Below, in pieces: positions 1 to 64,000 of a stretch of 64,000 nt of DNA (position 1 is its first letter; every line of letters begins with the position of its first letter). Origin of the DNA: Allocoprobacillus halotolerans (GTDB lineage Bacteria; Bacillota_I; Bacilli_A; Erysipelotrichales; Coprobacillaceae); the NCBI RefSeq assembly GCF_024399475.1, contig NZ_CP101620.1, positions 2,151,608 through 2,215,607 on the forward strand, given 5' to 3'. The notes beneath the pieces are model-generated. The model made no database searches. It worked only from the letters and a program-made list of their open reading frames with translations, and was not told where the DNA came from. Made by a program: the position numbers and the translations under genes.

Positions 1-601
1 TTCAATGCCAAAAGGTTTAACAGCTGCAACTGGTATGGATGCTTTAACACATGCAATTGAAGGTTATATCACAAAAGGTGCATGGGAAATGAGTGATATG
101 TTCCATTTAAAAGCTATTGAAATCATTGCAAAAAATTTAAGAGGAGCTGTTGACAATACACCTGAAGGTAGAGAAGGTATGGCTTTAGGTCAATATATCG
201 CAGGTATGGGATTCTCTAATGTTGGTTTAGGATTAGTTCATAGTATGGCTCATCCTTTAGGGGCATTATATGATACACCTCATGGTGTTGCTAATGCAAT
301 TATCTTACCAACAGTTATGGCATACAATGCACCATATACTGGTAAAAAATATAAAGATATTGCTGAGGCTATGGGTGTTGATACAACAGGTATGACGCAA
401 GATGAATATCGTCAGGCAGCCATTGATGCAGTGAAACAATTATCTACAGATGTTGGTATTCCAGCAGATTTAAAAGAAATTGTCAAAGTAGAAGATTTAG
501 ATTTCTTAAGTGAAAGTGCATTGGCTGATGCTTGTTGTCCTGGTAATCCTCGAGATACAACTGTGGAAGAAATCAAAGCATTATATCAATCTTTATTATA
601 A
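1..601 (+). CDS. fucO: Lactaldehyde reductase / iron-containing alcohol dehydrogenase, C-terminal part
   Basis: Partial gene cut by the window start; about 199 C-terminal residues remain. The visible part follows E. coli FucO closely: ATGMDALTHAIEGYIT, then GMGFSNVGLGLVHSMAHPLG, then DTPHGVANAI, then a C-terminal GNPRDTT. The conserved His residues of the VHSMAHPLG and TPHG segments are metal ligands in group III Fe-dependent alcohol dehydrogenases. The family reduces L-lactaldehyde to 1,2-propanediol with NADH during fucose or rhamnose fermentation. The N-terminal Rossmann half lies outside the window, so substrate choice within the family is inferred from similarity only. A terminator follows directly. 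Confidence 0.9.
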   Translation, partial: SMPKGLTAATGMDALTHAIEGYITKGAWEMSDMFHLKAIEIIAKNLRGAVDNTPEGREGMALGQYIAGMGFSNVGLGLVHSMAHPLGALYDTPHGVANAIILPTVMAYNAPYTGKKYKDIAEAMGVDTTGMTQDEYRQAAIDAVKQLSTDVGIPADLKEIVKVEDLDFLSESALADACCPGNPRDTTVEEIKALYQSLL

Positions 602-610
602 TAATGAATC

Positions 611-640
611 AGTACATCTATCATGGATGTACTTTTTTTG
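611..640 (+). terminator. Rho-independent terminator after fucO
   Basis: Perfect 8-bp stem AGTACATC / GATGTACT (611-618 and 626-633), 7-nt loop, then a run of seven T. Confidence 0.9.
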
Positions 641-668
641 TTATAATGATTATGGAGTGTGAATAACT

Positions 669-824
669 ATGGTTATAATTAATCAAACTTTGATCATGTC
701 ATTTTTAGGTATTATTGCGACAAGTAGTATTGTTTTTCCTGTTTTATTTCTTGTTCAAAGAAAAAAACATCATCGTGAATGGATGGAATTGATCAAAAAT
801 AAAGAGAATCATCAATCTAAATAA
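669..824 (+). CDS. Small single-pass membrane protein, 51 aa
   Basis: Small ORF of 51 codons with a GGAG motif 11 nt upstream and a TATAAT box at 642-647. The N-terminal 30 residues are hydrophobic (one predicted membrane helix, MSFLGIIATSSIVFPVLFLV). They are followed by a basic tail with KKHHREWMELIKNK. It sits alone between a terminator and the promoter of the next gene. I do not recognise a family, and size and composition are the only support. Topology (N-out or N-in) cannot be decided, although the basic C-terminus suggests a cytoplasmic tail. Confidence 0.5.
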   Translation: MVIINQTLIMSFLGIIATSSIVFPVLFLVQRKKHHREWMELIKNKENHQSK

Positions 825-853
825 AGAAATCTATTAATGAATAGAGTGGTTGT

Positions 854-882
854 TTGACAATTCACTTATTTTATAGTAATAT
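854..882 (+). promoter_or_regulatory. Sigma-A-type promoter for the CorC-like gene
   Basis: TTGACA (854-859), 17-nt spacer, TAATAT (877-882), about 40 nt upstream of the start codon. Confidence 0.6.
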
Positions 883-921
883 TTAGGAAATTTATGTGAT
901 AAAAAGGAGATATGTATTAAA

Positions 922-2211
922 ATGGACTCGAGTCATATAGTCATGATTTTTGCTTTTATTGCGCTTATTTCTTTATCGGCTCTTTTTTCAATGAGTGAAA
1001 CAGCGTTTATGTCTATTAATAAAATAAGAATAAAAACTTTGGCAGAAGAAAATAACAAGAAAGCCATTCTTATTCGATCATTACTGGATGATCAGACACG
1101 TTTATTAAGTTCAGTCTTAGTGGGGAATAACTTAGTGAATATCGCTGCATCTTCATTAACGACATCTTTTGTGATTAGTCTTTTAGGAAATGAGGGAACA
1201 GGTGTTGCTATAGCAACTGGAGTTGTAACATTAATTATTTTGATTTTTGGTGAAATTACACCTAAATCTTTAGCTACTCAAAATGCGGAATCTATTGCAT
1301 TTGGAGTTTGTCGTTTTATTAAACTTATTACAATTATCTTTACCCCAGTCGTTACGATATTAAACATTGTTTCAGGGCTTTTTATTCGCTTGTTTGGTGG
1401 AGATGCCAACAATGGTCCAACAATGACAGAAGAAGACTTAAAAACAATTGTGACGGTATCTCATGAAGAAGGCGTATTAGAAGATGAAGAAAAAGAAATG
1501 ATTCATAATGTCTTTGAATTTGGTGATACTGAAATTAAGGAAGTCATGACACCAAGAATCCATGTTGAAAGTATTTCTACAGATACAACATATGATGAAG
1601 TGATTGAAGTTTTTAGGGAATCTCAATTTTCTAGATTACCTGTACATAATGATTCATATGATGAAATTGTAGGTGTTCTTTATATTAAGGATTTATTTAT
1701 GTATGATGTCAATCGTGATGATTTTGATGTCACCAAAATCATGCGTGAAACATATTTCGTTTATGAATTTAATCAAATTTCTGATGTTTTTGAAGCTATG
1801 CGTAAAGATCATGTTTCATTAGCTGTTGTTTTAGATGAATATGGTGTGATGAGTGGAATTGTAACATTGGAAGATATTGTTGAGGAAATTGTTGGTGAAA
1901 TTGATGATGAATATGATGAAATTTTACAGTCTATTGTAGATTTAGGACATGGTGAATATTTAATAGATGGAAGTTTAAATATTGATGAAGTCAATGATGT
2001 TTGTGATACAACTTTTGATTCTGAAGATTTTGAATCAATTGGTGGACTTGTTTTGGGACAATGTAATGGAAGTCCTGAAATGAATCAGGTTATAGTCATT
2101 GATGGAATTGAGTTTACAATTAAAGAAATTGATAAAAATAGGATTGTATTGTTGCATTTGAAAAAGGTTTTAGAAGATGAAGAAGAGAAAGGAGAGGAAA
2201 AACAGGATTAA
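922..2211 (+). CDS. CNNM/CorC-HlyC family transporter (DUF21 + CBS pair)
   Basis: 429 residues. The N-terminal DUF21/CNNM membrane domain (about 1-190) carries the family marks SETAFMS and FGEITPKSLA. A CBS-domain pair follows (about 205-330, MTPRIHVESIS to the second repeat ending in EDIVEEIVGEI), then a CorC_HlyC domain (about 345-415). Family members are Mg2+/Co2+ exporters or regulators of Mg2+ homeostasis, and the CBS pair binds nucleotide. The C-terminus is very acidic and Lys-rich. AGGAG lies 12 nt upstream of the ATG; the ATG ten bases upstream hits a stop at once. The haemolysin name of this family is historical. The exact ion cannot be read from sequence. Confidence 0.88.
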   Translation: MDSSHIVMIFAFIALISLSALFSMSETAFMSINKIRIKTLAEENNKKAILIRSLLDDQTRLLSSVLVGNNLVNIAASSLTTSFVISLLGNEGTGVAIATGVVTLIILIFGEITPKSLATQNAESIAFGVCRFIKLITIIFTPVVTILNIVSGLFIRLFGGDANNGPTMTEEDLKTIVTVSHEEGVLEDEEKEMIHNVFEFGDTEIKEVMTPRIHVESISTDTTYDEVIEVFRESQFSRLPVHNDSYDEIVGVLYIKDLFMYDVNRDDFDVTKIMRETYFVYEFNQISDVFEAMRKDHVSLAVVLDEYGVMSGIVTLEDIVEEIVGEIDDEYDEILQSIVDLGHGEYLIDGSLNIDEVNDVCDTTFDSEDFESIGGLVLGQCNGSPEMNQVIVIDGIEFTIKEIDKNRIVLLHLKKVLEDEEEKGEEKQD

Positions 2212-2241
2212 TTTTTTCCTCTCTTATTGGTGGAGAATATG

Positions 2242-3060
2242 ATGAGAGAATTCTATGAGCGCTGTACAATTATATACGATGATTATCGCACTGCTATACC
2301 ACCATATGCTGCAGCGGCATTATCGTTTTATCTGTTGTTGTTGCTGATTCCAGCTTTTACATTAATTGCAATTGGAACTTCACTTTTTAACATTGATATG
2401 ACGGTTTTACAAAATATTATTGAACAATTTGTTGTCAAAGAATATGCTTTGATGTTAATTGATATATTGCAATCCCGTTCTTTTAATACTGTTGCCTTTG
2501 TTACAATTATTGTTTCTGTCTATACGGTATCACGAGGAATTGGTAATATTTATGAAATTAGTAAGCGTATGTATCAACCTGAAACAGAAGAAAGTATTTT
2601 AGGTTTTTATATCTATACGATTAAAATTACGATTTATTTACTGTTATTATTGATAGGTGTGATTGCGATTACTGCGATTGGACCATTGGCTTATATATTT
2701 AACTTTTTATATTCATATGCAGGCATTCGTCATATTTTATTATACGCTTTGATTTGTTTTTGTTTGACAGGTATATATATGATTGTTCCTAGAATGAAAA
2801 TTCATTACAGTGATGCTTTTCAAGGAGCTTTGATTGCTAGTGTTTTATTGTTGATATTGTATTATGCTTTAAGTTTTTATTTACAGATTGCTGATTATCA
2901 GTCTGTATATGGACCTTTAGCGTCTATTGTCATTGTTTTGTTTGTGTTTAATTGGACTGCCGAATTTTTCTATATCGGCATGTATATTACAAATATATTA
3001 TATTTCAGGAGGATCTCTGATGAGAAAAGAAAGAGTAGAAATAAAGAAATTGGGAATTAA
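2242..3060 (+). CDS. YihY/BrkB family integral membrane protein
   Basis: 272 residues from this start. Six hydrophobic segments and the family layout (YAAAALSFYLLLLLIPAFTL near the N-terminus, GPLASIVIVLFVFNWTAEFFYIG near the C-terminus) place it in the BrkB/YihY family. The molecular function of that family is not settled. The start is chosen at 2242 because GGTGGAG at 2229-2235 is 6 nt upstream; ATG 2239 and an in-frame TTG at 2227 are alternatives. The last 41 nt overlap the next gene. Confidence 0.8.
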   Translation: MREFYERCTIIYDDYRTAIPPYAAAALSFYLLLLLIPAFTLIAIGTSLFNIDMTVLQNIIEQFVVKEYALMLIDILQSRSFNTVAFVTIIVSVYTVSRGIGNIYEISKRMYQPETEESILGFYIYTIKITIYLLLLLIGVIAITAIGPLAYIFNFLYSYAGIRHILLYALICFCLTGIYMIVPRMKIHYSDAFQGALIASVLLLILYYALSFYLQIADYQSVYGPLASIVIVLFVFNWTAEFFYIGMYITNILYFRRISDEKRKSRNKEIGN

Positions 3061-4323
3061 TGGTGAAGGAATTGGATATATTCATAAAAAAATATGTTTT
3101 GTTCAAGATGCTTTACCAGGGGAAATTGTGGATGTAGAAATTATTCAAGAAACACGTCAATTTTTAAAAGGAAAAGTGATGAACTTTATTGAAAAATCTC
3201 AATATCGTCAATCTTCATTTTGTAAAGAATCTAAAAACTGTCAAGGTTGCGCCTTAACAACTCTTGAATATAGTCAACATCTGACATTTAAAAAAGGATT
3301 ATTAAAAGATGCTTTGAAAAAATATACGCATTTTGATGTAGAACGTTTACCTATTCAAAAAACTGTAAAAGCACCATTGACTGAACATTATCGTCAAGTT
3401 GTTTCTTTACCAATGACTTATTTTAAAGGAAAGGTTTATGCAGGTATTTTTCAACGTGAAACAAAATATCTCACTTTAATGGATCAATGTCCAATGCAAA
3501 ATCAATTCATCAATGAATGTATTCAAAAGGTTGAAGAGATTTTAAATGCTTATCATGTCAGAGATTATAATGATAAAGTTAAAAAAGGATTACGTTTTAT
3601 GCGTATGCGTCTTATTGATGGACAAATTCAAATTTTATTTGTAACGGGACAGGATGGGATGAAACAAGAAGTGATAGATGCGATTAGTCAAATCCCAGCA
3701 GTTAAAAGTATTTGGTATACAATTAATACAACACGTTATCAGCAATTTGAAATGCAGGGATATAAGAAAGTTTATGGACAATCTTATTTACCATTTGAAT
3801 GTTTTGGTCAAAAATATTTATATTCGGTTAAATCAGAGTTTCCAGTTTATCCAGAAATGGAAAAAGAAAGCTTGAACTTATTCGTTCATTATTATCTGAT
3901 CATTCCAACATTTTATCATTGAATTGTGGAATTGGTTTATTAGAACTTTCACTTGATCAAGATATTGTTGCGATTGATGAAAAGAATTATCATATTAAAG
4001 ATGCTAAGGATAATGCCAAGTTTTTAGGTAAGAATAATGTGCAATGGATTTGTCAAAATGTTGATGAAGCAACAATTTTACAATGTAAAAAGAAACGTTT
4101 TGATGAAGTTATCGTGAGAAGTTCTGAGTTGAGCGATGCGATGAAACAAAGCTTTATTTTATCTAAAGTCAAACATATTATTTATGTTAGTGATCATCCT
4201 TCATCTTTAGCAAAAGATTTAGAACAATTGGATAAGTATTATCGTATTGATAAAATGATTCCAATGGATACTTTTCCATATTCTGCCAAATTTGATACGA
4301 TTGTAAGTCTTATTAGAAAATAG
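3020..4323 (+). CDS. RlmD/TrmA-like RNA methyltransferase homologue, catalytic motifs lost (frameshifted in this assembly)
   Basis: 434 residues once one A is restored in the A-run at about 3867-3869. Uninterrupted reading ends at 3922, and the other frame continues to 4323. Start 3020 has AGGAGG 7 nt upstream. Order: TRAM-like N-terminus, [4Fe-4S] cysteines C68, C74, C77 and C157 with the spacing of E. coli RlmD, then a class I SAM-methyltransferase fold (LNCGIGLLEL). In active RlmD/TrmA enzymes the C-terminus holds a DPPR/DPAR segment and the nucleophile Cys in YVSCNP. Here the first is absent and the second reads YVSDHP (Asp near residue 392). The FFQVN SAM motif is also altered. It keeps the Fe-S site but is probably not a uracil C5-methyltransferase. 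The fold assignment is secure; the function is unknown. Confidence 0.8.
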
Positions 4324-4345
4324 TTCTCAAAAAGAGAACTTTTTT
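4322..4345 (+). terminator. Rho-independent terminator
   Basis: AGTTCTC / GAGAACT stem (4322-4328, 4334-4340), 5-nt A loop, six T. It separates the RlmD-like gene from the rnf operon. Confidence 0.9.
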
Positions 4346-4378
4346 GTGTATTTTTTGTGAACAGAACAGATAATAGTG

Positions 4379-4407
4379 TTTCCAAATGTCAAAAAAAATG
4401 CTATACT
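4379..4407 (+). promoter_or_regulatory. Probable promoter of the rnf operon
   Basis: TTTCCA (4379-4384), 17 nt, TATACT (4402-4407), located just after the terminator and 33 nt before the rnfC start. Confidence 0.5.
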
Positions 4408-4439
4408 ATATAAGTATTTTAAAGATATGGAGGGATATA

Positions 4440-5746
4440 ATGTCAATTTTATCTGGAAAAGGAAAAGTTAAATTAGATGGACAAAAAGGTTTAACAAAAG
4501 ATAAACCTATTTTGACTATCGAAACACCTGACGTTATTTATGTTCCCCTTGTTTTAGGAGTTGCGACAGACTTTGATGTTCATGTCAAAGAAGGAGATCA
4601 TGTTTGTATTGGAACAAAACTTGCGACACGTAAGAGTATGTATGTTCCAATTTATTCTCCTGTGTCTGGAACAGTAAAGGGGATAGAAAAACGTATGCAT
4701 GCTTCTAAGCGTTTGCAAAATCATATTGTGATTGAAAATGATCATAAAGATGAAAAAGTAAAAGCTTATGAAGTGAGTGATCCTGATCATATGAGTCAGG
4801 AAGATATTATTAAAGCCATTAAAGAATTGGGAATTGTTGGATTAGGTGGTTCAGGATTTCCAACATATGTGAAATATGAAAATGTTAAAAATATTGAAAC
4901 AATTTTGATTAATGGTGTAGAATGTGAACCATTCTTAACAAGCGATCATGTGGCTATGAAACGTGATATTAAAGCTTTGTTTGATGGTGTTCATTATATG
5001 ATTCAAGCTGCTGGAGCTAAAAATGCAATTATTGCGATTAAAGAACATAAACCTGATTTAATGGAGTTATTAGTCGAAGAAGCGAAGAATTATGACAATA
5101 TTAAACCACGCGAAGTTCCTGACCGTTATCCAATGGGATGGGAAAGAGTCTTGATTCGTACTGTCTTCAAAAAGAATATGATCGTTTACCAGCAGAAATA
5201 GGAGTTATTGTCAATAACTCATCAACTGCGATTGCACTTTCAAAAGGAATCCGTAATGGAGAAGCAATTACACGTCGTGTTGTTACATTCTCTGGAAATG
5301 GATTGAAAGAACCACAAAACGTTGATGTGGCAATTGGAACACCAGTGAATTATATTGTTGAAAAAATTGGTGGATACATTGATGATGATTGTGATGGTTT
5401 CTTAGTTGGTGGTGGACCAATGATGGGAAAATCTATAGTCAATGATACTTTCGTGATTTATTCTCATAACAATGCAATTACAGTTATGAAAAAAGAAAAC
5501 ATTCAACCATTACCATGTTTAAAATGTGGTGAATGTACTTTACATTGTCCAATGCATTTACAACCAGTTCGTATTATGCAGGCAGAAAAAGCAGCCAATG
5601 TGGAATTGATTGAAAAATTAGATACTGATCGTTGTGTTGAATGTGGTATGTGTACATATATTTGTCCAAGTAAAATTGAAGTGACAGATATGGTAGCAAA
5701 AGCAAAACGTCGTATGCAATTAGCTCAAAGAAAGAAAAATGCGTAG
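4440..5746 (+). CDS. rnfC: Rnf electron transport complex subunit C (frameshifted in this assembly)
   Basis: About 435 residues after restoring one A in the GAAAG at about 5142-5144, which joins the two reading frames at WE-KS. GGAGGG lies upstream of ATG 4440. RnfC is the peripheral subunit that binds FMN and NAD(H) and passes electrons to the Na+/H+-pumping Rnf complex. Visible parts are an N-terminal barrel-like region, the GLGGSGFPTYVK loop and INGVECEP (nucleotide/flavin binding, about residues 135-165). A C-terminal pair of [4Fe-4S] motifs follows: CLKCGECTLHCP (Cys 360, 363, 366, 370) and CVECGMCTYICP (Cys 399, 402, 405, 409). It is the first gene of rnfCDGEA-x-B, 15 nt before rnfD. 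Confidence 0.93.
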
Positions 5747-5761
5747 GGAGGTTGAAAACTG

Positions 5762-7611
5762 ATGAAAATTACTTTACAAAGAACATCACCAAATTATCGC
5801 CAAAAACTCTCTACACATCGTATTATGAGAGAATTAACAATTGGTTTATTGGTGCTTGTTGCTTATTCTTTATATTTTTATTACTATAACTATACAACAA
5901 ATGATGCCTTAATCCATGTGGCATTAATGTATGTTGTATCTGTTGTTGTTGCTTTAGCAACAGAAGTTGTATGGGCACTTGTCCATAAAGAAAATGTCTT
6001 AAATTATTTAAAAAATAGCTTTGCATGGGTAACAGCGATTATCTTTACATTAACATTACCTGCTGGAACTCCATTATATGTAACTGCTATTGGTTCATTT
6101 ATTGCGATTTTCTTTGGAAAATTAGTATATGGTGGTTTTGGACACAATATCTTTAACCCAGCGTTAGTAGGGCGTGTGGTTGTACATTTAGCGTATGGAG
6201 CACAGCTTGTAGCGACTATTCCTGATAGTATTGATATAGTTTCTTCAGCGACTCCAACAACAATGTTAGCAGGAACTTCATGGTTAGGTGGAGATGCTTT
6301 CTCTTATACTTTAATGGATTTATTTTTAGGAAATCATACAGGAGCATTAGGAGAAACTTGTATCGCATTAATCCTTGTGGTTGGTGTTATCCTTGCCTTA
6401 AGACGTGTGTTTGATGCGAGAATTCCAGTGGCTTATATGGGTACAATTCTTGTCTTAAGTGAAGTCTTTGCTTTAGTGAATGGTTTAGATCCAATTACTT
6501 ATCCAATTATTCATTTATGTTTAGGTGGAGCTATGTTTGGTGCTGTCTTTATGGCAACAGATCCAGTGACATCACCTTCAAGTCCATTAGGAAAAATTAT
6601 TTATGGTATTTGTTTAGGATTTTTAACAATGATTATTCGTTTAAAAGCGAATTATCCTGAAGGTGTTTTATTCTCAATTTTAATGATGAATATGTTAACA
6701 CCATTAATTGATTCATTTGTTTTAGGTAGAACAGACCAAAACGTTGGTAAACAATGGGCTTCTATTGGTGTGAGTTTAGTAGTGGCTATTGCTTGTGTCT
6801 TTGGTATTAGTACAGGTATTAAAAATGATATTGCTGCAGCTGAGCAAGAAGCTATTGAAGCACAAAAAGAAAAAGAAGAAGCTGAAAAGAAAAAGCTGAA
6901 GAAGAGGCTAATAAAGTGCAATGGACATATCTTGAAACAACAGATGATGGATATGTAATGCAAGTGAGTGGATTTGGTGGAACAGCAAATCCTATGAAAG
7001 TGGCAGTTAAAATTGATGGAGATACTGTATCTTCTGTAAAAGTTCTTGAATATGCAGGAGAAACTGCTGGATATGGTAAAGACTTGATTGAAGCGGGAAC
7101 AGGTGGCGTTTTAAATGACAAAGCTAAAGCTTTCTATGATCAAATCTTAAATGGAAGTTTTGCCACAAGTGATGTGGATGGTATTGATACATCTACTGGA
7201 GCAACAATGACGACTAAAGGTATTGTCAATGCTATTAAAGGAGCTATTGAACAAGCTCAAAAAGCACCTGTTGTTGATGGGGATACTTACACTTATACTT
7301 TAACTGCGAGTGGATTTGGTGGAGAAGCTAATCCAATGAAAATCAAAGTTTCAGTTGATAAAGCTAAACAAACTGTAACAAAAGTGGAAATTGAAGAATA
7401 TGCAGGAGAAACTGCTGGATATGGTAAAGATTTAATTGAAGCGGGAACAGGTGGCGTTTTAAATGATAAAGCCAAAACATTCCATGATAATGTTTTAAAT
7501 GGTGAAACAAAATGGGATGATGTTTCTGGTATTGATACATCAACAGGAGCAACAATGACTTCTAAAGGTATTGTAAGTGCTATTCAAGAAGCCATTGATC
7601 AAACAAAGTAG
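5762..7611 (+). CDS. rnfD: RnfD fused to two tandem FMN-binding domains (frameshifted in this assembly)
   Basis: 616 residues after adding one A in the A-run near 6889-6893; the unrepaired frame stops at 6958. Residues 1-355 are RnfD: about ten membrane helices, GFGHNIFNPALVGR, and the flavinylation-type motif SSATPTT (Thr164). A charged helical linker rich in Glu/Lys/Ala (about 360-385) leads to two FMN_bind domains (about 395-490 and 510-612). Each of these ends in DTSTGATMT with the putative FMN-accepting Thr (Thr482, Thr598). Ordinary RnfD stops after the membrane part. The extra domains should lie on the outer face of the membrane beside RnfG. No flavin transferase ApbE gene is visible in the window. 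Whether one A is truly missing needs raw reads, but the domain order reads through cleanly. Confidence 0.88.
7048..7476 (+). repeat. Internal tandem duplication encoding the two FMN-binding domains
   Basis: 81-bp blocks at 7048-7128 and 7396-7476 (spacing 348 bp = 116 codons) encode the same 27 residues, starting EYAGETAGYGKDLIEAGTGG. They differ at only four synonymous sites. The flanking parts of the two domains are more diverged. Confidence 0.95.
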
Positions 7612-7623
7612 GAGGAGAATAAG

Positions 7624-8148
7624 ATGAAGAAAATTTTACAATTAACTGTTTTCCTTGCAATTGTTGCTGGCCTAGCTGGTGGAGCTTTATCATTTGTAAA
7701 TGGCATGACTGATCCAATTATTCAAGAACAGAAAATTGCCAGTGTTAAGGAAAACTTAGTCAAAATTTATTCTGGTGGAGAAGAATTTAAGGCTTTAGAG
7801 GTTTCATTGAGTGATTATCCTGCTTTGGTTTCTGTATATGAAGCTGATAAAGGTGGTAGTGCCGTTGGTTATATTTATGAAACATCTGCACAAGGATATG
7901 GTGGTGCAGTGAAAGCTTTAATTGCTTTAGATAAAGATGGAACATATAAAGGATTACAGATTATCGATTGTACATCTGAAACAAAAGGTATCGGTGATCA
8001 AATTACTGGTGAATCATTTATTAATAGTGTTGTAGGAAAGAATATTGGTGATTCTGTTGATACAATTTCTGGAGCAACTTATTCTTCAAAAGCTGTTATT
8101 GAAGGAATTGATCAAGCTACACAACATTATAATGAAAACTATAAATAA
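7624..8148 (+). CDS. rnfG: Rnf complex subunit G, covalent FMN protein
   Basis: 174 residues. One N-terminal membrane helix (residues 5-25) anchors a single extracytoplasmic FMN_bind domain. That domain ends with DTISGATYSS, where Thr152 is the expected site of covalent FMN attachment. RnfG relays electrons between the membrane flavin/Fe-S centres. GGAGGAG precedes the ATG, 12 nt after the rnfD stop. With rnfD this gives three FMN_bind domains in one operon. Confidence 0.93.
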   Translation: MKKILQLTVFLAIVAGLAGGALSFVNGMTDPIIQEQKIASVKENLVKIYSGGEEFKALEVSLSDYPALVSVYEADKGGSAVGYIYETSAQGYGGAVKALIALDKDGTYKGLQIIDCTSETKGIGDQITGESFINSVVGKNIGDSVDTISGATYSSKAVIEGIDQATQHYNENYK

Positions 8149-8161
8149 GGAGGGAACATAG

Positions 8162-8815
8162 ATGAAGAAATTTGATGTATTTAAAAAAGGATTATTTGCT
8201 GAAAATCCAATCTTTGTTTTATTGTTAGGTCTATGTTCATCCCTAGCAATTACAACTTCATTAACAAATGCGATTGGTATGGGAATGGCTGTTATTTGTG
8301 TTTTGTTGATGAGTAACTTTATTATTTCTTTATTAAGAAAAATCATTCCTAATGAAATTAGAATTCCAGTATTTATTGTTATTATTGCAACACTTGTTAA
8401 ATGTGTGCAAATGATTATGAATGCTTATACACCTGCATTGTATGAATCTTTAGGTGTTTTCATTCCATTGATTGTTGTTAACTGTATTATTTTAGGAAGA
8501 GCTGAAAGTTTCGCTTCTAAAAATGGTGTAGTTGATTCAATTTTAGATGCTTTAGGAATGGGAATTGGATATACATTTGCAGTTGTCATTATTTCATTCT
8601 TTAGAGAATTGATTGGTACAGGTGGTTTATCATTATACAACCCATTTGATGCAAGTCAAATTATTTTCCAATTCAATTTCTTTGGTGATTATGCAGTTAG
8701 CTTGTTTACACAACCAGCTGGAGCTTTCATCACTTTGGGTACAATTCTAGCCTTTATTCAATTCTTAAAAGTAAGAAAAGCAAAGAAAGTGAGGTCAAAT
8801 AGTTTATGGAATTAG
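8162..8815 (+). CDS. rnfE: Rnf complex subunit E
   Basis: 217 residues, six membrane helices, homologous to NqrD. The conserved Cys-containing half-helices LLGLCSSLAITTS and VVNCIILGRAE are present. In Rnf/Nqr structures these residues, with the matching ones of RnfA, hold the membrane-embedded [2Fe-2S] centre. AAGGAGGG precedes the ATG. The last 10 nt overlap rnfA. Confidence 0.93.
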   Translation: MKKFDVFKKGLFAENPIFVLLLGLCSSLAITTSLTNAIGMGMAVICVLLMSNFIISLLRKIIPNEIRIPVFIVIIATLVKCVQMIMNAYTPALYESLGVFIPLIVVNCIILGRAESFASKNGVVDSILDALGMGIGYTFAVVIISFFRELIGTGGLSLYNPFDASQIIFQFNFFGDYAVSLFTQPAGAFITLGTILAFIQFLKVRKAKKVRSNSLWN

Positions 8816-9378
8816 TGAGTTTATTTATTGGATTAACGTTTGTTAATAACGTTGTATTAAGTAAGTTTTATGCTATTTGTCCATTGTTAGGTGTTTCTAA
8901 AAAACCTAAGAATGCTTTGAATATGGGATATGCTGTGACATTTGTTATTTTCTTAGCATCTATTATCACATATCTTATCTATTATCATGTATTAGTACCA
9001 TTAAAAATTACTTATTTAGATTTAATTACATTTATTTTAGTCATTGCGTCTTTGGTACAATTTGTTGAAATGTTCTTAAAGAAAACAAGTCCAGAAATCT
9101 ATAAATCTATGGGTGTTTATTTACCATTAATTACAACAAACTGTGCTGTACTTGGAGTTGCATTAGATAATATCAGTGCCGGATATACACTCATTGAAGC
9201 AATGGTAGCTGGTCTTGCTGTGCCAATTGGATTTACAATTGTTATTTATGTATTTGCGACAATTCGTGAAAGATTGGATATTGCCAATGTACCAGAAAGC
9301 TTTAAGGGAACACCAATTGCTTTAATTACAGCTGGTATTATGGCATGTGCTATTGCCGGAATCGCAGGTCTTGTTTAA
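8806..9378 (+). CDS. rnfA: Rnf complex subunit A
   Basis: 190 residues, six membrane helices, homologous to NqrE and inversely related to RnfE. Cysteines in FYAICPLLG and TTNCAVLGVAL match the second half of the RnfA/RnfE [2Fe-2S] site. The stop codon overlaps the start of the next small gene (TAATG), indicating translational coupling. Confidence 0.93.
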   Translation: MELVSLFIGLTFVNNVVLSKFYAICPLLGVSKKPKNALNMGYAVTFVIFLASIITYLIYYHVLVPLKITYLDLITFILVIASLVQFVEMFLKKTSPEIYKSMGVYLPLITTNCAVLGVALDNISAGYTLIEAMVAGLAVPIGFTIVIYVFATIRERLDIANVPESFKGTPIALITAGIMACAIAGIAGLV

Positions 9379-9563
9379 TGTCGATTTGGGCAATTATATG
9401 GCTAGTTATTTTAATAGCCATCTTTATTGGAACTTATTTATTAAATAAGCATACCCCTAAACCTGAGGGATGTGAAGATATGAGTGAATGTACAGGCTGC
9501 AATAATATTGCATGTTCTCATCATAATGCTCATCATAAGGAGGAAGTAAAAGATGCAAATTAG
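9378..9563 (+). CDS. Cys-rich single-pass membrane protein in the rnf operon, NqrM-like architecture
   Basis: 61 residues starting at the ATG that shares an A with the rnfA stop. An N-terminal membrane helix (residues 4-22) is followed by a short tail with four cysteines, C32, C38, C41 and C46 (GCEDMSECTGCNNIACSHH), and four His (48, 49, 52, 53). The size, topology and Cys cluster resemble NqrM (DUF539), which is needed to mature the iron centre of the related Na+-NQR complex. Position between the NqrE homologue rnfA and rnfB fits such a role. Homology to NqrM is not proven: the Cys spacing differs (x5, x2, x4 here). It could also be an Rnf-specific accessory or iron-binding protein. Confidence 0.65.
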   Translation: MSIWAIIWLVILIAIFIGTYLLNKHTPKPEGCEDMSECTGCNNIACSHHNAHHKEEVKDAN

Positions 9564-9863
9564 TGCTATATTCGCATTGCTTGTCATTGGTGCTGTACTT
9601 GGATGTGTTTTAGGTATTGCTAATCAATACTTGCGTGTAGAAGAAGATAATCGCATTGGTGATGTGACAGAAATGTTACCAGGTGCCAATTGTGGTGGAT
9701 GTGGTTATCCAGGTTGTGCAGGTTTTGCTGGTGCTTTGGTTGAAGGAAACGCTCCAAAAGTCTCTGCGTGCGTTGTCAGCAATCAGGAAACAAGAGAAAA
9801 ATTGCACAATATTTAAATGAAACACCTGGTCCAGATGGACAAACTGTAAAGGTTTCAATTTAA
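9553..9863 (+). CDS. rnfB: Short Rnf subunit B (one Fe-S cluster domain; frameshifted in this assembly)
   Basis: 103 residues after restoring one A in the A5 run at about 9797-9801; unrepaired it stops at 9816. An N-terminal membrane anchor (about 3-22) and one [4Fe-4S] domain with C47, C50, C55 and C73 (NCGGCGYPGC then SACVV) match the start of RnfB. The protein ends right after this with GPDGQTVKVSI, and a terminator follows at once. The ferredoxin-like [4Fe-4S] repeats of usual RnfB (about 190-330 residues) are therefore absent. Start overlaps the small Cys-rich gene by 11 nt, with AGGAGG upstream. Confidence 0.85.
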
Positions 9864-9870
9864 TAAGTAG

Positions 9871-9902
9871 AAGGAATTGGCTTATAGTCAGTTCCTTTTT
9901 TG
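9871..9902 (+). terminator. Rho-independent terminator of the rnf operon
   Basis: AAGGAATTG / CAGTTCCTT stem (9871-9879, 9889-9897, one G-U pair) followed by T6. Confidence 0.85.
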
Positions 9903-9929
9903 ATAAAAATATTTTCTTTTTATTATCTC

Positions 9930-9976
9930 TTTACATTAAAAAAAATGTGTATTATAATACTGTTCGTAACCGAACA
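9930..9976 (+). promoter_or_regulatory. Promoter with palindromic operator for the MarR-ABC operon
   Basis: TTTACA (9930-9935), exactly 17 nt, TATAAT (9953-9958). Three bases later lies the perfect palindrome TGTTCG-TAAC-CGAACA (9961-9976), which covers the expected transcription start. This layout is typical for autorepression by the MarR protein encoded next. The operator identity is inferred. Confidence 0.75.
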
Positions 9977-9992
9977 ATAAGGAGGTGGTCAT

Positions 9993-10457
9993 GTGTTTAG
10001 AGATCCTTTGGGATATCGTTTGAAAACATTAAGTAATCTGATGAAGAAAAATATGGATAAACATTTTGGTCCTCAACATGACCGTGCGACCATGATGCAA
10101 ACATGGATTATTGGATTTGTTCAATTAAGAGATAGCGAAGGCAAAGACACATTTCAAAAAGATATTGAAGAAGAATTTTCTATTAATCGTTCAACAACTT
10201 CTGAAATGTTAACTTTGATGAGTAAAAGAAAACTAATTGAACGTGTTCCAGTTGATTATGATGGACGTTTAAAGAAGATTGTTCTGACACAAAAGAGTTT
10301 AGAAATTCATGAATGGATTAATCAGACAATGAAACAGGTTCATGAAAAATTGACTGAAGGTTTATCATCTGAGGAAATTGAAACTTTTATTCGTATTTCT
10401 GATAAGATGATTCACAATTTATCCAAAGATGATGTGAATCAAGAGGATAAAAATTGA
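9993..10457 (+). CDS. MarR family transcriptional regulator
   Basis: 154 residues with the MarR winged-helix core: recognition helix region INRSTTSEMLTLMSKRKLIE and wing PVDYDGRLKKIVLT. The start is GTG 9993 with AGGAGGTGG ideally placed. The ATG two bases earlier (9991) is out of frame and stops after ten codons. It probably represses its own operon through the palindrome at 9961-9976 and responds to a ligand exported by the two ABC half-transporters downstream. The ligand is unknown. Confidence 0.9.
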   Translation: MFRDPLGYRLKTLSNLMKKNMDKHFGPQHDRATMMQTWIIGFVQLRDSEGKDTFQKDIEEEFSINRSTTSEMLTLMSKRKLIERVPVDYDGRLKKIVLTQKSLEIHEWINQTMKQVHEKLTEGLSSEEIETFIRISDKMIHNLSKDDVNQEDKN

Positions 10458-10492
10458 CTTGGTTACAAAATGTTTAGAAAAGGAGTGGTTAA

Positions 10493-12225
10493 ATGGTTAT
10501 TAAAACATTGATGAAACAAATTAAACAATATAAAAAGGATTCTTTTTTAACAATCTTTTTTGCTATTGTGGAAGTTATTTTAGAAATTTTGATTCCTTTA
10601 ATGATGGCAAGAATTATTGATTTAGGAATTGAAGCGGAAATATCAATGCTGTGTATAAATACGGTTTGATCATGTTTGTGATTGCAATAGGAACATTATC
10701 AACAGGTTTCTTAGCTGGAAAATATGCTGCGAAAGCTTCAACAGGGTTTGCAGCTAATATAAGAGATGGAATGTATACGAATATTCAATCTTTTTCATTC
10801 TCTAATATTGATAAGTACAGTACAGCGGGGCTTGTGACACGTTTAACAACGGATATTACAAACGTTCAAATGGCTTATCAAATGATCATTCGTATGTGTA
10901 TTCGTGCACCAATGAACTTAATCTGTGCTTTAACAATGGCTTTTATGATTAACCATGAATTAAGTTTAATCTTTGTAGGAGCTATGGGATTCTTGATTAT
11001 TGTTTTAGGTTTTATTATGATTACAGCAACACGTTATTTTAATCAAGTTTTCCCTAAATATGATGATTTAAACGAAAGTGTTCAAGAAAATGTTGTCGCT
11101 ATTCGTGTTGTCAAATCTTTTGTCAGAGAAAAATATGAAGATGAAAAATTTAAAAAAGCAGCGCAAAATATTTATCGTTTATTTGTAAAAGCAGAATCTA
11201 TTCTGGCTTTAAATAACCCTGCTATGATGAGTGCGGTTTATGGATGTATTTTACTTTTATCATGGCTTGGAGCAAAAACAGTTGTTGGTGGAACACTTAC
11301 AACTGGAGAATTAACAACACTATTTAGTTATATTATGAATATTTTGATGGCTTTAATGATGTTGTCTATGGCTTTTGTTATGATTACAATGTCATTTGCA
11401 TCAGCAAGACGTATTGCTGAAGTATTGAATGAAAAATCAGATTTAGTTTCTCCTGAAAATGCTTTAAAAACAGTCAAAAGTGGTTCTGTTACATTTGATC
11501 ATGTGACTTTTTCATATAAACATGGAACAGGTGAACCCGTTTTAAGAGATATTGATATTCATATTCACTCTGGTGAAACAATTGGTATTATAGGTGGAAC
11601 TGGAAGTGCTAAAAGTACGCTTGTTAGCTTGATTAGTCGTCTTTATGACGTTGATCGAGGAAGTGTTATTGTTGGTGGAGAAGATGTTAGAAATTACGAT
11701 TTGGAAGTTTTAAGAAATGAAGTTGCAGTGGTTTTACAAAACAATGTTTTATTCAGTGGAACAATCTTACAGAATTTAAAATGGGGTAATGAAAATGCGA
11801 CTTTAGAAGAATGTCAGGAAGCTTGTCGTTTGGCATGTGCTGATGACTTTATTCAAGATTTCCCTGATAAATATAATACTTATATTGAACAAGGTGGTAC
11901 GAATGTATCTGGTGGCCAAAAGCAACGTTTATGTATTGCAAGAGCCTTGTTAAAGAAACCAAAGATCTTAATCTTAGATGACTCAACAAGTGCTGTTGAT
12001 ACTGCAACGGATGCAAGTATTCAAAAATCATTTGATGAACGTATCCCTGATACAACGAAGATTATTATTTCGCAACGTGTTTCAAGTGTACAAAATGCTG
12101 ATCGTATTATTGTTTTAAATGATGGTATCATTGATGATTTTGATTCACATGAAAACTTATTAAAAACAAGCGAAATTTATCGTACAATCTATGAAACACA
12201 AACAAAAGGGAAGGAGGAAGCATAA
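10493..12225 (+). CDS. ABC exporter half-transporter, degenerate ATP site (frameshifted in this assembly)
   Basis: 577 residues after restoring one G at about 10636 (GCGG to GCGGG); the first 47 codons are in another frame. Order: six-helix exporter membrane domain (1-320), then NBD with Walker A GGTGSAKST, signature VSGGQKQR, Walker B ILILDDSTSAVD and switch ISQRVSSV. The catalytic Glu after Walker B is Asp, the switch His is Gln, and the last Gly of Walker A is Ala. These are marks of the degenerate half of heterodimeric exporters. Its stop overlaps the start of the partner gene (TAATG). Likely a MarR-controlled multidrug or peptide exporter. Confidence 0.88.
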
Positions 12226-14081
12226 TGAAAAAACAAAGTATCATGTTTCGTCTTTTAAAAGAAATATTTAAGCGTTATGGTGTGGCCATTGTGATTGTTT
12301 TGGTATGTATTATTGGACAATCTATCTGTACTGTGCAAGGAACAATGTTTATGCAAAGATTGATTGATGATTATATCATGCCATTAATTGGACAACCATC
12401 ACCTGATTTCTCTGGATTATTTTCAGCTCTTAGTGTTATGGCTTGTTTCTTTGTTGCTGGAATTATCTTTGCTTATACTTATAACCGTATCATGGTAACT
12501 GTGACACAAGGGTTCTTACGTGATTTACGTGTAGATATGTTTGAACATATGGAATCATTACCAATTCGTTATTTTGATAGAACGACACATGGTGATATTA
12601 TGTCAGTCTATACAAATGATATTGATACATTAAGACAATTGATTAGTCAGTCTATTCCGCAATTAACATCAAGTGCTATTACAATTGTGACAGTCTTTAT
12701 TTCAATGTTAACACTAAATGTGACATTAACAGCTCTTAGTGTTGTGATGGTTTGTGTGATTCTTTTCATTTCTCGTTCAATTGGTAGTCGCTCAGCCAAA
12801 TACTTTGTTAGACAACAGGAAACATTAGGAAAAGTCAATGGTTATATTGAAGAAATGATTTCAGGACAAAAAGTAGTTAAAGTCTTTAACCATGAAGAAA
12901 AAGCTATAGAAGGCTTTAGAAAAATTAATGAAGAATTAAGAGAAAGCTCATATCAGGCTAATAAATTTGCCAATGTGTTAATGCCTGTCACGATTCAGAC
13001 AGGAAATATGTCTTATATTCTTTGCGCTGTTATTGGTGCAATTTTAGCCCTTAGTGGTTTTGATTCATCATTGACGATTGGAACACTTGTAGCATTTATG
13101 ACTTTAAATAAAAGTTTTAACCAACCGATTGGACAAGTTTCTATGCAAATTAACTCTATTGCGATGGCACAAGCCGGAGCGAAACGTATCTTTGATTTAT
13201 TAGATCAGGAAAGTGAGGTTGATGAAGGTTTTGTCACTTTATGTCGTGTGGAATTTGTTGATGGTCAAATGGTAGAAACAGATAAACGTACTGGACATTG
13301 GGCATGGCGTCATCCTCGACCAAATGGAGAAATTGAACTTGTGGAAATGAAGGGTGATTTAAAATTAGAAAATGTGGATTTCGGTTATTTTGATGATCAT
13401 ATGGTTTTACATGATATCAGTGTATTTGCAAATCCTGGTGAAAAGATTGCCTTTGTTGGAGCAACCGGAGCTGGTAAAACAACAATTACAAACCTTATTA
13501 ATCGTTTCTATGATATTCAAAGTGGAACAATTACTTATGATGGTATAGATATTAAATTAATTAAGAAAGATGATTTGCGTCGTTCTTTAGGTGTTGTTTT
13601 ACAAGATACACATCTATTTACAGGGACAGTTATGGATAACATTCGTTATGGACGTTTGGATGCAACGGATGAAGAATGCATTGAAGCTGCTAAATTAGCG
13701 AATGCTGATGCTTTCATTAAACACTTACCAAATGGTTATGAAACAATGTTGACAGGGGATGGAGCAAATCTTTCTCAAGGTCAACGTCAGTTAATTGCGA
13801 TTGCGCGTGCTGCTGTTGCCAATCCTCCAGCATTAATCTTGGATGAAGCAACTTCATCTATTGATACAAGAACTGAAACACTTGTACAAAAAGGTATGGA
13901 TGGATTAATGGAAGGTAGAACAACACTTGTTATTGCACATAGATTATCTACAATTAAAAACAGTGATTGTATTATGGTTCTTGAACATGGTCATATTATT
14001 GAAAGAGGAAATCATGAAACATTAATGCAACAAAAAGGAAAATACTATCAGTTATATACTGGTGCTATTGAAATGGATTAA
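12225..14081 (+). CDS. ABC exporter half-transporter, canonical ATP site
   Basis: 618 residues. The six-helix membrane domain is followed by a complete NBD: Walker A GATGAGKTT, signature LSQGQRQ, Walker B ALILDEATSSID and switch IAHRLSTI. The stretch between the membrane domain and NBD (about 340-385) is longer than usual and contains GHWAWRHPRPNGE. It pairs with the preceding degenerate half to form a heterodimer. A strong terminator follows. Substrate unknown. Confidence 0.9.
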   Translation: MKKQSIMFRLLKEIFKRYGVAIVIVLVCIIGQSICTVQGTMFMQRLIDDYIMPLIGQPSPDFSGLFSALSVMACFFVAGIIFAYTYNRIMVTVTQGFLRDLRVDMFEHMESLPIRYFDRTTHGDIMSVYTNDIDTLRQLISQSIPQLTSSAITIVTVFISMLTLNVTLTALSVVMVCVILFISRSIGSRSAKYFVRQQETLGKVNGYIEEMISGQKVVKVFNHEEKAIEGFRKINEELRESSYQANKFANVLMPVTIQTGNMSYILCAVIGAILALSGFDSSLTIGTLVAFMTLNKSFNQPIGQVSMQINSIAMAQAGAKRIFDLLDQESEVDEGFVTLCRVEFVDGQMVETDKRTGHWAWRHPRPNGEIELVEMKGDLKLENVDFGYFDDHMVLHDISVFANPGEKIAFVGATGAGKTTITNLINRFYDIQSGTITYDGIDIKLIKKDDLRRSLGVVLQDTHLFTGTVMDNIRYGRLDATDEECIEAAKLANADAFIKHLPNGYETMLTGDGANLSQGQRQLIAIARAAVANPPALILDEATSSIDTRTETLVQKGMDGLMEGRTTLVIAHRLSTIKNSDCIMVLEHGHIIERGNHETLMQQKGKYYQLYTGAIEMD

Positions 14082-14098
14082 GGTCAAAAGATCTTTCA

Positions 14099-14150
14099 GG
14101 TTGTTGACAAAGTTGGTTTTTCAAACTGACTTTGTTATACAACCTTTTAT
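14099..14150 (+). terminator. Terminator of the MarR-ABC operon
   Basis: Long imperfect stem GGTTGTTGACAAAGT / ACTTTGTTATACAACC (14099-14113, 14129-14144) followed by TTTTATATTT. Confidence 0.75.
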
Positions 14151-14164
14151 ATTTCTTACAAAAT

Positions 14165-14206
14165 TAAAAAAGAGTGATTTTAGGGATTTAATATCTAAAA
14201 TCACTC
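14165..14206 (-). terminator. Terminator of the XRE/DUF4825 gene
   Basis: Perfect 12-bp stem GAGTGATTTTAG / CTAAAATCACTC (14172-14183, 14195-14206), with a T-run on the minus strand (A-run 14166-14171). Confidence 0.9.
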
Positions 14207-14240
14207 ATATTTTTAAATTTTCAAAATAAGTCGTTTTTCT

Positions 14241-15412
14241 TTATGTCTTATTTTTCTCAAACAAAGAAAACATTTCTACAATAAAGTCGTTATCATACAT
14301 TTTTTGTTCAACATAATGATAAAAATTATCTTGATTCACAATATCATTGGTTTTGATTATTTCATAATCAGGATAATTTTCTTCTATGACTTGTCTTGTT
14401 ATTTTATAATGACTGCCACTAAATTGGAAATCAATATATTCAAGATTATCAATAAGTGTAAACATCGACACAGCATTATAGACAAGTGATTTTTCAATGT
14501 AAAGATTTTGATTGTCATACCAATCTGTAAAATGATAGCTGATGATAATTCCATAATTTTGAGAATCAATTTCAAAGACATATCCATGTTCAGAAAGTGG
14601 TAAATGATCAATCAATGCTCCTGCATTACTGTTGTTTCCAATATAATGATTTTGATAATTGATGATATTGTCTATACCACTTTTTTCTCTATTAAATGGA
14701 CTAATAGGAACGGTATCAATGGTATATTGTTTTTTTGTATCAATCACAAAATATTCATTAGGTGTATCTGCATTGATTTGATAGACATGATAAAATGGAT
14801 TTTTATAGACGATGATTTTTGCGTTGTCCATAAATGTTGTTTCTGTAAAACATCTATAAATAGGTGGTCTTTTTGATGTTGATACACCCATAAAATCTAT
14901 GATAAAAAAGTTGATAATGTAGCGAAAAATAAACAAATACAAATAAGTAATCTTCTTTTTAAAGATGATATTTTTAATTCTCTAAAGATACCAATGATAA
15001 CGAATACCAGACCAATAATAGAATAAACAGCACCCCAGTTACTTTCCGGTTGACTGATTCTAAGTGCTAAAAAGCATAAATAAAGTCCTATCGCTATCAT
15101 AAAAATAGAAATTTTTTTATGTTCATTTTGAATCTTTTTGGTACTATAATCTAGCGTATTGATAATGTTTTTTTCAGAATATTCAATAACTTTTTCTTGC
15201 TCAACAAACTCTCCAGCGAGCAGTTCATTAAGTGTAATATCTAATTCCTTGCTTAATGGTTCTAACATGGAAAGGTCGGGCATGTAATTTCCATTCTCCC
15301 AACGTGAGATGGTTTTATTGCTGACACCTAATTTAGCTCCTAGCTGTTCTTGCGTTAATCCCTTTTTCTTACGATTCAAAGCAATAAACGCACCAATTTT
15401 TTTGCTATTCAT
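14241..15412 (-). CDS. Transmembrane XRE-type regulator with extracytoplasmic DUF4825 domain (frameshifted in this assembly)
   Basis: 390 residues after restoring one base in the A6 run at 14904-14909 (T6 on the coding strand). Without repair it appears as an HTH protein ending at 14897 and a separate protein starting near 14942. Order: N-terminal XRE helix-turn-helix (about 5-60, LTQEQLGAKLGVSNKTISRW), then three hydrophobic segments (about 98-172). The last of these runs directly across the frameshift. A C-terminal domain matches DUF4825 (INYQNHYIGNNSNAGALI, about 225-330). Start 15412 has AAAGGA 9 nt upstream; ATG 15421 is an alternative. It looks like a one-component membrane sensor-regulator. 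Targets and signal are unknown. Confidence 0.78.
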
Positions 15413-15513
15413 ATTTATCATTCCTTTCACTCTTATATTAACGATTTTATATTTAAATGAACACCCCACAAATAGCAAATGTTAGTTTTTTTATGATATA
15501 AACAGATTTTTTA

Positions 15514-15550
15514 TAAAAAAATAGTGAACATGATGTACCATGCTCACTAT
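15514..15550 (-). terminator. Terminator of the tRNA-Leu gene
   Basis: 12-bp stem ATAGTGAACATG / CATGCTCACTAT (15521-15532, 15539-15550, one G-U) with a T7 run on the minus strand (15514-15520). Confidence 0.85.
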
Positions 15551-15566
15551 TTCATTGACTTTCAAA

Positions 15567-15651
15567 TGGTGCCTGAGGTCGGACTCGAACCGACATGACA
15601 GAGGTCGCAGCATTTTGAGTGCTGTGCGTATACCAGTTTCGCCACTCAGGC
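15567..15651 (-). tRNA. tRNA-Leu (CAA)
   Basis: The minus strand reads GCCTGAG...CTCAGGC acceptor stem, discriminator A, encoded CCA. The T-arm has GTTCGAGTC, there is a long variable arm, and the anticodon loop CTCAAAA gives anticodon CAA (UUG codons). The D-arm shows GGTATACGC. Confidence 0.95.
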
Positions 15652-15693
15652 AAATCAAATTGCTTATTTATTATATTATATATTTTTTAAAAA

Positions 15694-16265
15694 TCAATAA
15701 AAATCGCAATTTATTTCATGATCATAAAAATCGCAATTTATTTCATGATCATTGTAAATACCGATAGCTTGTAAATAACTATATATAATTGTTGGTCCTA
15801 CAAAACGGAAACCATGCTTCTTTAAATCTTTAGATATTTGGGTAGATAATTCATCAAAAGCGGGAATATCTTGAGATGATTGATAGTGATGTAAAACAGG
15901 TTTATGATGGACATAAGACCATATAAAATAATCAAAACTCCCATATTGTTTTTGAATATCAAGAAAAGCTTTGGCATTTGTAATAATGGCTTGCATCTTT
16001 AAATGATTTTTAATCAATCCTTCTGTATGCATAAGTTCATTGTATTTATTTTGATCATATAAAGCAATCAGATGATAATCAAAATGGTCTAATGCCTGTT
16101 CATAAAGGGGTTCTTTTTTAAAATAATATCCCAACTCAGTCCTGCCTGTAATCCTTCAAGTATTAGCATTTTATATAATTGTCTTTCATCATGTTCAGGT
16201 TTACCCCAGACATGATCATGATATTCTCTTAATCGTTCATTATAAGCCCATTGACATCTTTTCAT
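15694..16265 (-). CDS. tag: DNA-3-methyladenine glycosylase I (frameshifted in this assembly)
   Basis: 190 residues after restoring one base in the run at 16114-16119 (A6 on the coding strand). Start 16265 gives MKRCQWAYNERLREYHDHVWG, the typical Tag start, with zinc ligands Cys4 and His16. Tag removes 3-methyladenine from DNA. The body shows ILEGLQAGLSW and KHGFRFVGPT. The C-terminal zinc snap NDHEINC (His-x3-Cys) is present twice because of a 27-bp tandem duplication that adds nine residues, DHEINCDFY. GGTGAG lies just upstream of the ATG. Confidence 0.9.
15697..15750 (-). repeat. Perfect 27-bp tandem duplication in the 3' end of tag
   Basis: Two identical 27-bp units, 15697-15723 and 15724-15750, in frame, each encoding DHEINCDFY with the His-x3-Cys zinc ligands. 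Confidence 0.97.
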
Positions 16266-16302
16266 AATCTCACCATTTTCTATTTTAACATATGATTTCT
16301 GG

Positions 16303-16331
16303 TTTACACAAACATTTTTCACTTGTATAAT
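16303..16331 (+). promoter_or_regulatory. Sigma-A promoter of the RsmF-like gene
   Basis: TTTACA (16303-16308), 17 nt, TATAAT (16326-16331). It lies so close to ATG 16336 that transcription should begin near it, which favours the downstream ATG at 16348. Confidence 0.75.
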
Positions 16332-16347
16332 AAAAATGGTGAAAAAA

Positions 16348-17670
16348 ATGAATGAAATATTTGAAAAAGAAATGCAAACAATTTTAAAAGATGAATATCA
16401 GGATTTTATGAAAGCTTTACAGCTTCCACCTGTCAAAGCCTTTTATCTTAATCCATTGAAGAAAAATGGTTTGAATTATTTCAATCAACAATATATTCAA
16501 CCCCATCCTGTTGTAGATGGAGGCTATTATTTTGATTATGAAAAATATCCATTAGGGAAATCTCCGTTCTTTTCTTGTGGACTTTACTATATTCAAGAAC
16601 CAAGTGCAATGTTAGTCGCTGATTTCTTGGATGTGCAAGCAGATGATTATGTTTTAGATATGTGCGGGGCACCTGGAGGAAAAAGTTGTGCTATAGCCAG
16701 TCGTTTATCTAATCAAGGCTTAATGATTACTAATGATATCAATACTTTACGTGCGAAAATTTTATCTGAAAATATTGAAAGATTTGGGTTAAAAAATACC
16801 ATTGTGACAAATAGTGATCCTGTTCAATTCACGAAAATATTACCTGAATTTTTTGATAAAATTATTTTAGATGCACCATGTAGTGGGGAAGGGATGTTTC
16901 GTAAAGATGATCAAGCAATTGAAACATGGTCGCCACAAAAAGTACAAGAGTGTGCTTATATCCAAAGACAACTACTTGATTATGCAATGGGGTTATTAAA
17001 ACCTGGTGGAACATTAATTTATTCAACATGTACATATAATACTGTTGAAAATGAAAATCAGATTCATTATCTTTTAAGCCATTATGATTGTCATTTAAAG
17101 CCACTACCAAGAAGTCACGGGATGGCAAATGGAATCGGTTTAGATGGTGTAATTCGCTTATATCCACATCGTTATCATGGGGAAGGGCATTTTATTGCTT
17201 GTATTCAAAAAAATGGTCAACCTGAAAAAAGAAAATATAAACCTATGAAATCCCGTATTTCAAAACAGAATCAAAAACTTGTAGATGATTTTTATAAACA
17301 ATATTTGAATATTCCAACACCTCATTATTTATATGATAATCAAAATCATATATATGCCCTGCTACCTCAGTTTCCTGAACTTCAAGGTATTCGTGTGTTA
17401 AGAAATGGATTATATTTAGGAGAATGTAAAAAGAATCGCTTTGAGCCAAGTTTAGCATTAGCTTTAACACTTACAATACCTGATGTGAAACAATATTATC
17501 GTTATCATGAAAAAGATAGTGAAGTCAAAAAGTATTTACATGGTGAAGCCATTCCAGGAGGTCATCAAAAAGGATATGGTGTTATTTTTGTAGAAGATTA
17601 TCCTTTGTCTTTTTATAAAGAGAGTCAAGGTTTGGCTAAGAATTTATATCCAAAGGGGTTAAGAAGATGA
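16348..17670 (+). CDS. RsmB/RsmF-type rRNA (cytosine-C5) methyltransferase
   Basis: 440 residues from this start. The NOL1/NOP2/Sun class shows SAM motif LDMCGAPGGKSCAI, motif IV LDAPCSGEGMF with the release Cys, and motif VI YSTCTYN with the nucleophile Cys. A C-terminal PUA-like RNA-binding part completes it (about 300-440). It methylates C5 of a cytosine in 16S rRNA or tRNA; the exact position is not readable from sequence. Start 16348 is preferred over 16336 because the promoter -10 box ends five bases before 16336 and GGTGA precedes 16348. It overlaps the next gene by 4 nt. Confidence 0.88.
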   Translation: MNEIFEKEMQTILKDEYQDFMKALQLPPVKAFYLNPLKKNGLNYFNQQYIQPHPVVDGGYYFDYEKYPLGKSPFFSCGLYYIQEPSAMLVADFLDVQADDYVLDMCGAPGGKSCAIASRLSNQGLMITNDINTLRAKILSENIERFGLKNTIVTNSDPVQFTKILPEFFDKIILDAPCSGEGMFRKDDQAIETWSPQKVQECAYIQRQLLDYAMGLLKPGGTLIYSTCTYNTVENENQIHYLLSHYDCHLKPLPRSHGMANGIGLDGVIRLYPHRYHGEGHFIACIQKNGQPEKRKYKPMKSRISKQNQKLVDDFYKQYLNIPTPHYLYDNQNHIYALLPQFPELQGIRVLRNGLYLGECKKNRFEPSLALALTLTIPDVKQYYRYHEKDSEVKKYLHGEAIPGGHQKGYGVIFVEDYPLSFYKESQGLAKNLYPKGLRR

Positions 17671-18119
17671 ATCGTTATGAAAATTTAAAAGATTATTTCT
17701 TTATGCAAATAGATGAAAAATGTCATGGTATGTATAAACAAAGAGCCTTGTTGCATAGTATTCAAGTCAGTACGTTATGTCAAAAACTAGCTTTAGAAAA
17801 ACATCTTAATGTTGAATTGGCTGGGATCATGGGATTATTTCATGATTATATTCAATTTACACAACATTCTTCTTTTCAACATGGCGTTCGTTGTAAAGAA
17901 TGGATTGAAAATATTTTAGATGATTTTTCTCAGGAAGAAAAACAAATTATCCAACAAGCTATTGGACATCATAGTGAAAAAGACAAACTCCATGATTTAT
18001 ATAGCGAAATATTAAAAGATGCTGATGTTTTGGCACAGTATTTTGCTGAAATGGATATGGTGTTATCAGATACAAATCAAAAAAGAATAAAAAAATATCT
18101 CCCAGATGATTCAATCTAG
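17667..18119 (+). CDS. HD-domain protein (predicted phosphohydrolase)
   Basis: 150 residues with the metal-binding HD pattern: H of LLHSIQVS, HD in GLFHDY, a downstream GHHSEKD and D in LKDADVLAQY. Such proteins hydrolyse nucleotides or related phosphates. The ATGA overlap with the methyltransferase gene implies cotranscription. Substrate unknown. A weak hairpin (ATCTCC 18097-18102 / GGAGAT 18119-18124, then TTTTCTTT) overlaps the stop codon and may terminate the operon. Confidence 0.82.
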   Translation: MNRYENLKDYFFMQIDEKCHGMYKQRALLHSIQVSTLCQKLALEKHLNVELAGIMGLFHDYIQFTQHSSFQHGVRCKEWIENILDDFSQEEKQIIQQAIGHHSEKDKLHDLYSEILKDADVLAQYFAEMDMVLSDTNQKRIKKYLPDDSI

Positions 18120-18129
18120 GAGATTTTCT

Positions 18130-18438
18130 TTATTTTAACATACTTTCTAAAGTGTCATAAGGCACAAAACCAAGTTGACGATTAACAGCTTGTCCGTTTT
18201 TGAAAACAATAAGTGTTGGAATAGATTGAACACCAAATTGCATTGCAAGTGATGCTTCTTGATCAACATCTACCTTCACAACTTTTGCTTCTGGGTGTTC
18301 ACTTGCTAATTTATCAATACTTGGAGCTAACATTTTGCATGGACCACACCAGTTAGCAAAGAAATCAACAAGGACTAAATCATTTTGTGCAACAACATCT
18401 TGAAATTCTTGACTATTAACATGTAAAACTTTTGACAT
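18130..18438 (-). CDS. trxA: Thioredoxin
   Basis: 102 residues, usual thioredoxin length, with active site WCGPC (Cys31, Cys34), the conserved Asp in VLVDFFANW and cis-Pro in SIPTLI. It reduces disulfides in the cytoplasm. GAGGAGG precedes the ATG, and a TATAAT box lies on the minus strand at 18461-18466. Convergent with the HD gene. Confidence 0.96.
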   Translation of the reverse strand: MSKVLHVNSQEFQDVVAQNDLVLVDFFANWCGPCKMLAPSIDKLASEHPEAKVVKVDVDQEASLAMQFGVQSIPTLIVFKNGQAVNRQLGFVPYDTLESMLK

Positions 18439-18981
18439 ATCTTTACGCCTCCTCTATTTTATTATAGTATTCTTTTTTGATTACATACAGAGTTTAACAT
18501 ATGAATTACACTTTTACAATTTATATGCTTATGTAAAATACAAAACAGAAAGAGTTTATTAAACTTTGGTGAATGATTTTCAATCATTTAGAAGTTTTCT
18601 ATCACGTTCATATATACAAAAGTATTGTTTATTGCTCAATGACATTTACATTTTTTTGAATCTTTCTTGGTAGTCAATAAGAATTCTTATTCACTAAAAA
18701 TATGAAAATTATTGATGTTTAACAGATTTAAAATTGATGTTATCCTCATTTATGCATTGATAACAAATTGATAATGCTTTTCAAAAGTATAGGCATGAAT
18801 AGATTTTCTTCTTTTATAGAAATATTGATTGAAAATTTGATGAATTGTGATAAATTTTGACAGATATCAACAAATCATGATTTAAGAAATTGACGAATAA
18901 ATAAAAAAATGAGATAAAATTATACAAAATTCTATCATTATTTTAGAATTACTGTAAAATGTAAGCAGGAGGTGTAGAAAT
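18439..18981. other. Gene-free intergenic region, 540 bp
   Basis: Very AT-rich; no ORF or RNA gene recognised. It holds the trxA promoter (TATAAT, minus, 18461-18466) and a 16-bp perfect palindrome AATAAGAATTCTTATT at 18676-18691. A possible promoter for the next gene also lies here (TTGACG 18890-18895, TAAAAT 18915-18920, spacing 19). Confidence 0.6.
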
Positions 18982-19809
18982 ATGTTGATGGAACGTGTTT
19001 TTCAATGTGTGGATGATATTTATGATGATATCATGAAAGAAGGGTCACAAGACTTAAAACAGAAAATACAGGAATTAGAAAATGTTGTTGGTACAAATCA
19101 TCCTGAAATTTTGAAGAAAGGAATTATGCTTTCAATGACATTTTGCTTGAATCAACTTCAATTCCATGATGAATTATTTGAAGCGTTATTGATAGATAAC
19201 ATAGATTATATGATTGAAAATATTCCAGATATGAAAAAATCAATTCAATTACAAGTTTCTTTAAGAGGTTTAGAACAGCATGTTCATCGTCAAATTGTTT
19301 TACCATATTATATGACACTAGCTGATATGGCTTATGCTATTTTGGCGATTTTTCAGGCTGATGGAAGTCATTTGTTTTCTATTGAATGCCAACAAGGAAG
19401 ATTTGGCTGTGAACAATGTGATGAGGAAATGATTGATGATTATGCAGCCAATGTTTTCTTGAATGATTTGCAGTTGAAAAAAGGAAGTCAATTGTCTTTA
19501 TGGTATGATTTTGGTGATGATTATTTCTTTGATATTCAAGTCATTCATATTCAAACAGAATCAGATTTAAATGAGATAGGGGATGGTCAAATTCTTTCTG
19601 GTCAAGGCTATGGTATTTGGGAAGATGAACATGCTTTATTAGAAATGTATTATAAGGATTATGATGAATTTATTGAAAAGATTCATGATTTTGGATTAGA
19701 TGAAGATGATTTTATATTTGATGATTTTGATGTAGACGTTGCTAATGAAATGTTTTTAGAAGATTTTGAATTTTTAAGACGTAATTATGAGGATAGTGAA
19801 TCAATATGA
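18982..19809 (+). CDS. pRiA4b ORF-3-like domain protein
   Basis: 275 residues. After an N-terminal helical part (1-90) comes the plasmid pRiA4b ORF-3 domain: LRGLEQHVHRQIVLP, TLADMAYAILAIFQADGSHL and WYDFGDDYFFDIQV. The C-terminus is strongly acidic (many Asp/Glu). The biochemical function of this domain is not established; relatives occur as passengers of some transposons and in chromosomes. AGGAGGTG is well placed upstream of the ATG. It overlaps the esterase gene by 4 nt, so the two are probably coexpressed. Confidence 0.78.
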   Translation: MLMERVFQCVDDIYDDIMKEGSQDLKQKIQELENVVGTNHPEILKKGIMLSMTFCLNQLQFHDELFEALLIDNIDYMIENIPDMKKSIQLQVSLRGLEQHVHRQIVLPYYMTLADMAYAILAIFQADGSHLFSIECQQGRFGCEQCDEEMIDDYAANVFLNDLQLKKGSQLSLWYDFGDDYFFDIQVIHIQTESDLNEIGDGQILSGQGYGIWEDEHALLEMYYKDYDEFIEKIHDFGLDEDDFIFDDFDVDVANEMFLEDFEFLRRNYEDSESI

Positions 19810-20567
19810 TAGAAAAATTGCATATACAGTTTGAGGCGATGAACAGTTTACGTACAATTCATGTATATTTACCACCATTTTATCATGAAAGTCAGGAACG
19901 TTATCCTGTTATATATATGTATGATGGACATAATTTATTTCATGATGAGAATGCCACTTATGGTTATTCATGGCATATGGAAGAATTTTTAGACCAATAT
20001 GATAAACCATTTATCGTTGTTGGCATTGAATGTCCACATGAGGGAAATCAGCGTTTAGAGGAATATTGCCCTTATGATGTAGAAAATAGCTTTTTAGGAA
20101 CGATTCATGGTTATGGACAGCTTTTTATGGATTTTGTGGTAGAGGTTGTCAAACCTTATATAGATAACCATTATCGTACCATTCCATTTCGTGAATGTAC
20201 GATGATTGGTGGGAGTTCAATGGGTGGTTTAATGTCCTTATATACAATCATTGCTTATAATCAGTATTTTTCTAAAGCAGCTTGTTTATCTAGTTCAATT
20301 GGTATATGTATGGATGCTTTAACTAATGAAATGAATCAACATGATTTAAATGTCGATACACGTGTTTATTTAAGTTGGGGTAGTGAAGAAAGTAGAAACA
20401 AACGTGGTTTAGCCTATGCATCAATGCATAATCTTGAAATATCCCATTTATTGAATCAAAAACATATCATGACTTATCCTTATTTACAGGTCAATGGTCG
20501 TCATAGTGAACAGTCATGGCAACAGCAAATTCCTATATTTATGGATTATTTGTGGAAATCAAAGTAA
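19806..20567 (+). CDS. Putative esterase, alpha/beta-hydrolase fold
   Basis: 253 residues of the esterase D/enterochelin-esterase-like family. Visible marks are VYLPPFYHES...YPVIYMYDGHNLFHD, the nucleophile elbow GGSSMGG (Ser in GxSxG), and a C-terminal NGRHSEQSW containing the likely catalytic His. There is no signal peptide, so it is cytoplasmic. Substrate unknown. The last codons and stop lie in the first unit of a 23-bp tandem repeat. Confidence 0.83.
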   Translation: MIEKLHIQFEAMNSLRTIHVYLPPFYHESQERYPVIYMYDGHNLFHDENATYGYSWHMEEFLDQYDKPFIVVGIECPHEGNQRLEEYCPYDVENSFLGTIHGYGQLFMDFVVEVVKPYIDNHYRTIPFRECTMIGGSSMGGLMSLYTIIAYNQYFSKAACLSSSIGICMDALTNEMNQHDLNVDTRVYLSWGSEESRNKRGLAYASMHNLEISHLLNQKHIMTYPYLQVNGRHSEQSWQQQIPIFMDYLWKSK

Positions 20568-20593
20568 AAAATTTGTGGAAATCAAAGTAAAAA
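20548..20593 (+). repeat. Perfect 23-bp tandem duplication across the esterase stop codon
   Basis: Units 20548-20570 and 20571-20593 are identical. The first contains the stop codon (20565-20567), so the protein is unaffected. The second abuts the rpsD promoter. Confidence 0.95.
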
Positions 20594-20597
20594 ATGT

Positions 20598-20625
20598 TTG
20601 ACAATATCAAAGAAATTGCTATAAT
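20598..20625 (+). promoter_or_regulatory. rpsD promoter
   Basis: TTGACA (20598-20603), 16 nt, TATAAT (20620-20625). Confidence 0.9.
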
Positions 20626-20785
20626 GTACTAGTGCAATAAATGATAGCAGCACATAGAGGGTTAGCCCATGCGTTTGTGACAATGGGATGTAGAGTATCT
20701 TGCTGCAAAGAGAAATACTTAATGCAAACACACCCTAACTGATCTATGCATGTTATTGTTTTATGCCAAATAAAACAATAGGAGG
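20626..20785 (+). ncRNA. rpsD 5' leader, probable S4-binding autoregulatory RNA
   Basis: About 155 nt of structured untranslated leader between promoter and start codon. Pairings seen: GCAGCA (20647-20652) with TGCTGC (20701-20706), enclosing GCCCAT (20665-20670) with ATGGG (20683-20687). A 9-bp perfect hairpin ATTGTTTTA / TAAAACAAT (20755-20763, 20771-20779) abuts the Shine-Dalgarno AGGAGG (20780-20785). Firmicutes rpsD is known to be autoregulated by S4 binding its leader. I cannot confirm the family consensus without a covariance search. Confidence 0.6.
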
Positions 20786-20792
20786 AAAGAAA

Positions 20793-21398
20793 ATGTCACG
20801 TTATACTGGACCACAATGGAAAAAATCTAGACGTTTAGGTTTTTCTACATTAGAAACTGGTAAAGAATTATCAAGAAGACCATATGCACCTGGTCAACAT
20901 GGTCAAAAAAGAAAAAAATTAACAGAATATGGATTACAATTAGCTGAAAAACAAAAAGTAAGACATATGTATGGAGTGAATGAAAAACAATTCCATAATA
21001 CTTTTAAAAGAGCAGGAAAAATGGAAGGAGTTACAGGTTACAATTTCTTCTGTTTATTAGAATCAAGATTAGACAATATGGTTTATAGATTAGGTTTTGC
21101 AACAACAAGAAGACAAGCAAGACAATTAGTAAACCATGGTCATATCTTATTAAATGGAGTGAAAACTGATATTGCTTCATGTCAAGTAAAAGTTGGAGAT
21201 GTTATTTCTGTAAAAGAACGTTCTCGTTCATTAGAAATCATCAAAAATGCTTTAGCATCTCAAACTCATGTACCAGGATTTGTTGAAGTTGATGCTGATA
21301 AAATGGAAGGTAAATATTTAAGATTACCTGAAAGATCAGAATTAAATCAAGAAATCAATGAATCATTAATCGTAGAATACTACAACCGTTTAGGATAA
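20793..21398 (+). CDS. rpsD: 30S ribosomal protein S4
   Basis: 201 residues starting [16 protein letters not shown] with AGGAGG 7 nt upstream. An in-frame ATG at 20763 lies inside the leader hairpin and is not used. It contains the S4 RNA-binding domain ([19 protein letters not shown]). Primary 16S rRNA binder and translational autoregulator. Monocistronic, between its own promoter and a terminator. Confidence 0.97.
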
Positions 21399-21413
21399 GA
21401 GATTCACATCAAA

Positions 21414-21443
21414 AGTGTTGGACTTATGTTCAATGCTTTTTTT
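21414..21443 (+). terminator. rpsD terminator
   Basis: 10-bp stem AGTGTTGGAC / GTTCAATGCT (three G-U pairs), TTAT loop, T7 run. Confidence 0.8.
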
Positions 21444-21537
21444 GTTTTATTTGCAATCGTCAATATAAATAACATTATTTAACAATAACTTCTTGTTTGT
21501 ATAATATAACTATCCAATTATATTAATCTGCGGTTTT

Positions 21538-21948
21538 TCATCTAAATTGATTTTGTAGGGTTTTCGGTTTAACAACATGAACTGCCTTATAGGAATTGTG
21601 CATTAAATTTGTCGCAATATTAAAGGCATCCATTTTGTCATTTTTGATCTTTTTGTTCTTGACTGATCCATGCATGGTTGAAGGTGCAAGGCTGACACAT
21701 GGAATATCATGAAAGTTAAGATCATGATATAAGGAAAATCCCAAGCATCTAGCTTCATATCCTGCTAGGATTTTAGTATCTTCCCCGATTCCTGATTTTT
21801 CCTTGACAGATTCAATGAATCTCAATACATTTTTAATGTTAGCTTCACATTTTGCTTGACCTAATATTTCTCCTGTTGAATTGAAAATTGCACATAAACT
21901 GTATGTATTTTTATGGACAGCCATCCCAATATAGATTATACTTTTCAT
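21538..21948 (-). pseudogene. IS110-family transposase, N-terminal remnant
   Basis: 136 residues match only the N-terminal RuvC-like DEDD domain of IS110 transposases. The first catalytic Asp of the usual G-I-D-V-H-K motif is Ala here (IGMAVHKNTY). YEA and KNDKMDAFNIA, which carry later acidic residues, remain. The reading ends with PKTLQNQFR, and the C-terminal half with the catalytic Ser is missing. It keeps a Shine-Dalgarno (TAGGAGATCACT). It is an inactive scar that marks the left side of the accessory island at 21.5-27.2 kb. Confidence 0.85.
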
Positions 21949-22487
21949 AGTGATCTCCTATTACCGTTGTGGCATCGAATTTCATAATTTTTTTCCACAA
22001 ATCTTATTATGAATCGTAATCCACGTTTTGGCAAGTAGGAGGTCACTTCATATTATCTGTAAATTTATCGCATATAGAATACTACAATGGCTATATTAAA
22101 TAAAATGATTGATTTTTAATCACGATATTTGACATAGCTGTTTTAATTAATTTGAATAATTTTATTATTTTTTGAATCAAATAATTGATTGGAGTCATAT
22201 TTATAAAAATCTGTTTTTATCAACAAATGTTTAATTCAAATATTTTTGATAAATTGGATATGGTACTCATACATTACTCATCATTATTACTCTTAAATAT
22301 ATTAAATACTTTTAATTTAAACGATAAAGTGATATAATTTAAATAGATAAATCAACGTGTTTTAATTATTAGCAAGGCATAGCTAATATTTGATTTTATG
22401 CTATATCAAACAAATAATAATAAAAATAATTTTAATAACTTTTTTAATCTTGATACTTTGAGCTATAGATAAAAGGATTTTTAATTT
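21949..22487. other. AT-rich gene-free region upstream of the IS110 remnant
   Basis: No ORF recognised. Next to the transposase remnant is an 8-bp inverted repeat TTCATAAT / ATTATGAA (21981-21988, 22006-22013) with GTGG/CCAC words between and beside it. It may be what is left of the non-coding end of an IS110 element. Further on, ATTAGC / GCTAAT (22369-22374, 22383-22388) and an isolated TATAAT (22334-22339) are seen. Confidence 0.5.
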
Positions 22488-22652
22488 ATGGAGGTGAGAT
22501 TTATAATAGAAAAGATTTAGATTGTAGATTTAATATTTAATATAAATGCTCTTTTTGAACAAAACTGTCTAACAGCTGAAAATTCGATTATGTATAGCAG
22601 AAATAAAGACTTTATCGGTATTTATGTAAATGACATATTAAAAAATAATTAA
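22488..22652 (+). pseudogene. 54-codon ORF interrupted by one in-frame TAG
   Basis: ATG 22488 with AAAAGGA 10 nt upstream. The frame reads MEVRFIIEKI, then TAG, then 43 further sense codons (from IVDLIFNINALFEQNC to NDILKNN) ending at TAA 22652. The downstream codons look protein-like, but no family is recognised. A +1 repair does not remove the stop. It may be a decayed small gene of the island, or chance. Confidence 0.3.
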
Positions 22653-22909
22653 CTATATATTTAAGAGACTGGATTTTAGCAAAATAAATATTAAACTAGT
22701 TATAATATGTTTTGAATTTATATAATGTATATTCGGCAGTTGGAAGGTTACTAAAATTTCTAAATAAACATTGCATCCAATTTATCTATTTCTTAAATGA
22801 GTTATATTCATTAAAATTTAAAGAAACAAGTATATTATGTGCTTCAAAAAAATTATAAGATTTGAATTTATTTTGAATATTAAAATTTTAATAAAAGGAA
22901 GTGATTATT

Positions 22910-23326
22910 ATGATTAGAAATAAATTGTTTAAATTGGGTGTGTCCATTTTTACTGTATGTTCTTTGTTGTTGAGTTTTTACATTAATCCTGTTGTTGCTG
23001 GTGATGTAAAGACTATTGAACCAAGAGCTGTTGAAAGATATACTAAAAGTGTGAATGTTGCTTGTCATGATCCTAGTTGGGGATATTTTACTGTCACTGC
23101 TACAATTTCTCACAATATGACAACTGGACGTTTTACTCTTGATTCGGCAAAGGCAACGAGTCATTTTAATTTGTCATGGCCTGGAGTAACATACAAAAGT
23201 TTTTCTACAAGTCCGGCAGTAGGAAGCATTATTAATGGTTCATCTATTAAAGTTACAGTTTATTATACAAATATTTTTGACCTTAGTAGTACAACTTATA
23301 GTGCTTCTGATTATATTTATTTATAG
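22910..23326 (+). CDS. Secreted small protein, candidate bacteriocin or exported effector
   Basis: 138 residues. Signal peptide: basic start MIRNKLFKLG, hydrophobic core VSIFTVCSLLLSFYI, probable cleavage near NPVVAG (about residue 32). The mature part of about 106 residues is rich in Ser, Thr and aromatic residues, has one Cys (NVACHDPSWGYF), and ends SASDYIYL. The pattern of alternating hydrophobic residues suggests a beta-sandwich. GGAAGTG precedes ATG 22910; a GTG nine bases earlier is less likely. A 14-bp palindrome ATTAAAATTTTAAT (22879-22892) lies just upstream. A hairpin terminator follows, then two ABC modules. I recognise no family; the export/bacteriocin idea comes from gene context. 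Confidence 0.7.
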   Translation: MIRNKLFKLGVSIFTVCSLLLSFYINPVVAGDVKTIEPRAVERYTKSVNVACHDPSWGYFTVTATISHNMTTGRFTLDSAKATSHFNLSWPGVTYKSFSTSPAVGSIINGSSIKVTVYYTNIFDLSSTTYSASDYIYL

Positions 23327-23334
23327 AAGAAAAG

Positions 23335-23364
23335 CAGTAGTGATTTTTCATCACTACTGTTTTC
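23335..23364 (+). terminator. Hairpin between the secreted protein and the ABC genes (attenuator-like)
   Basis: Perfect 10-bp stem CAGTAGTGAT / ATCACTACTG (23335-23344, 23350-23359) followed by TTTTC. Only 51 nt separate the two genes, and no promoter is obvious. Partial read-through would give much secreted protein and little transporter. Confidence 0.8.
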
Positions 23365-23377
23365 ATAAGAGAGGTGA

Positions 23378-24067
23378 ATGGATGTGTTAAAGATTGATAA
23401 ATTAAATATTGTTTATAATAATCACAAAAAGATTTATGAAGATGTTTCTGTTGAAATTCCTCATTCTTCTTTCGTTTCACTCACAGGAGTCAGTGGCTCA
23501 GGTAAGACAACATTTCTTAAATTTATTCTTGGTGAAATTAAAGATGCAAGTGGTTTGTTTATTTATGATGATCAAATTATTGATGAATCAAATAAAGATA
23601 GTTTCATTTTTAACGAAGTGAGTTATATAGATCAAGAAGGTCATTTCTTTGAAAATATGAGTATAAAAGATTATTTTGAATTTGAATGTCAAATTCATGG
23701 TGTGACTTTTTCTAAAGAAGAAATGATAAAATGTCTTGAACAGGTACAATTAAAAAATATAGTGTATCATAAATCACCAAAACTATTATCTACCGGAGAA
23801 AGAAAAAGATTTTTTATATCTGTAGCACTTATGATTAAGAAAAATATTTTGCTTATAGATGAACCAACGGCATCCCTTGATTATCATCATAAAACCATTT
23901 TGTTAGATATTCTTCAAAAATTATCTCATCAAGGTATGACTGTTATTGTGACAACGCATGATGAAGATGTTCTTGAGGCGGCTCAATTTATTTATGAAAT
24001 TCAAGATTATAAATTGATTGAGAAGAAATCACAAAATATTGTAGAGAAACCGATCCATAAAAAATGA
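23378..24067 (+). CDS. ABC transporter ATPase, MacB/LolD-like, first module
   Basis: 229 residues. Walker A GVSGSGKTT (about 35-45), Q-loop YIDQEG, signature LSTGERKR (second Gly of LSGGQ replaced by Thr), Walker B NILLIDEPTASLD, switch TTHDED. It overlaps the permease start by 4 nt (ATGA). The overlap sits on an A6 run (24059-24064), and no ribosome site precedes the permease. One missing A here would make a single ATPase-permease polypeptide, as seen for the second module. Start: ATG 23378 after AGAGGTGA, or GTG 23384. Confidence 0.85.
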   Translation: MDVLKIDKLNIVYNNHKKIYEDVSVEIPHSSFVSLTGVSGSGKTTFLKFILGEIKDASGLFIYDDQIIDESNKDSFIFNEVSYIDQEGHFFENMSIKDYFEFECQIHGVTFSKEEMIKCLEQVQLKNIVYHKSPKLLSTGERKRFFISVALMIKKNILLIDEPTASLDYHHKTILLDILQKLSHQGMTVIVTTHDEDVLEAAQFIYEIQDYKLIEKKSQNIVEKPIHKK

Positions 24068-25373
24068 AGATACCACAATTTATCAATTATGTTAAATATA
24101 AATCATTGAAACTTAAACTTTTATTTATCATCTGTATATGTATTGGTGGTGCTTCAATAGGATTTATTTCTCAAAATATAGCGACCTTCATATTATTAAA
24201 TACAACAACGCAAATGAGTGAAGTTTTAGAAGATACTAATTTGTTTTTAGTCAAAAAATTAGAACCTAGGTATATTCTTGAAAATTCAAATATTTTTGAT
24301 TATCATCCTTTTTCAGAAGAAATAGATTACATTTCAAAAGACGAATTGACAAAAATTCAAAATATTCCAGGAGTAAAAAATATCTTACCATGCATAGACG
24401 TACGAAAGGCTGATCAAATGGTTCCCTTTAGTCTTTATCAAAATAATCAATTTGTTAAATTAATTGAGCCTATTGCTACAACATCCCAGACATATCAACG
24501 TTATATTTATTTATCAGTTTATTATCCTGAGGAACATATTTTAAACAATGGGGATAATATGGAAGGAATCTATATTAATAATATTTTATACAATATGATG
24601 GAAACACAAGTTGATTCATTAAGTTCTATGGATCAGCTCTCTATTGGTTTGAATGTTCTGATGATAGAAGATTATGAAAGATCAATGACTGAAGAAAAAA
24701 TGTTACAAATGAATCCCATAATAAACAAAAAACAGATTACTGTTCCTATTGATGTTCATAAAATTCTTGATGCTACAAATGTATTAGATACAAGACATCA
24801 AGAAGAAGGATGTATTTATATTCCTATAGATATGTTTGAGGCAATGTATAATGATGGAAAAGAGTATCCAACAAGACAATATCAAATTATTTGTGAAGCA
24901 GGTAAAGAGGAAGATATTAAAATGGAAATTGAAAATATGGATAATCTTTATTATGCATCCAATTTAGCATTATCTAATCATGAATACGTTCAGTTTTTTC
25001 AAAAACATAATCAAACAAATCAATCTCTAACTTTGGTTATCTCTTTGATTTTATGCTTAGCTTTATTTATGTTAATTTATGCATATTGTCAAATCAGAAA
25101 AAAGAGATTTCTTTATTAAAAAGAGAAGGAATTCATCAAAAAACTATCAAAAAATATTTAAGTAGAGATTTTCTTTATATGTCTATTGGATGGTTGATAT
25201 TGGCCATTGGATGGATTGGTATTTATGGTTTTTACTTTTTATCATTAATGTATATGTCTATTTCATTGTCTTTATATATTGCTATTGCAATTATTATCGC
25301 TTTATCTGTGATAGGTTTTGTCTATATGTTATCTTCACTAATGATAAGAAAGAATATAAAGGATGTGAGTTAA
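24064..25373 (+). CDS. FtsX/MacB-like permease, first module (frameshifted in this assembly)
   Basis: 436 residues after restoring one A in the A6 run at 25098-25103; without it the frame stops at 25119. Topology 1+3: a membrane helix near residues 18-42, a large extracytoplasmic domain (about 45-320), then three C-terminal helices (TLVISLILCLALFMLIYAYC; MSIGWLILAIGWIGIYGFYF; SLYIAIAIIIALSVIGFVYM). This is the MacB/FtsX mechanotransmission fold used for extruding peptides or for antimicrobial resistance. It has no homology that lets me name a substrate. Confidence 0.75.
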
Positions 25374-26104
25374 ATGATTCATATCAAAAATATACAACTT
25401 TCATTTCCTTCAAAAGTACTAATAGAATCAGGAAATATGGAAATTCCATATGGACAAATTACAGGAATTATAGGTGAAAGTGGTACAGGGAAAACAGCGT
25501 TATTACAAGAAATAGGGCTTTTAAAAAAGGACTGTTCATTTGATTATGTTTTTGATGATATGCATCTTCATGAATATGATGATAATCAACGTGCTATGGT
25601 TAGATGTCAAAATATATCATTCATATATCAGGAAGTTTGTTTCTTTCAAAAAATGAGTCTAAGAGAGAATATTGAGTTTTTTGCAATGCTTGCTCATAAA
25701 TCATTAACTGAGGAAGACATTTACAAATTATTAGATATGGTTCATTTGGACTTCGATCTTTCAACATCTATTGAAACACTTTCTGGAGGAGAAAAACAGC
25801 GATTAGCCATTTTATGTGGACTGATTAGAGAAGCAGATTTGTTTATTTTTGATGAACCAACTTCTTATTTGGATGCTACAAATACAGCAATTATTATAGA
25901 GCTTCTTAAAGATTTAGCTTATCAAAAGAAAAAATGATTTTGGTAGCAACACATGATCAACGTATTATTAATATTTTTGATAATATTTATCAAATTGATT
26001 TTTTGAAATTAAATCTTTTAAAAAAAGCAGAAGATAATCATATAAAACATACTCACTCGTCTTTTAGAGTACCTTTTAAGATTTTAAAAAATATCTTTAT
26101 TTAA
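25374..26104 (+). CDS. ABC transporter ATPase, second module (frameshifted in this assembly)
   Basis: Starts at the ATG right after the previous stop, with no gap. Walker A GESGTGKTA, Q-loop FIYQEV, canonical signature LSGGEKQR, Walker B DLFIFDEPTSYLD. Adding one A in A6 at 25929-25934 restores the switch region KKKMILVATHDQ and a tail that ends IFI at 26104. A second missing T at 26100-26102 would continue straight into the permease, giving IFILTYFRYKSKF and a fused protein of 596 residues to 27162. I favour the fusion, but list the two parts separately because it rests on that second repair. Confidence 0.75.
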
Positions 26105-26133
26105 CTTATTTTAGATATAAATCAAAATTTATA

Positions 26134-27162
26134 ATGATTTTTTTAACAACGAGTATAATTTGCACATTGCTTTCTCTTATATTAACATATTCAAAAAATT
26201 ATCAATCCATTATGGGTGCTCCTTTACTGGATATTTTACATCATGAAGTGACTATCATAAAAAATGAATATCAAATGATAACCCCTTATGAACAGGCACT
26301 TATTGAAAGAAATCTTATAGATTATGAAGTTTATAATGGATATATTTATAATGTATCCATTGGTTCTACAAATGTATCTTTAAAAGCATATTATCCTCAT
26401 GAAAAAGAAACTCTTCCTACAATAAAAGAAGAATTTTTCACGGCTTCTTTTTACAATAAGCAAGTAGAAGATATTTATTTGAGTTATGAACTTTATCATA
26501 CCCTTTTAAATAATTTTGATTCTTTGATATTGACAAATCAACAACACCAAAATATTGAAATTCAACCAAATAAAGTTTTGAATCCACACTTTGATTTATC
26601 TTTAAGTATATATCTTCCTTATGAAAATTTTATGGAATATCTTTATGCAACTGATGTGGATTTATCTCAGGAAAATGTGCAATCTATTTATGTTCATATA
26701 CAAAATCTTTCAGATATTCAAGATATTCAAAAAAGACTTCCTGAAGATTATGAAATCCTTAATGAAAATAATTTGATGTTTCATATTAATTCTGCAAAAC
26801 TTTTTGATTCAAATTATATTTTGATGATAGCTATTGTTGTATTCATTGCGTTTGTTATTTATAAAATATATAGATTAATGCGGGAACAACGAAATATAGC
26901 ATTATTTTCATCGTTAGGTATAAGCTATTCACAATTGATAAAAATGCTTGTCTATAAAGAAGGTATTAATTTTCTCTTTTCTTTCATTTTCAGTTGTATT
27001 ATGAGTTTTCTTGTATTGTTTTTGCTTGATTTATTGTCATTTCATACATGGGGTTATATGCTTTTGATGTCTGCCTTTTGTTTGATAATGATATTCATGA
27101 TTATTGTCATTTCATTTTGTATTCTATTGAAACTGATTCCTCTATATAAACTATTAAAATAG
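26134..27162 (+). CDS. FtsX/MacB-like permease, second module
   Basis: At least 342 residues; the true N-terminus probably lies upstream (near 26075-26100), fused to the ATPase. There is one helix at the start (IFLTTSIICTLLSLILTY), an extracytoplasmic domain of about 200 residues, then three C-terminal helices (ILMIAIVVFIAFVIYKIYRL; FSFIFSCIMSFLVLFLLDLL; LMSAFCLIMIFMIIVISFC). No Shine-Dalgarno is seen before ATG 26134. It forms with the first module a likely heteromeric exporter or a producer-immunity pump. A small hairpin TATAAAAT / ATTTTATA (27179-27196) follows. Confidence 0.72.
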   Translation: MIFLTTSIICTLLSLILTYSKNYQSIMGAPLLDILHHEVTIIKNEYQMITPYEQALIERNLIDYEVYNGYIYNVSIGSTNVSLKAYYPHEKETLPTIKEEFFTASFYNKQVEDIYLSYELYHTLLNNFDSLILTNQQHQNIEIQPNKVLNPHFDLSLSIYLPYENFMEYLYATDVDLSQENVQSIYVHIQNLSDIQDIQKRLPEDYEILNENNLMFHINSAKLFDSNYILMIAIVVFIAFVIYKIYRLMREQRNIALFSSLGISYSQLIKMLVYKEGINFLFSFIFSCIMSFLVLFLLDLLSFHTWGYMLLMSAFCLIMIFMIIVISFCILLKLIPLYKLLK

Positions 27163-27348
27163 CAATTATAATAATGAGTATAAAATTCATTTTATAATAT
27201 ATTCAAACATTATTTTTCTTGCTTTATAACAACATTGTATAGAAATTGAATTTTTAGTTGCCATCATGTAGTATTTTGGAAAAAGATGATGAAATAGCTT
27301 TCTATTTATGATAAAATATAACCTAGGAAAAGAGAGGAATTTTAAGTT

Positions 27349-29087
27349 ATGGATAATGTCATGAGATATATAGAACAAATTGGTATACGTAATCTCATTT
27401 TTATAGGTATGGGTCTGGTTGTATTTATTGTTCTTATGCTATTTTGCAGGGGAATGAGATTAAGGAAATATAGAAAATTGATTGTAGATGTAGAAAATCG
27501 TATGAATGGGATTAAATCTTTACCTTTACAGTATCGTTTAGGAAGAGTGCATAGTATTTCTAAGAATATGCCTGAAGTGTTGGAAAAGTATGAGGAATAT
27601 GCTCAAGAGTTTGAACGTATCTCTGATTACCAGAAAAATGAGTTAGGTGTTTTAGTTAATGAAGTTGATGAACAACTTTTTTATGGTAAACTAAGAAAGA
27701 TTTCTTCAAAAATGAAGGAATTAGAAAATATGTTAAAGATTTATGAAGATGATTCACAGGCTTTATTGGAAAAGATTGAAAAAATTACGGAAATTGAAAA
27801 TATTCAAAGAATTGAAATTATTCGTGTCAAAGAAAAGTATCGTCAACTCATAGATCGTTATGAAACTATTCGCTTTAAAGTAGAAGATTTTGTCAAAGGA
27901 ATAAAAAATATTTTCAACAATTTAGATGATTCCTTTGTTAAATTAGAAGATATGATGAATAATCAAAGATTTGAAGATGCGAAAACTTTAACGCAGGACA
28001 TTGATAAAAAAGTTGACTGGTTAACAGAACGTTTACAGGAATTACCGGATTATATTGCGATTGTCAGACAATATATTCCTAAGAAAATACATCATCTTGA
28101 TATGTTGATTAAAGATATGTCAAATGGTGAATTTTCATTAGATCAATTAAATGTTTCTGATCGTTATCAGGCAATTCAATCAACTTTAGAAACAACGACA
28201 CAGCATATTCAACAATTACAATTAGAAAATGTTGGAGAAGTCTTGCAGAAACTGGTTGATGATATTGATGTTCTCATGAAAGATTTAGAAGTAGAAAAGC
28301 AATCTTATGAAGAATTTAAAACAAAATGGGAAGATGCTTATACAAAAATTACACATATTTATGATCAATATAAGCAAGCTCTTATTGATCAAAATCGTAT
28401 TGAAAATTTATATTTAATTAATGAAGATTATGTGGATATTCAAGAAAAATATAAAGATTTTGATCAAATTTTAAGAACTTCTTATGAATTAGAAGAAGAA
28501 ATGAATGTTGGGAATTTCTCTTATTTACAAATGATTGACAAAGTGGAAAAAGTGAAAAATGAAGCTTTGTCCCATCAAGATGATTTGAATTCTTTCTTTG
28601 CTTTTAGAGATCATTTATATTTACAGGAACAACGCGCTATTGATGAATTAGAAAATATTAATATTGTTTTATTAGAAATTAAATCAGAAATCAAGAATAA
28701 ACATTTACCGATGATTAATGAATCTTATAAAGATTATATTCAGGATTCTTATGATAAAGCTGCTCAAATTCAAGCTTATCGTATGCATCGTCCTGTTGAA
28801 TTATCAGAGCTTTCTAAACGTGTAGATAGTGCTAGAGATATCATTTATAAATTATATGATAATGTACATAATTTGATTGTGACTGCTGAAATGGTAGAAG
28901 AAGCGATTGTTTTTGGAAATCGTTATCGTTCTAGCTTTTTGGAAGTGAATACTGAACTCACAAAAGCAGAAGTTTTGTTTAGAAATGGTGAATATACAAA
29001 GGCTTTATCGACAGCGGTGGATATTATTGAAAAGATTAAGCCTGGTTCTTATGAAAATTTAATTAAAAAACAAGTGAAAAGTCCTAA
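27349..29087 (+). CDS. ezrA: Septation ring formation regulator EzrA
   Basis: About 579 residues. One N-terminal membrane helix (residues 14-33, NLIFIGMGLVVFIVLMLFC) is followed by long spectrin-like coiled coils, the EzrA layout; EzrA restrains FtsZ ring assembly and is usually about 560-580 residues. As sequenced, the frame runs on to 29163 through a terminator hairpin and the next gene's ribosome site. Restoring one A in the A6 run near 29065-29070 ends the protein at 29087 with IKKTSEKS, inside the terminator stem. The gene order ezrA, cysteine desulfurase, thiI, SASP is as in Bacillus. Confidence 0.88.
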
Positions 29088-29100
29088 TTTGGACTTTTTT
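29077..29100 (+). terminator. ezrA terminator
   Basis: AAAAGTCC / GGACTTTT stem (29077-29084, 29091-29098), 6-nt loop, T-run; overlaps the inferred true ezrA stop. Confidence 0.85.
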
Positions 29101-29159
29101 AGTGGCTTTTTCTTAATAAAAATGGTATATATACATATAATGAACTATGGAGGAAAGAT

Positions 29160-30299
29160 ATGATTTATTTAGATTATGTATCAACAACACCTTTAAATCA
29201 AGAAGTGAATCATATGTATCAATCACTTTTAAATGATTATTTTGCGAATGCAGATTCATTATATTCTTTAGGATTAAAAACCAGTGCCTTGATGGAAAAA
29301 TCAAGAGAATTGACTGCTCAAATGTTGAAAGTTCTACCTGAAGAAATTATTTTTACAAGTGGTGCCAGTGAATCAAATAGTACGGCGATTAAAGGATGTG
29401 CTTTTCAATATCAAAATCGTGGAAAACATATTATCACGACGGCTGTGGAACATTCCAGTGTTTATCAGTCATGCATACAGTTACGAGATGTTTTTGGGTT
29501 TGAAGTTGATTTTATATCAGTGAATCAAAATGGTGAATTTAATTTAAAAGAATTGGAAGAAAAAATAAGAGATGATACGATTTTAGTGACACTGATGTAT
29601 GTCAATAATGAAGTAGGAATGATTTTTCCTATTCAAAAAGTTTATCAAATTATTCAAAAGAAGAATCCAAAAGTCAAATTACATGTTGATATGGTTCAAG
29701 CTTTGGGAAAATTGCCTATTGATTTGAGCTATGTTGATCTTGCAAGTTTTTCAGCTCATAAGATTTATGGATTAAAAGGAAGTGGTGTCTTATATAAAAA
29801 AGCTTCGACTTCACTTGTTCCTTTAATCAATGGCGGTCAACAGGAACAACAATTACGTGGTGGCACATCTAACACTGCAACGCATACAATGTTTGCGAAA
29901 ACATTAAGGTTAGCTTTAGAAAATTTAGATCAAAATTATCGTTATGTGACTTCGTTGAATCAATATGTCAGAAATCAACTTGATCAAATACCTGATATTG
30001 TCATCAATACACCTACCCAAAATGTATCTCCTTATATTTTAAATTTTTCATGTGTGGGATATAAACCAGAAGTTATTTTACATGCTTTAGAAATGCATGA
30101 ATGTTATGTATCAACCAAAAGTACATGTGCTTCACATAAAAATGATGTTTCTCGTACTTTACAGATGATGGGCATTGATGAAAAGATTGCGAAAAGTGCA
30201 ATTCGTATAAGTTTTTCGCATCAGACAACACAGGAAGAAATTGATGAATTTTTATTTTATTTAAAACAAGTTTTAAAAACAATTAAGAAACAGAGGTAG
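29160..30299 (+). CDS. Cysteine desulfurase (NifS/IscS-like, ThiI partner)
   Basis: 379 residues, PLP enzyme. The PLP Lys is in FSAHKIYG, the substrate-activating loop Cys in STKSTCASHK, and the cofactor contacts in SGASESN and AVEHSSV. It is directly followed by thiI (6 nt), as in Bacillus nifZ-thiI. The persulfide is therefore probably passed to ThiI for 4-thiouridine synthesis, although a general Fe-S role is possible. GGAGG precedes the ATG. Confidence 0.93.
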   Translation: MIYLDYVSTTPLNQEVNHMYQSLLNDYFANADSLYSLGLKTSALMEKSRELTAQMLKVLPEEIIFTSGASESNSTAIKGCAFQYQNRGKHIITTAVEHSSVYQSCIQLRDVFGFEVDFISVNQNGEFNLKELEEKIRDDTILVTLMYVNNEVGMIFPIQKVYQIIQKKNPKVKLHVDMVQALGKLPIDLSYVDLASFSAHKIYGLKGSGVLYKKASTSLVPLINGGQQEQQLRGGTSNTATHTMFAKTLRLALENLDQNYRYVTSLNQYVRNQLDQIPDIVINTPTQNVSPYILNFSCVGYKPEVILHALEMHECYVSTKSTCASHKNDVSRTLQMMGIDEKIAKSAIRISFSHQTTQEEIDEFLFYLKQVLKTIKKQR

Positions 30300-30305
30300 T
30301 TATTC

Positions 30306-31502
30306 ATGGAATGTAATCATATTTTAGTAAGATTTGGAGAATTGACAACCAAAGGAAAAAATCGTAAAATTTTTATTCGTAAATTGACTCAAAATACAAA
30401 AGAGATATTAAAAGATTTTACTCATTTGAGATATGAGATGTCATTTGATCGTCTATATATTTTGTTGAATGGTGAAAATCCAGAGGCTGTATGTCAAAAG
30501 TTACAGACAGTCTTTGGAATTCATTCATTTTCGTTGTGTTATAAAGTAGAAAGTGATATAGAAAAGATTAAAGATGTTTGTTTAGATATTATTGAAAAAA
30601 ATGAGGGAAAAACTTTTAAGATTCAAACGAAACGTAATGATAAAGATTTTCCACTTCACTCCCATGATGTGAATACCACAATTGCTGGACATATCTTTCA
30701 TCATACGACAAAAGATTTAAAGGTTGATGTTCATCATCCAGATATTTTGATTAAAGTGGAATTACGTAAAGAATGTACATATGTGATGGATAATGTGATC
30801 AAAGGTGCTGGAGGTTATCCGGTAGGCATTGGTGGTAAAGCCTTATTGATGTTATCAGGTGGGATTGATTCACCAGTTGCTGGATATCTAACAATGAAAC
30901 GTGGGGTTGATATTGAATGTATTCATTATGCCTCACCACCTTATACAAATGCACTGGCAAGAGAAAAGGTGCTGGATCTTGTGGATGTATTAAGACGTTA
31001 TACACATGGCAAAATCACTGTTCATATTATCCCTTTTACTGATTTACAATTAGCTGTTTATGATCACTGTGATGAAAGTTATGCGATGACAATTATGCGA
31101 CGTATGATGTATCGTATTGCAGAAGGTGTGGCTCAAAAAAATCAATGTTTAGCGCTTGTGAATGGGGAGAGTATTGGACAGGTGGCCTCACAAACATTAG
31201 AAAGTATGTCAGTTATTAATGAAGTTATTCGTATGCCGGTAATTAGACCAGTGGCTTGCATGGATAAATTAGAAATTATTGATATTGCTGAAAAAATTGG
31301 AACTTATGATATTTCGATAAGACCTCATGAAGATTGTTGTACAATTTTCACTCCTAAACAACCTGCAACAAAACCAAAAAGTTATAAGGCTGAAGCTTTG
31401 GAAGAAATTTGGGATTTTCAATCAATGGTTGAAACATGTATTGAACAATGTGAAACTATTGTGATTGATGATCATTATCAAGAAGTTGATGATTTATTTT
31501 AG
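30306..31502 (+). CDS. thiI: tRNA 4-thiouridine synthase ThiI
   Basis: 398 residues. N-terminal ferredoxin-like and THUMP domains (about 1-165, including LVRFGELTTKGKNR) are followed by a PP-loop ATP-pyrophosphatase with LSGGIDSPVAGY (about 182-193). There is no C-terminal rhodanese domain, as usual in Firmicutes. It adenylates U8 of tRNA and transfers sulfur from the upstream cysteine desulfurase. Confidence 0.95.
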   Translation: MECNHILVRFGELTTKGKNRKIFIRKLTQNTKEILKDFTHLRYEMSFDRLYILLNGENPEAVCQKLQTVFGIHSFSLCYKVESDIEKIKDVCLDIIEKNEGKTFKIQTKRNDKDFPLHSHDVNTTIAGHIFHHTTKDLKVDVHHPDILIKVELRKECTYVMDNVIKGAGGYPVGIGGKALLMLSGGIDSPVAGYLTMKRGVDIECIHYASPPYTNALAREKVLDLVDVLRRYTHGKITVHIIPFTDLQLAVYDHCDESYAMTIMRRMMYRIAEGVAQKNQCLALVNGESIGQVASQTLESMSVINEVIRMPVIRPVACMDKLEIIDIAEKIGTYDISIRPHEDCCTIFTPKQPATKPKSYKAEALEEIWDFQSMVETCIEQCETIVIDDHYQEVDDLF

Positions 31503-31551
31503 AAGGTGCAACAAATTTGATTTTTATAAAATAAAAAAATTTGAAAATTAA

Positions 31552-31581
31552 TGAATAATTTTGTCATCCTGACACAAACTA
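31552..31581 (+). promoter_or_regulatory. Probable sigma-G (forespore) promoter of the SASP gene
   Basis: TGAATA (31552-31557), 17 nt, CAAACTA (31575-31581). The Bacillus sigma-G consensus is close to TGHATA and CATACTA. The start point would be near 31588, 16 nt before the ATG. The match fits the known control of SASP genes in Bacillus. Confidence 0.65.
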
Positions 31582-31593
31582 ATTGTGTCAGGA
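31567..31593 (+). promoter_or_regulatory. Perfect 11-bp inverted repeat overlapping -10 box and Shine-Dalgarno
   Basis: TCCTGACACAA / TTGTGTCAGGA (31567-31577, 31583-31593) around ACTAA. The right arm includes the first bases of AGGAGG (31590-31595). It may be a DNA operator or, if transcription starts upstream, a hairpin masking the ribosome site. Confidence 0.7.
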
Positions 31594-31603
31594 GGTGAAA
31601 GCA

Positions 31604-31819
31604 ATGAACTCAAAAAATTCAAGCAAAAACAGATTAGTTGTTCCTGGTGCTCAAAATGCAATTGATCAAATGAAATACGAAATCGCTAATGAATTTGGTG
31701 TCAATCTTGGACCTGATGCAACAGCTCGTGCAAACGGATCTGTTGGTGGTGAAATCACTAAGAGATTAGTTGAAATGGGACAAAATCAGATGGCAGGTAG
31801 ACAATCTCAAAGTCGTTAA
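31604..31819 (+). CDS. Alpha/beta-type small acid-soluble spore protein
   Basis: 71 residues starting [19 protein letters not shown]. It has the family marks YEIANEFGV, which contains the spore-protease (GPR) cleavage site after Glu, [15 protein letters not shown] and EITKRLVEM. The protein coats and protects DNA in spores and is degraded at germination. Start 31604 follows AGGAGGTGA; the in-frame ATG at 31583 lies upstream of the ribosome site. Evidence that the organism makes endospores. Confidence 0.97.
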
Positions 31820-31831
31820 GCTATGATAAAA

Positions 31832-31870
31832 AATCCTAGTCATAATGAATATTATGAGTAGGGTTTTTTT
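31832..31870 (+). terminator. SASP gene terminator
   Basis: Imperfect stem AATCCTAGTCATAAT / ATTATGAGTAGGGTT followed by T7. Confidence 0.85.
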
Positions 31871-31981
31871 ATATTTTAAGCAATCTTTCATGAAATGTGT
31901 ATTCGCTTTCAAATTTTTGTTGTGTTTATTCTACAATTTATGTAAAATAGATATATGCTAGTATTGTAGGAGGAAAAATAT

Positions 31982-33177
31982 ATGACAAAAATTATGGCAG
32001 TAAATGCTGGAAGTTCATCATTAAAATTTCAATTATTTGAGATGCCAGAAGAAACAGTCATTACATCTGGGATTGTTGAAAGAATTGGGATGGATGATGG
32101 TATTTTTACAATAAAATATAATGGAGAAAAAAGACAACAACTTGTCCAATTCCTGATCATCAGGTTGCTGTTGAAATGTTATTGAAGGCATTGGTTGATG
32201 AAGGTGTTGTAAAAGAATTAAAAGAAATTGATGCAGTAGGACATCGTATTGTTCATGGTGGAGAATATTTCAGTGATAGTGCAGTGGTTGATGACGATGT
32301 TGTTGCTAAGGTTGAAGAACTTTGTGAATTGGCACCATTGCATAATCCAGCACATTTGATTGGTTATCGTGCGTTTAAAGCTGAATTGCCTGAAGTGAAA
32401 CATGTCTTTACTTTTGATACAGCTTTCCATCAAACTTTAGATAAAGAAAGATATTTATATCCACTACCATTAGAATATTATACAGATTTAAAAGTGAGAC
32501 GTTATGGTGCTCATGGAACAAGTCATAAATATGTATCAGAACAAGTGATGGATATGTTAGGAAATCCAACAGATTCACGTATTATTGTTTGTCATTTAGG
32601 AAATGGAGCTAGTATTTCGGCTGTTTTAAATGGTGAATGTATTGATACATCAATGGGATTTACACCTCTTGCTGGAGTTATGATGGGAACACGTTGTGGT
32701 GATGTTGATCCATCTATTATGCCTTATTTATGTAAGAAATTAAATAAAACAGCTGATGAAGTTTTAGAAATCTACAATAAAAAATCAGGAATGCTTGGTA
32801 TTTCTGGTATTTCATCTGATTCACGTGATATTGAAAATGCTTTATTTAATGATGGTGATGATCGTGCTTTATTAACAAGTTTATTATATGCACGTATTGT
32901 TTCTAAATATATTGGTGCATACTATGCTGAATTAGGTGGTTGTGATGCGATTGCCTTTACAGCGGGTGTTGGAGAAAATGCTGCTTATTTAAGAAGACTT
33001 ATTATTGATGATGTATCAAAAGCCTTTGGTGTTTTCCTTGATGAAAAGTTAAATGCGATAAGAAGTGATGAAAATAGAGTGATTTCTCACCAGTTCTCAC
33101 AAATTAAAGTTATGGTGATTCCAACAAATGAAGAAGTGATGATTGCTAGAGATACAGTCAGATTATTAGAATTATAG
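31982..33177 (+). CDS. ackA: Acetate kinase (frameshifted in this assembly)
   Basis: 398 residues after restoring one C in CC at 32146-32147, which turns LVQF into LVPIPDHQ and joins both frames. Marks: [13 protein letters not shown] at the start, [35 protein letters not shown]. It makes ATP from acetyl phosphate in fermentation. GGAGG precedes the ATG. The partner pta is not in the window. Confidence 0.95.
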
Positions 33178-33203
33178 GAGTTGAGTTCATTCAACTCTTT
33201 TTT
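33178..33203 (+). terminator. ackA terminator
   Basis: GAGTTGA / TCAACTC stem (33178-33184, 33191-33197), T7 run; starts one base after the stop. Confidence 0.9.
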
Positions 33204-33292
33204 ATTAACAGAAATATAGCTAAGAATTAGTTTTTTATAAGTTCATATTTATATGATAATATGGTATTATGATAGACAAAGGTGATGGAAAG

Positions 33293-34225
33293 ATGGAAAA
33301 AATATTAAGAATTAGAAAAGAATATGATCAAATTATTATATATCGACATGTTAATCCGGACTTGGATGCATTTGGTTCACAGTTTGGTATGTATTGGACT
33401 TTAAAGGCTTTATATCCTCAAAAGAATATTGTATTGGCAGGGCAAATGGAAAGTGATTTATTAAAATACTATCCAGCTTTTAATAGAGGAGAAGTACAAA
33501 AAGGATATACATTAGGTATTGTTTTAGATACTGCGAATCGTGAACGTATTGATGGTGATATCACTTTATGTGATCAAATTTTAAAAATTGATCATCACAT
33601 TGTTGTGGATTCTTATGGTGATGTGAATATTGAAGATGAAAAAGCATCTTCATGTAGTGAAATTGTGACTTTGTTATTGAAACAGGCGCAAGTTAGGATA
33701 CCTATAGAGGCAGCTAATGCTTTGTATTTAGGAATTATTGGAGATAGTAATCGTTTTTTATATCAATCAACATCACAAAAGACATTTGAAGCAGCCTCTT
33801 ATCTTTTGGATATGAAAATCAACATTGAAGATTTATATCAACAATTATATATGCGTACAAAAAAAGATTTAGAAATTACAAAATTTATTTATAATCATTA
33901 TCAAGAAGATGGAGCGATTGCCTGGTATTATTTAAGTGATGAAGATTTACAATCTTTACAGATGAGTCGTGAACAAGGTTCATCTTATGTTAATACATTA
34001 GCTAATTTTGAAGAATATCAAATATGGTTAGCTGTTACTCAAAATAAAAAAGACAATAACTATCGTGTCAGTATGCGTAGTCGCAAAATTCCTGTTAATG
34101 AAGTGGCGGCATTGTTTCATGGGGGTGGACATGCATATGCCTCAGGAGCCACTTTAGAATCTTTAGATGAACTTAATCAACTTATAGAAAAATTAAAGGA
34201 GAAAATCAATGGAAAACATATTTGA
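33293..34225 (+). CDS. nrnA: DHH-family phosphoesterase, NrnA-like
   Basis: 310 residues. The DHH domain has RHVNPDLDAFGS (usually H-x-x-P-D-x-D) and KIDHHI; the DHHA1 domain has GGGHAYASGA. NrnA enzymes degrade nano-RNA and pAp, or linear dinucleotides from c-di-AMP. Start 33293 (MEKILRI) is chosen because AAAGGTGA is 7 nt upstream; ATG 33269 has no ribosome site. It overlaps the next gene by 17 nt. Confidence 0.85.
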   Translation: MEKILRIRKEYDQIIIYRHVNPDLDAFGSQFGMYWTLKALYPQKNIVLAGQMESDLLKYYPAFNRGEVQKGYTLGIVLDTANRERIDGDITLCDQILKIDHHIVVDSYGDVNIEDEKASSCSEIVTLLLKQAQVRIPIEAANALYLGIIGDSNRFLYQSTSQKTFEAASYLLDMKINIEDLYQQLYMRTKKDLEITKFIYNHYQEDGAIAWYYLSDEDLQSLQMSREQGSSYVNTLANFEEYQIWLAVTQNKKDNNYRVSMRSRKIPVNEVAALFHGGGHAYASGATLESLDELNQLIEKLKEKINGKHI

Positions 34226-35864
34226 AAAATTTTTTACAAGAATGACAGAAAATAGACAACGTCAGTTTTTTCATCAACGTCAACCTCAAAAAGGAGGCAC
34301 ATTAAAAGCGTTGATTATTGTTTTTGTGGTCTTTTTAATCGTGGAATATTTTGTATTGATTCCTATTAATTTAAGATCACCAGATTTTATTTTCTTTTTA
34401 AGTATTGAAATGGTTATATTTATTGCTTTAAGATCTTTGTTTCAGGCTTCATTTGATAAAATAAACAAAATCTTAAGTGCTATCGTTGCATTATTGTTGG
34501 TTTATGTATTTGCGGGACAATTAATCAGTTCACCTGTCTTTTTTGCATCAAGTTATCAACAACAATTAAATGTTGATAAAAATGCAGATTTTTATCAAGA
34601 TAATCCTAAAGTTAATTTTCAATCGATTCCTGTTGTAGATAAAGAAAGTGCTCAACGTTTAGGAGATCGTAAAATGGGTGAAATTGTGGATTATGTTTCA
34701 CAATTTGAAGTTGACAATGATTATGTTCAAATTAATTATCAAGATAAACCTTTTAGAGTGACAACTATATCATATAGTGATTTGATTAAATGGTTTACCA
34801 ATCATAGTGAGGGTTTACCTGCTTATATTCGTGTGGATATGGTAACACAGGAAAGTGAAGTCGTACGTTTAGAAGAAGGTATCAAATATTCACATTCAGA
34901 TTTATTCTTTAGAAATATTGATCGTCATTTACGTATTCATTATCCAACGAAGATGTTTGAAACGCCTTCTTTTGAAATTGATGATGATGGTCATCCTTAT
35001 TGGGTAGCACCAACTTATACTTATAAAATTGGACTGTTTGGTGGAAAAGACATTACTGGTGCTGTTTTAGTTGATGCTATTAGTGGAGAGTGTCAATATT
35101 ATGATATTCAAGATGTTCCAACATGGATTGATCGCGTTTATCCTTCTGAACTATTACTAGAACAATTAAATAACTGGGGAAAATATACACATGGTTTCTT
35201 TAATACTATTTTTTCTCAAAAGGGTGTGTTAAAACCAACGGATGGTTACAATTATATTGCTTTAAATGATGATGTCTATTTATATACTGGTTTAACTTCA
35301 GTTTCTAATGATGCTTCGAATGTTGGGTTTGCATTGATCAATATGCGTACCAAAGAAGCTAAATATTATGCGATTAGTGGGGCTGAAGAATTCTCTGCTA
35401 TGTCGTCTGCTGAAGGAAAAGTCACAGATTTAAAATATACAGCGACTTTCCCTATCTTGATTAATGCAGGTGGCGAACCAACTTATTTTATGTCTTTAAA
35501 AGATAGTGCCGGATTGGTTAAAAAATATGCTTTTGTGAGTGTTGGTAATTATCAGATTGTTTCAGTAGGAGATAGTGTTGCTGAGGCTGAAAAAGAATAT
35601 TATACATTATTAAAAGATAATGGAAAAACACAGGTGGAATTTGAAAATAGTGAGTTAACATCACAAATCACTGCGATTCAAGAGGTTGTGGTGAATGGAA
35701 ATTCTCAATATTATTTCCAACTTCAAGATTCTCAGCAGATTTATATAGCACCAGTATCACTCAATGCACAGTTACCATTTTTAAAGGTTGGTGATACGGT
35801 TACGATTGAATATGTTAATGATGAGTCAACTTCACAAACTGTGTCTTCCATTACAGTGAAATAG
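34209..35864 (+). CDS. Large membrane-anchored protein of unknown function
   Basis: 551 residues. Three hydrophobic segments near the start (about 33-54, 59-77 and 86-110) are followed by a long hydrophilic, probably extracytoplasmic part (about 115-551) with many aromatic residues and beta-type spacing. No catalytic motif is seen. It overlaps nrnA by 17 nt and precedes the Sel1-repeat gene by 12 nt, so the three probably form one transcript. I recognise no named family. A role at the cell envelope is only inferred from topology. Confidence 0.6.
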   Translation: MENIFEKFFTRMTENRQRQFFHQRQPQKGGTLKALIIVFVVFLIVEYFVLIPINLRSPDFIFFLSIEMVIFIALRSLFQASFDKINKILSAIVALLLVYVFAGQLISSPVFFASSYQQQLNVDKNADFYQDNPKVNFQSIPVVDKESAQRLGDRKMGEIVDYVSQFEVDNDYVQINYQDKPFRVTTISYSDLIKWFTNHSEGLPAYIRVDMVTQESEVVRLEEGIKYSHSDLFFRNIDRHLRIHYPTKMFETPSFEIDDDGHPYWVAPTYTYKIGLFGGKDITGAVLVDAISGECQYYDIQDVPTWIDRVYPSELLLEQLNNWGKYTHGFFNTIFSQKGVLKPTDGYNYIALNDDVYLYTGLTSVSNDASNVGFALINMRTKEAKYYAISGAEEFSAMSSAEGKVTDLKYTATFPILINAGGEPTYFMSLKDSAGLVKKYAFVSVGNYQIVSVGDSVAEAEKEYYTLLKDNGKTQVEFENSELTSQITAIQEVVVNGNSQYYFQLQDSQQIYIAPVSLNAQLPFLKVGDTVTIEYVNDESTSQTVSSITVK

Positions 35865-35876
35865 GAGGGGGATAAT

Positions 35877-38800
35877 ATGGAGGAGTTATTGAAACGTTTA
35901 AAGTTGTATGAGCCTCTTTTTGGAAAATGGAAAGTTGATTTTGTCGCAATGGATTATCCTGATATGGCATGGGTTTATTTGAAAGATGATTATGGTCAGG
36001 ATGCTTTAATGAAAGTTAAAACATTGTTTTGTGAAGAAGGAGAAGTTGAAAATGCCGTATATGATTTAATGAATCAATATGATATTTACAGTTTTCCTGA
36101 TTTAAGTCAGTCACCTTATTTACAAGAAGAACATTATTATATTGAAGATAATCATGTTGTTAAAGGTGTGGATGTCTGTTTATTATCAGCTTATCCTTTA
36201 GAGGAAGATAATGAATTTATGTTGTCAGATGAAGAATTGTTTCGTCTTGGCTTGCAATATATGAATGGACAGGAAAAAGTTCAGGATGAATATCGTGCCT
36301 ATCAATTGTTTACCAAGGCAGCTTATCACTTGCATGCTAAAGCAATTTGTTCATTAGGATATATGAATGAGATAGGTTTAGGTGTTGAAAAAAATCAGCA
36401 GCAGGCTGTCATCTATTATCGTCAAGCAGCTGATTTAGGTGATAGTCTATCCGCTTGTAACTTTGCCTATTGTTGTTTAGTAGGAATTGGATGCCCAAAA
36501 GATGAAGTGTTAGCTTTTGAATATTTTGATAAGTCAGCTCAAGATCGGTATCCTCGTGCTTTATATTATTTAGGTGAATGTTATTGTTATGGATATGGGA
36601 CAGAAAAAGATGAAGTCAAAGCCATGACATATTATAAACAGGCAGCTGATTTGGGTTATACGCAAGCGAAATATAGTATTGGCTATTGCTATGAAATGGG
36701 CATGGGTGTACCTAAAGATTATGTTCAGGCGGCTTCATGGTATTTGGATGCTGCCAAAGAAGGTTTAGCAGTCGCACAGCTCCAACTGGGTTATTTTTAC
36801 GAGGTTGGAGAAGGTGTTGACAAAGACCCAGAACAAGCTGTTTACTGGTATCAACAGGCATCTGAGCAAAACTATGCTCCAGCACATTGTTATCTTGCTT
36901 ATTGTTATGAAATGGGAATTGGTGTTGAAGTTGATTTGAATCGTGCCAAAGAATTGTATTTGCAAAGTGCTCATATGGGTTATCCACGTGCTATGATGGC
37001 TTATGGACATATGATTGAAAATGAACAACCACTTTTGGCATTAGAATATTTAAAACGCAGTGCTGATTTGGGTTACCCTTATGCAATGAATAAATATGCT
37101 TATTATTTAGAAAATGGAATAGATGTTGAAAAAAATGAAAAACTCGCTTTTGAATATGTGCAAAAAGCTGCTGATATGGATGATCCACAAGCATTATGTA
37201 CACTTGGTTATTACTATGAGATGGGGATTGGCGTTGATAAGGATGAAAACAAGGCTTTTGCATATTATCAACAATCTGCTCAGGCTGGTAATTTGCGTGG
37301 TATGACGAATTGGGGTTATTGTTTTGAAGCAGGTATTGGTACAAAACAAAATTTGACAAAAGCTGTTGAAATTTATCAACAGGCAGCTGATTTGAACTAT
37401 GATGTCGCTTTATGCAATTTAGGATATTGTTATGAAATGGGAATCGGTGTTGAAAAGAATCTTCAAATATCAGAGGAATATTATTTAAAATCTGCTGATC
37501 AAGGTAATTTAAGAGCTATGTGTAATTTGGGTTATTTGTATGAACAAGGCATTGAAGACAAGCCTGATTATCATCAAGCTGTTCAATGGTATGAAAAAGC
37601 TGCTTCTTATGAATATCCTCGTGCTCTTTGTTGTTTAGGATATATTTATCAAGAAGGATTACTGGATGGTCAGGTAGATGAGAAAAAAGCTTTTCATTAT
37701 TACCAAAAAGCAGCCTTGTTGAAAGATGGGGCAGCGATATGTACACTTGGTTATTATTATGAAAATGGATTTGGTTGTGTGAAAGATGAGTTAAAGGCAG
37801 TTGAATGTTATCAAAAATCAAGTGAATACGGCAGCTTGCGAGGTTTAACAAATCTAGGGTGCTGTTATGAATTGGGAATTGGTGTAGAGATAGATTTAAC
37901 AAAAGCCATTGCTTGTTATCAACAAGCTGGTGATGCAGGTTTTGATGTGGCTTTATGGCGTTTAGGTTATTGTTATGAAGATGGGATTGGCGTTGAACAG
38001 GATTATCAAGCAGCATTGCATTATTATGAACTAGCAAGTCAACAAAATAATCCACGTGCTTTATGTTCGCTCGGCTTGATGTATGAAGAAGGACGTGGTG
38101 TTTTAGAAGATCCTTTCAAAGCTTTTGATTATTATTTAGCCGGAGCTAATCAAGACGATGAAGTGTGTCAATGTAATTTGGCATTCTGCTATGAACAGGG
38201 CATTGGTGTTGATCAGGACTTTGAACAAGCTAAACATTATTATGAGTTGGCTGCCCAAAAAAATTATCCTCGTGCTTTATCTAATTTAGGAATTCTTTAT
38301 GAAGAAGGACGTGGCTGTCCAAAAGATACTAAGAAAGCTTTTCAGTTATATGAATTAGCTAGTTATTCTCGATATTGGCCAGCTTATTGTAATTTGGGTT
38401 CTTGTTATGAATATGGAATTGGTACAGAAATTAATTTATTATTAGCTTTTGAAAAATATAATGAGGCAGCTCAAGGTCAATGGCCTCGAGGATTGTATCA
38501 TGTGGGACGTTGTTATGATGAAGGATTGGGTGTTGAACAAGATGTTCAAAAGGCTTTTGATTATTATTTGGCAGCTGGTAAAAAAGGTGTTGCTGATGGA
38601 TATATTGAAATTGGAAAGATGTATGAGTGGGGTGTTTTAGAACAATCTTATAGTGAAGCCCTAGCTTATTATCAAAAAGCCTTAGAATTGCAGTCACCAA
38701 GAGCTTATTATGCACTTGGAAATCTTTATAAAGAAGGAAAAGGTGTTGATCAAAGCTATCAAAAAGCGATTGATTATTTTCAACAGGGTGCAGATATGAA

Positions 38801-39200
38801 TCATCCTTCTTCAATCTATAATTTAGCTGTTTTATATGATTTTGAAGCTGGCGAAAAATGGCAGAATAAAGAAAAAGCGATTTATTATTATCAAAAGGCT
38901 ATCAAATATGGACATGCTGGAGCTATGAATAATTTAGGTGTTTGTTATAAAGAGGGCGATGGTGTTGACAAAGATTTTAAGAAAGCCTTTGAACTATTCT
39001 TAGAAGCTGCTAAACTTGATAATGATAATGCTTATTTGAATCTTGCTAGAGCCTATGTTTATGGACAAGGCACAAAGGTGTCACTTCAAGACGCTAAATA
39101 CTGGTGTCAAAAAGCATTGGATGCACATGTTGATGGTGCTAAAGAATTGATGAAAGTGATGAAAAGAAAATCATTTTTTAGACCATTTCAAAAGAAATAA
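35877..39200 (+). CDS. Giant Sel1-repeat protein, 1107 aa
   Basis: The N-terminal 110 residues are unique and acidic. From about 115 to 1090 there are roughly 27 Sel1-like repeats of about 36 residues (pattern A-x2-xLGxxYExGxGVxxDxxKAxxYYxxAA), for example CSLGYMNEIGLGVEKN and CNLGYCYEMGIGVEKN. There is no signal peptide or membrane helix, so it is a cytoplasmic alpha-solenoid scaffold. It ends in a basic tail RKSFFRPFQKK. GGAGGGG precedes the ATG. Sel1 proteins act as protein-protein adaptors; the partner is unknown, and the upstream membrane protein is the natural candidate. Confidence 0.9.
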   Translation: MEELLKRLKLYEPLFGKWKVDFVAMDYPDMAWVYLKDDYGQDALMKVKTLFCEEGEVENAVYDLMNQYDIYSFPDLSQSPYLQEEHYYIEDNHVVKGVDVCLLSAYPLEEDNEFMLSDEELFRLGLQYMNGQEKVQDEYRAYQLFTKAAYHLHAKAICSLGYMNEIGLGVEKNQQQAVIYYRQAADLGDSLSACNFAYCCLVGIGCPKDEVLAFEYFDKSAQDRYPRALYYLGECYCYGYGTEKDEVKAMTYYKQAADLGYTQAKYSIGYCYEMGMGVPKDYVQAASWYLDAAKEGLAVAQLQLGYFYEVGEGVDKDPEQAVYWYQQASEQNYAPAHCYLAYCYEMGIGVEVDLNRAKELYLQSAHMGYPRAMMAYGHMIENEQPLLALEYLKRSADLGYPYAMNKYAYYLENGIDVEKNEKLAFEYVQKAADMDDPQALCTLGYYYEMGIGVDKDENKAFAYYQQSAQAGNLRGMTNWGYCFEAGIGTKQNLTKAVEIYQQAADLNYDVALCNLGYCYEMGIGVEKNLQISEEYYLKSADQGNLRAMCNLGYLYEQGIEDKPDYHQAVQWYEKAASYEYPRALCCLGYIYQEGLLDGQVDEKKAFHYYQKAALLKDGAAICTLGYYYENGFGCVKDELKAVECYQKSSEYGSLRGLTNLGCCYELGIGVEIDLTKAIACYQQAGDAGFDVALWRLGYCYEDGIGVEQDYQAALHYYELASQQNNPRALCSLGLMYEEGRGVLEDPFKAFDYYLAGANQDDEVCQCNLAFCYEQGIGVDQDFEQAKHYYELAAQKNYPRALSNLGILYEEGRGCPKDTKKAFQLYELASYSRYWPAYCNLGSCYEYGIGTEINLLLAFEKYNEAAQGQWPRGLYHVGRCYDEGLGVEQDVQKAFDYYLAAGKKGVADGYIEIGKMYEWGVLEQSYSEALAYYQKALELQSPRAYYALGNLYKEGKGVDQSYQKAIDYFQQGADMNHPSSIYNLAVLYDFEAGEKWQNKEKAIYYYQKAIKYGHAGAMNNLGVCYKEGDGVDKDFKKAFELFLEAAKLDNDNAYLNLARAYVYGQGTKVSLQDAKYWCQKALDAHVDGAKELMKVMKRKSFFRPFQKK

Positions 39201-39201
39201 G

Positions 39202-39225
39202 AACAACACGCTTGTGTTGTTTTTG
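39202..39225 (+). terminator. Terminator after the Sel1 gene
   Basis: AACAACAC / GTGTTGTT stem with GCTT loop (39202-39221), then TTTTGTTTT. Confidence 0.85.
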
Positions 39226-39328
39226 TTTTGGAAACAAAGTGTGGTATATTTGTCAATGAATGACAATAAATATAGGAATTCACTGATAATTATGATATAA
39301 TTACAAAATGAATTGAGGTGGAAAGATT

Positions 39329-40003
39329 ATGAAATCAAAAATTTTAATTGTTGATGATGAAGAACATATTAGAGAATTAATACGTTTTTATTTGGATAAA
39401 GAAGGTTTTTCAGTAGTTCAGGCTGCAAGTGGAGAGGAAGCTTTGGAAATTTTAGAAAATGAATATATTGATTTGGCTATTGTGGATATTATGATGCCAG
39501 TGATGGATGGGTTCCAACTTGTTGAAGAAATGAAGGAAATGAAAGATATTCCTGTGATTATGTTGACAGCTAAATCACAATCAGCTGATAAATTAAGAGG
39601 ATTTTCATTAGGTATTGATGATTATGTGACAAAACCATTTGATCCTGATGAGTTATTAGCGAGAGTTAAAACAATTTTAAAAAGATATAGTATTAATAGT
39701 CAAAACATAGTTACATTGCGTGATGTGATTTTTGATGGTGATAAATATGAAATTCGTTACAAAGATCAAACAATTCATTTACCTTTGAAACAGTTTGAAT
39801 TGGCTTTTGAATTAGCTAAAAATCCAAATCAGATTTTTACCCGTGAACAATTGATTGAGAAAATATGGGGAATGGATTATGATGGCTTTGATCGTACAGT
39901 TGATGTTCATATTAAACGTATTCGTGAGAATTTGGGGCATTTACCTGGATTTAAAGTTGTGACAGTGAGAGGAATAGGTTATAAGATTGAGGTTGAGTCA
40001 TGA
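39329..40003 (+). CDS. OmpR/PhoB-family response regulator
   Basis: 224 residues. Receiver domain with acidic pair DDEE, phospho-acceptor Asp53 in IVDIMMP, and Lys in MLTAKSQ; then a winged-helix DNA-binding domain (about 125-222, FDRTVDVHIKRIRENLG, VRGIGYKIE). It overlaps its kinase by 4 nt. A TATAAT box (39296-39301) and an inverted repeat TTGTCA / TGACAA near 39250-39266 lie upstream. Signal unknown. Confidence 0.92.
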   Translation: MKSKILIVDDEEHIRELIRFYLDKEGFSVVQAASGEEALEILENEYIDLAIVDIMMPVMDGFQLVEEMKEMKDIPVIMLTAKSQSADKLRGFSLGIDDYVTKPFDPDELLARVKTILKRYSINSQNIVTLRDVIFDGDKYEIRYKDQTIHLPLKQFELAFELAKNPNQIFTREQLIEKIWGMDYDGFDRTVDVHIKRIRENLGHLPGFKVVTVRGIGYKIEVES

Positions 40004-41388
40004 AATCCATTTATGGAAAATTAATCATTGGATTTTTAGTCAGTATTTTATTTAGTTTTTCAATTGCAGGATATTTTTCATTGCGTAAAAATGCAAATGA
40101 ACTGGGATTGTTAGCAGTTGAAGAATTAAAGAATTCTACGGAATTAATTGAAGATTTTTTGAGTATGATTGATGAAAACGATCTTGATAAGATCTTGCAA
40201 GGTTATGCGGCAACATCTGAAGTGAGTTTTTATATTGAAACAGACAATCAAAAATATGTTTATGGAAATATAAAAGGACAGCATTTATCAACACAAGATA
40301 CACAGTTTCTTGAAAATAATAATGGGGAAAGTTTGATATTAAAAGATTCATCTATTCGTATTTATGCAAAATCTTTTGAAATGAATAATCAAAAATATAT
40401 TATTTATGTTCAAAAAGATATGAGTAAAAGAGAAATGATTTTTTTAGATTCAGCATTGATTGCAGTCTTTTGTATGTTGATTGCTGGTAGTATTACTTTT
40501 TTAGTGATTGCTGATATTATTGTTAAACCGATTTCGCGTTTGATTAAAGCGACGAATGAACTTTCAAAAGGAAACTATCGTGTTCGTGTTAATTATACTG
40601 GAAAAGATGAGATTGCCCGATTAAATCGTAGTTTTAATCAGATGGCACAACAATTGGCTAAACAGGATGAAACACGTCAACAATTTATTTCTGATGTTTC
40701 TCATGAGTTTCAGACGCCTTTAACAGCTATTCAAGGTTTTGCAACTATTTTAAAAAATGAACAGTTAAGTGATGAACAACGTCAAAAATATGCGGATATT
40801 ATATTGTTCCACAGCAAACGTTTATCTACTCTCTCTAAAAATATGTTACAGCTTACTTTATTAGAGGGTGAAGATGTCAAACTGGAAACAAGTGAATTTT
40901 CATTAATTGAACAGTTAAATCGTGTTGTGGAAACACAGGATAATTTTGCGTTAAGTAAAAATATTGAGATTGAATTTGAAGTGCCTAAAAATGATATTCG
41001 TATTGTGGGTGATGAATCACGTTTAGAACAAGTATGGATTAATCTCATTAATAATGCAATCAAATATACACAAGATAATGGGGTTGTTATGATTCATGTC
41101 AAAAAAACATCTAGAGAGATAGAAGTGAGTATTGAAGATACGGGTGTTGGTATGAGTAAAGAGGCTATTTCACATATTTTTGAACGTTTTTATCGTCAGG
41201 ATAAATCAAGAAGTGTTGAAGGGAATGGCTTAGGATTATCCATTGTTAAAAGAATTGTTGATTTACATCATGGACGCATTGATGTTGTATCACGTGAAGA
41301 GGGTGGAAGTCGTTTTACAATTTATTTACCTCAAAATAAAACATTTTATATTAGTGAAAAGCTCATGAAAAAAGAGAATCATTCTTAG
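40000..41388 (+). CDS. Sensor histidine kinase
   Basis: 462 residues. Helix 1 (8-27), extracytoplasmic sensor of about 120 residues, helix 2 (about 149-172), HAMP (172-225), H-box SHEFQTPLTAI with His235, N-box NLINNAIKYTQ, G1 EDTGVGM and G2 GNGLGLSIVKRI. The H-box has Phe-Gln where most kinases have Leu-Arg. It pairs with the upstream response regulator. Located 14 nt before smc. Confidence 0.92.
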   Translation: MKSIYGKLIIGFLVSILFSFSIAGYFSLRKNANELGLLAVEELKNSTELIEDFLSMIDENDLDKILQGYAATSEVSFYIETDNQKYVYGNIKGQHLSTQDTQFLENNNGESLILKDSSIRIYAKSFEMNNQKYIIYVQKDMSKREMIFLDSALIAVFCMLIAGSITFLVIADIIVKPISRLIKATNELSKGNYRVRVNYTGKDEIARLNRSFNQMAQQLAKQDETRQQFISDVSHEFQTPLTAIQGFATILKNEQLSDEQRQKYADIILFHSKRLSTLSKNMLQLTLLEGEDVKLETSEFSLIEQLNRVVETQDNFALSKNIEIEFEVPKNDIRIVGDESRLEQVWINLINNAIKYTQDNGVVMIHVKKTSREIEVSIEDTGVGMSKEAISHIFERFYRQDKSRSVEGNGLGLSIVKRIVDLHHGRIDVVSREEGGSRFTIYLPQNKTFYISEKLMKKENHS

Positions 41389-41402
41389 AAAGGAATTTAT
41401 CT

Positions 41403-44347
41403 ATGTATTTAAAAAGAATTGAATTACATGGTTTTAAATCATTTGCAGATAAATCAGTTATTGAATTTCAACCTGGTATTACTGGTATTGTTGGACCAAA
41501 TGGTTGTGGAAAATCAAATATTAGTGATGCAGTAAGATGGGTTTTGGGAGAACAATCCGTGAAATCACTTCGTGGTTCGAATATGGCAGATGTTATTTTT
41601 AACGGAAGTGAGGATCGTAAAGCCCAAAATGTGGCAGAAGTCACACTGGTTTTTGATAATGAAGATCGTTTTATGAATGTGGATTATAATGAAGTGGAAA
41701 TTACGAGACGTTTATATCGTCAAAATAATGAAGGGGAATATTTGATCAATAAAGAGCCATGTCGTTTAAAGGATATTGTTGATTTAATTATGGATACGGG
41801 TTTAGGAAGAGATTCTCTTTCGATTATTTCACAAGGGAATATTTCAACCTTTGCTGACAGTAAGCCAGAAGAAAGACGTGGGATGTTTGAAGAAGCAGCA
41901 GGTGTAGCGAAATATAGGAAAAGAAAACTAGAGTCTATTAGAAAACTTGAACGTACGAAAGATAATTTGGATCGTGTTGAAGATATTTGTTTAGAACTTG
42001 AAAAACAAATTACACCTTTAAAACGTCAAAAAGAAAAAGCTGAAATTTATGTTGATTTAAAAGATCAGTTACAATCTATTGAAGTGAATGTGCTTGTTAA
42101 AGGAATTGAAAGTTTATCTGATTCATTAAATGAATTAAATCAATCTTTAGATTTATTAGATAAAGAAAAAGTAACGATTGAAGGACAAATCTTAATCAAT
42201 GAACAACAAAATGAAAGTTTAAAGAAAAAGATGTTTGATTTAGATCAGGAAGTCAATGGTTTACAAGGACAGCTTTTAACAGCAATGAATAATGTCAATC
42301 AATTAGAAACACAAAAAGTTGAAATTGATGCCAATCGTAAACATATTTTAGAGACAACGAATAAAGAAGATTTAGAGGCACGAATGGAACAGCTCAAAGC
42401 TATTTTACAGGATGCTATTAGTGAATATAATGATCGTGTGAATCGTTATAATGAAACAAAAGAAGAAAAATTGACTTTAGAGGCTTTTCAAGAAAAAATC
42501 GTGCTGAAATGAATAATTTAAGACAGAATATTGAAAATTTAAATTTAAAGTTACATAATGATCGTCATCGTAAGGAACAGCTTGTAGATTTGGTCGAAAA
42601 TAAATCGGGATATAGTTATGGTGTTCGTTCGATTTTAAAAGCTAAAGATTCTTTACCTGGCATTGTGGGTGTTTTAGGAGATTTATTAGAAACAGCGCCT
42701 GAATATGAAACAGCTTTAGCTGTAGCATTAGGAAATGCAATGCAGTTTATTGTCACTGATCATGATGAAGATGCAAGAAATGCAATTCATTTTTAAAAAA
42801 TAATAAATCAGGTCGTGCTACTTTTTTACCAATAATAACAATGAAAGAGCGTCAGTTACGTGAAGAACATCAATTGGTTTGTCAAAATACGCAAGGTTAT
42901 CTTGGGGTGATGAGTGATTTTGTTCAATATCCTCAAAAGATTCAACGTATTGTATCAAATCAATTAGGACATGTGATTTTAGCTGATACTTTAGAAAATG
43001 CTTCGTTGTTGTCGAAAGCCACTTTTGCAAGATATAAAGTTGTGACATTAGGTGGTGAAGTTATTAATGTTGGCGGTTCATTAACTGGTGGGAGTTTTAA
43101 ACAATCCTCTTCCATGTTAACCAATAAAAGAGAATTGGAACTTTTAGAAAAAATATTCGTCAAAGTGAAAAAGATATGACAATGAAAAAAGCGAAACTTA
43201 ATGAACTTGATAATCAGGCTAGAGAGATTTCACATAACTTACTACAAAAACAAATGTCTTTTGCTAAATTGGAACTTGTTGTTACAAATAAAAAAGTGAA
43301 TTACAGATTGCTAAAAGTGAGTATGAAAGTTTAACACATCAAAGTGTTGAATTATCAGAAATAGAAAAAGGAACACAGGATAATCAATTACTTCAGGAAC
43401 TCAATGAAGCAAAGAAATTAAGAGATCGTTTAACGGAAAGCATTCAGGCTAAACGAGAATTACGTATGAGTTTTGTCAATGAAAATGATCAGTTAGAAGA
43501 TGTCTTGAAAATGACACGCCAGCATTTAAGACAGATTCAAAGTGATATGACACAAAAACAAGTGGATAAAGCTAAACAAGAAACAGAACTCAATAATCAT
43601 TTACAGTGTTTAAATGAAGAATATAAAATGACCTATGAATTTGCTAAAGAAGAATATTCACAAGATATTGATATGCAAAAAGCCAAAGAAGAAGTCCGTT
43701 TGTTAAGACATCAGATTGATTCTTTAGGACATGTCAATTTACAGGCGATTGAAGATTATGAAGAAGTGTCAACACGTTATGAAACTTTAAATCATCAACG
43801 TTTAGATTTGATTCATGCACAAGATAGTATTTTAAAAGCCATAGATGAAATGGATGAAATTATGGTTTCACGTTTTAGTGAAACGTTTGAAAAAATCAAT
43901 CATGAATTTAATATTGTCTTTAGAAACTTGTTTGGTGGTGGAAAAGCTGAGCTAAAATATAGTGATCCCGATAATATTTTAGAAACGGGTATTGATATTG
44001 ATGTGCAGCCACCAGGAAAAGCTGTCCAAAATATTACGCTTTTTTCAGGTGGAGAAAAAGCATTGATTGCGATTTCATGTTTGTTTGCGATTTTACGTGT
44101 GAGACCAGTACCAATGTGTATCTTGGATGAGGTTGAAGCTGCATTGGATGTTGCCAATGTTGAACGTTTTGCAAAATATTTACGAGAGTTTTCAGGACAA
44201 ACACAATTTATTGTTGTGACACATCGTGAAGGAACAATGGAAGAATGTGATTTACTTTATGGAGCAACAATGCAACAAAAAGGTGTTACAAAATTAGTGA
44301 GTGTCAAATTAAAGGATGCCATTGATTTAGCGTCAAGTGCATCGTAA
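41403..44347 (+). CDS. smc: Chromosome segregation ATPase SMC (four frameshifts in this assembly)
   Basis: 982 residues after adding one base at each of four runs: A6 42493-42498, T5 42790-42794, A6 43148-43153 and A6 43290-43295. All four repairs give continuous SMC sequence. Order: Walker A GPNGCGKSN, coiled coil, hinge (GIVGVLGDLLETAPEY to GGSLTGGSF), coiled coil, signature LFSGGEKALIA and Walker B CILDEVEAALD. It compacts and segregates the chromosome with ScpAB. At 982 residues it is shorter than the usual 1150-1190, meaning shorter coiled-coil arms. It is followed by ftsY as in many Firmicutes. Confidence 0.93.
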
Positions 44348-44351
44348 AAAA

Positions 44352-44396
44352 TATTGACATATCATCAAGAAGTGTTATCTTTATGATATGTCAATA
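44352..44396 (+). repeat. Perfect 14-bp inverted repeat between smc and ftsY
   Basis: TATTGACATATCAT / ATGATATGTCAATA (44352-44365, 44383-44396) with a 17-nt loop. There is no T-run after it, so it is not a standard terminator. The left arm contains TTGACA. Confidence 0.9.
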
Positions 44397-44414
44397 AGTT
44401 TGAGGAGGGTGTTT

Positions 44415-45395
44415 ATGGGCTTTTTTAGTAAAATTAAAGAAACATTAGTGGGAAAGTCTGCGAAACAAAATGATAAGTATGTTGCTGGATTAGATAAATC
44501 TAATACATCTTTATCATCAAAAATTAATGAATTAGCAGCCCGATATCGTGAAATAGATGATGATTATTTTGAAGAATTAGAAAATATTTTGATTATGAGT
44601 GATGTTGGTGTCAATATGGTGATGACCATCGTAGATGAAATCAAAAAAGAAGTTCGTCTACAAAATATTAGAGATCCTAAAGAAATTAATGAAATCATTA
44701 TTGATAAAATGTTTGTCATTTATGCCAATGATTCTTATATGACAACAAAGATAAATTATGATAATGAAGACTTGACAGTGATTTTAATGATTGGTGTCAA
44801 TGGTGCTGGAAAAACAACAACGATTGCCAAACTTGCTCATATGATGTTAAATGAAGGCAAAACTGTTATGGTAGCTGCTGGTGATACATTTAGAGCAGGA
44901 GCGATTGATCAGTTAGATGTTTGGGCGAAACGTTTAGGGATTGAATGTGTCAAAGGAAAAGAGGGTGGCGATCCATCATCAGTTGTTTTTGATGCTTTAA
45001 AACGTGCCAAAGAACAAAATGTTGATGTCTTGATTTGTGATACTGCAGGTCGTTTACAAAATAAGGTTAATTTAATGAATGAGCTAGAAAAAATGAATCG
45101 TATTATCAAACGTGTTGTGCCACAAGGACCACAGGAAACATTGTTGGTTATTGATGCAACAACTGGTCAAAATGGTGTTTCACAAGCGCAAGAATTTTCT
45201 AAGATTACAGATATTACTGGCTTGGTTTTAACAAAAATGGATGGAACAGCCAAAGGTGGTATTGTTTTATCTATTAAAGATGCTTTGAATATTCCTGTCA
45301 AATTTGTTGGTTTAGGGGAACAAATGGATGATTTACAGGAATTTGATCTTGAACAATATATCTATGGTTTATGTAAAGGATTGTTGGAGAAATAA
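44415..45395 (+). CDS. ftsY: Signal recognition particle receptor FtsY
   Basis: 326 residues starting [14 protein letters not shown] with GAGGAGGG 7 nt upstream; an in-frame TTG at 44388 lies within the inverted repeat. NG-domain GTPase: [40 protein letters not shown]. No long acidic A-domain, as usual in Firmicutes. It docks SRP-ribosome complexes to the membrane. Operon ftsY-ylxM-ffh supplies the whole SRP protein pathway. Confidence 0.96.
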
Positions 45396-45396
45396 C

Positions 45397-45723
45397 ATGG
45401 CATCAGATTTAGAAAAAACCCAAAAAGTTAATCTGTTAATGGATTGTTATGAAGATTTGTTGACAGAAAAACAAAGACAGTATTTGTCTTTATATTATGA
45501 AGAAGATTTGTCGTTATCAGAAATTGCTGAAGATTTTAATGTTTCTCGTAATGCTGTTTATGATCAAATTAAAAGAGCAGTGGCAAGTTTAGAAGAATAT
45601 GAAACAAAGCTACATTTAATGGAGAAACATATACAGCGTTTGCATTTGATTGAAAAAATTGAAAATCAGTCCATTGGAAATCAACAAATGCAGGATTATT
45701 TAGAAATGTTAAAGAAGATATAG
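45397..45723 (+). CDS. ylxM: YlxM/p13-like DNA-binding protein of the SRP operon
   Basis: 108 residues. Sigma-70 region 4-like helix-turn-helix ([20 protein letters not shown] then [16 protein letters not shown]). Located 1 nt after ftsY and 11 nt before ffh, the conserved position of ylxM, which has been proposed to modulate SRP activity. The start at 45397 uses GGAGA. Confidence 0.92.
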
Positions 45724-45734
45724 GAGGATGAAAT

Positions 45735-47126
45735 ATGGCTTTTGAATCTCTATCAGAAAGATTGCAGGAGAGTTTAAAAAAGATTAGAGGGCAAGCAACT
45801 TTAACAGAAGAAAACATGGATGAGATGCTTCGAGAAATTCGTTTAGCTTTACTTGAAGCAGATGTCAATTTTCAAGTTGTCAAAGAATTTATTGCCAATA
45901 CAAAACAAAAAGCTTTAGGACAGGATGTTTTAGGTTCTTTAAAACCAGGACAAGTTGTTGTCAAAATTGTCCATGATGAATTGGTGGAATTATTAGGAAC
46001 AACTGTCAGTGAATTAGATTTGTCTCGTAAACCGACAGTGATTATGATGGTTGGTTTGCAAGGTTCAGGGAAAACCACAACATCTGGAAAGATTGCTAAA
46101 TTATTAGCCAATAAATACAGTAAAAAACCATTACTTGTCGCAGCAGATATTTATCGTCCTGCTGCCGTTGATCAGTTAAAAACATTGGGAGAACAATTAA
46201 ATATTCCTGTTTTTGAAAAAGGAACAGATGTCAAAGCTGAACAAATTGTGACAGAAGCAATGGATTATGTTTCTCAAAATCACCATGATGTGATTTTAAT
46301 AGATACAGCTGGGCGTTTACATATAGATGAACCTTTAATGAATGAGTTACAGAATATTAAAGATATTGTTCATCCAAGTGAAATTTTATTAGTTGTTGAT
46401 GCTTTAACAGGACAAGATATTGTCAATGTAGCTCAATCATTCCATGATCATTTACAAATTACAGGTGCTGTTTTAACAAAATTAGATGGTGATTCACGTG
46501 GTGGGGGAGCTTTATCTATTCGCCATATTACACATGTTCCTATTAAATTCATAGGGACTGGTGAAAAATTAGATGCTATTGATTTATTCTATCCTGACCG
46601 TATGGCTGATCGTATCTTGGGAATGGGAGATGTTGTTTCATTAGTTGAAAAAGTTCAAGATGTTTATGATGAAAAAGAAACAATGAAAACTTTTGAACGT
46701 ATGAAACGTGGAACATTTGGTTTAGATGATATGCTTGAACAGATGCATCAGGTTAAAAAACTAGGACCTTTATCAGGAATTTTAAAAATGATTCCTGGTA
46801 TGCCTCAAATGCCACAAATTAATGATGAAGATACGGATAAGAAATTAAAATTAACTGAATCTATCATTTATTCTATGACATTGCAAGAAAGACGTGATCC
46901 ATCTATTTTGAATGCGAAACGTAAAGAAAGAATTGCAAAAGGATGTGGGCGAAGTGTTGCTGATGTTAATCGTTTATTGAAACAGTTTGAGGCTTCTAAA
47001 CAGATGATGAAACAAATGGGAAATATCGATCCAACAACAGGTATGCCAACCCAAAAACCACAAAAACGTATGCCTATTAATCCAAATCGTAAAAAAGAAA
47101 GACATAAGAAGAAAAAGAAAAGATAG
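45735..47126 (+). CDS. ffh: Signal recognition particle protein Ffh
   Basis: 463 residues: N domain, G domain (GLQGSGKTTTSGKIA, DTAGRLH, TKLDGDSRGG) and a Met-rich M domain (about 300-440, MIPGMPQMPQ, MKQMGNIDPTTGMP). Basic C-terminus. It binds SRP RNA and signal peptides. GGAGG precedes the ATG. Confidence 0.97.
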   Translation: MAFESLSERLQESLKKIRGQATLTEENMDEMLREIRLALLEADVNFQVVKEFIANTKQKALGQDVLGSLKPGQVVVKIVHDELVELLGTTVSELDLSRKPTVIMMVGLQGSGKTTTSGKIAKLLANKYSKKPLLVAADIYRPAAVDQLKTLGEQLNIPVFEKGTDVKAEQIVTEAMDYVSQNHHDVILIDTAGRLHIDEPLMNELQNIKDIVHPSEILLVVDALTGQDIVNVAQSFHDHLQITGAVLTKLDGDSRGGGALSIRHITHVPIKFIGTGEKLDAIDLFYPDRMADRILGMGDVVSLVEKVQDVYDEKETMKTFERMKRGTFGLDDMLEQMHQVKKLGPLSGILKMIPGMPQMPQINDEDTDKKLKLTESIIYSMTLQERRDPSILNAKRKERIAKGCGRSVADVNRLLKQFEASKQMMKQMGNIDPTTGMPTQKPQKRMPINPNRKKERHKKKKKR

Positions 47127-47134
47127 TTAATGGT

Positions 47135-47176
47135 AAAAGACAATGAAAATCTTTTGATAAACATTGTCTTTTTTAT
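47135..47176 (+). terminator. ffh operon terminator
   Basis: 11-bp stem AAAAGACAATG / CATTGTCTTTT (47135-47145, 47162-47172), T-rich tail. Confidence 0.88.
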
Positions 47177-47351
47177 CTTTCATATCATGCATTTCATGTT
47201 CTTATGCAATAAATCAAGGAACGATATTATCCTTAATAAATGATTTATCTTGTTAAAAATAGGCATTTTAAGTCGTTAAACAAAAATATAACTTGTGATT
47301 AGGGTTATATTTTATTATAATAGTGAGTAAACTGTAAAGGAGAATATAAAA

Positions 47352-48191
47352 ATGTTAAAGAATATTATTGGTGGTATTGCAATTGGTATTGCTAATGTGA
47401 TTCCAGGTGTGAGTGGAGGAACTATGATGGTTATTCTAGGAATCTTTAATCGCATGATGGATGCTATTAGTGGTGTCTTTAAAAAAGAAAATTCTCATCG
47501 TAAAGATGATATTATTTTTATTTTACAAGTGTTAGTTGGAGCGGCAATTGGAATTATTGGCTTTGCTAAAATTCTAGAAGTTTTATTTGAATATTATCCA
47601 ACACAAACGATTTATTGGTTTATTGGTTTGATTGCCTTTAGTATCCCTTTATTTATTAAAAATGAAATGAAAGGGGAACGTTTAGCCATTATTCCATTTA
47701 TAGCTGGTTTGGTGATTGTCTTTGGTTTAGAATATTTAAATCCAGGTGAAGGAAAAACGATTGTTAATCCTGATTTTCCTGCTTTAAGCAGTAACTTATT
47801 TATAAAAATGATGGTTATGGGAGCAATTAGTGGGGCTACAATGATTATGCCAGGTGTGAGTGGCAGCATGGTGCTATTGATTTTAGGTGAATATTATTTA
47901 TTTAAATCATATTTAGCAAATGTAACGAGTTTTCGATTAGATGTTATTATGCCTTTAGGTTTTATGGCCATTGGTATTGCTCTAGGTATTGTCGTTAGTG
48001 CTAAATTATGTCAATATTTTACAAAGACACATAAAGCTGGTTTTTTAAGTTTGATTTTAGGTTTAGTCATTGCCTCATCTTTAGTATTGATTCCTTTTGA
48101 TGTAAGCTATGATGTGGGATTAGTAATGACATCTTTAGTCGCAGTTCTTTTTGGTGGTGCGATTGTTTATGGGTTGTCAAAACTGCAATAG
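47352..48191 (+). CDS. popT: DUF368 membrane protein, putative undecaprenyl-phosphate translocase
   Basis: 279 residues with the paired DUF368 motifs NVIPGVSGGTMMVILG (start) and MIMPGVSGSMVLLILGEYY (middle). These reflect an internal duplication. About eight membrane helices. DUF368 proteins (PopT) have been shown to return undecaprenyl phosphate across the membrane for cell-wall synthesis. Monocistronic, followed by a terminator overlapping its last codons. Confidence 0.85.
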   Translation: MLKNIIGGIAIGIANVIPGVSGGTMMVILGIFNRMMDAISGVFKKENSHRKDDIIFILQVLVGAAIGIIGFAKILEVLFEYYPTQTIYWFIGLIAFSIPLFIKNEMKGERLAIIPFIAGLVIVFGLEYLNPGEGKTIVNPDFPALSSNLFIKMMVMGAISGATMIMPGVSGSMVLLILGEYYLFKSYLANVTSFRLDVIMPLGFMAIGIALGIVVSAKLCQYFTKTHKAGFLSLILGLVIASSLVLIPFDVSYDVGLVMTSLVAVLFGGAIVYGLSKLQ

Positions 48192-48210
48192 TTAAAGAAA
48201 CTATTTTTTA
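48187..48210 (+). terminator. Terminator of the DUF368 gene
   Basis: AATAGTT / AACTATT stem (48187-48193, 48199-48205), 5-nt loop, T run; includes the stop codon. Confidence 0.82.
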
Positions 48211-48255
48211 AGTTGTTTCATGCTTGATGTGTTATCTAAACAAATCAAATCTTGG

Positions 48256-48287
48256 AAGGATTGTTTCTCATATAGACAATCCTTTTT
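48256..48287 (+). terminator. Second terminator-like hairpin without an assigned gene
   Basis: AAGGATTGT / ACAATCCTT (48256-48264, 48276-48284) followed by T-rich bases. No ORF lies between it and the previous terminator. The 48210-48499 gap also holds a TATAAT box (48438-48443) for the P-type ATPase and nothing else recognised. Confidence 0.7.
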
Positions 48288-48499
48288 ATAATACAAATTT
48301 TGACATTTTGATGAAAAACATGATGATTTAAGCTAGCATATTATTATTTATGTAAGACAAATGAAAATTTACATAAACAAAAGATAATCTTAACAAAATC
48401 TTAAGATAAAAATAATAGTCAAATGAAATGATAGGTGCTATAATCAAAAAAATATTTTGTATATGAATATAAATTTTGGAAATGAATGGAGATTTAATC

Positions 48500-50817
48500 A
48501 TGGAACAAAATCAAAAGTATGGTTTGACACAACAAGAAGTTTTACAACGCCAAGAAAATGGTGAAGTTAATCAACAACAAAAAACAATTAGTAAAAGCTA
48601 TTCACAGATTTTTCGTGAAAATATATGTACATTATTTAATTTATTAAATGTTTTGATTGCGATTGCTTTAGCGCTCGTTGGAGCATGGACGAATCTTGTT
48701 TTTATTGTCATTATTATAACCAATATATGTATTGGGATTATTCAAGAGATTCATGCTAAAAAATTAGTTGATGAATTATCATTATTGATGATTCCTCATG
48801 TAAAAGTTTTAAGAGATGGTCATGAACAGACGATTAGTGTTGATAAGGTTGTTTTAGATGATGTCATGATTTTAGAGGCAGGAGATCAAATCTGCTGCGA
48901 TAGTGTGGTTTTAGATGGTGAAATTGAAGCCAATGAATCATTATTAACAGGAGAATCTGATGCGATTCATAAAATATCTCAAAGTGCTTTGCTTTCAGGA
49001 AGTAGTGTTATAAGTGGAAAATGTTATGCTCAGGTCATTCATGTTGGAAATGATAACTATACTTCTCGTTTGACAAGTGAAGTCAAAAAAGCCAAAGAAT
49101 TGCAATCAGAACTGCTGAATTCTATGCGTCAAGTGACAAAAGTAACGAGTTTTATGATTGTTCCTTTAGGAATTATTTTATTTTTAGAAGCTTATTTTTT
49201 AAGACAGGATATTTTATTTGATGCTGTTGTTGGTAGTGCAGCAGGGTTACTAGGAATGTTACCAAAGGGTCTGGTTTTATTGATGAGTGTGAGTCTGGCA
49301 GCTGGAGTCACAAAACTTGCAAAACAGAAAATTTTGATTCAAGATATCTATTCTTTAGAAACATTGGCACATGTTGATACATTGTGTTTAGATAAAACAG
49401 GGACAATTACCAATGGAAAGATGAAGGTTGAAAAAGTAGAAACTTTATCAACGAAGCATTTAGAACAATTTCAAAGCTATTTTGGTTCTTATTTACATTA
49501 CAGTGATGATAATAATGCCACTTATCAAGCGATATGTGAACATTTTACACTCAATGATAGGCATCAGCCCAATCAAAAAATAGCTTTTTCATCTCAAAGA
49601 AAATGGAGTGCTATGACCTTTGATGGTTTTGGAAGTATTGTGATGGGAGCACCTGAACGTTTAATGAAAACTTTGCCTGATTCACTTTTAAAAGAAATAG
49701 AATCAGGGAAACGTGTGATTATTATTGCTTATACAAATCATGATATTGATGCCAAAAAAACATTACCTGAAGTGACACCCATATTAGCGATTGTTTTAAC
49801 AGATATGATTCGTAAAGATGTAGAAAAAACATTGCAGTATTTTGATAGTCAAGGTGTGGATGTGAAAGTTATCTCTGGTGACCATGTGTTGGCTGTTTCT
49901 AAAATTGCTCAAATGGCAGGGCTTAAAAACTATGATCGTTATATTGATATGAGTGAATTTCATAATGCGAAAAATCATATGGATGAACTGGTTAATCAGT
50001 ATTCTGTCTTTGGACGTGTGACACCCCAACAAAAAAGTGGCTAGTTGAAGCCTTAAAAAGGCAAGGGCATATTGTGGCAATGACGGGTGATGGTGTCAAT
50101 GATATGTTAGCACTCAAAGAAGCAGATTGTAGTATTGCAATTGCTGAAGGAAGTGAAGCTGTCAAACAGCTATCACAGATTGTTTTATTGAATTCAGAAT
50201 TTTCATGTTTACCTGATGTTGTTTTAGAAGGGCGACGTGTTGTTAATAACTTAACACGTGTGGCAAGTGTTTTCTTTATCAAAACGATTTATTCGCTAGT
50301 TTTAACAATTGCTTGTGCCATTTGCAACATTCCATTCCCGTTTATTCCGATACAAATTACTTTGATCGACTTAGCAATTGAAGCTTATCCATCATTTCTT
50401 ACTTTATTAGAACCACAAACAGAGAAAATTAAAGGAAAATTCTTACCAACAGTTTTTAAAAATACACTCCCACATGCTTGTGGTGTGTTATTGTGTTTCT
50501 TATTGGTGTATACTGGCTCTCCATTATTTCATATTTCAATGGAACAAAGTGTTACAATGATGTATTTTGCCTTGGCTTGTATCAGTATGCAAGCTGTTAT
50601 TGTTGCTAGCTTTCCAATGACAAAATTACGTTTGTTTGTTTGTGTGACAATGGTTTTAGGGTTTGTTTTAGCAGTTGTTTTATTCCATCAGTTATTACAT
50701 TTAACAATGTTAACTTATTCTCAATTTATTTTAACAATGATTATTACATGTATTGGTTTGTTATTGAAAGAAGTTATTAAACATATGCTTTCATTAAAAA
50801 TAAAAGATGTTAAGTAA
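48500..50817 (+). CDS. P-type cation-transporting ATPase (frameshifted in this assembly)
   Basis: 772 residues after restoring one A in the A6 run near 50031-50036, joining VTPQQK to KWLVEALK. Actuator motif LLTGESD, phosphorylation motif CLDKTGTITNG, hinge TGDGVNDMLALKEAD. Membrane helix 4 reads GMLPKGLVLLMS where Ca2+ pumps have PEGLP. A C-terminal block of six helices follows. It belongs to the E1-E2 HAD-type pumps of Gram-positive bacteria; the ion is not readable. Start 48500 has TGGAGA 8 nt upstream. Confidence 0.88.
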
Positions 50818-50823
50818 AAATAC

Positions 50824-50851
50824 TTGACACATTATGAAAATATGCTATACT
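50824..50851 (+). promoter_or_regulatory. Promoter of the rpsP operon
   Basis: TTGACA (50824-50829), 16 nt, TATACT (50846-50851). Confidence 0.85.
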
Positions 50852-50884
50852 AGGATAGCAAAATCAATAAATGGAGGAAAGATT

Positions 50885-51157
50885 ATGGCAGTAAAAATTA
50901 GATTAAAAAGAATGGGTGCCAAAAAAGCACCATATTATAGAATTGTAGCAGCAGATTCAAGAATGCCTAGAGATGGACGTTTCTTAGAACAATTAGGAAC
51001 TTATGATCCTAGACAAAATCCTGCAGCCGTTACAATCAAAGAAGAAGAAACTTTAGCATGGTTAAGCAAAGGTGCACAACCATCTGATACAGTAAGAAAC
51101 TTATTAAGCCAAAAAGGTATTATGAAAAAATTTGCTGATTCAAAAGCAAAAAAATAA
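50885..51157 (+). CDS. rpsP: 30S ribosomal protein S16
   Basis: 90 residues, [21 protein letters not shown] start, family length. AATGGAGG upstream. First gene of the conserved rpsP-khpA-rimM-trmD-rplS cluster. Confidence 0.97.
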
Positions 51158-51171
51158 GCTGGTGATATAAA

Positions 51172-51423
51172 GTGGATTACGTCAAAACTTTACAAGACCT
51201 TGCAAGAGAACTTGTTGTTGAAAAAGATAAATTAGAAGTAAGACAAATGCCTTCTTTAGATGAAGATACAATTGTTTTATATGTTTATGCATCAAAAAGT
51301 GATATTGCAAGACTTATTGGTAGAAAAGGTATGATGGCTAATTCTATTCGTCAATTTATGTCAGTAAGTGGACGTTTAAATCATCAAAAATTAGACATCA
51401 AATTTGAATCTTATGGAGAATAG
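51172..51423 (+). CDS. khpA: KH-domain RNA-binding protein KhpA
   Basis: 83 residues starting at GTG 51172 with GGTGA upstream. One KH domain with the GXXG loop in LIGRKGMMANSIR. KhpA (YlqC) binds RNA with KhpB and affects cell elongation in Firmicutes. Conserved position between rpsP and rimM. Confidence 0.93.
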   Translation: MDYVKTLQDLARELVVEKDKLEVRQMPSLDEDTIVLYVYASKSDIARLIGRKGMMANSIRQFMSVSGRLNHQKLDIKFESYGE

Positions 51424-51447
51424 ATGTGGTTCCACATCTATTTTTTA
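51422..51447 (+). terminator. Internal hairpin between khpA and rimM
   Basis: AGATGTGG / CCACATCT stem (51423-51430, 51433-51440) followed by T6. It lies inside the operon, so it probably acts as an attenuator. Confidence 0.7.
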
Positions 51448-51462
51448 TTAAAGGAGGATATT

Positions 51463-51966
51463 ATGGAGCAGGTTATTGTTGGAAAGATTGTCAATACACA
51501 TGGTATCAAAGGTGAATTAAAAGTCAAATCATCAACTGATTTTGTAGAAGAAAGATTTGCAAAAGGTGCCAAACTTTTGATTGCTTATCAAGGTCAGGAA
51601 ATCGAGGTAACAGTCGCAACACATCGTTTTCACAAAGGACATGTTTTAGTGACTTTTGAAGGTTATCATGATATTAATTTGGTAGAAAAATATAAAGGTT
51701 GTCTACTTTATGGATATAAAGATGAGAGTCTGTTAGATGAGGATGAATACTATATCAGTGATATTATTGGTTGTGAAGTTTATAATGATGGAAAATTGAT
51801 TGGGCGTGTTCAAGATGTGCAATTATATGATCATCATGATATTTTGGTTGTCCAAGGTTCACAAAAGATTATGATTCCTTATGTAGATGCTTTTGTCAAG
51901 GAAGAAGATATTGAAAATAAGCGTATTGATGTTCATTTAATAGAGGGATTCTATGATGAAGATTGA
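51463..51966 (+). CDS. rimM: Ribosome maturation factor RimM
   Basis: 167 residues starting [22 protein letters not shown] with AAGGAGG upstream. The in-frame upstream part lies in the hairpin and is not used. It has a PRC-barrel C-terminal domain ([16 protein letters not shown]). It helps fold the 30S head with S19. Overlaps trmD. Confidence 0.95.
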
Positions 51967-52675
51967 TATTTTATCATTGTTTCCAGAAATGTTTGATGGA
52001 TTTTTAAAGACTTCAATTATTAAAAGGGCAATTGAATCAGAGGTTGTAGATGTTCGTATTCATGATTTTAGAGAATTTGCTGATAATAAACATAAAAAAG
52101 TAGATGATTATCCTTATGGTGGGGGGCAGGGAATGGTATTAATGTGCCAACCGATTATTGATTGTTTAAAGTCTTTAACGACACCGGATAGTTTAGTCAT
52201 TTTGATGTCTCCACAGGGTCAGACCTTTCATCAAGAATTAAGTTATCAGTTGTCTTTAGAAAAACATTTGATTTTTATTTGTGGACATTATGAAGGTTTT
52301 GATGAACGTATTCGTGATTATGTAGATATGGAATTGTCAATAGGAGATTATGTTTTAACGGGTGGAGAACTTGCCAGCATGGTGTGTTGTGATGCAATTA
52401 TTCGTTTATTGGAAGGAGCCATTCGTGAAGCCTCTCATGAAGATGATTCATTTAGTCAAGGATTGTTGGAATACCCACAATATACTCGTCCTTACGAATA
52501 TGATGGCAATTGTGTACCCGATGTTTTGATGAGTGGACATCATGAGCATATTCGTCAATGGCGTTTAGAACAATCTTTAAAGAAGACATATTTAAAACGC
52601 CCTGATTTATTGAAAAATAGAAATTTTAGTGATGAAGAATTAAAAATGTTAGAAAAAATCACAAAAAAAGATTGA
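51956..52675 (+). CDS. trmD: tRNA (guanine37-N1)-methyltransferase TrmD
   Basis: 239 residues. [15 protein letters not shown] start, trefoil-knot SPOUT fold with [21 protein letters not shown] and [13 protein letters not shown]. It methylates G37 to prevent frameshifting. ATG 51956 is 8 nt from GAGGG; ATG 51953 is an alternative. Confidence 0.96.
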
Positions 52676-52700
52676 TTTTTATAATAAAAAATGGTAGTAT
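52672..52700 (+). promoter_or_regulatory. Promoter of rplS
   Basis: TTGATT (52672-52677), 17 nt, TAGTAT (52695-52700). Confidence 0.65.
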
Positions 52701-52785
52701 TTCTTAGTCTTTGGACGCAGAAGCTCCGCTGGTTAGAAAACGTATGAACTTCGTAGATAAATATTGTGAAGGAGGAAGTCATATT
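52701..52785 (+). ncRNA. rplS 5' leader, probable L19 leader
   Basis: About 75 nt of untranslated leader containing GGACGCAGAAGCTCCGCTGG and ending at AGGAGG. Position and size match the L19 leader described upstream of rplS in Firmicutes. The consensus is not verified. Confidence 0.55.
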
Positions 52786-53136
52786 ATGAATATGCAATTA
52801 GTACAAGAAATTACAAAAAAACAATTAAGAAATGACATTCCAGATTTTAAACCTGGAGATACTTTAAAAGTTTATGTTAAAATTCAAGAAGGTGACAAAA
52901 CACGTACTCAGTTATTTGAAGGTGTTTGTATCGCTAGAAAAGGTGGAGGAATTTCTGAAACTTTCACAGTTAGAAAAATCTCTTACCAAGTTGGTGTAGA
53001 AAGAGTTTTCCCACTTCATTCACCAATCATTGATAGAATTGAAGTTGCTAAAATTGGTAAAGTACGTAGAGCTAAATTACATTACTTACGTGGATTATCA
53101 GGAAAAGCTGCAAGAATTAAAGAAATTCGTAAATAA
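52786..53136 (+). CDS. rplS: 50S ribosomal protein L19
   Basis: 116 residues: [47 protein letters not shown]. Start at ATG 52786 after AGGAGG (second ATG 52792 possible). Located at the 30S/50S interface. It has its own promoter and leader but follows trmD. Confidence 0.97.
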
Positions 53137-53137
53137 G

Positions 53138-53164
53138 AGTATGGGATTTTCCCATACTTTTTTC
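53138..53164 (+). terminator. rplS terminator
   Basis: AGTATGGGA / TCCCATACT stem with TT-containing loop, then T6. Confidence 0.9.
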
Positions 53165-53228
53165 TAGCCTTTTTTATATTTTAAAGCTATAATAAAAAAG
53201 AATTGAGAAATGATGAGGAGCGATAGCT

Positions 53229-53771
53229 ATGAATAAAAAGAAAATTTATATTTCCATTATTGAGATTATCGTTGTCATTGCACTAACAATTGGTATTTTT
53301 AAGTTTGTTGTCATACCAGTTAGAATTGAAGGGGTATCGATGGAAAATACCTTACATAATCATAGTATAGCAATGATTAATGCTACAGGAATTAAAGAGG
53401 ATCATATTCAAAGATTTGACATTGTTGTGTTAGAAAGTCAACAACTCAATGAAAAAATTATTAAACGTGTGATTGGACTTCCTAATGAGACAGTGAAATT
53501 TTTAAATGATGAGTTATATATTAATGGAGAACATATTGAACAGGATTTTTTGGATGATGATTTTGTAGAAAAGTCTAAAATCACTTATAATGTTGAACAG
53601 TTTACAGATGATTTTGAAGTGACTTTACAAGATGGTGAATTTTTTGTGATGGGTGATAATCGTTTGCGTTCAACGGATTCAAGAGATTTAGGTCCTTTTA
53701 CTTTGGATGATATTGTGGGTATGAAAGGTTTAGTGATTTATCCGTTTTCGGATATTCAATGGATTGATTAA
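53229..53771 (+). CDS. lepB: Signal peptidase I
   Basis: 180 residues. One N-terminal membrane helix (about 8-30), catalytic Ser37 in EGVSMENTL, Lys79 in IIKRVIGLP, and the C-terminal box GDNRLRSTDSRDLG. It removes signal peptides on the outer face of the membrane. Overlaps the upstream in-frame extension of rbgA; GAGGAGCGATAG upstream. Confidence 0.95.
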   Translation: MNKKKIYISIIEIIVVIALTIGIFKFVVIPVRIEGVSMENTLHNHSIAMINATGIKEDHIQRFDIVVLESQQLNEKIIKRVIGLPNETVKFLNDELYINGEHIEQDFLDDDFVEKSKITYNVEQFTDDFEVTLQDGEFFVMGDNRLRSTDSRDLGPFTLDDIVGMKGLVIYPFSDIQWID

Positions 53772-53784
53772 AGGTGGTGAAAAT

Positions 53785-54672
53785 ATGGCTAATCAAAATG
53801 CAAAAATGAATATCCATTGGTTTCCTGGACATATGGCTAAAGCCAGAAGAGAAATCAGTGAAAAAATCAAGGTCATTGATATTGTGATTGAACTTGTTGA
53901 TGCACGTGCGCCTTATTCATCTAAAAATCCAATGATTAATGAGATTACCAAAAACAAACCACGTCTGATTGTTTTAACAAAAAAAGATATGGCTGATGAT
54001 CGTTATACAAAGCAGTGGGTTCAATATTATGAACAATGTGGTTATCAGGCTATGAGTGTCAATTTAAAGAATTTTAATGAATATCAAAAAGTCATTGAAA
54101 AATGTCGTCATGTTTTAAAGGAAAAAATGGAAAAAGAAAAAGCACGAGGTTTAAAACCAAGAGCTATTCGTGCTATGGTTTTAGGTATTCCTAATGTAGG
54201 AAAATCAACTTTTATTAATAAATTGGCGAATCGTAAAGCAACTGTAACGGGTAATAAACCAGGTGTCACAAAAGCGCAGCAGATTATTAGAATTGCGAAA
54301 GATTTTGAATTATTTGATACACCGGGTGTATTATGGCCAAAATTAGATGATGAACATGTGGCTAAAAATATTGCGTTGTTGGGTTCGATTAAACAAAGTA
54401 TTTTGCCGTTGGATGATTTATTTATTGCAGCGATGCGTTACTTGACTGAAAATTATCCGCAGTTATTAAAAGAACGCTATCAATTAGAAATAGATTTAGA
54501 TGATGATAATTGGATTGTTGAGACTTTTGATCATATTGCAAAAGTTAGAAAAATTAAACCTTTAAGAGGTGAAACCGATTATGATCGTGTCATGGAACTT
54601 TTCTTTAGTGAAATTAATGATGGCAGCATTGGTCAAATAACATGGGAGAGTCCAACATGTGTGAACGTTTAA
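53785..54672 (+). CDS. rbgA: Ribosome biogenesis GTPase RbgA (YlqF)
   Basis: 295 residues starting MANQNAKMNIHWFPGHM. Circularly permuted GTPase: G4 TKKDMAD precedes G1 GIPNVGKSTFINK and G3 DTPGVLWPK. The C-terminal domain is RNA-binding. Needed for late 50S assembly. Start 53785 after GGTGGTG. It overlaps rnhB by 16 nt; rbgA-rnhB is the Bacillus order. Confidence 0.95.
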   Translation: MANQNAKMNIHWFPGHMAKARREISEKIKVIDIVIELVDARAPYSSKNPMINEITKNKPRLIVLTKKDMADDRYTKQWVQYYEQCGYQAMSVNLKNFNEYQKVIEKCRHVLKEKMEKEKARGLKPRAIRAMVLGIPNVGKSTFINKLANRKATVTGNKPGVTKAQQIIRIAKDFELFDTPGVLWPKLDDEHVAKNIALLGSIKQSILPLDDLFIAAMRYLTENYPQLLKERYQLEIDLDDDNWIVETFDHIAKVRKIKPLRGETDYDRVMELFFSEINDGSIGQITWESPTCVNV

Positions 54673-55292
54673 AATTTGAACAAGAAGCTTACGCATTAGG
54701 TAAGAAATATATTGTTGGTTTGGATGAAGCAGGACGAGGCCCTATGGCAGGACCATTGGTCGTTGGTGCCGTTATCTTTCCTCAAGGTTATTATAATGAA
54801 AAGATTAATGATTCTAAAAAATTAACAGAGAAAAAACGTGAAGCTCTATATGATGTGATTATTCAAGATGCTTTAGCATATCAAATTGAAATCATTGACG
54901 TAGAAATGGTTGATCGTTTGAATGTCTATCAAGCAAGTAAAAAAGGGATGCTTGATGCGATTCAACATCTTTCTATTCAACCTGATTATGCTTTAACGGA
55001 TGCTATGCCTTTAGGTGATGTGATTGAACATCAATCCATTATTAAAGGGGATGGAAAGTCATTAAGCATTGGGGCAGCGAGTATTCTTGCGAAAGTAACA
55101 CGTGATCGCATTATGAATGAATATGCTCAGATTTATCCTGAATATGGTTTTGAAAAACATAAAGGTTATCCAACCAAACAACACAAAGTTGCTTTAAAAA
55201 GATATGGAGTGACACCTATTCATAGACGTTCATTTCAACCAGTTATAGATGTTTTGAATCAACAATTAAGTTTATTTGATGATGAAATCTAA
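54657..55292 (+). CDS. rnhB: Ribonuclease HII
   Basis: 211 residues. Catalytic Asp23 and Glu24 in GLDEAGRGPMAGPLV; further acidic residues in LTDAMPLGD. It removes RNA primers and misincorporated ribonucleotides. ATG 54657 is preferred (GGGAGAG 6 nt upstream); ATG 54642 is the alternative. Confidence 0.95.
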   Translation: MCERLKFEQEAYALGKKYIVGLDEAGRGPMAGPLVVGAVIFPQGYYNEKINDSKKLTEKKREALYDVIIQDALAYQIEIIDVEMVDRLNVYQASKKGMLDAIQHLSIQPDYALTDAMPLGDVIEHQSIIKGDGKSLSIGAASILAKVTRDRIMNEYAQIYPEYGFEKHKGYPTKQHKVALKRYGVTPIHRRSFQPVIDVLNQQLSLFDDEI

Positions 55293-55313
55293 TGTTTTGA
55301 GGCGATAGTAAAA

Positions 55314-55346
55314 AAGCAATTCATGGAATATGAGTTGTTTTTTTAA
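55314..55346 (+). terminator. Terminator after rnhB
   Basis: AAAGCAATTCAT / ATGAGTTGTTTT stem (G-U pairs), T-run. Confidence 0.75.
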
Positions 55347-55421
55347 TTTTTTGAAAAAATTTCATTGAAAAAAAGAAAAATGAAAAATTTTTGCGTATAT
55401 AAATAATAGGAGGATAATTAT

Positions 55422-56186
55422 ATGGAAGAATTAGTATTATATTTTTCTTTAAAGTATGATGGGGATTTTCAAAAAATCTATAATGCTTTAATGAATAAAG
55501 AAAGAGTTAATGAAAATTTAAAAGTAGAATTGATGAAAGGAATGAAGTGTCAGTACATAACCATCTTTAGTGATGCGTATCCTGAATTATTGAAACAGAT
55601 AAACTGTCCACCATTTGTTTTATATTATTATGGTGATTTATCATTGTTGAATACCAAAACAATTGGTGTTGTAGGAATGCGTCAAATGAGTGAGTATGGT
55701 AAACGTGCAACGCATATATTTGTGAAAGATTTAGTACAAAACGGGTATACCATTGTCAGTGGGATGGCAAGAGGCATTGATACTGTTGCACATCAAAATG
55801 CGATTGCTTATGGTGGCAAAACAATTGCGGTTTTAGGAACGGGAATTGAATATTGCTATCCTAAGGAGAATAGATTATTATATGAAGAGCTTAAAGAACA
55901 TCAACTTGTCTTAAGTGAATATCCGTTTTTTACAGCTCCTCAAAAACGTTTATTTCCATTTCGTAATCGTATTATTGCCGGTTTATCTCATAGCATATTA
56001 ATTAGTGAGGCTAAACAAAAAAGTGGTACGATGATTACTGCTGGCTATGCTTTAGAACAAGGCAAGGACATATTTTGTATACCGGGACGTTTTGATGATT
56101 ATGAAGGTTGTAATGAATTGATTAAACAGGGTGCTAAACTTGTCATGAATGTAGCTGATATTGTGGAAGATGAAGATTATGGTTGA
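55422..56186 (+). CDS. dprA: DNA-processing protein DprA
   Basis: 254 residues. Rossmann-like core: VGMRQMSEYG, SGMARGIDTVAHQNA, VLGTGIEYCYPKEN, SEYPF, and KSGTMITAGYALEQGKDIFCIPG. It loads RecA onto incoming single strands during transformation. No winged-helix C-terminus, so a short form. GGAGG upstream. The order rnhB-dprA-topA-trmFO-xerC is the Bacillus arrangement. Confidence 0.94.
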   Translation: MEELVLYFSLKYDGDFQKIYNALMNKERVNENLKVELMKGMKCQYITIFSDAYPELLKQINCPPFVLYYYGDLSLLNTKTIGVVGMRQMSEYGKRATHIFVKDLVQNGYTIVSGMARGIDTVAHQNAIAYGGKTIAVLGTGIEYCYPKENRLLYEELKEHQLVLSEYPFFTAPQKRLFPFRNRIIAGLSHSILISEAKQKSGTMITAGYALEQGKDIFCIPGRFDDYEGCNELIKQGAKLVMNVADIVEDEDYG

Positions 56187-56234
56187 CAAATTCAAAAAAG
56201 ACTTAATAATAGAGAACACGTAGGAGGTAATATG

Positions 56235-58308
56235 ATGGGTAAGAATTTAGTGATTGTCGAATCGCCTTCAAAATCAAAAACAATTCAAAAATATTTGGGG
56301 GCAGATTTTGAAGTGACTTCATCAAAAGGACATATTAGGGACTTGGCAACCACTGGAAAAGGTGGACTAGGAGTCGATGTAGAAAATGATTTTAAACCTA
56401 ACTATGTCATTAATAAAGATAAGAAAGATGTCGTTAAAGAATTAAAGAAATGTGTCAAAGAAGCTGATTATGTTTATTTGGCTACCGACCCTGATCGTGA
56501 GGGGAAGCAATTTCTTGGCATCTTGCGGAAGTCTTAGGATTGGATGAAAGTTTAACGAATCGTATAGTTTTTAATGAAATTACACATGACGCTGTCATTA
56601 ATGCTTTAAAAAATCCTCGTACAATTGATCAAAACCTTGTGAAATCTCAAGAAACAAGAAGAGTTTTAGATCGTATTATTGGATTTAAACTTTCTAAGCT
56701 TTTACAAAAGAAAATTAAATCTAAGTCAGCTGGGCGTGTACAATCCGTCGCATTAAGATTGATTTGTGAAAGAGAAAAAGAAATTGAAGCTTTTATTCCT
56801 GAAGAATATTGGAAAGTGAAAGCTGTTTTTGAAAAAGATGATATTTTGTTTGAAGCCCAGCTTGCAAAACATGCAGGGCGTAAGATAGAACTTCATAATG
56901 AAACTGAAACAAATGCAGTTTATGAAGCATTAAATAAAGAATTTATTGTTGGTGATGTTAAAAAATCAAAAAAGAAACGTGCATCAAAACCACCTTTTAT
57001 CACATCAACGTTACAACAGGAAGCATCTTCAAAATTGAATTTTAAAGCGAAACGTACAATGATGATTGCCCAAAAATTATATGAAGGTGTAGATATTGGT
57101 CATGAAACAGTTGGTTTGATTACGTATATGAGAACCGATTCAATTCGTTTGTCAGAAAGTTTTATTAATGAAACAAAACAGTATATCGGTGAAAAATACG
57201 GAAAAGACTATGTGGGAAGTGTGAAAGTATCTAAGAAAAAGATAATGTACAGGATGCCCATGAAGGGATACGTCCAACAAGTATTATGCGTACACCTGAA
57301 AGTGTGAAAGAATATTTGAATCGTGATGAGTATAAATTATATTCTTTAATTTATGCAAGAGCGATGGCTTCATTAATGGCACCAGCACTGTTGAATGCGA
57401 CAACTCTTTCGTTAGAAAATAATGGTTATGAATTTAAAGCCAGTGGTTCAGTGATTCAATTTGATGGTTATTTAAGAGTTTATGGGGCTTATGAAAAACA
57501 AAATGATGAACTTCTTCCTGAAGTTGTTGTTGATGAAAAACTTTTAAGTCAGGATATTAAAAAATCTCAACATTTTACGAAACCACCAGCTCGTTATACT
57601 GAAGCAAAGTTAATTAAAGAACTTGAAGATTTAGGAATTGGGCGTCCAAGTACTTATGCAAGTATTATTGATACGATTGTTACAAGACAATATGTAGAAA
57701 TGGTGGATAAGGCTTTTAAACCAACGGAATCAGGAGTGCTTACAAATGAGAAACTTGTAGAATTCTTTGATAGTATTATTAATGTTGAATATACAGCTCA
57801 AATGGAACAAGAACTTGATGAGATTGCTGAAGGACATGATAATTATGTTCATGCTTTGACAGCATTTGAAGATAAATTTGAACCTTTATTAGAAAATGCT
57901 TATGAAAAGATGGAACAAATTCAACCACAAAAGACAGGTGAAACTTGTCCAGAATGTGGTGGTGATCTTGTGATTCGTAAAGGACGCTATGGTACATTTG
58001 TGGCTTGTTCGAATTATCCGACATGTAAATATATCAAAAAAGAACCTGAAACAGTTGAGTATACAGGTGAGAATTGTCCAAAATGTGGGAGTCCAATGGT
58101 CTATAAAACAGGTCGTTATGGTAAGTTTGAGGCTTGTTCAAATTATCCTGAATGTAAGTATATTAAAAACGAAAAGAAAAAAGCTGAACCTGTAATGACG
58201 GATGAAGTTTGTCCCAACTGTGGGAGTCCAATCGTGATTAAAAAAGGACGTTTTGGAGAATTTAAAGCTTGTTCAGCTTATCCTAAGTGTAAAACAATCA
58301 TTAAATAA
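56235..58308 (+). CDS. topA: DNA topoisomerase I (two frameshifts in this assembly)
   Basis: 691 residues after restoring one G in GGGG at 56501-56504 (EGEAISWHLAEVLG) and one A in the A5 run at 57236-57240 (KKKDNVQDAHEGIRPTS). TOPRIM domain with VIVESPSKSKTI and DPDREGE; active-site Tyr in GLITYMRTDSIR. Three C-terminal four-Cys zinc fingers begin TCPECGG, NCPKCGS and VCPNCGS. It relaxes negative supercoils. ATG 56235 is 7 nt from AGGAGG; ATG 56232 is possible. Confidence 0.95.
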
Positions 58309-58330
58309 AAGTCCCGTAAGGGACTTTTTA
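58308..58330 (+). terminator. topA terminator
   Basis: AAAGTCCC / GGGACTTT stem, GTAA loop, T-run. The trmFO start lies only 15 nt downstream, so it may only attenuate. Confidence 0.85.
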
Positions 58331-58344
58331 GAAAGGAAATGAAA

Positions 58345-59631
58345 ATGAAAAGAGTCAATATTATTGGTGGTGGTTTAGCGGGAGTAGAAGCAGCGAATCA
58401 ACTTGTTTCACGTCAAATTCCTGTACGTTTATATGAAATGCGTCCACATCAGACAACAGGAGCACATAAAACAGCTGATTTTGCTGAGCTTGTTTGTTCT
58501 AACTCGTTAAGAGCTGATGGGTTGAATAATGCAGTTGGGGTGCTCAAAAAGAAATGGAAATGAATGAAAGTGTGATAATCAAATTTGCTAGAGCACATCA
58601 AGTACCAGCTGGTGGATCTTTAGCGGTGGATCGTGAAGGTTTTTCTAAAGCAATTACTGAATATATTGAATCACAACCTTTGATTGAAGTTATTCGTGAA
58701 GAAGTGACAGAGATTCTAGAAGGACCTACAATTATTGCATCTGGCCCTTTAACAAGTGCAGCTTTATCTAAGCAAATTCAACAGTTATTGCAGGAAGATT
58801 ATTTCTATTTTTACGATGCTGCTGCACCAATCATTGAAAAAGACAGTGTTGATTTTTCGATTGCTTATATGAAATCAAGATATGATAAAGGTGAAGCTGA
58901 ATATATTAACTGTCCAATGACAAAAGAACAATTTGAAGCTTTCTATGATACATTAATTCATGCTGAAGTCGTGAAACCAAAAGATTTTGAAGAAAAGTTT
59001 TTTGAAGGTTGTATGCCATTTGAAGAAATTGCCAGACGTGGTCAACAAACATTGTTGTTTGGACCAATGAAACCAGTGGGATTAGAGAAAGAAGGTCAAA
59101 GACCTTACGCAGTTGTACAATTAAGACAAGATAATGCTGTGGGAACGCTCTATAATATTGTTGGCTTTCAAACGCATTTAAAATGGGGTGAACAGGAGCG
59201 TATTATCCATATGATACCAGGCTTAGAAAATGCGAAAATTGTTCGTTATGGGGTTATGCATCGTAATTGTTTCATCTGCTCACCACGTTATTTAAAACCA
59301 ACGTATCAATTTATTGGTCGTGATGATCTGTTTTTGCAGGACAAATGACGGGTGTAGAAGGCTATGTTGAGTCTGCTCAAAGTGGTATGGTCGCAGGTAT
59401 GAATATGGCTAGATATTTACAAAATCAAGAATTACTTGTTTTTAGCGTGAAACAGTCATGGGGGCATTGGCTTATTATATTACCCATGGTGATGAAAATA
59501 ATTTCCAACCCATGAAAGCCAATTTCGGTATTTTGCCAGAACTAAAAACACGTGTGAAGAAAAAGGAACGAAAAGAAGCTTATGCTAAACGTGCTTTAGA
59601 AACAATGGAGAATTTTTTAAGTCATGTCTGA
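58345..59631 (+). CDS. trmFO: FADH2-dependent tRNA m5U54 methyltransferase TrmFO (three frameshifts in this assembly)
   Basis: 429 residues after adding one base at A5 58544-58548, at T5 59331-59335, and near 59443-59447. FAD-binding [11 protein letters not shown] start, [38 protein letters not shown], and [14 protein letters not shown] near the end. It uses methylenetetrahydrofolate and FAD to methylate U54. The stop overlaps the xerC start. ATG 58345 is 8 nt from AAGG; ATG 58339 is possible. The third shift lies in a short run, so its base is uncertain. Confidence 0.93.
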
Positions 59632-60537
59632 TTTTCATAAGATGATTAAAGATTATTTGCATTATCTTCAATATCTTAAAAATTATTCTGATTTAACCAT
59701 CAAGGGTTATCAAAGAGATATTGATGAATTTGTTGAGTATTGTAAACGTGAAGGTATTGAAAATTTTGAAACAGTCAAATATTCTTTTTAAGAGGTTATC
59801 TGGCTTATTTACATACTAAGAGCTTATCACCTAAGACGATTAATCATAAAATGAGTAGTTTAAGGGGACTTTATCGTTATTTACAAAAAGAAGAACTGGT
59901 AGATGATAATCCTTTTCTTTTGGTGGAATCTTTAAAAGAGCCACAACGTCAGCCTGATTTTCTTTATATGGATGAAATGTTGGATTTATTAGATAGCATT
60001 GATACCCATACACCACTTGGACGACGTAATAAAGCAATGCTGGAATTAATGTATGCATCTGGTTTGCGTTGTTCTGAAGTCGTAGAATTACAAATATCAC
60101 AGATTGATTTTTCTAGACAACTGTTATTTATTCATGGAAAAGGTGGGAAAGATCGTTATGTTCCTTTTCATGATTATGCAAGTGATTTATTAGAAGATTA
60201 TATAGAGAGTGATCGTCAAGATATCATGATGAAATCACAACAGGAACATGATTATGTTTTTGTAAATAAATTTGGAAAACCTTTAACCAATCGTGGTGTC
60301 GAAGATATTGTCAATCGTATTGTTAGAGATTACGATCCAACGAAAAAGATTCATCCTCATACGATTCGTCATTCTTTTGCGACTCATTTATTAGAACAGG
60401 GTATTGATATTCGTGTGGTTCAAGAGTTACTGGGACATTCCAATTTATCTACAACACAAGTTTATACACATATTACCAAACAACATTTGAAAGAGGTTTA
60501 TGATCATTCCCATCCTCGAAATCAACAAAATCATTGA
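59624..60537 (+). CDS. xerC: Tyrosine recombinase XerC (frameshifted in this assembly)
   Basis: 304 residues after restoring one T in T5 at 59785-59789 ([13 protein letters not shown]). N-terminal SAM-like core-binding domain, then a catalytic domain with Arg in [35 protein letters not shown] and the nucleophile Tyr in VYTHIT. It resolves chromosome dimers. It sits after trmFO as Bacillus codV does, which supports XerC over XerD. Starts 8 nt inside trmFO. Confidence 0.92.
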
Positions 60538-60562
60538 GGAAATGAGAATAATTAAAAAAAGA

Positions 60563-60591
60563 TTGACGATAGGGAGATAAAATGATAATAT
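60563..60591 (+). promoter_or_regulatory. Promoter of the rplU operon
   Basis: TTGACG (60563-60568), 17 nt, TAATAT (60586-60591). Confidence 0.75.
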
Positions 60592-60690
60592 ACCTATGTT
60601 GTAGACCTCTAGCTACAACCGCACATACAAGGTATTAAAGCAACGCTGCCTTGGTTGGCGAGTCTGAGATTATATAAAAAGAAGGAGGTA
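60592..60690 (+). ncRNA. rplU 5' leader, probable L21 leader
   Basis: About 95 nt of structured leader: GTTGTAG / CTACAAC (60598-60604, 60613-60619) inside a stem closed by ATACC / GGTAT (60590-60594, 60631-60635), then a second hairpin around GCTGCCTTGGTTGGCG. Position matches the L21 leader of Firmicutes rplU operons. Regulator binding is inferred. Confidence 0.65.
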
Positions 60691-60694
60691 CATC

Positions 60695-61045
60695 ATGTAC
60701 GCAATTATTGAAACTGGTGGAAAACAATTAAAAGTTGAAGTTGGAGATACTATTTTTGTTGAAAAATTAGATGTTGCTGAAGGAGAAGAAGTTGTTTTAG
60801 ACAAAGTTTTATTTATTGGGGATAAAACAAGCAAAATCGGGAATCCTTATATCAAAGGGGCAACTGTAACTGCTCAAGTTGAAAAACATGGAAAAGAAAA
60901 GAAAGTATTAATTTATAAATACAATCCTAAGAAACATTATCACAAAAAACAAGGTCATAGACAACCTTATACAAAATTAGTTATCAAAGATATTAAAAAA
61001 ACTGCTAGAAAAGCAAAACAAGAAGCTACTGAAGCTGCTGAATAA
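60695..61045 (+). CDS. rplU: 50S ribosomal protein L21
   Basis: 116 residues, [18 protein letters not shown] start, [11 protein letters not shown] near the C-terminus. GAAGGAGG upstream. First gene of rplU-prp-rpmA; stop overlaps prp (TAATG). Confidence 0.97.
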
Positions 61046-61368
61046 TGATTAAAGCTGTTATTAAAAAGTATAATCAATCCATTTTACAGATAACAGTTTC
61101 CGGTCATGCACAAAGTGCTGAATATGGAAAAGATTTGGTATGTGCTGGTGTCAGTACAGCGTGTATTGGTATTGCAAATGCATTAGTACATTATCAGTTT
61201 TTATCAAAGAATTTAGGAACTATTGAGATAAAAGATGGATTTATTGATATTAAGGTTCATCAGGACAATGATCAGATTCAAGTGGTGCTAGGGACATTTG
61301 AAGTGATGTTGAAAACTGTTGAAGAATCTTATTCAAAATACATGAAAATTGAAAAGATGGAGGTATGA
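61045..61368 (+). CDS. prp: Ribosomal-processing cysteine protease Prp
   Basis: 107 residues. Catalytic His21 in SGHAQ and Cys33 in KDLVCAGVS, the Prp/YsxB pattern. It removes the N-terminal extension of L27, encoded next, before ribosome assembly. Always found between rplU and rpmA in Firmicutes. Confidence 0.95.
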
Positions 61369-61372
61369 AACC

Positions 61373-61657
61373 ATGATGTTTAAATTAGATTTACAATTAT
61401 TCGCTTCTAAAAAAGGTGTTGGATCAACAAAAAATGGTCGTGATTCTAAATCAAAAAGATTAGGAGCTAAATTATCTGATGGGCAATTCTGTACTGCTGG
61501 TTCTATCATTTACAGACAAAGAGGAACTAAGATTCATCCAGGTGTAAATGTTGGAAAAGGTGGAGATGACACTTTATTTGCAAAAGTAGATGGTGTTGTT
61601 AAATTCGAAAGAGAAGGAAGATCAAGAAAGAAAGTTTCTGTTTACCCAGCTGCTTAA
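61373..61657 (+). CDS. rpmA: 50S ribosomal protein L27 with Prp-cleavable N-terminus
   Basis: 94 residues. The N-terminal extension [11 protein letters not shown] precedes [20 protein letters not shown]; cleavage by Prp is expected after LQLFA, exposing the L27 tail that reaches the peptidyl-transferase centre. GGAGGT lies 8 nt upstream of ATG 61373; ATG 61376 is also possible. Confidence 0.97.
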
Positions 61658-61660
61658 TAG

Positions 61661-61688
61661 GAACCCCTTATGGAGGGGTTCTTTTTTT
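61661..61688 (+). terminator. rpmA terminator
   Basis: GAACCCC / GGGGTTC stem (61661-61667, 61675-61681), T7. Confidence 0.92.
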
Positions 61689-61712
61689 GAAAAATAGAAA
61701 GAAGGTGAAAGA

Positions 61713-62999
61713 ATGAAATTTATTGATAAAGTTCATATCTATGTAGAAGCTGGAAAAGGTGGCGACGGTGTTGTCGCATTTCGTCGTGAAGCCTATGTTC
61801 CTAAAGGAGGACCTGCTGGTGGTGATGGTGGAAAAGGTGGAAGTATTATTTTTGAGGCCACAACTTCATTATCAACATTATTAGATTTTAGATATCATCG
61901 TGAATATAAAGCTAAAAATGGTGGACAGGGAATGGCTAAAAAGATGCATGGAGCCGATGGTGCTGATATGATTTTAAAAGTCCCTGTAGGAACTGTGATT
62001 TATGATGAGGATAGTGGTCGTGTTTTAGCGGATTTAACTCATGATAAGCAAAGAGCAGTGATTGCTAAAGGAGGACGTGGTGGACGAGGAAATGCGCGTT
62101 TTGCAACAAGTCGTAATCCTGCTCCAACTATTTGTGAACATGGGGAACCTGGTGAAAAATATAATTTAATTTGTGAGCTAAAATTACTTGCTGATGTAGG
62201 ATTAGTAGGTTTTCCATCAGTAGGGAAATCTACATTATTATCTGTTGTATCACGTGCTAGACCAGAAATTGCTGATTATCATTTTACTACAATTGTTCCT
62301 AATTTGGGGGTTGCGCAATCTAAAGATGGGCGTTCTTTTGTGATGGCGGATTTACCAGGATTAATTGAAGGAGCAAGTCAAGGAAAAGGATTAGGACATC
62401 AATTTTTACGTCATATTGAAAGATGTCGTGTGATTGTTCATGTGATTGATATGGGCGGTACTGAAGGACGTGATCCTTATGAAGATTATCTAGCAATCAA
62501 TAAGGAATTAGGTGAATATAAGTATCGTTTGTTAGAAAGACCACAAATTATTGTCGCTAATAAAATGGATGAACCTGAAGCTGAAAATAATTTAAAACGT
62601 TTTAAAGAACAGCTAGGTGAAGATATACCTGTTTTTCCTGTGATTGCATTAATTCAAGAAGGTGTGGATATGGTATTATATGCGATTGCTGATTTATTAG
62701 ATCGTACACCATCATTTGCAACTGAGGAAGAAGAAACGGAAAACAGTGTGCTTTATACATATCAAAAACCAGATGAAATTGGCTTTGAAATTCATAATAT
62801 GGGTAATGGTCAATGGCATGTCACTGGTGAGCGTGTAGAAAAAATTGTTCAAATGGCATCACTTGGCAGTGATGATGGTGTTAAACGTTTTGCCCAAAAA
62901 ATGCGTAATATTGGTTTAGATGATGCTTTGCGTGTGGCAGGGGTACAAGCTGGCGATACTGTTTCTATTTTAGATTTTGAATTTGAATTCTATGAATAA
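61713..62999 (+). CDS. obgE: GTPase ObgE/CgtA
   Basis: 428 residues. Glycine-rich Obg fold (1-158), GTPase domain with GFPSVGKSTLL, DLPGLIEGAS and ANKMDEPEA, and C-terminal OCT domain (about 345-428). Ribosome assembly and stress GTPase. GAAGGTGAAAG precedes the ATG. Follows rpmA as in Bacillus. Confidence 0.97.
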   Translation: MKFIDKVHIYVEAGKGGDGVVAFRREAYVPKGGPAGGDGGKGGSIIFEATTSLSTLLDFRYHREYKAKNGGQGMAKKMHGADGADMILKVPVGTVIYDEDSGRVLADLTHDKQRAVIAKGGRGGRGNARFATSRNPAPTICEHGEPGEKYNLICELKLLADVGLVGFPSVGKSTLLSVVSRARPEIADYHFTTIVPNLGVAQSKDGRSFVMADLPGLIEGASQGKGLGHQFLRHIERCRVIVHVIDMGGTEGRDPYEDYLAINKELGEYKYRLLERPQIIVANKMDEPEAENNLKRFKEQLGEDIPVFPVIALIQEGVDMVLYAIADLLDRTPSFATEEEETENSVLYTYQKPDEIGFEIHNMGNGQWHVTGERVEKIVQMASLGSDDGVKRFAQKMRNIGLDDALRVAGVQAGDTVSILDFEFEFYE

Positions 63000-63013
63000 A
63001 TCTTTTATACAAA

Positions 63014-63043
63014 AAAATGAGAAAATTGCTTCTCATTTTTTTA
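63014..63043 (+). terminator. obgE terminator (possibly bidirectional)
   Basis: AAAATGAGA / TCTCATTTT stem (63014-63022, 63031-63039) with A-run and T-run flanks. Confidence 0.88.
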
Positions 63044-63098
63044 TTTATTTTAAAAGTATGTTATAATGATAGGGATATTATGAAATAGGAGTTGTGAC

Positions 63099-63665
63099 AT
63101 GTATAGTTATATTAAAGGTATGATTGTCGATATGTCTAAAGATCATATCGTGGTAGATAATCAGGGAATTGGATATTTGATTTATGTTTCCAATCCTTAT
63201 CAATTTAAGCGTGGACAGGAAACGCAGGTTTATGTTTATCAGCAGGTTAAAGAAGATGGCATTGCATTATTTGGTTTTTTAACACCGGAAGAAAAAGATT
63301 TGTTTTTAAAATTGATTCTTGTTAAAGGGATTGGTTGTAAGACAGCGATTGGTATTTTAGCTACTGGAGATGTGGAGGCTATTATCACAGCTATTGAGTC
63401 AAAGAATATTGCTTATTTAAGAAAAATCCCTGGTATTGGGCCTAAAGCAGCTCAACAGATTGTTTTAGATTTGCAGGGTAAATTCCAAAATACAACTTCA
63501 CCAATCGTTTTAACTTCGGTTGAATTTGATGAGGCGATAGAAGTTTTAATTGCTTTAGGATATAAAAAACAAGATGTTGATCGTGTCATGAATACACTTA
63601 CTCATGAAACATTGGATACGAATGGCTATGTCAAAAAAGCACTTGGTTTATTAGTCAAATTATAG
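63099..63665 (+). CDS. ruvA: Holliday junction DNA helicase subunit RuvA
   Basis: 188 residues. OB-fold N-terminus ([20 protein letters not shown]), helix-hairpin-helix motifs ([32 protein letters not shown]) and a C-terminal domain III. TATAAT at 63062-63067 upstream; next gene is ruvB 10 nt later. Confidence 0.96.
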
Positions 63666-63675
63666 GAGGATGATT

Positions 63676-64000
63676 ATGGATTTAAATCATGATATTTTAG
63701 ATACAAAGGAACATGTAGAAGATGAAGAAAATCAATTAAGACCTCAATCTTTTGATGAATATATCGGACAAACAGACTTAAAAAAGAATTTAAAAGTATT
63801 TGTTGGTGCAGCAAAATTAAGAAATGAAACTTTAGATCATGTTTTATTATATGGACCACCAGGTTTAGGAAAAACAACGATGTCCATGATTATTGCCAAT
63901 GAAATGGGAACACATTTAAAAGCAACAACCGGACCAAGCATTGAAAAAACAGGTGATTTGGTTGCCATACTGACATCATTAGAACCAGGGGATGTTTTGT
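63676..64000 (+). CDS. ruvB: Holliday junction DNA helicase RuvB, N-terminal part
   Basis: 108 codons, open at the window end. [19 protein letters not shown] then Walker [13 protein letters not shown] and [17 protein letters not shown] are the RuvB signature. AGGAGG precedes ATG 63676. Drives branch migration with RuvA. Confidence 0.96.

Follow-up and report, generated by a model that had tools for sequence, protein, structure and literature searches.

An open reading frame for only 61 amino acids, wedged between rnfA and rnfB, raises the question of what a small cysteine-rich membrane protein does within an rnf operon. The operon lies in a window (the whole stretch of DNA analysed, 64,000 nucleotides from Allocoprobacillus halotolerans) and shows the gene order rnfC-D-G-E-A-small gene-B. 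Its Rnf subunits are encoded as follows:

4434..5746, + strand: rnfC, split; TIGR01945 matches the C-terminal part; intact relatives have 435-449 aa
5762..7611, + strand: rnfD with a C-terminal pair of FMN_bind domains, split; in the intact homologue L190, PF03116 plus two stretches of PF04205
7624..8148, + strand: rnfG; TIGR01947, E=4e-23; PF04205 FMN_bind domain
8162..8815, + strand: rnfE; TIGR01948, 243 bits, over the cut-off
8806..9378, + strand: rnfA; TIGR01943, 235.5 bits, over the cut-off
9553..9863, + strand: rnfB of the short type, about 103 aa, reading frame broken; PF04060, E=1.4e-12; intact relatives of 103 aa

Three of these genes are interrupted by single-nucleotide deletions relative to a congener, located at about position 5174 in rnfC, 6895 in rnfD and 9797 in rnfB, in or beside runs of A. 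Because the relatives are intact, the breaks look like sequence errors and not like biology, and as neighbouring genes (e.g. at 10493-12225) also appear split, the assembly probably contains indel errors. The RnfB of the window consists of a helix and a PF04060 Fe-S domain and has no ferredoxin domains, while the RnfB proteins of known structures carry 2-7 C-terminal clusters. Reading of the translations revealed two candidate [2Fe-2S] cysteines in RnfA and four across RnfA and RnfE together. These four are expected to ligate an intramembrane [2Fe-2S] cluster, as reported for the four cysteines of RnfA/RnfE-type subunits (PMC12174285). The fusion of RnfD with two C-terminal FMN_bind domains also occurs at loci L183, L184 and L190 (619 aa in L190) and stands alongside a separate RnfG, which suggests additional covalent flavins on these Rnf complexes.

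The small gene and the elements read within and around it are the following:

9376..9380, + strand: TAATG, overlap of the rnfA stop with the start of the small gene, read from the sequence
9378..9563, + strand: gene for a small Cys-rich single-helix membrane protein of 61 aa, based on direct sequence reading, conservation and dN/dS
9384..9449, + strand: transmembrane helix, residues 3-24 by AlphaFold2, predicted N-out/C-in from the positive-inside count
9450..9560, + strand: predicted cytoplasmic tail, N-x2-T-P-x-P-x-G-C-x5-C-x2-C-x4-C plus a His cluster, from the invariant columns and a 103-member alignment
9537..9543, + strand: AAGGAGG, a Shine-Dalgarno-like sequence for rnfB located within the small gene, read from the sequence

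The start codon at 9378 overlaps the rnfA stop in an offset that is the commonest junction between rnfA and the small gene (37 of 101 homologues), and since the TAG stop lies at 9561-9563 and the rnfB start codon at 9553, the gene overlaps with rnfB as well. Its product, MSIWAIIWLVILIAIFIGTYLLNKHTPKPEGCEDMSECTGCNNIACSHHNAHHKEEVKDAN, carries cysteines at positions 32, 38, 41 and 46 and a His cluster at the C-terminus. The four cysteines, the single helix and the stop/start overlap with rnfA listed in an initial annotation of the locus were all found as described. The His cluster that it also pointed out is present in the window, but is kept in the close family only.

The overlap with the ribosome-binding site of rnfB might be taken to mean that the reading frame is spurious or merely a leader peptide for rnfB translation. 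However, the dN/dS ratios between the window sequence and four congeners amounted to 0.05-0.14 (at dS values of 0.36-0.88), seven positions (N23, T26, P29, C32, C38, C41 and C46) are invariant in an alignment of 28 diverse members, and the gene is kept even where it is unlinked from rnf. The within-genus ratios and the invariant positions show that the gene is translated and subject to purifying selection, which leaves the leader explanation with a negligible probability. In-frame TAG or TAA codons noticed in some homologues proved to be alignments overrunning the true stop, as checked in L086 and L088, and a suspected fusion of the small protein with RnfB in genome G104 consisted of two overlapping reading frames.

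AlphaFold2 predicted one confident helix comprising residues 3-24 of the small protein, followed by a tail of low confidence. Averaged over 102 homologues, 0.32 Lys or Arg residues per sequence precede the helix, compared to 2.24 in the 15 residues following it, and because of this bias the helix is predicted to be oriented N-out/C-in with the Cys tail in the cytoplasm. About nine tenths of the 103 aligned family members, of which a few rows (e.g. L083) are badly trimmed or picked, contain all four cysteines, and the core C-x2-C-x2-6-C is present in nearly all. The first cysteine (C32) is the one most often lost, being absent in some distant families which keep the core. In small genomes of 0.8-0.9 Mb, the gene is cut down to about 35-40 codons and still located between rnfA and rnfB; these versions of 35-40 aa consist of the helix and three or four cysteines.

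The gene is clearly conserved beyond this strain. It was detected in 22 of 43 genomes of the family (one weak match included), and orthologues are present in 165 of 245 sampled genomes of the order, with rnfA in 184. A profile search of a phylum sample yielded the small gene in 117 and rnfA in 136 of 392 genomes, and all genomes matching the small-gene profile belong to the class of the window. Within the class sample, the small gene and rnfA nearly always occur together, the only genomes with the small gene and without rnfA being G437 and, by a weak match, G547. Among 299 genomes of the phylum containing the Clostridia (that of a Lachnospiraceae member), we obtained three weak partial matches, none of them convincing. 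The named rnf loci, 80 in total and nearly all from Clostridia, have a long rnfB directly behind rnfA in 76 cases; in three of the other four the contig ends within the locus, and the last (L254) encodes an apparently shortened RnfB.

The distribution follows the type of RnfB. An RnfB of the short type typically comprises about 100 aa, with a membrane helix and a single Fe-S domain (PF04060), and has no polyferredoxin part; long RnfB proteins carry several Fer4 domains, whereas the short RnfB of a congener carries none. Short RnfB proteins are encoded in 114 of 134 distinct operons. The search of other rnf operons proposed in the initial annotation recovered the small gene in 103 of these 114 (101 recognised by pattern, plus L185 and L177), with rnfA on one side and rnfB on the other. 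Two further loci, L098 and L171, fell outside the pattern classification, L171 having the small gene by annotation. In contrast, the gene was found in none of the 14 complete long-RnfB operons of the class, a count from which the contig-end operon L033 was excluded, and in none of three NQR-type operons. Six genomes (G376, G519, G436, G508, G517 and G429) contain short-RnfB operons lacking the gene and have it elsewhere in the genome; at the level of families, f20, f21, f24 and f25 retain it outside the operon. From the operon counts, the retention of unlinked copies and the versions in reduced genomes, we regard the small protein as very probably an accessory protein dedicated to a distinct subtype of Rnf, namely the one with an RnfB lacking the polyferredoxin domain, and not as a general Rnf factor.

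A Fisher test of this pairing returned P ~1e-12, which overstates the independence of the operons, because the type of RnfB changes only once on a tree of RnfA and RnfE and the association consequently has a single origin. We looked on this tree for independent cases in which RnfB length and the small gene changed together and found none, only the single change of RnfB. Being one evolutionary event, the pairing with short RnfB is not in itself proof of a causal relationship, and the small genes which are unlinked but retained are more telling for the association than the operon counts.

A few loci depart from the pattern. In a single member of the class, G351 (locus L220), a short RnfB occurs without a detectable partner gene, and RnfA is prolonged there by an acidic stretch of about 40 aa at the C-terminus. 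No partner was found either in the genome of Clostridium sp. HBUAS56010 (L254), where rnfB ends just past the Fe-S domain in a lineage otherwise equipped with long RnfB. Genome G148 combines a long-RnfB operon with a weak match to the small family at the genome level. The RnfB proteins of L158 and L178 contain a duplicated Fe-S domain (183-187 aa), and in L158 another copy of the small Cys gene follows rnfB. Free-standing copies outside rnf were observed at L198, L199 and L201-L205, next to a PAP2-like phosphatase gene, flanked by the genes for phosphoglucomutase and uracil-DNA glycosylase, or next to a dCMP-deaminase-like gene. Directly 3' of rnfB in one genus lies a gene for a flavodiiron-type protein with ODP and flavodoxin domains (L042:2631-3563), and similar divergent reading frames are present in L048 and L057. 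The NQR-type operons (L209, L210 and L211) encode homologues of RnfD, G, E and A and an NqrF-like protein with Fer2, FAD and NAD domains; no rnfB, NqrA or small gene adjoins them.

The gene had been presumed too small for reliable annotation, and in fact no Pfam or NCBIfam model recognised the window protein or any of the 28 members over its cut-off, the proteins being too small or divergent for current models. The initial annotation had proposed it as the Rnf counterpart of NqrM (PF04400, DUF539), the maturation factor of Na+-NQR. NqrM is also a small protein with one N-terminal helix and a Cys tail, and it is encoded together with a sister enzyme sharing the RnfA/E-type Fe-S site. Its motif is GSCGG with Cys further on, however, compared to PxPxGC-x5-C-x2-C-x4-C in the small protein, whose gene accompanies the short-RnfB type of Rnf and does not lie beside the NQR-type operons examined. 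None of the 28 members matched PF04400 at E values up to 10, and none of 195 genomes of the phylum contained a canonical NqrM over the cut-off of this model. The suggested profile comparison did not support the relationship: against eight aligned NqrM sequences, which had been collected in tblastn searches, hhalign returned a probability of 13-19% for the small family, and 4 of 40 tail-shuffled NqrM profiles scored as high. Judged from the sequences, the likeness to NqrM is one of architecture only. The notion of a counterpart holds in so far as the protein is dedicated to rnf, is encoded next to rnfA, which specifies half of the intramembrane [2Fe-2S] site, and follows an NqrM-like plan, but it does not extend to Rnf in general, as the long-RnfB operons do without the gene.

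The highest profile score among the families compared was obtained with the FeoB-associated Cys-rich proteins (PF12669), which share with the small protein a single helix, a basic juxtamembrane stretch and a Cys tail, in their case C-x3-C-x2-C-x3-6-C. The probability was 84%, falling to 55% when gappy columns were trimmed, and 2 of 40 shuffled controls reached the trimmed score. The window protein scored 16 bits with PF12669, compared to a cut-off of 27 bits, and sub-threshold matches appeared in 10 of the 28 members (best E value 0.0014). These values, the common plan and the free-standing copies outside rnf would fit a FeoB-associated relative recruited to the rnf operon for general iron handling near the membrane. 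However, the true PF12669 proteins are encoded by separate genes beside those for FeoB-like proteins in the same genomes and occur also in genomes without Rnf, whereas the small family tracks Rnf and sits in rnf operons and not with feoB. Also considering the shuffled controls, we think this origin improbable.

RnfB itself provides another match. Its N-terminal region likewise consists of a helix followed by C-x2-C-x4-C, and the two genes are adjacent. Profile comparison of the small family with this region gave 46-63%, a range which no shuffled control attained (0/60 and 0/40). If meaningful, this would favour a role as the seventh subunit, structural or electron-relaying, of the Rnf complex with short RnfB. 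The helix of the small protein would then pack by RnfA/E and its Cys tail would bind a cluster or aid the docking of ferredoxin or of the mobile Fe-S domain of RnfB, replacing the polyferredoxin. The pairing with short RnfB, the gene position between rnfA and rnfB and the identity of C-x2-C-x4-C with the first three cysteines of the RnfB motif (C-x2-C-x4-C-x16-C) are in line with this proposal. On the other hand, the small protein lacks the fourth cysteine of that motif and has an upstream one instead, and PF04060 does not match the window protein. Moreover, the loss of the first cysteine and a spacing varying from x2 to x6 are unlike a fixed redox site, the gene is unlinked in several lineages, and the protein is too small to stand in for a multi-cluster domain. 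Because the N-terminal region of RnfB also matches the FeoB-associated proteins (62%), the signal may reflect only the common C-x2-C-x4-C or the helix and Cys plan. We consider a seventh subunit the main alternative, possible but doubtful, and its extension, in which a metal-carrying subunit and the one-cluster RnfB would form a minimal electron-entry module receiving electrons from ferredoxin without a polyferredoxin wire, unlikely.

A further membrane protein with cysteines is RseC/MucC (PF04246), whose gene accompanies rnf or rsx and which is rnf-associated in Clostridia and Proteobacteria. It is larger than the small protein and has two helices. By analogy with a role proposed for RseC in Clostridium ljungdahlii, the small protein could act as a redox or iron sensor controlling Rnf expression or activity. 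A report on this species describes rseC, together with RNF, as indispensable for autotrophy (PMC9124969), and the small protein is a Cys-containing membrane protein within an rnf operon, too. Against this stand its lack of an output domain, the single PF04246 match among the 28 members (E=9.7), and the overlap with both structural neighbours, which suggests equal dosage; a sensor therefore appears highly improbable. Altogether, the small protein belongs by architecture among the helix-plus-Cys-tail proteins, and the sequences support membership in no named family.

The explanation we prefer, with about even confidence, is a membrane-anchored factor for Fe or Fe-S delivery or assembly, serving RnfA, RnfE and RnfB of the short-RnfB subtype. 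The single N-out helix would anchor the cytoplasmic Cys tail at the membrane face of these subunits, where the C-x2-C-x4-C tail and the upstream cysteine would transiently bind Fe or an Fe-S cluster and hand it to an Rnf subunit during assembly. Likely recipients would be the intramembrane [2Fe-2S] site of RnfA/E or the single [4Fe-4S] domain of RnfB, and the protein would then act in an NqrM-like manner, family membership apart. The loss of the first cysteine, the loose Cys spacing, the tiny size and the exit of the gene from the operon are easier to reconcile with a factor for transfer or assembly than with a rigid site of electron transfer, and for the sister enzyme NqrM sets a precedent (PMC12174285; PMC6209661). 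Rnf complexes with a long RnfB possess the same RnfA/E site and lack the small gene, which means that a factor of this kind is not a universal requirement of the site; the NQR-type operons without an adjoining small gene and the absence of a canonical NqrM from the phylum sample set the same limit.

We found no description of the short-RnfB subtype or of the small-protein family in the full-text literature searched, which largely excluded subscription journals, and nothing on RnfB in combination with Erysipelotrich-; the novelty of both is provisional. NqrM was discussed there for NQR only, and the sole maturation factor that a 2025 review lists for the common intramembrane cluster is that of NQR (PMC12174285). 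In a report on the mollicute Peloplasma, the locus tags of rnf skip 6452239 and 6452242, which would fit a gene within the cluster that went unmentioned.

Rnf is a main energy-conserving complex in many gut and environmental anaerobes. The small gene offers a genetic handle on how the RnfA/E cluster or the single cluster of RnfB is built, and the stripped-down Rnf provides one on how little is required of RnfB for electron entry. Heterologous expression of Rnf from these bacteria should include the small gene.
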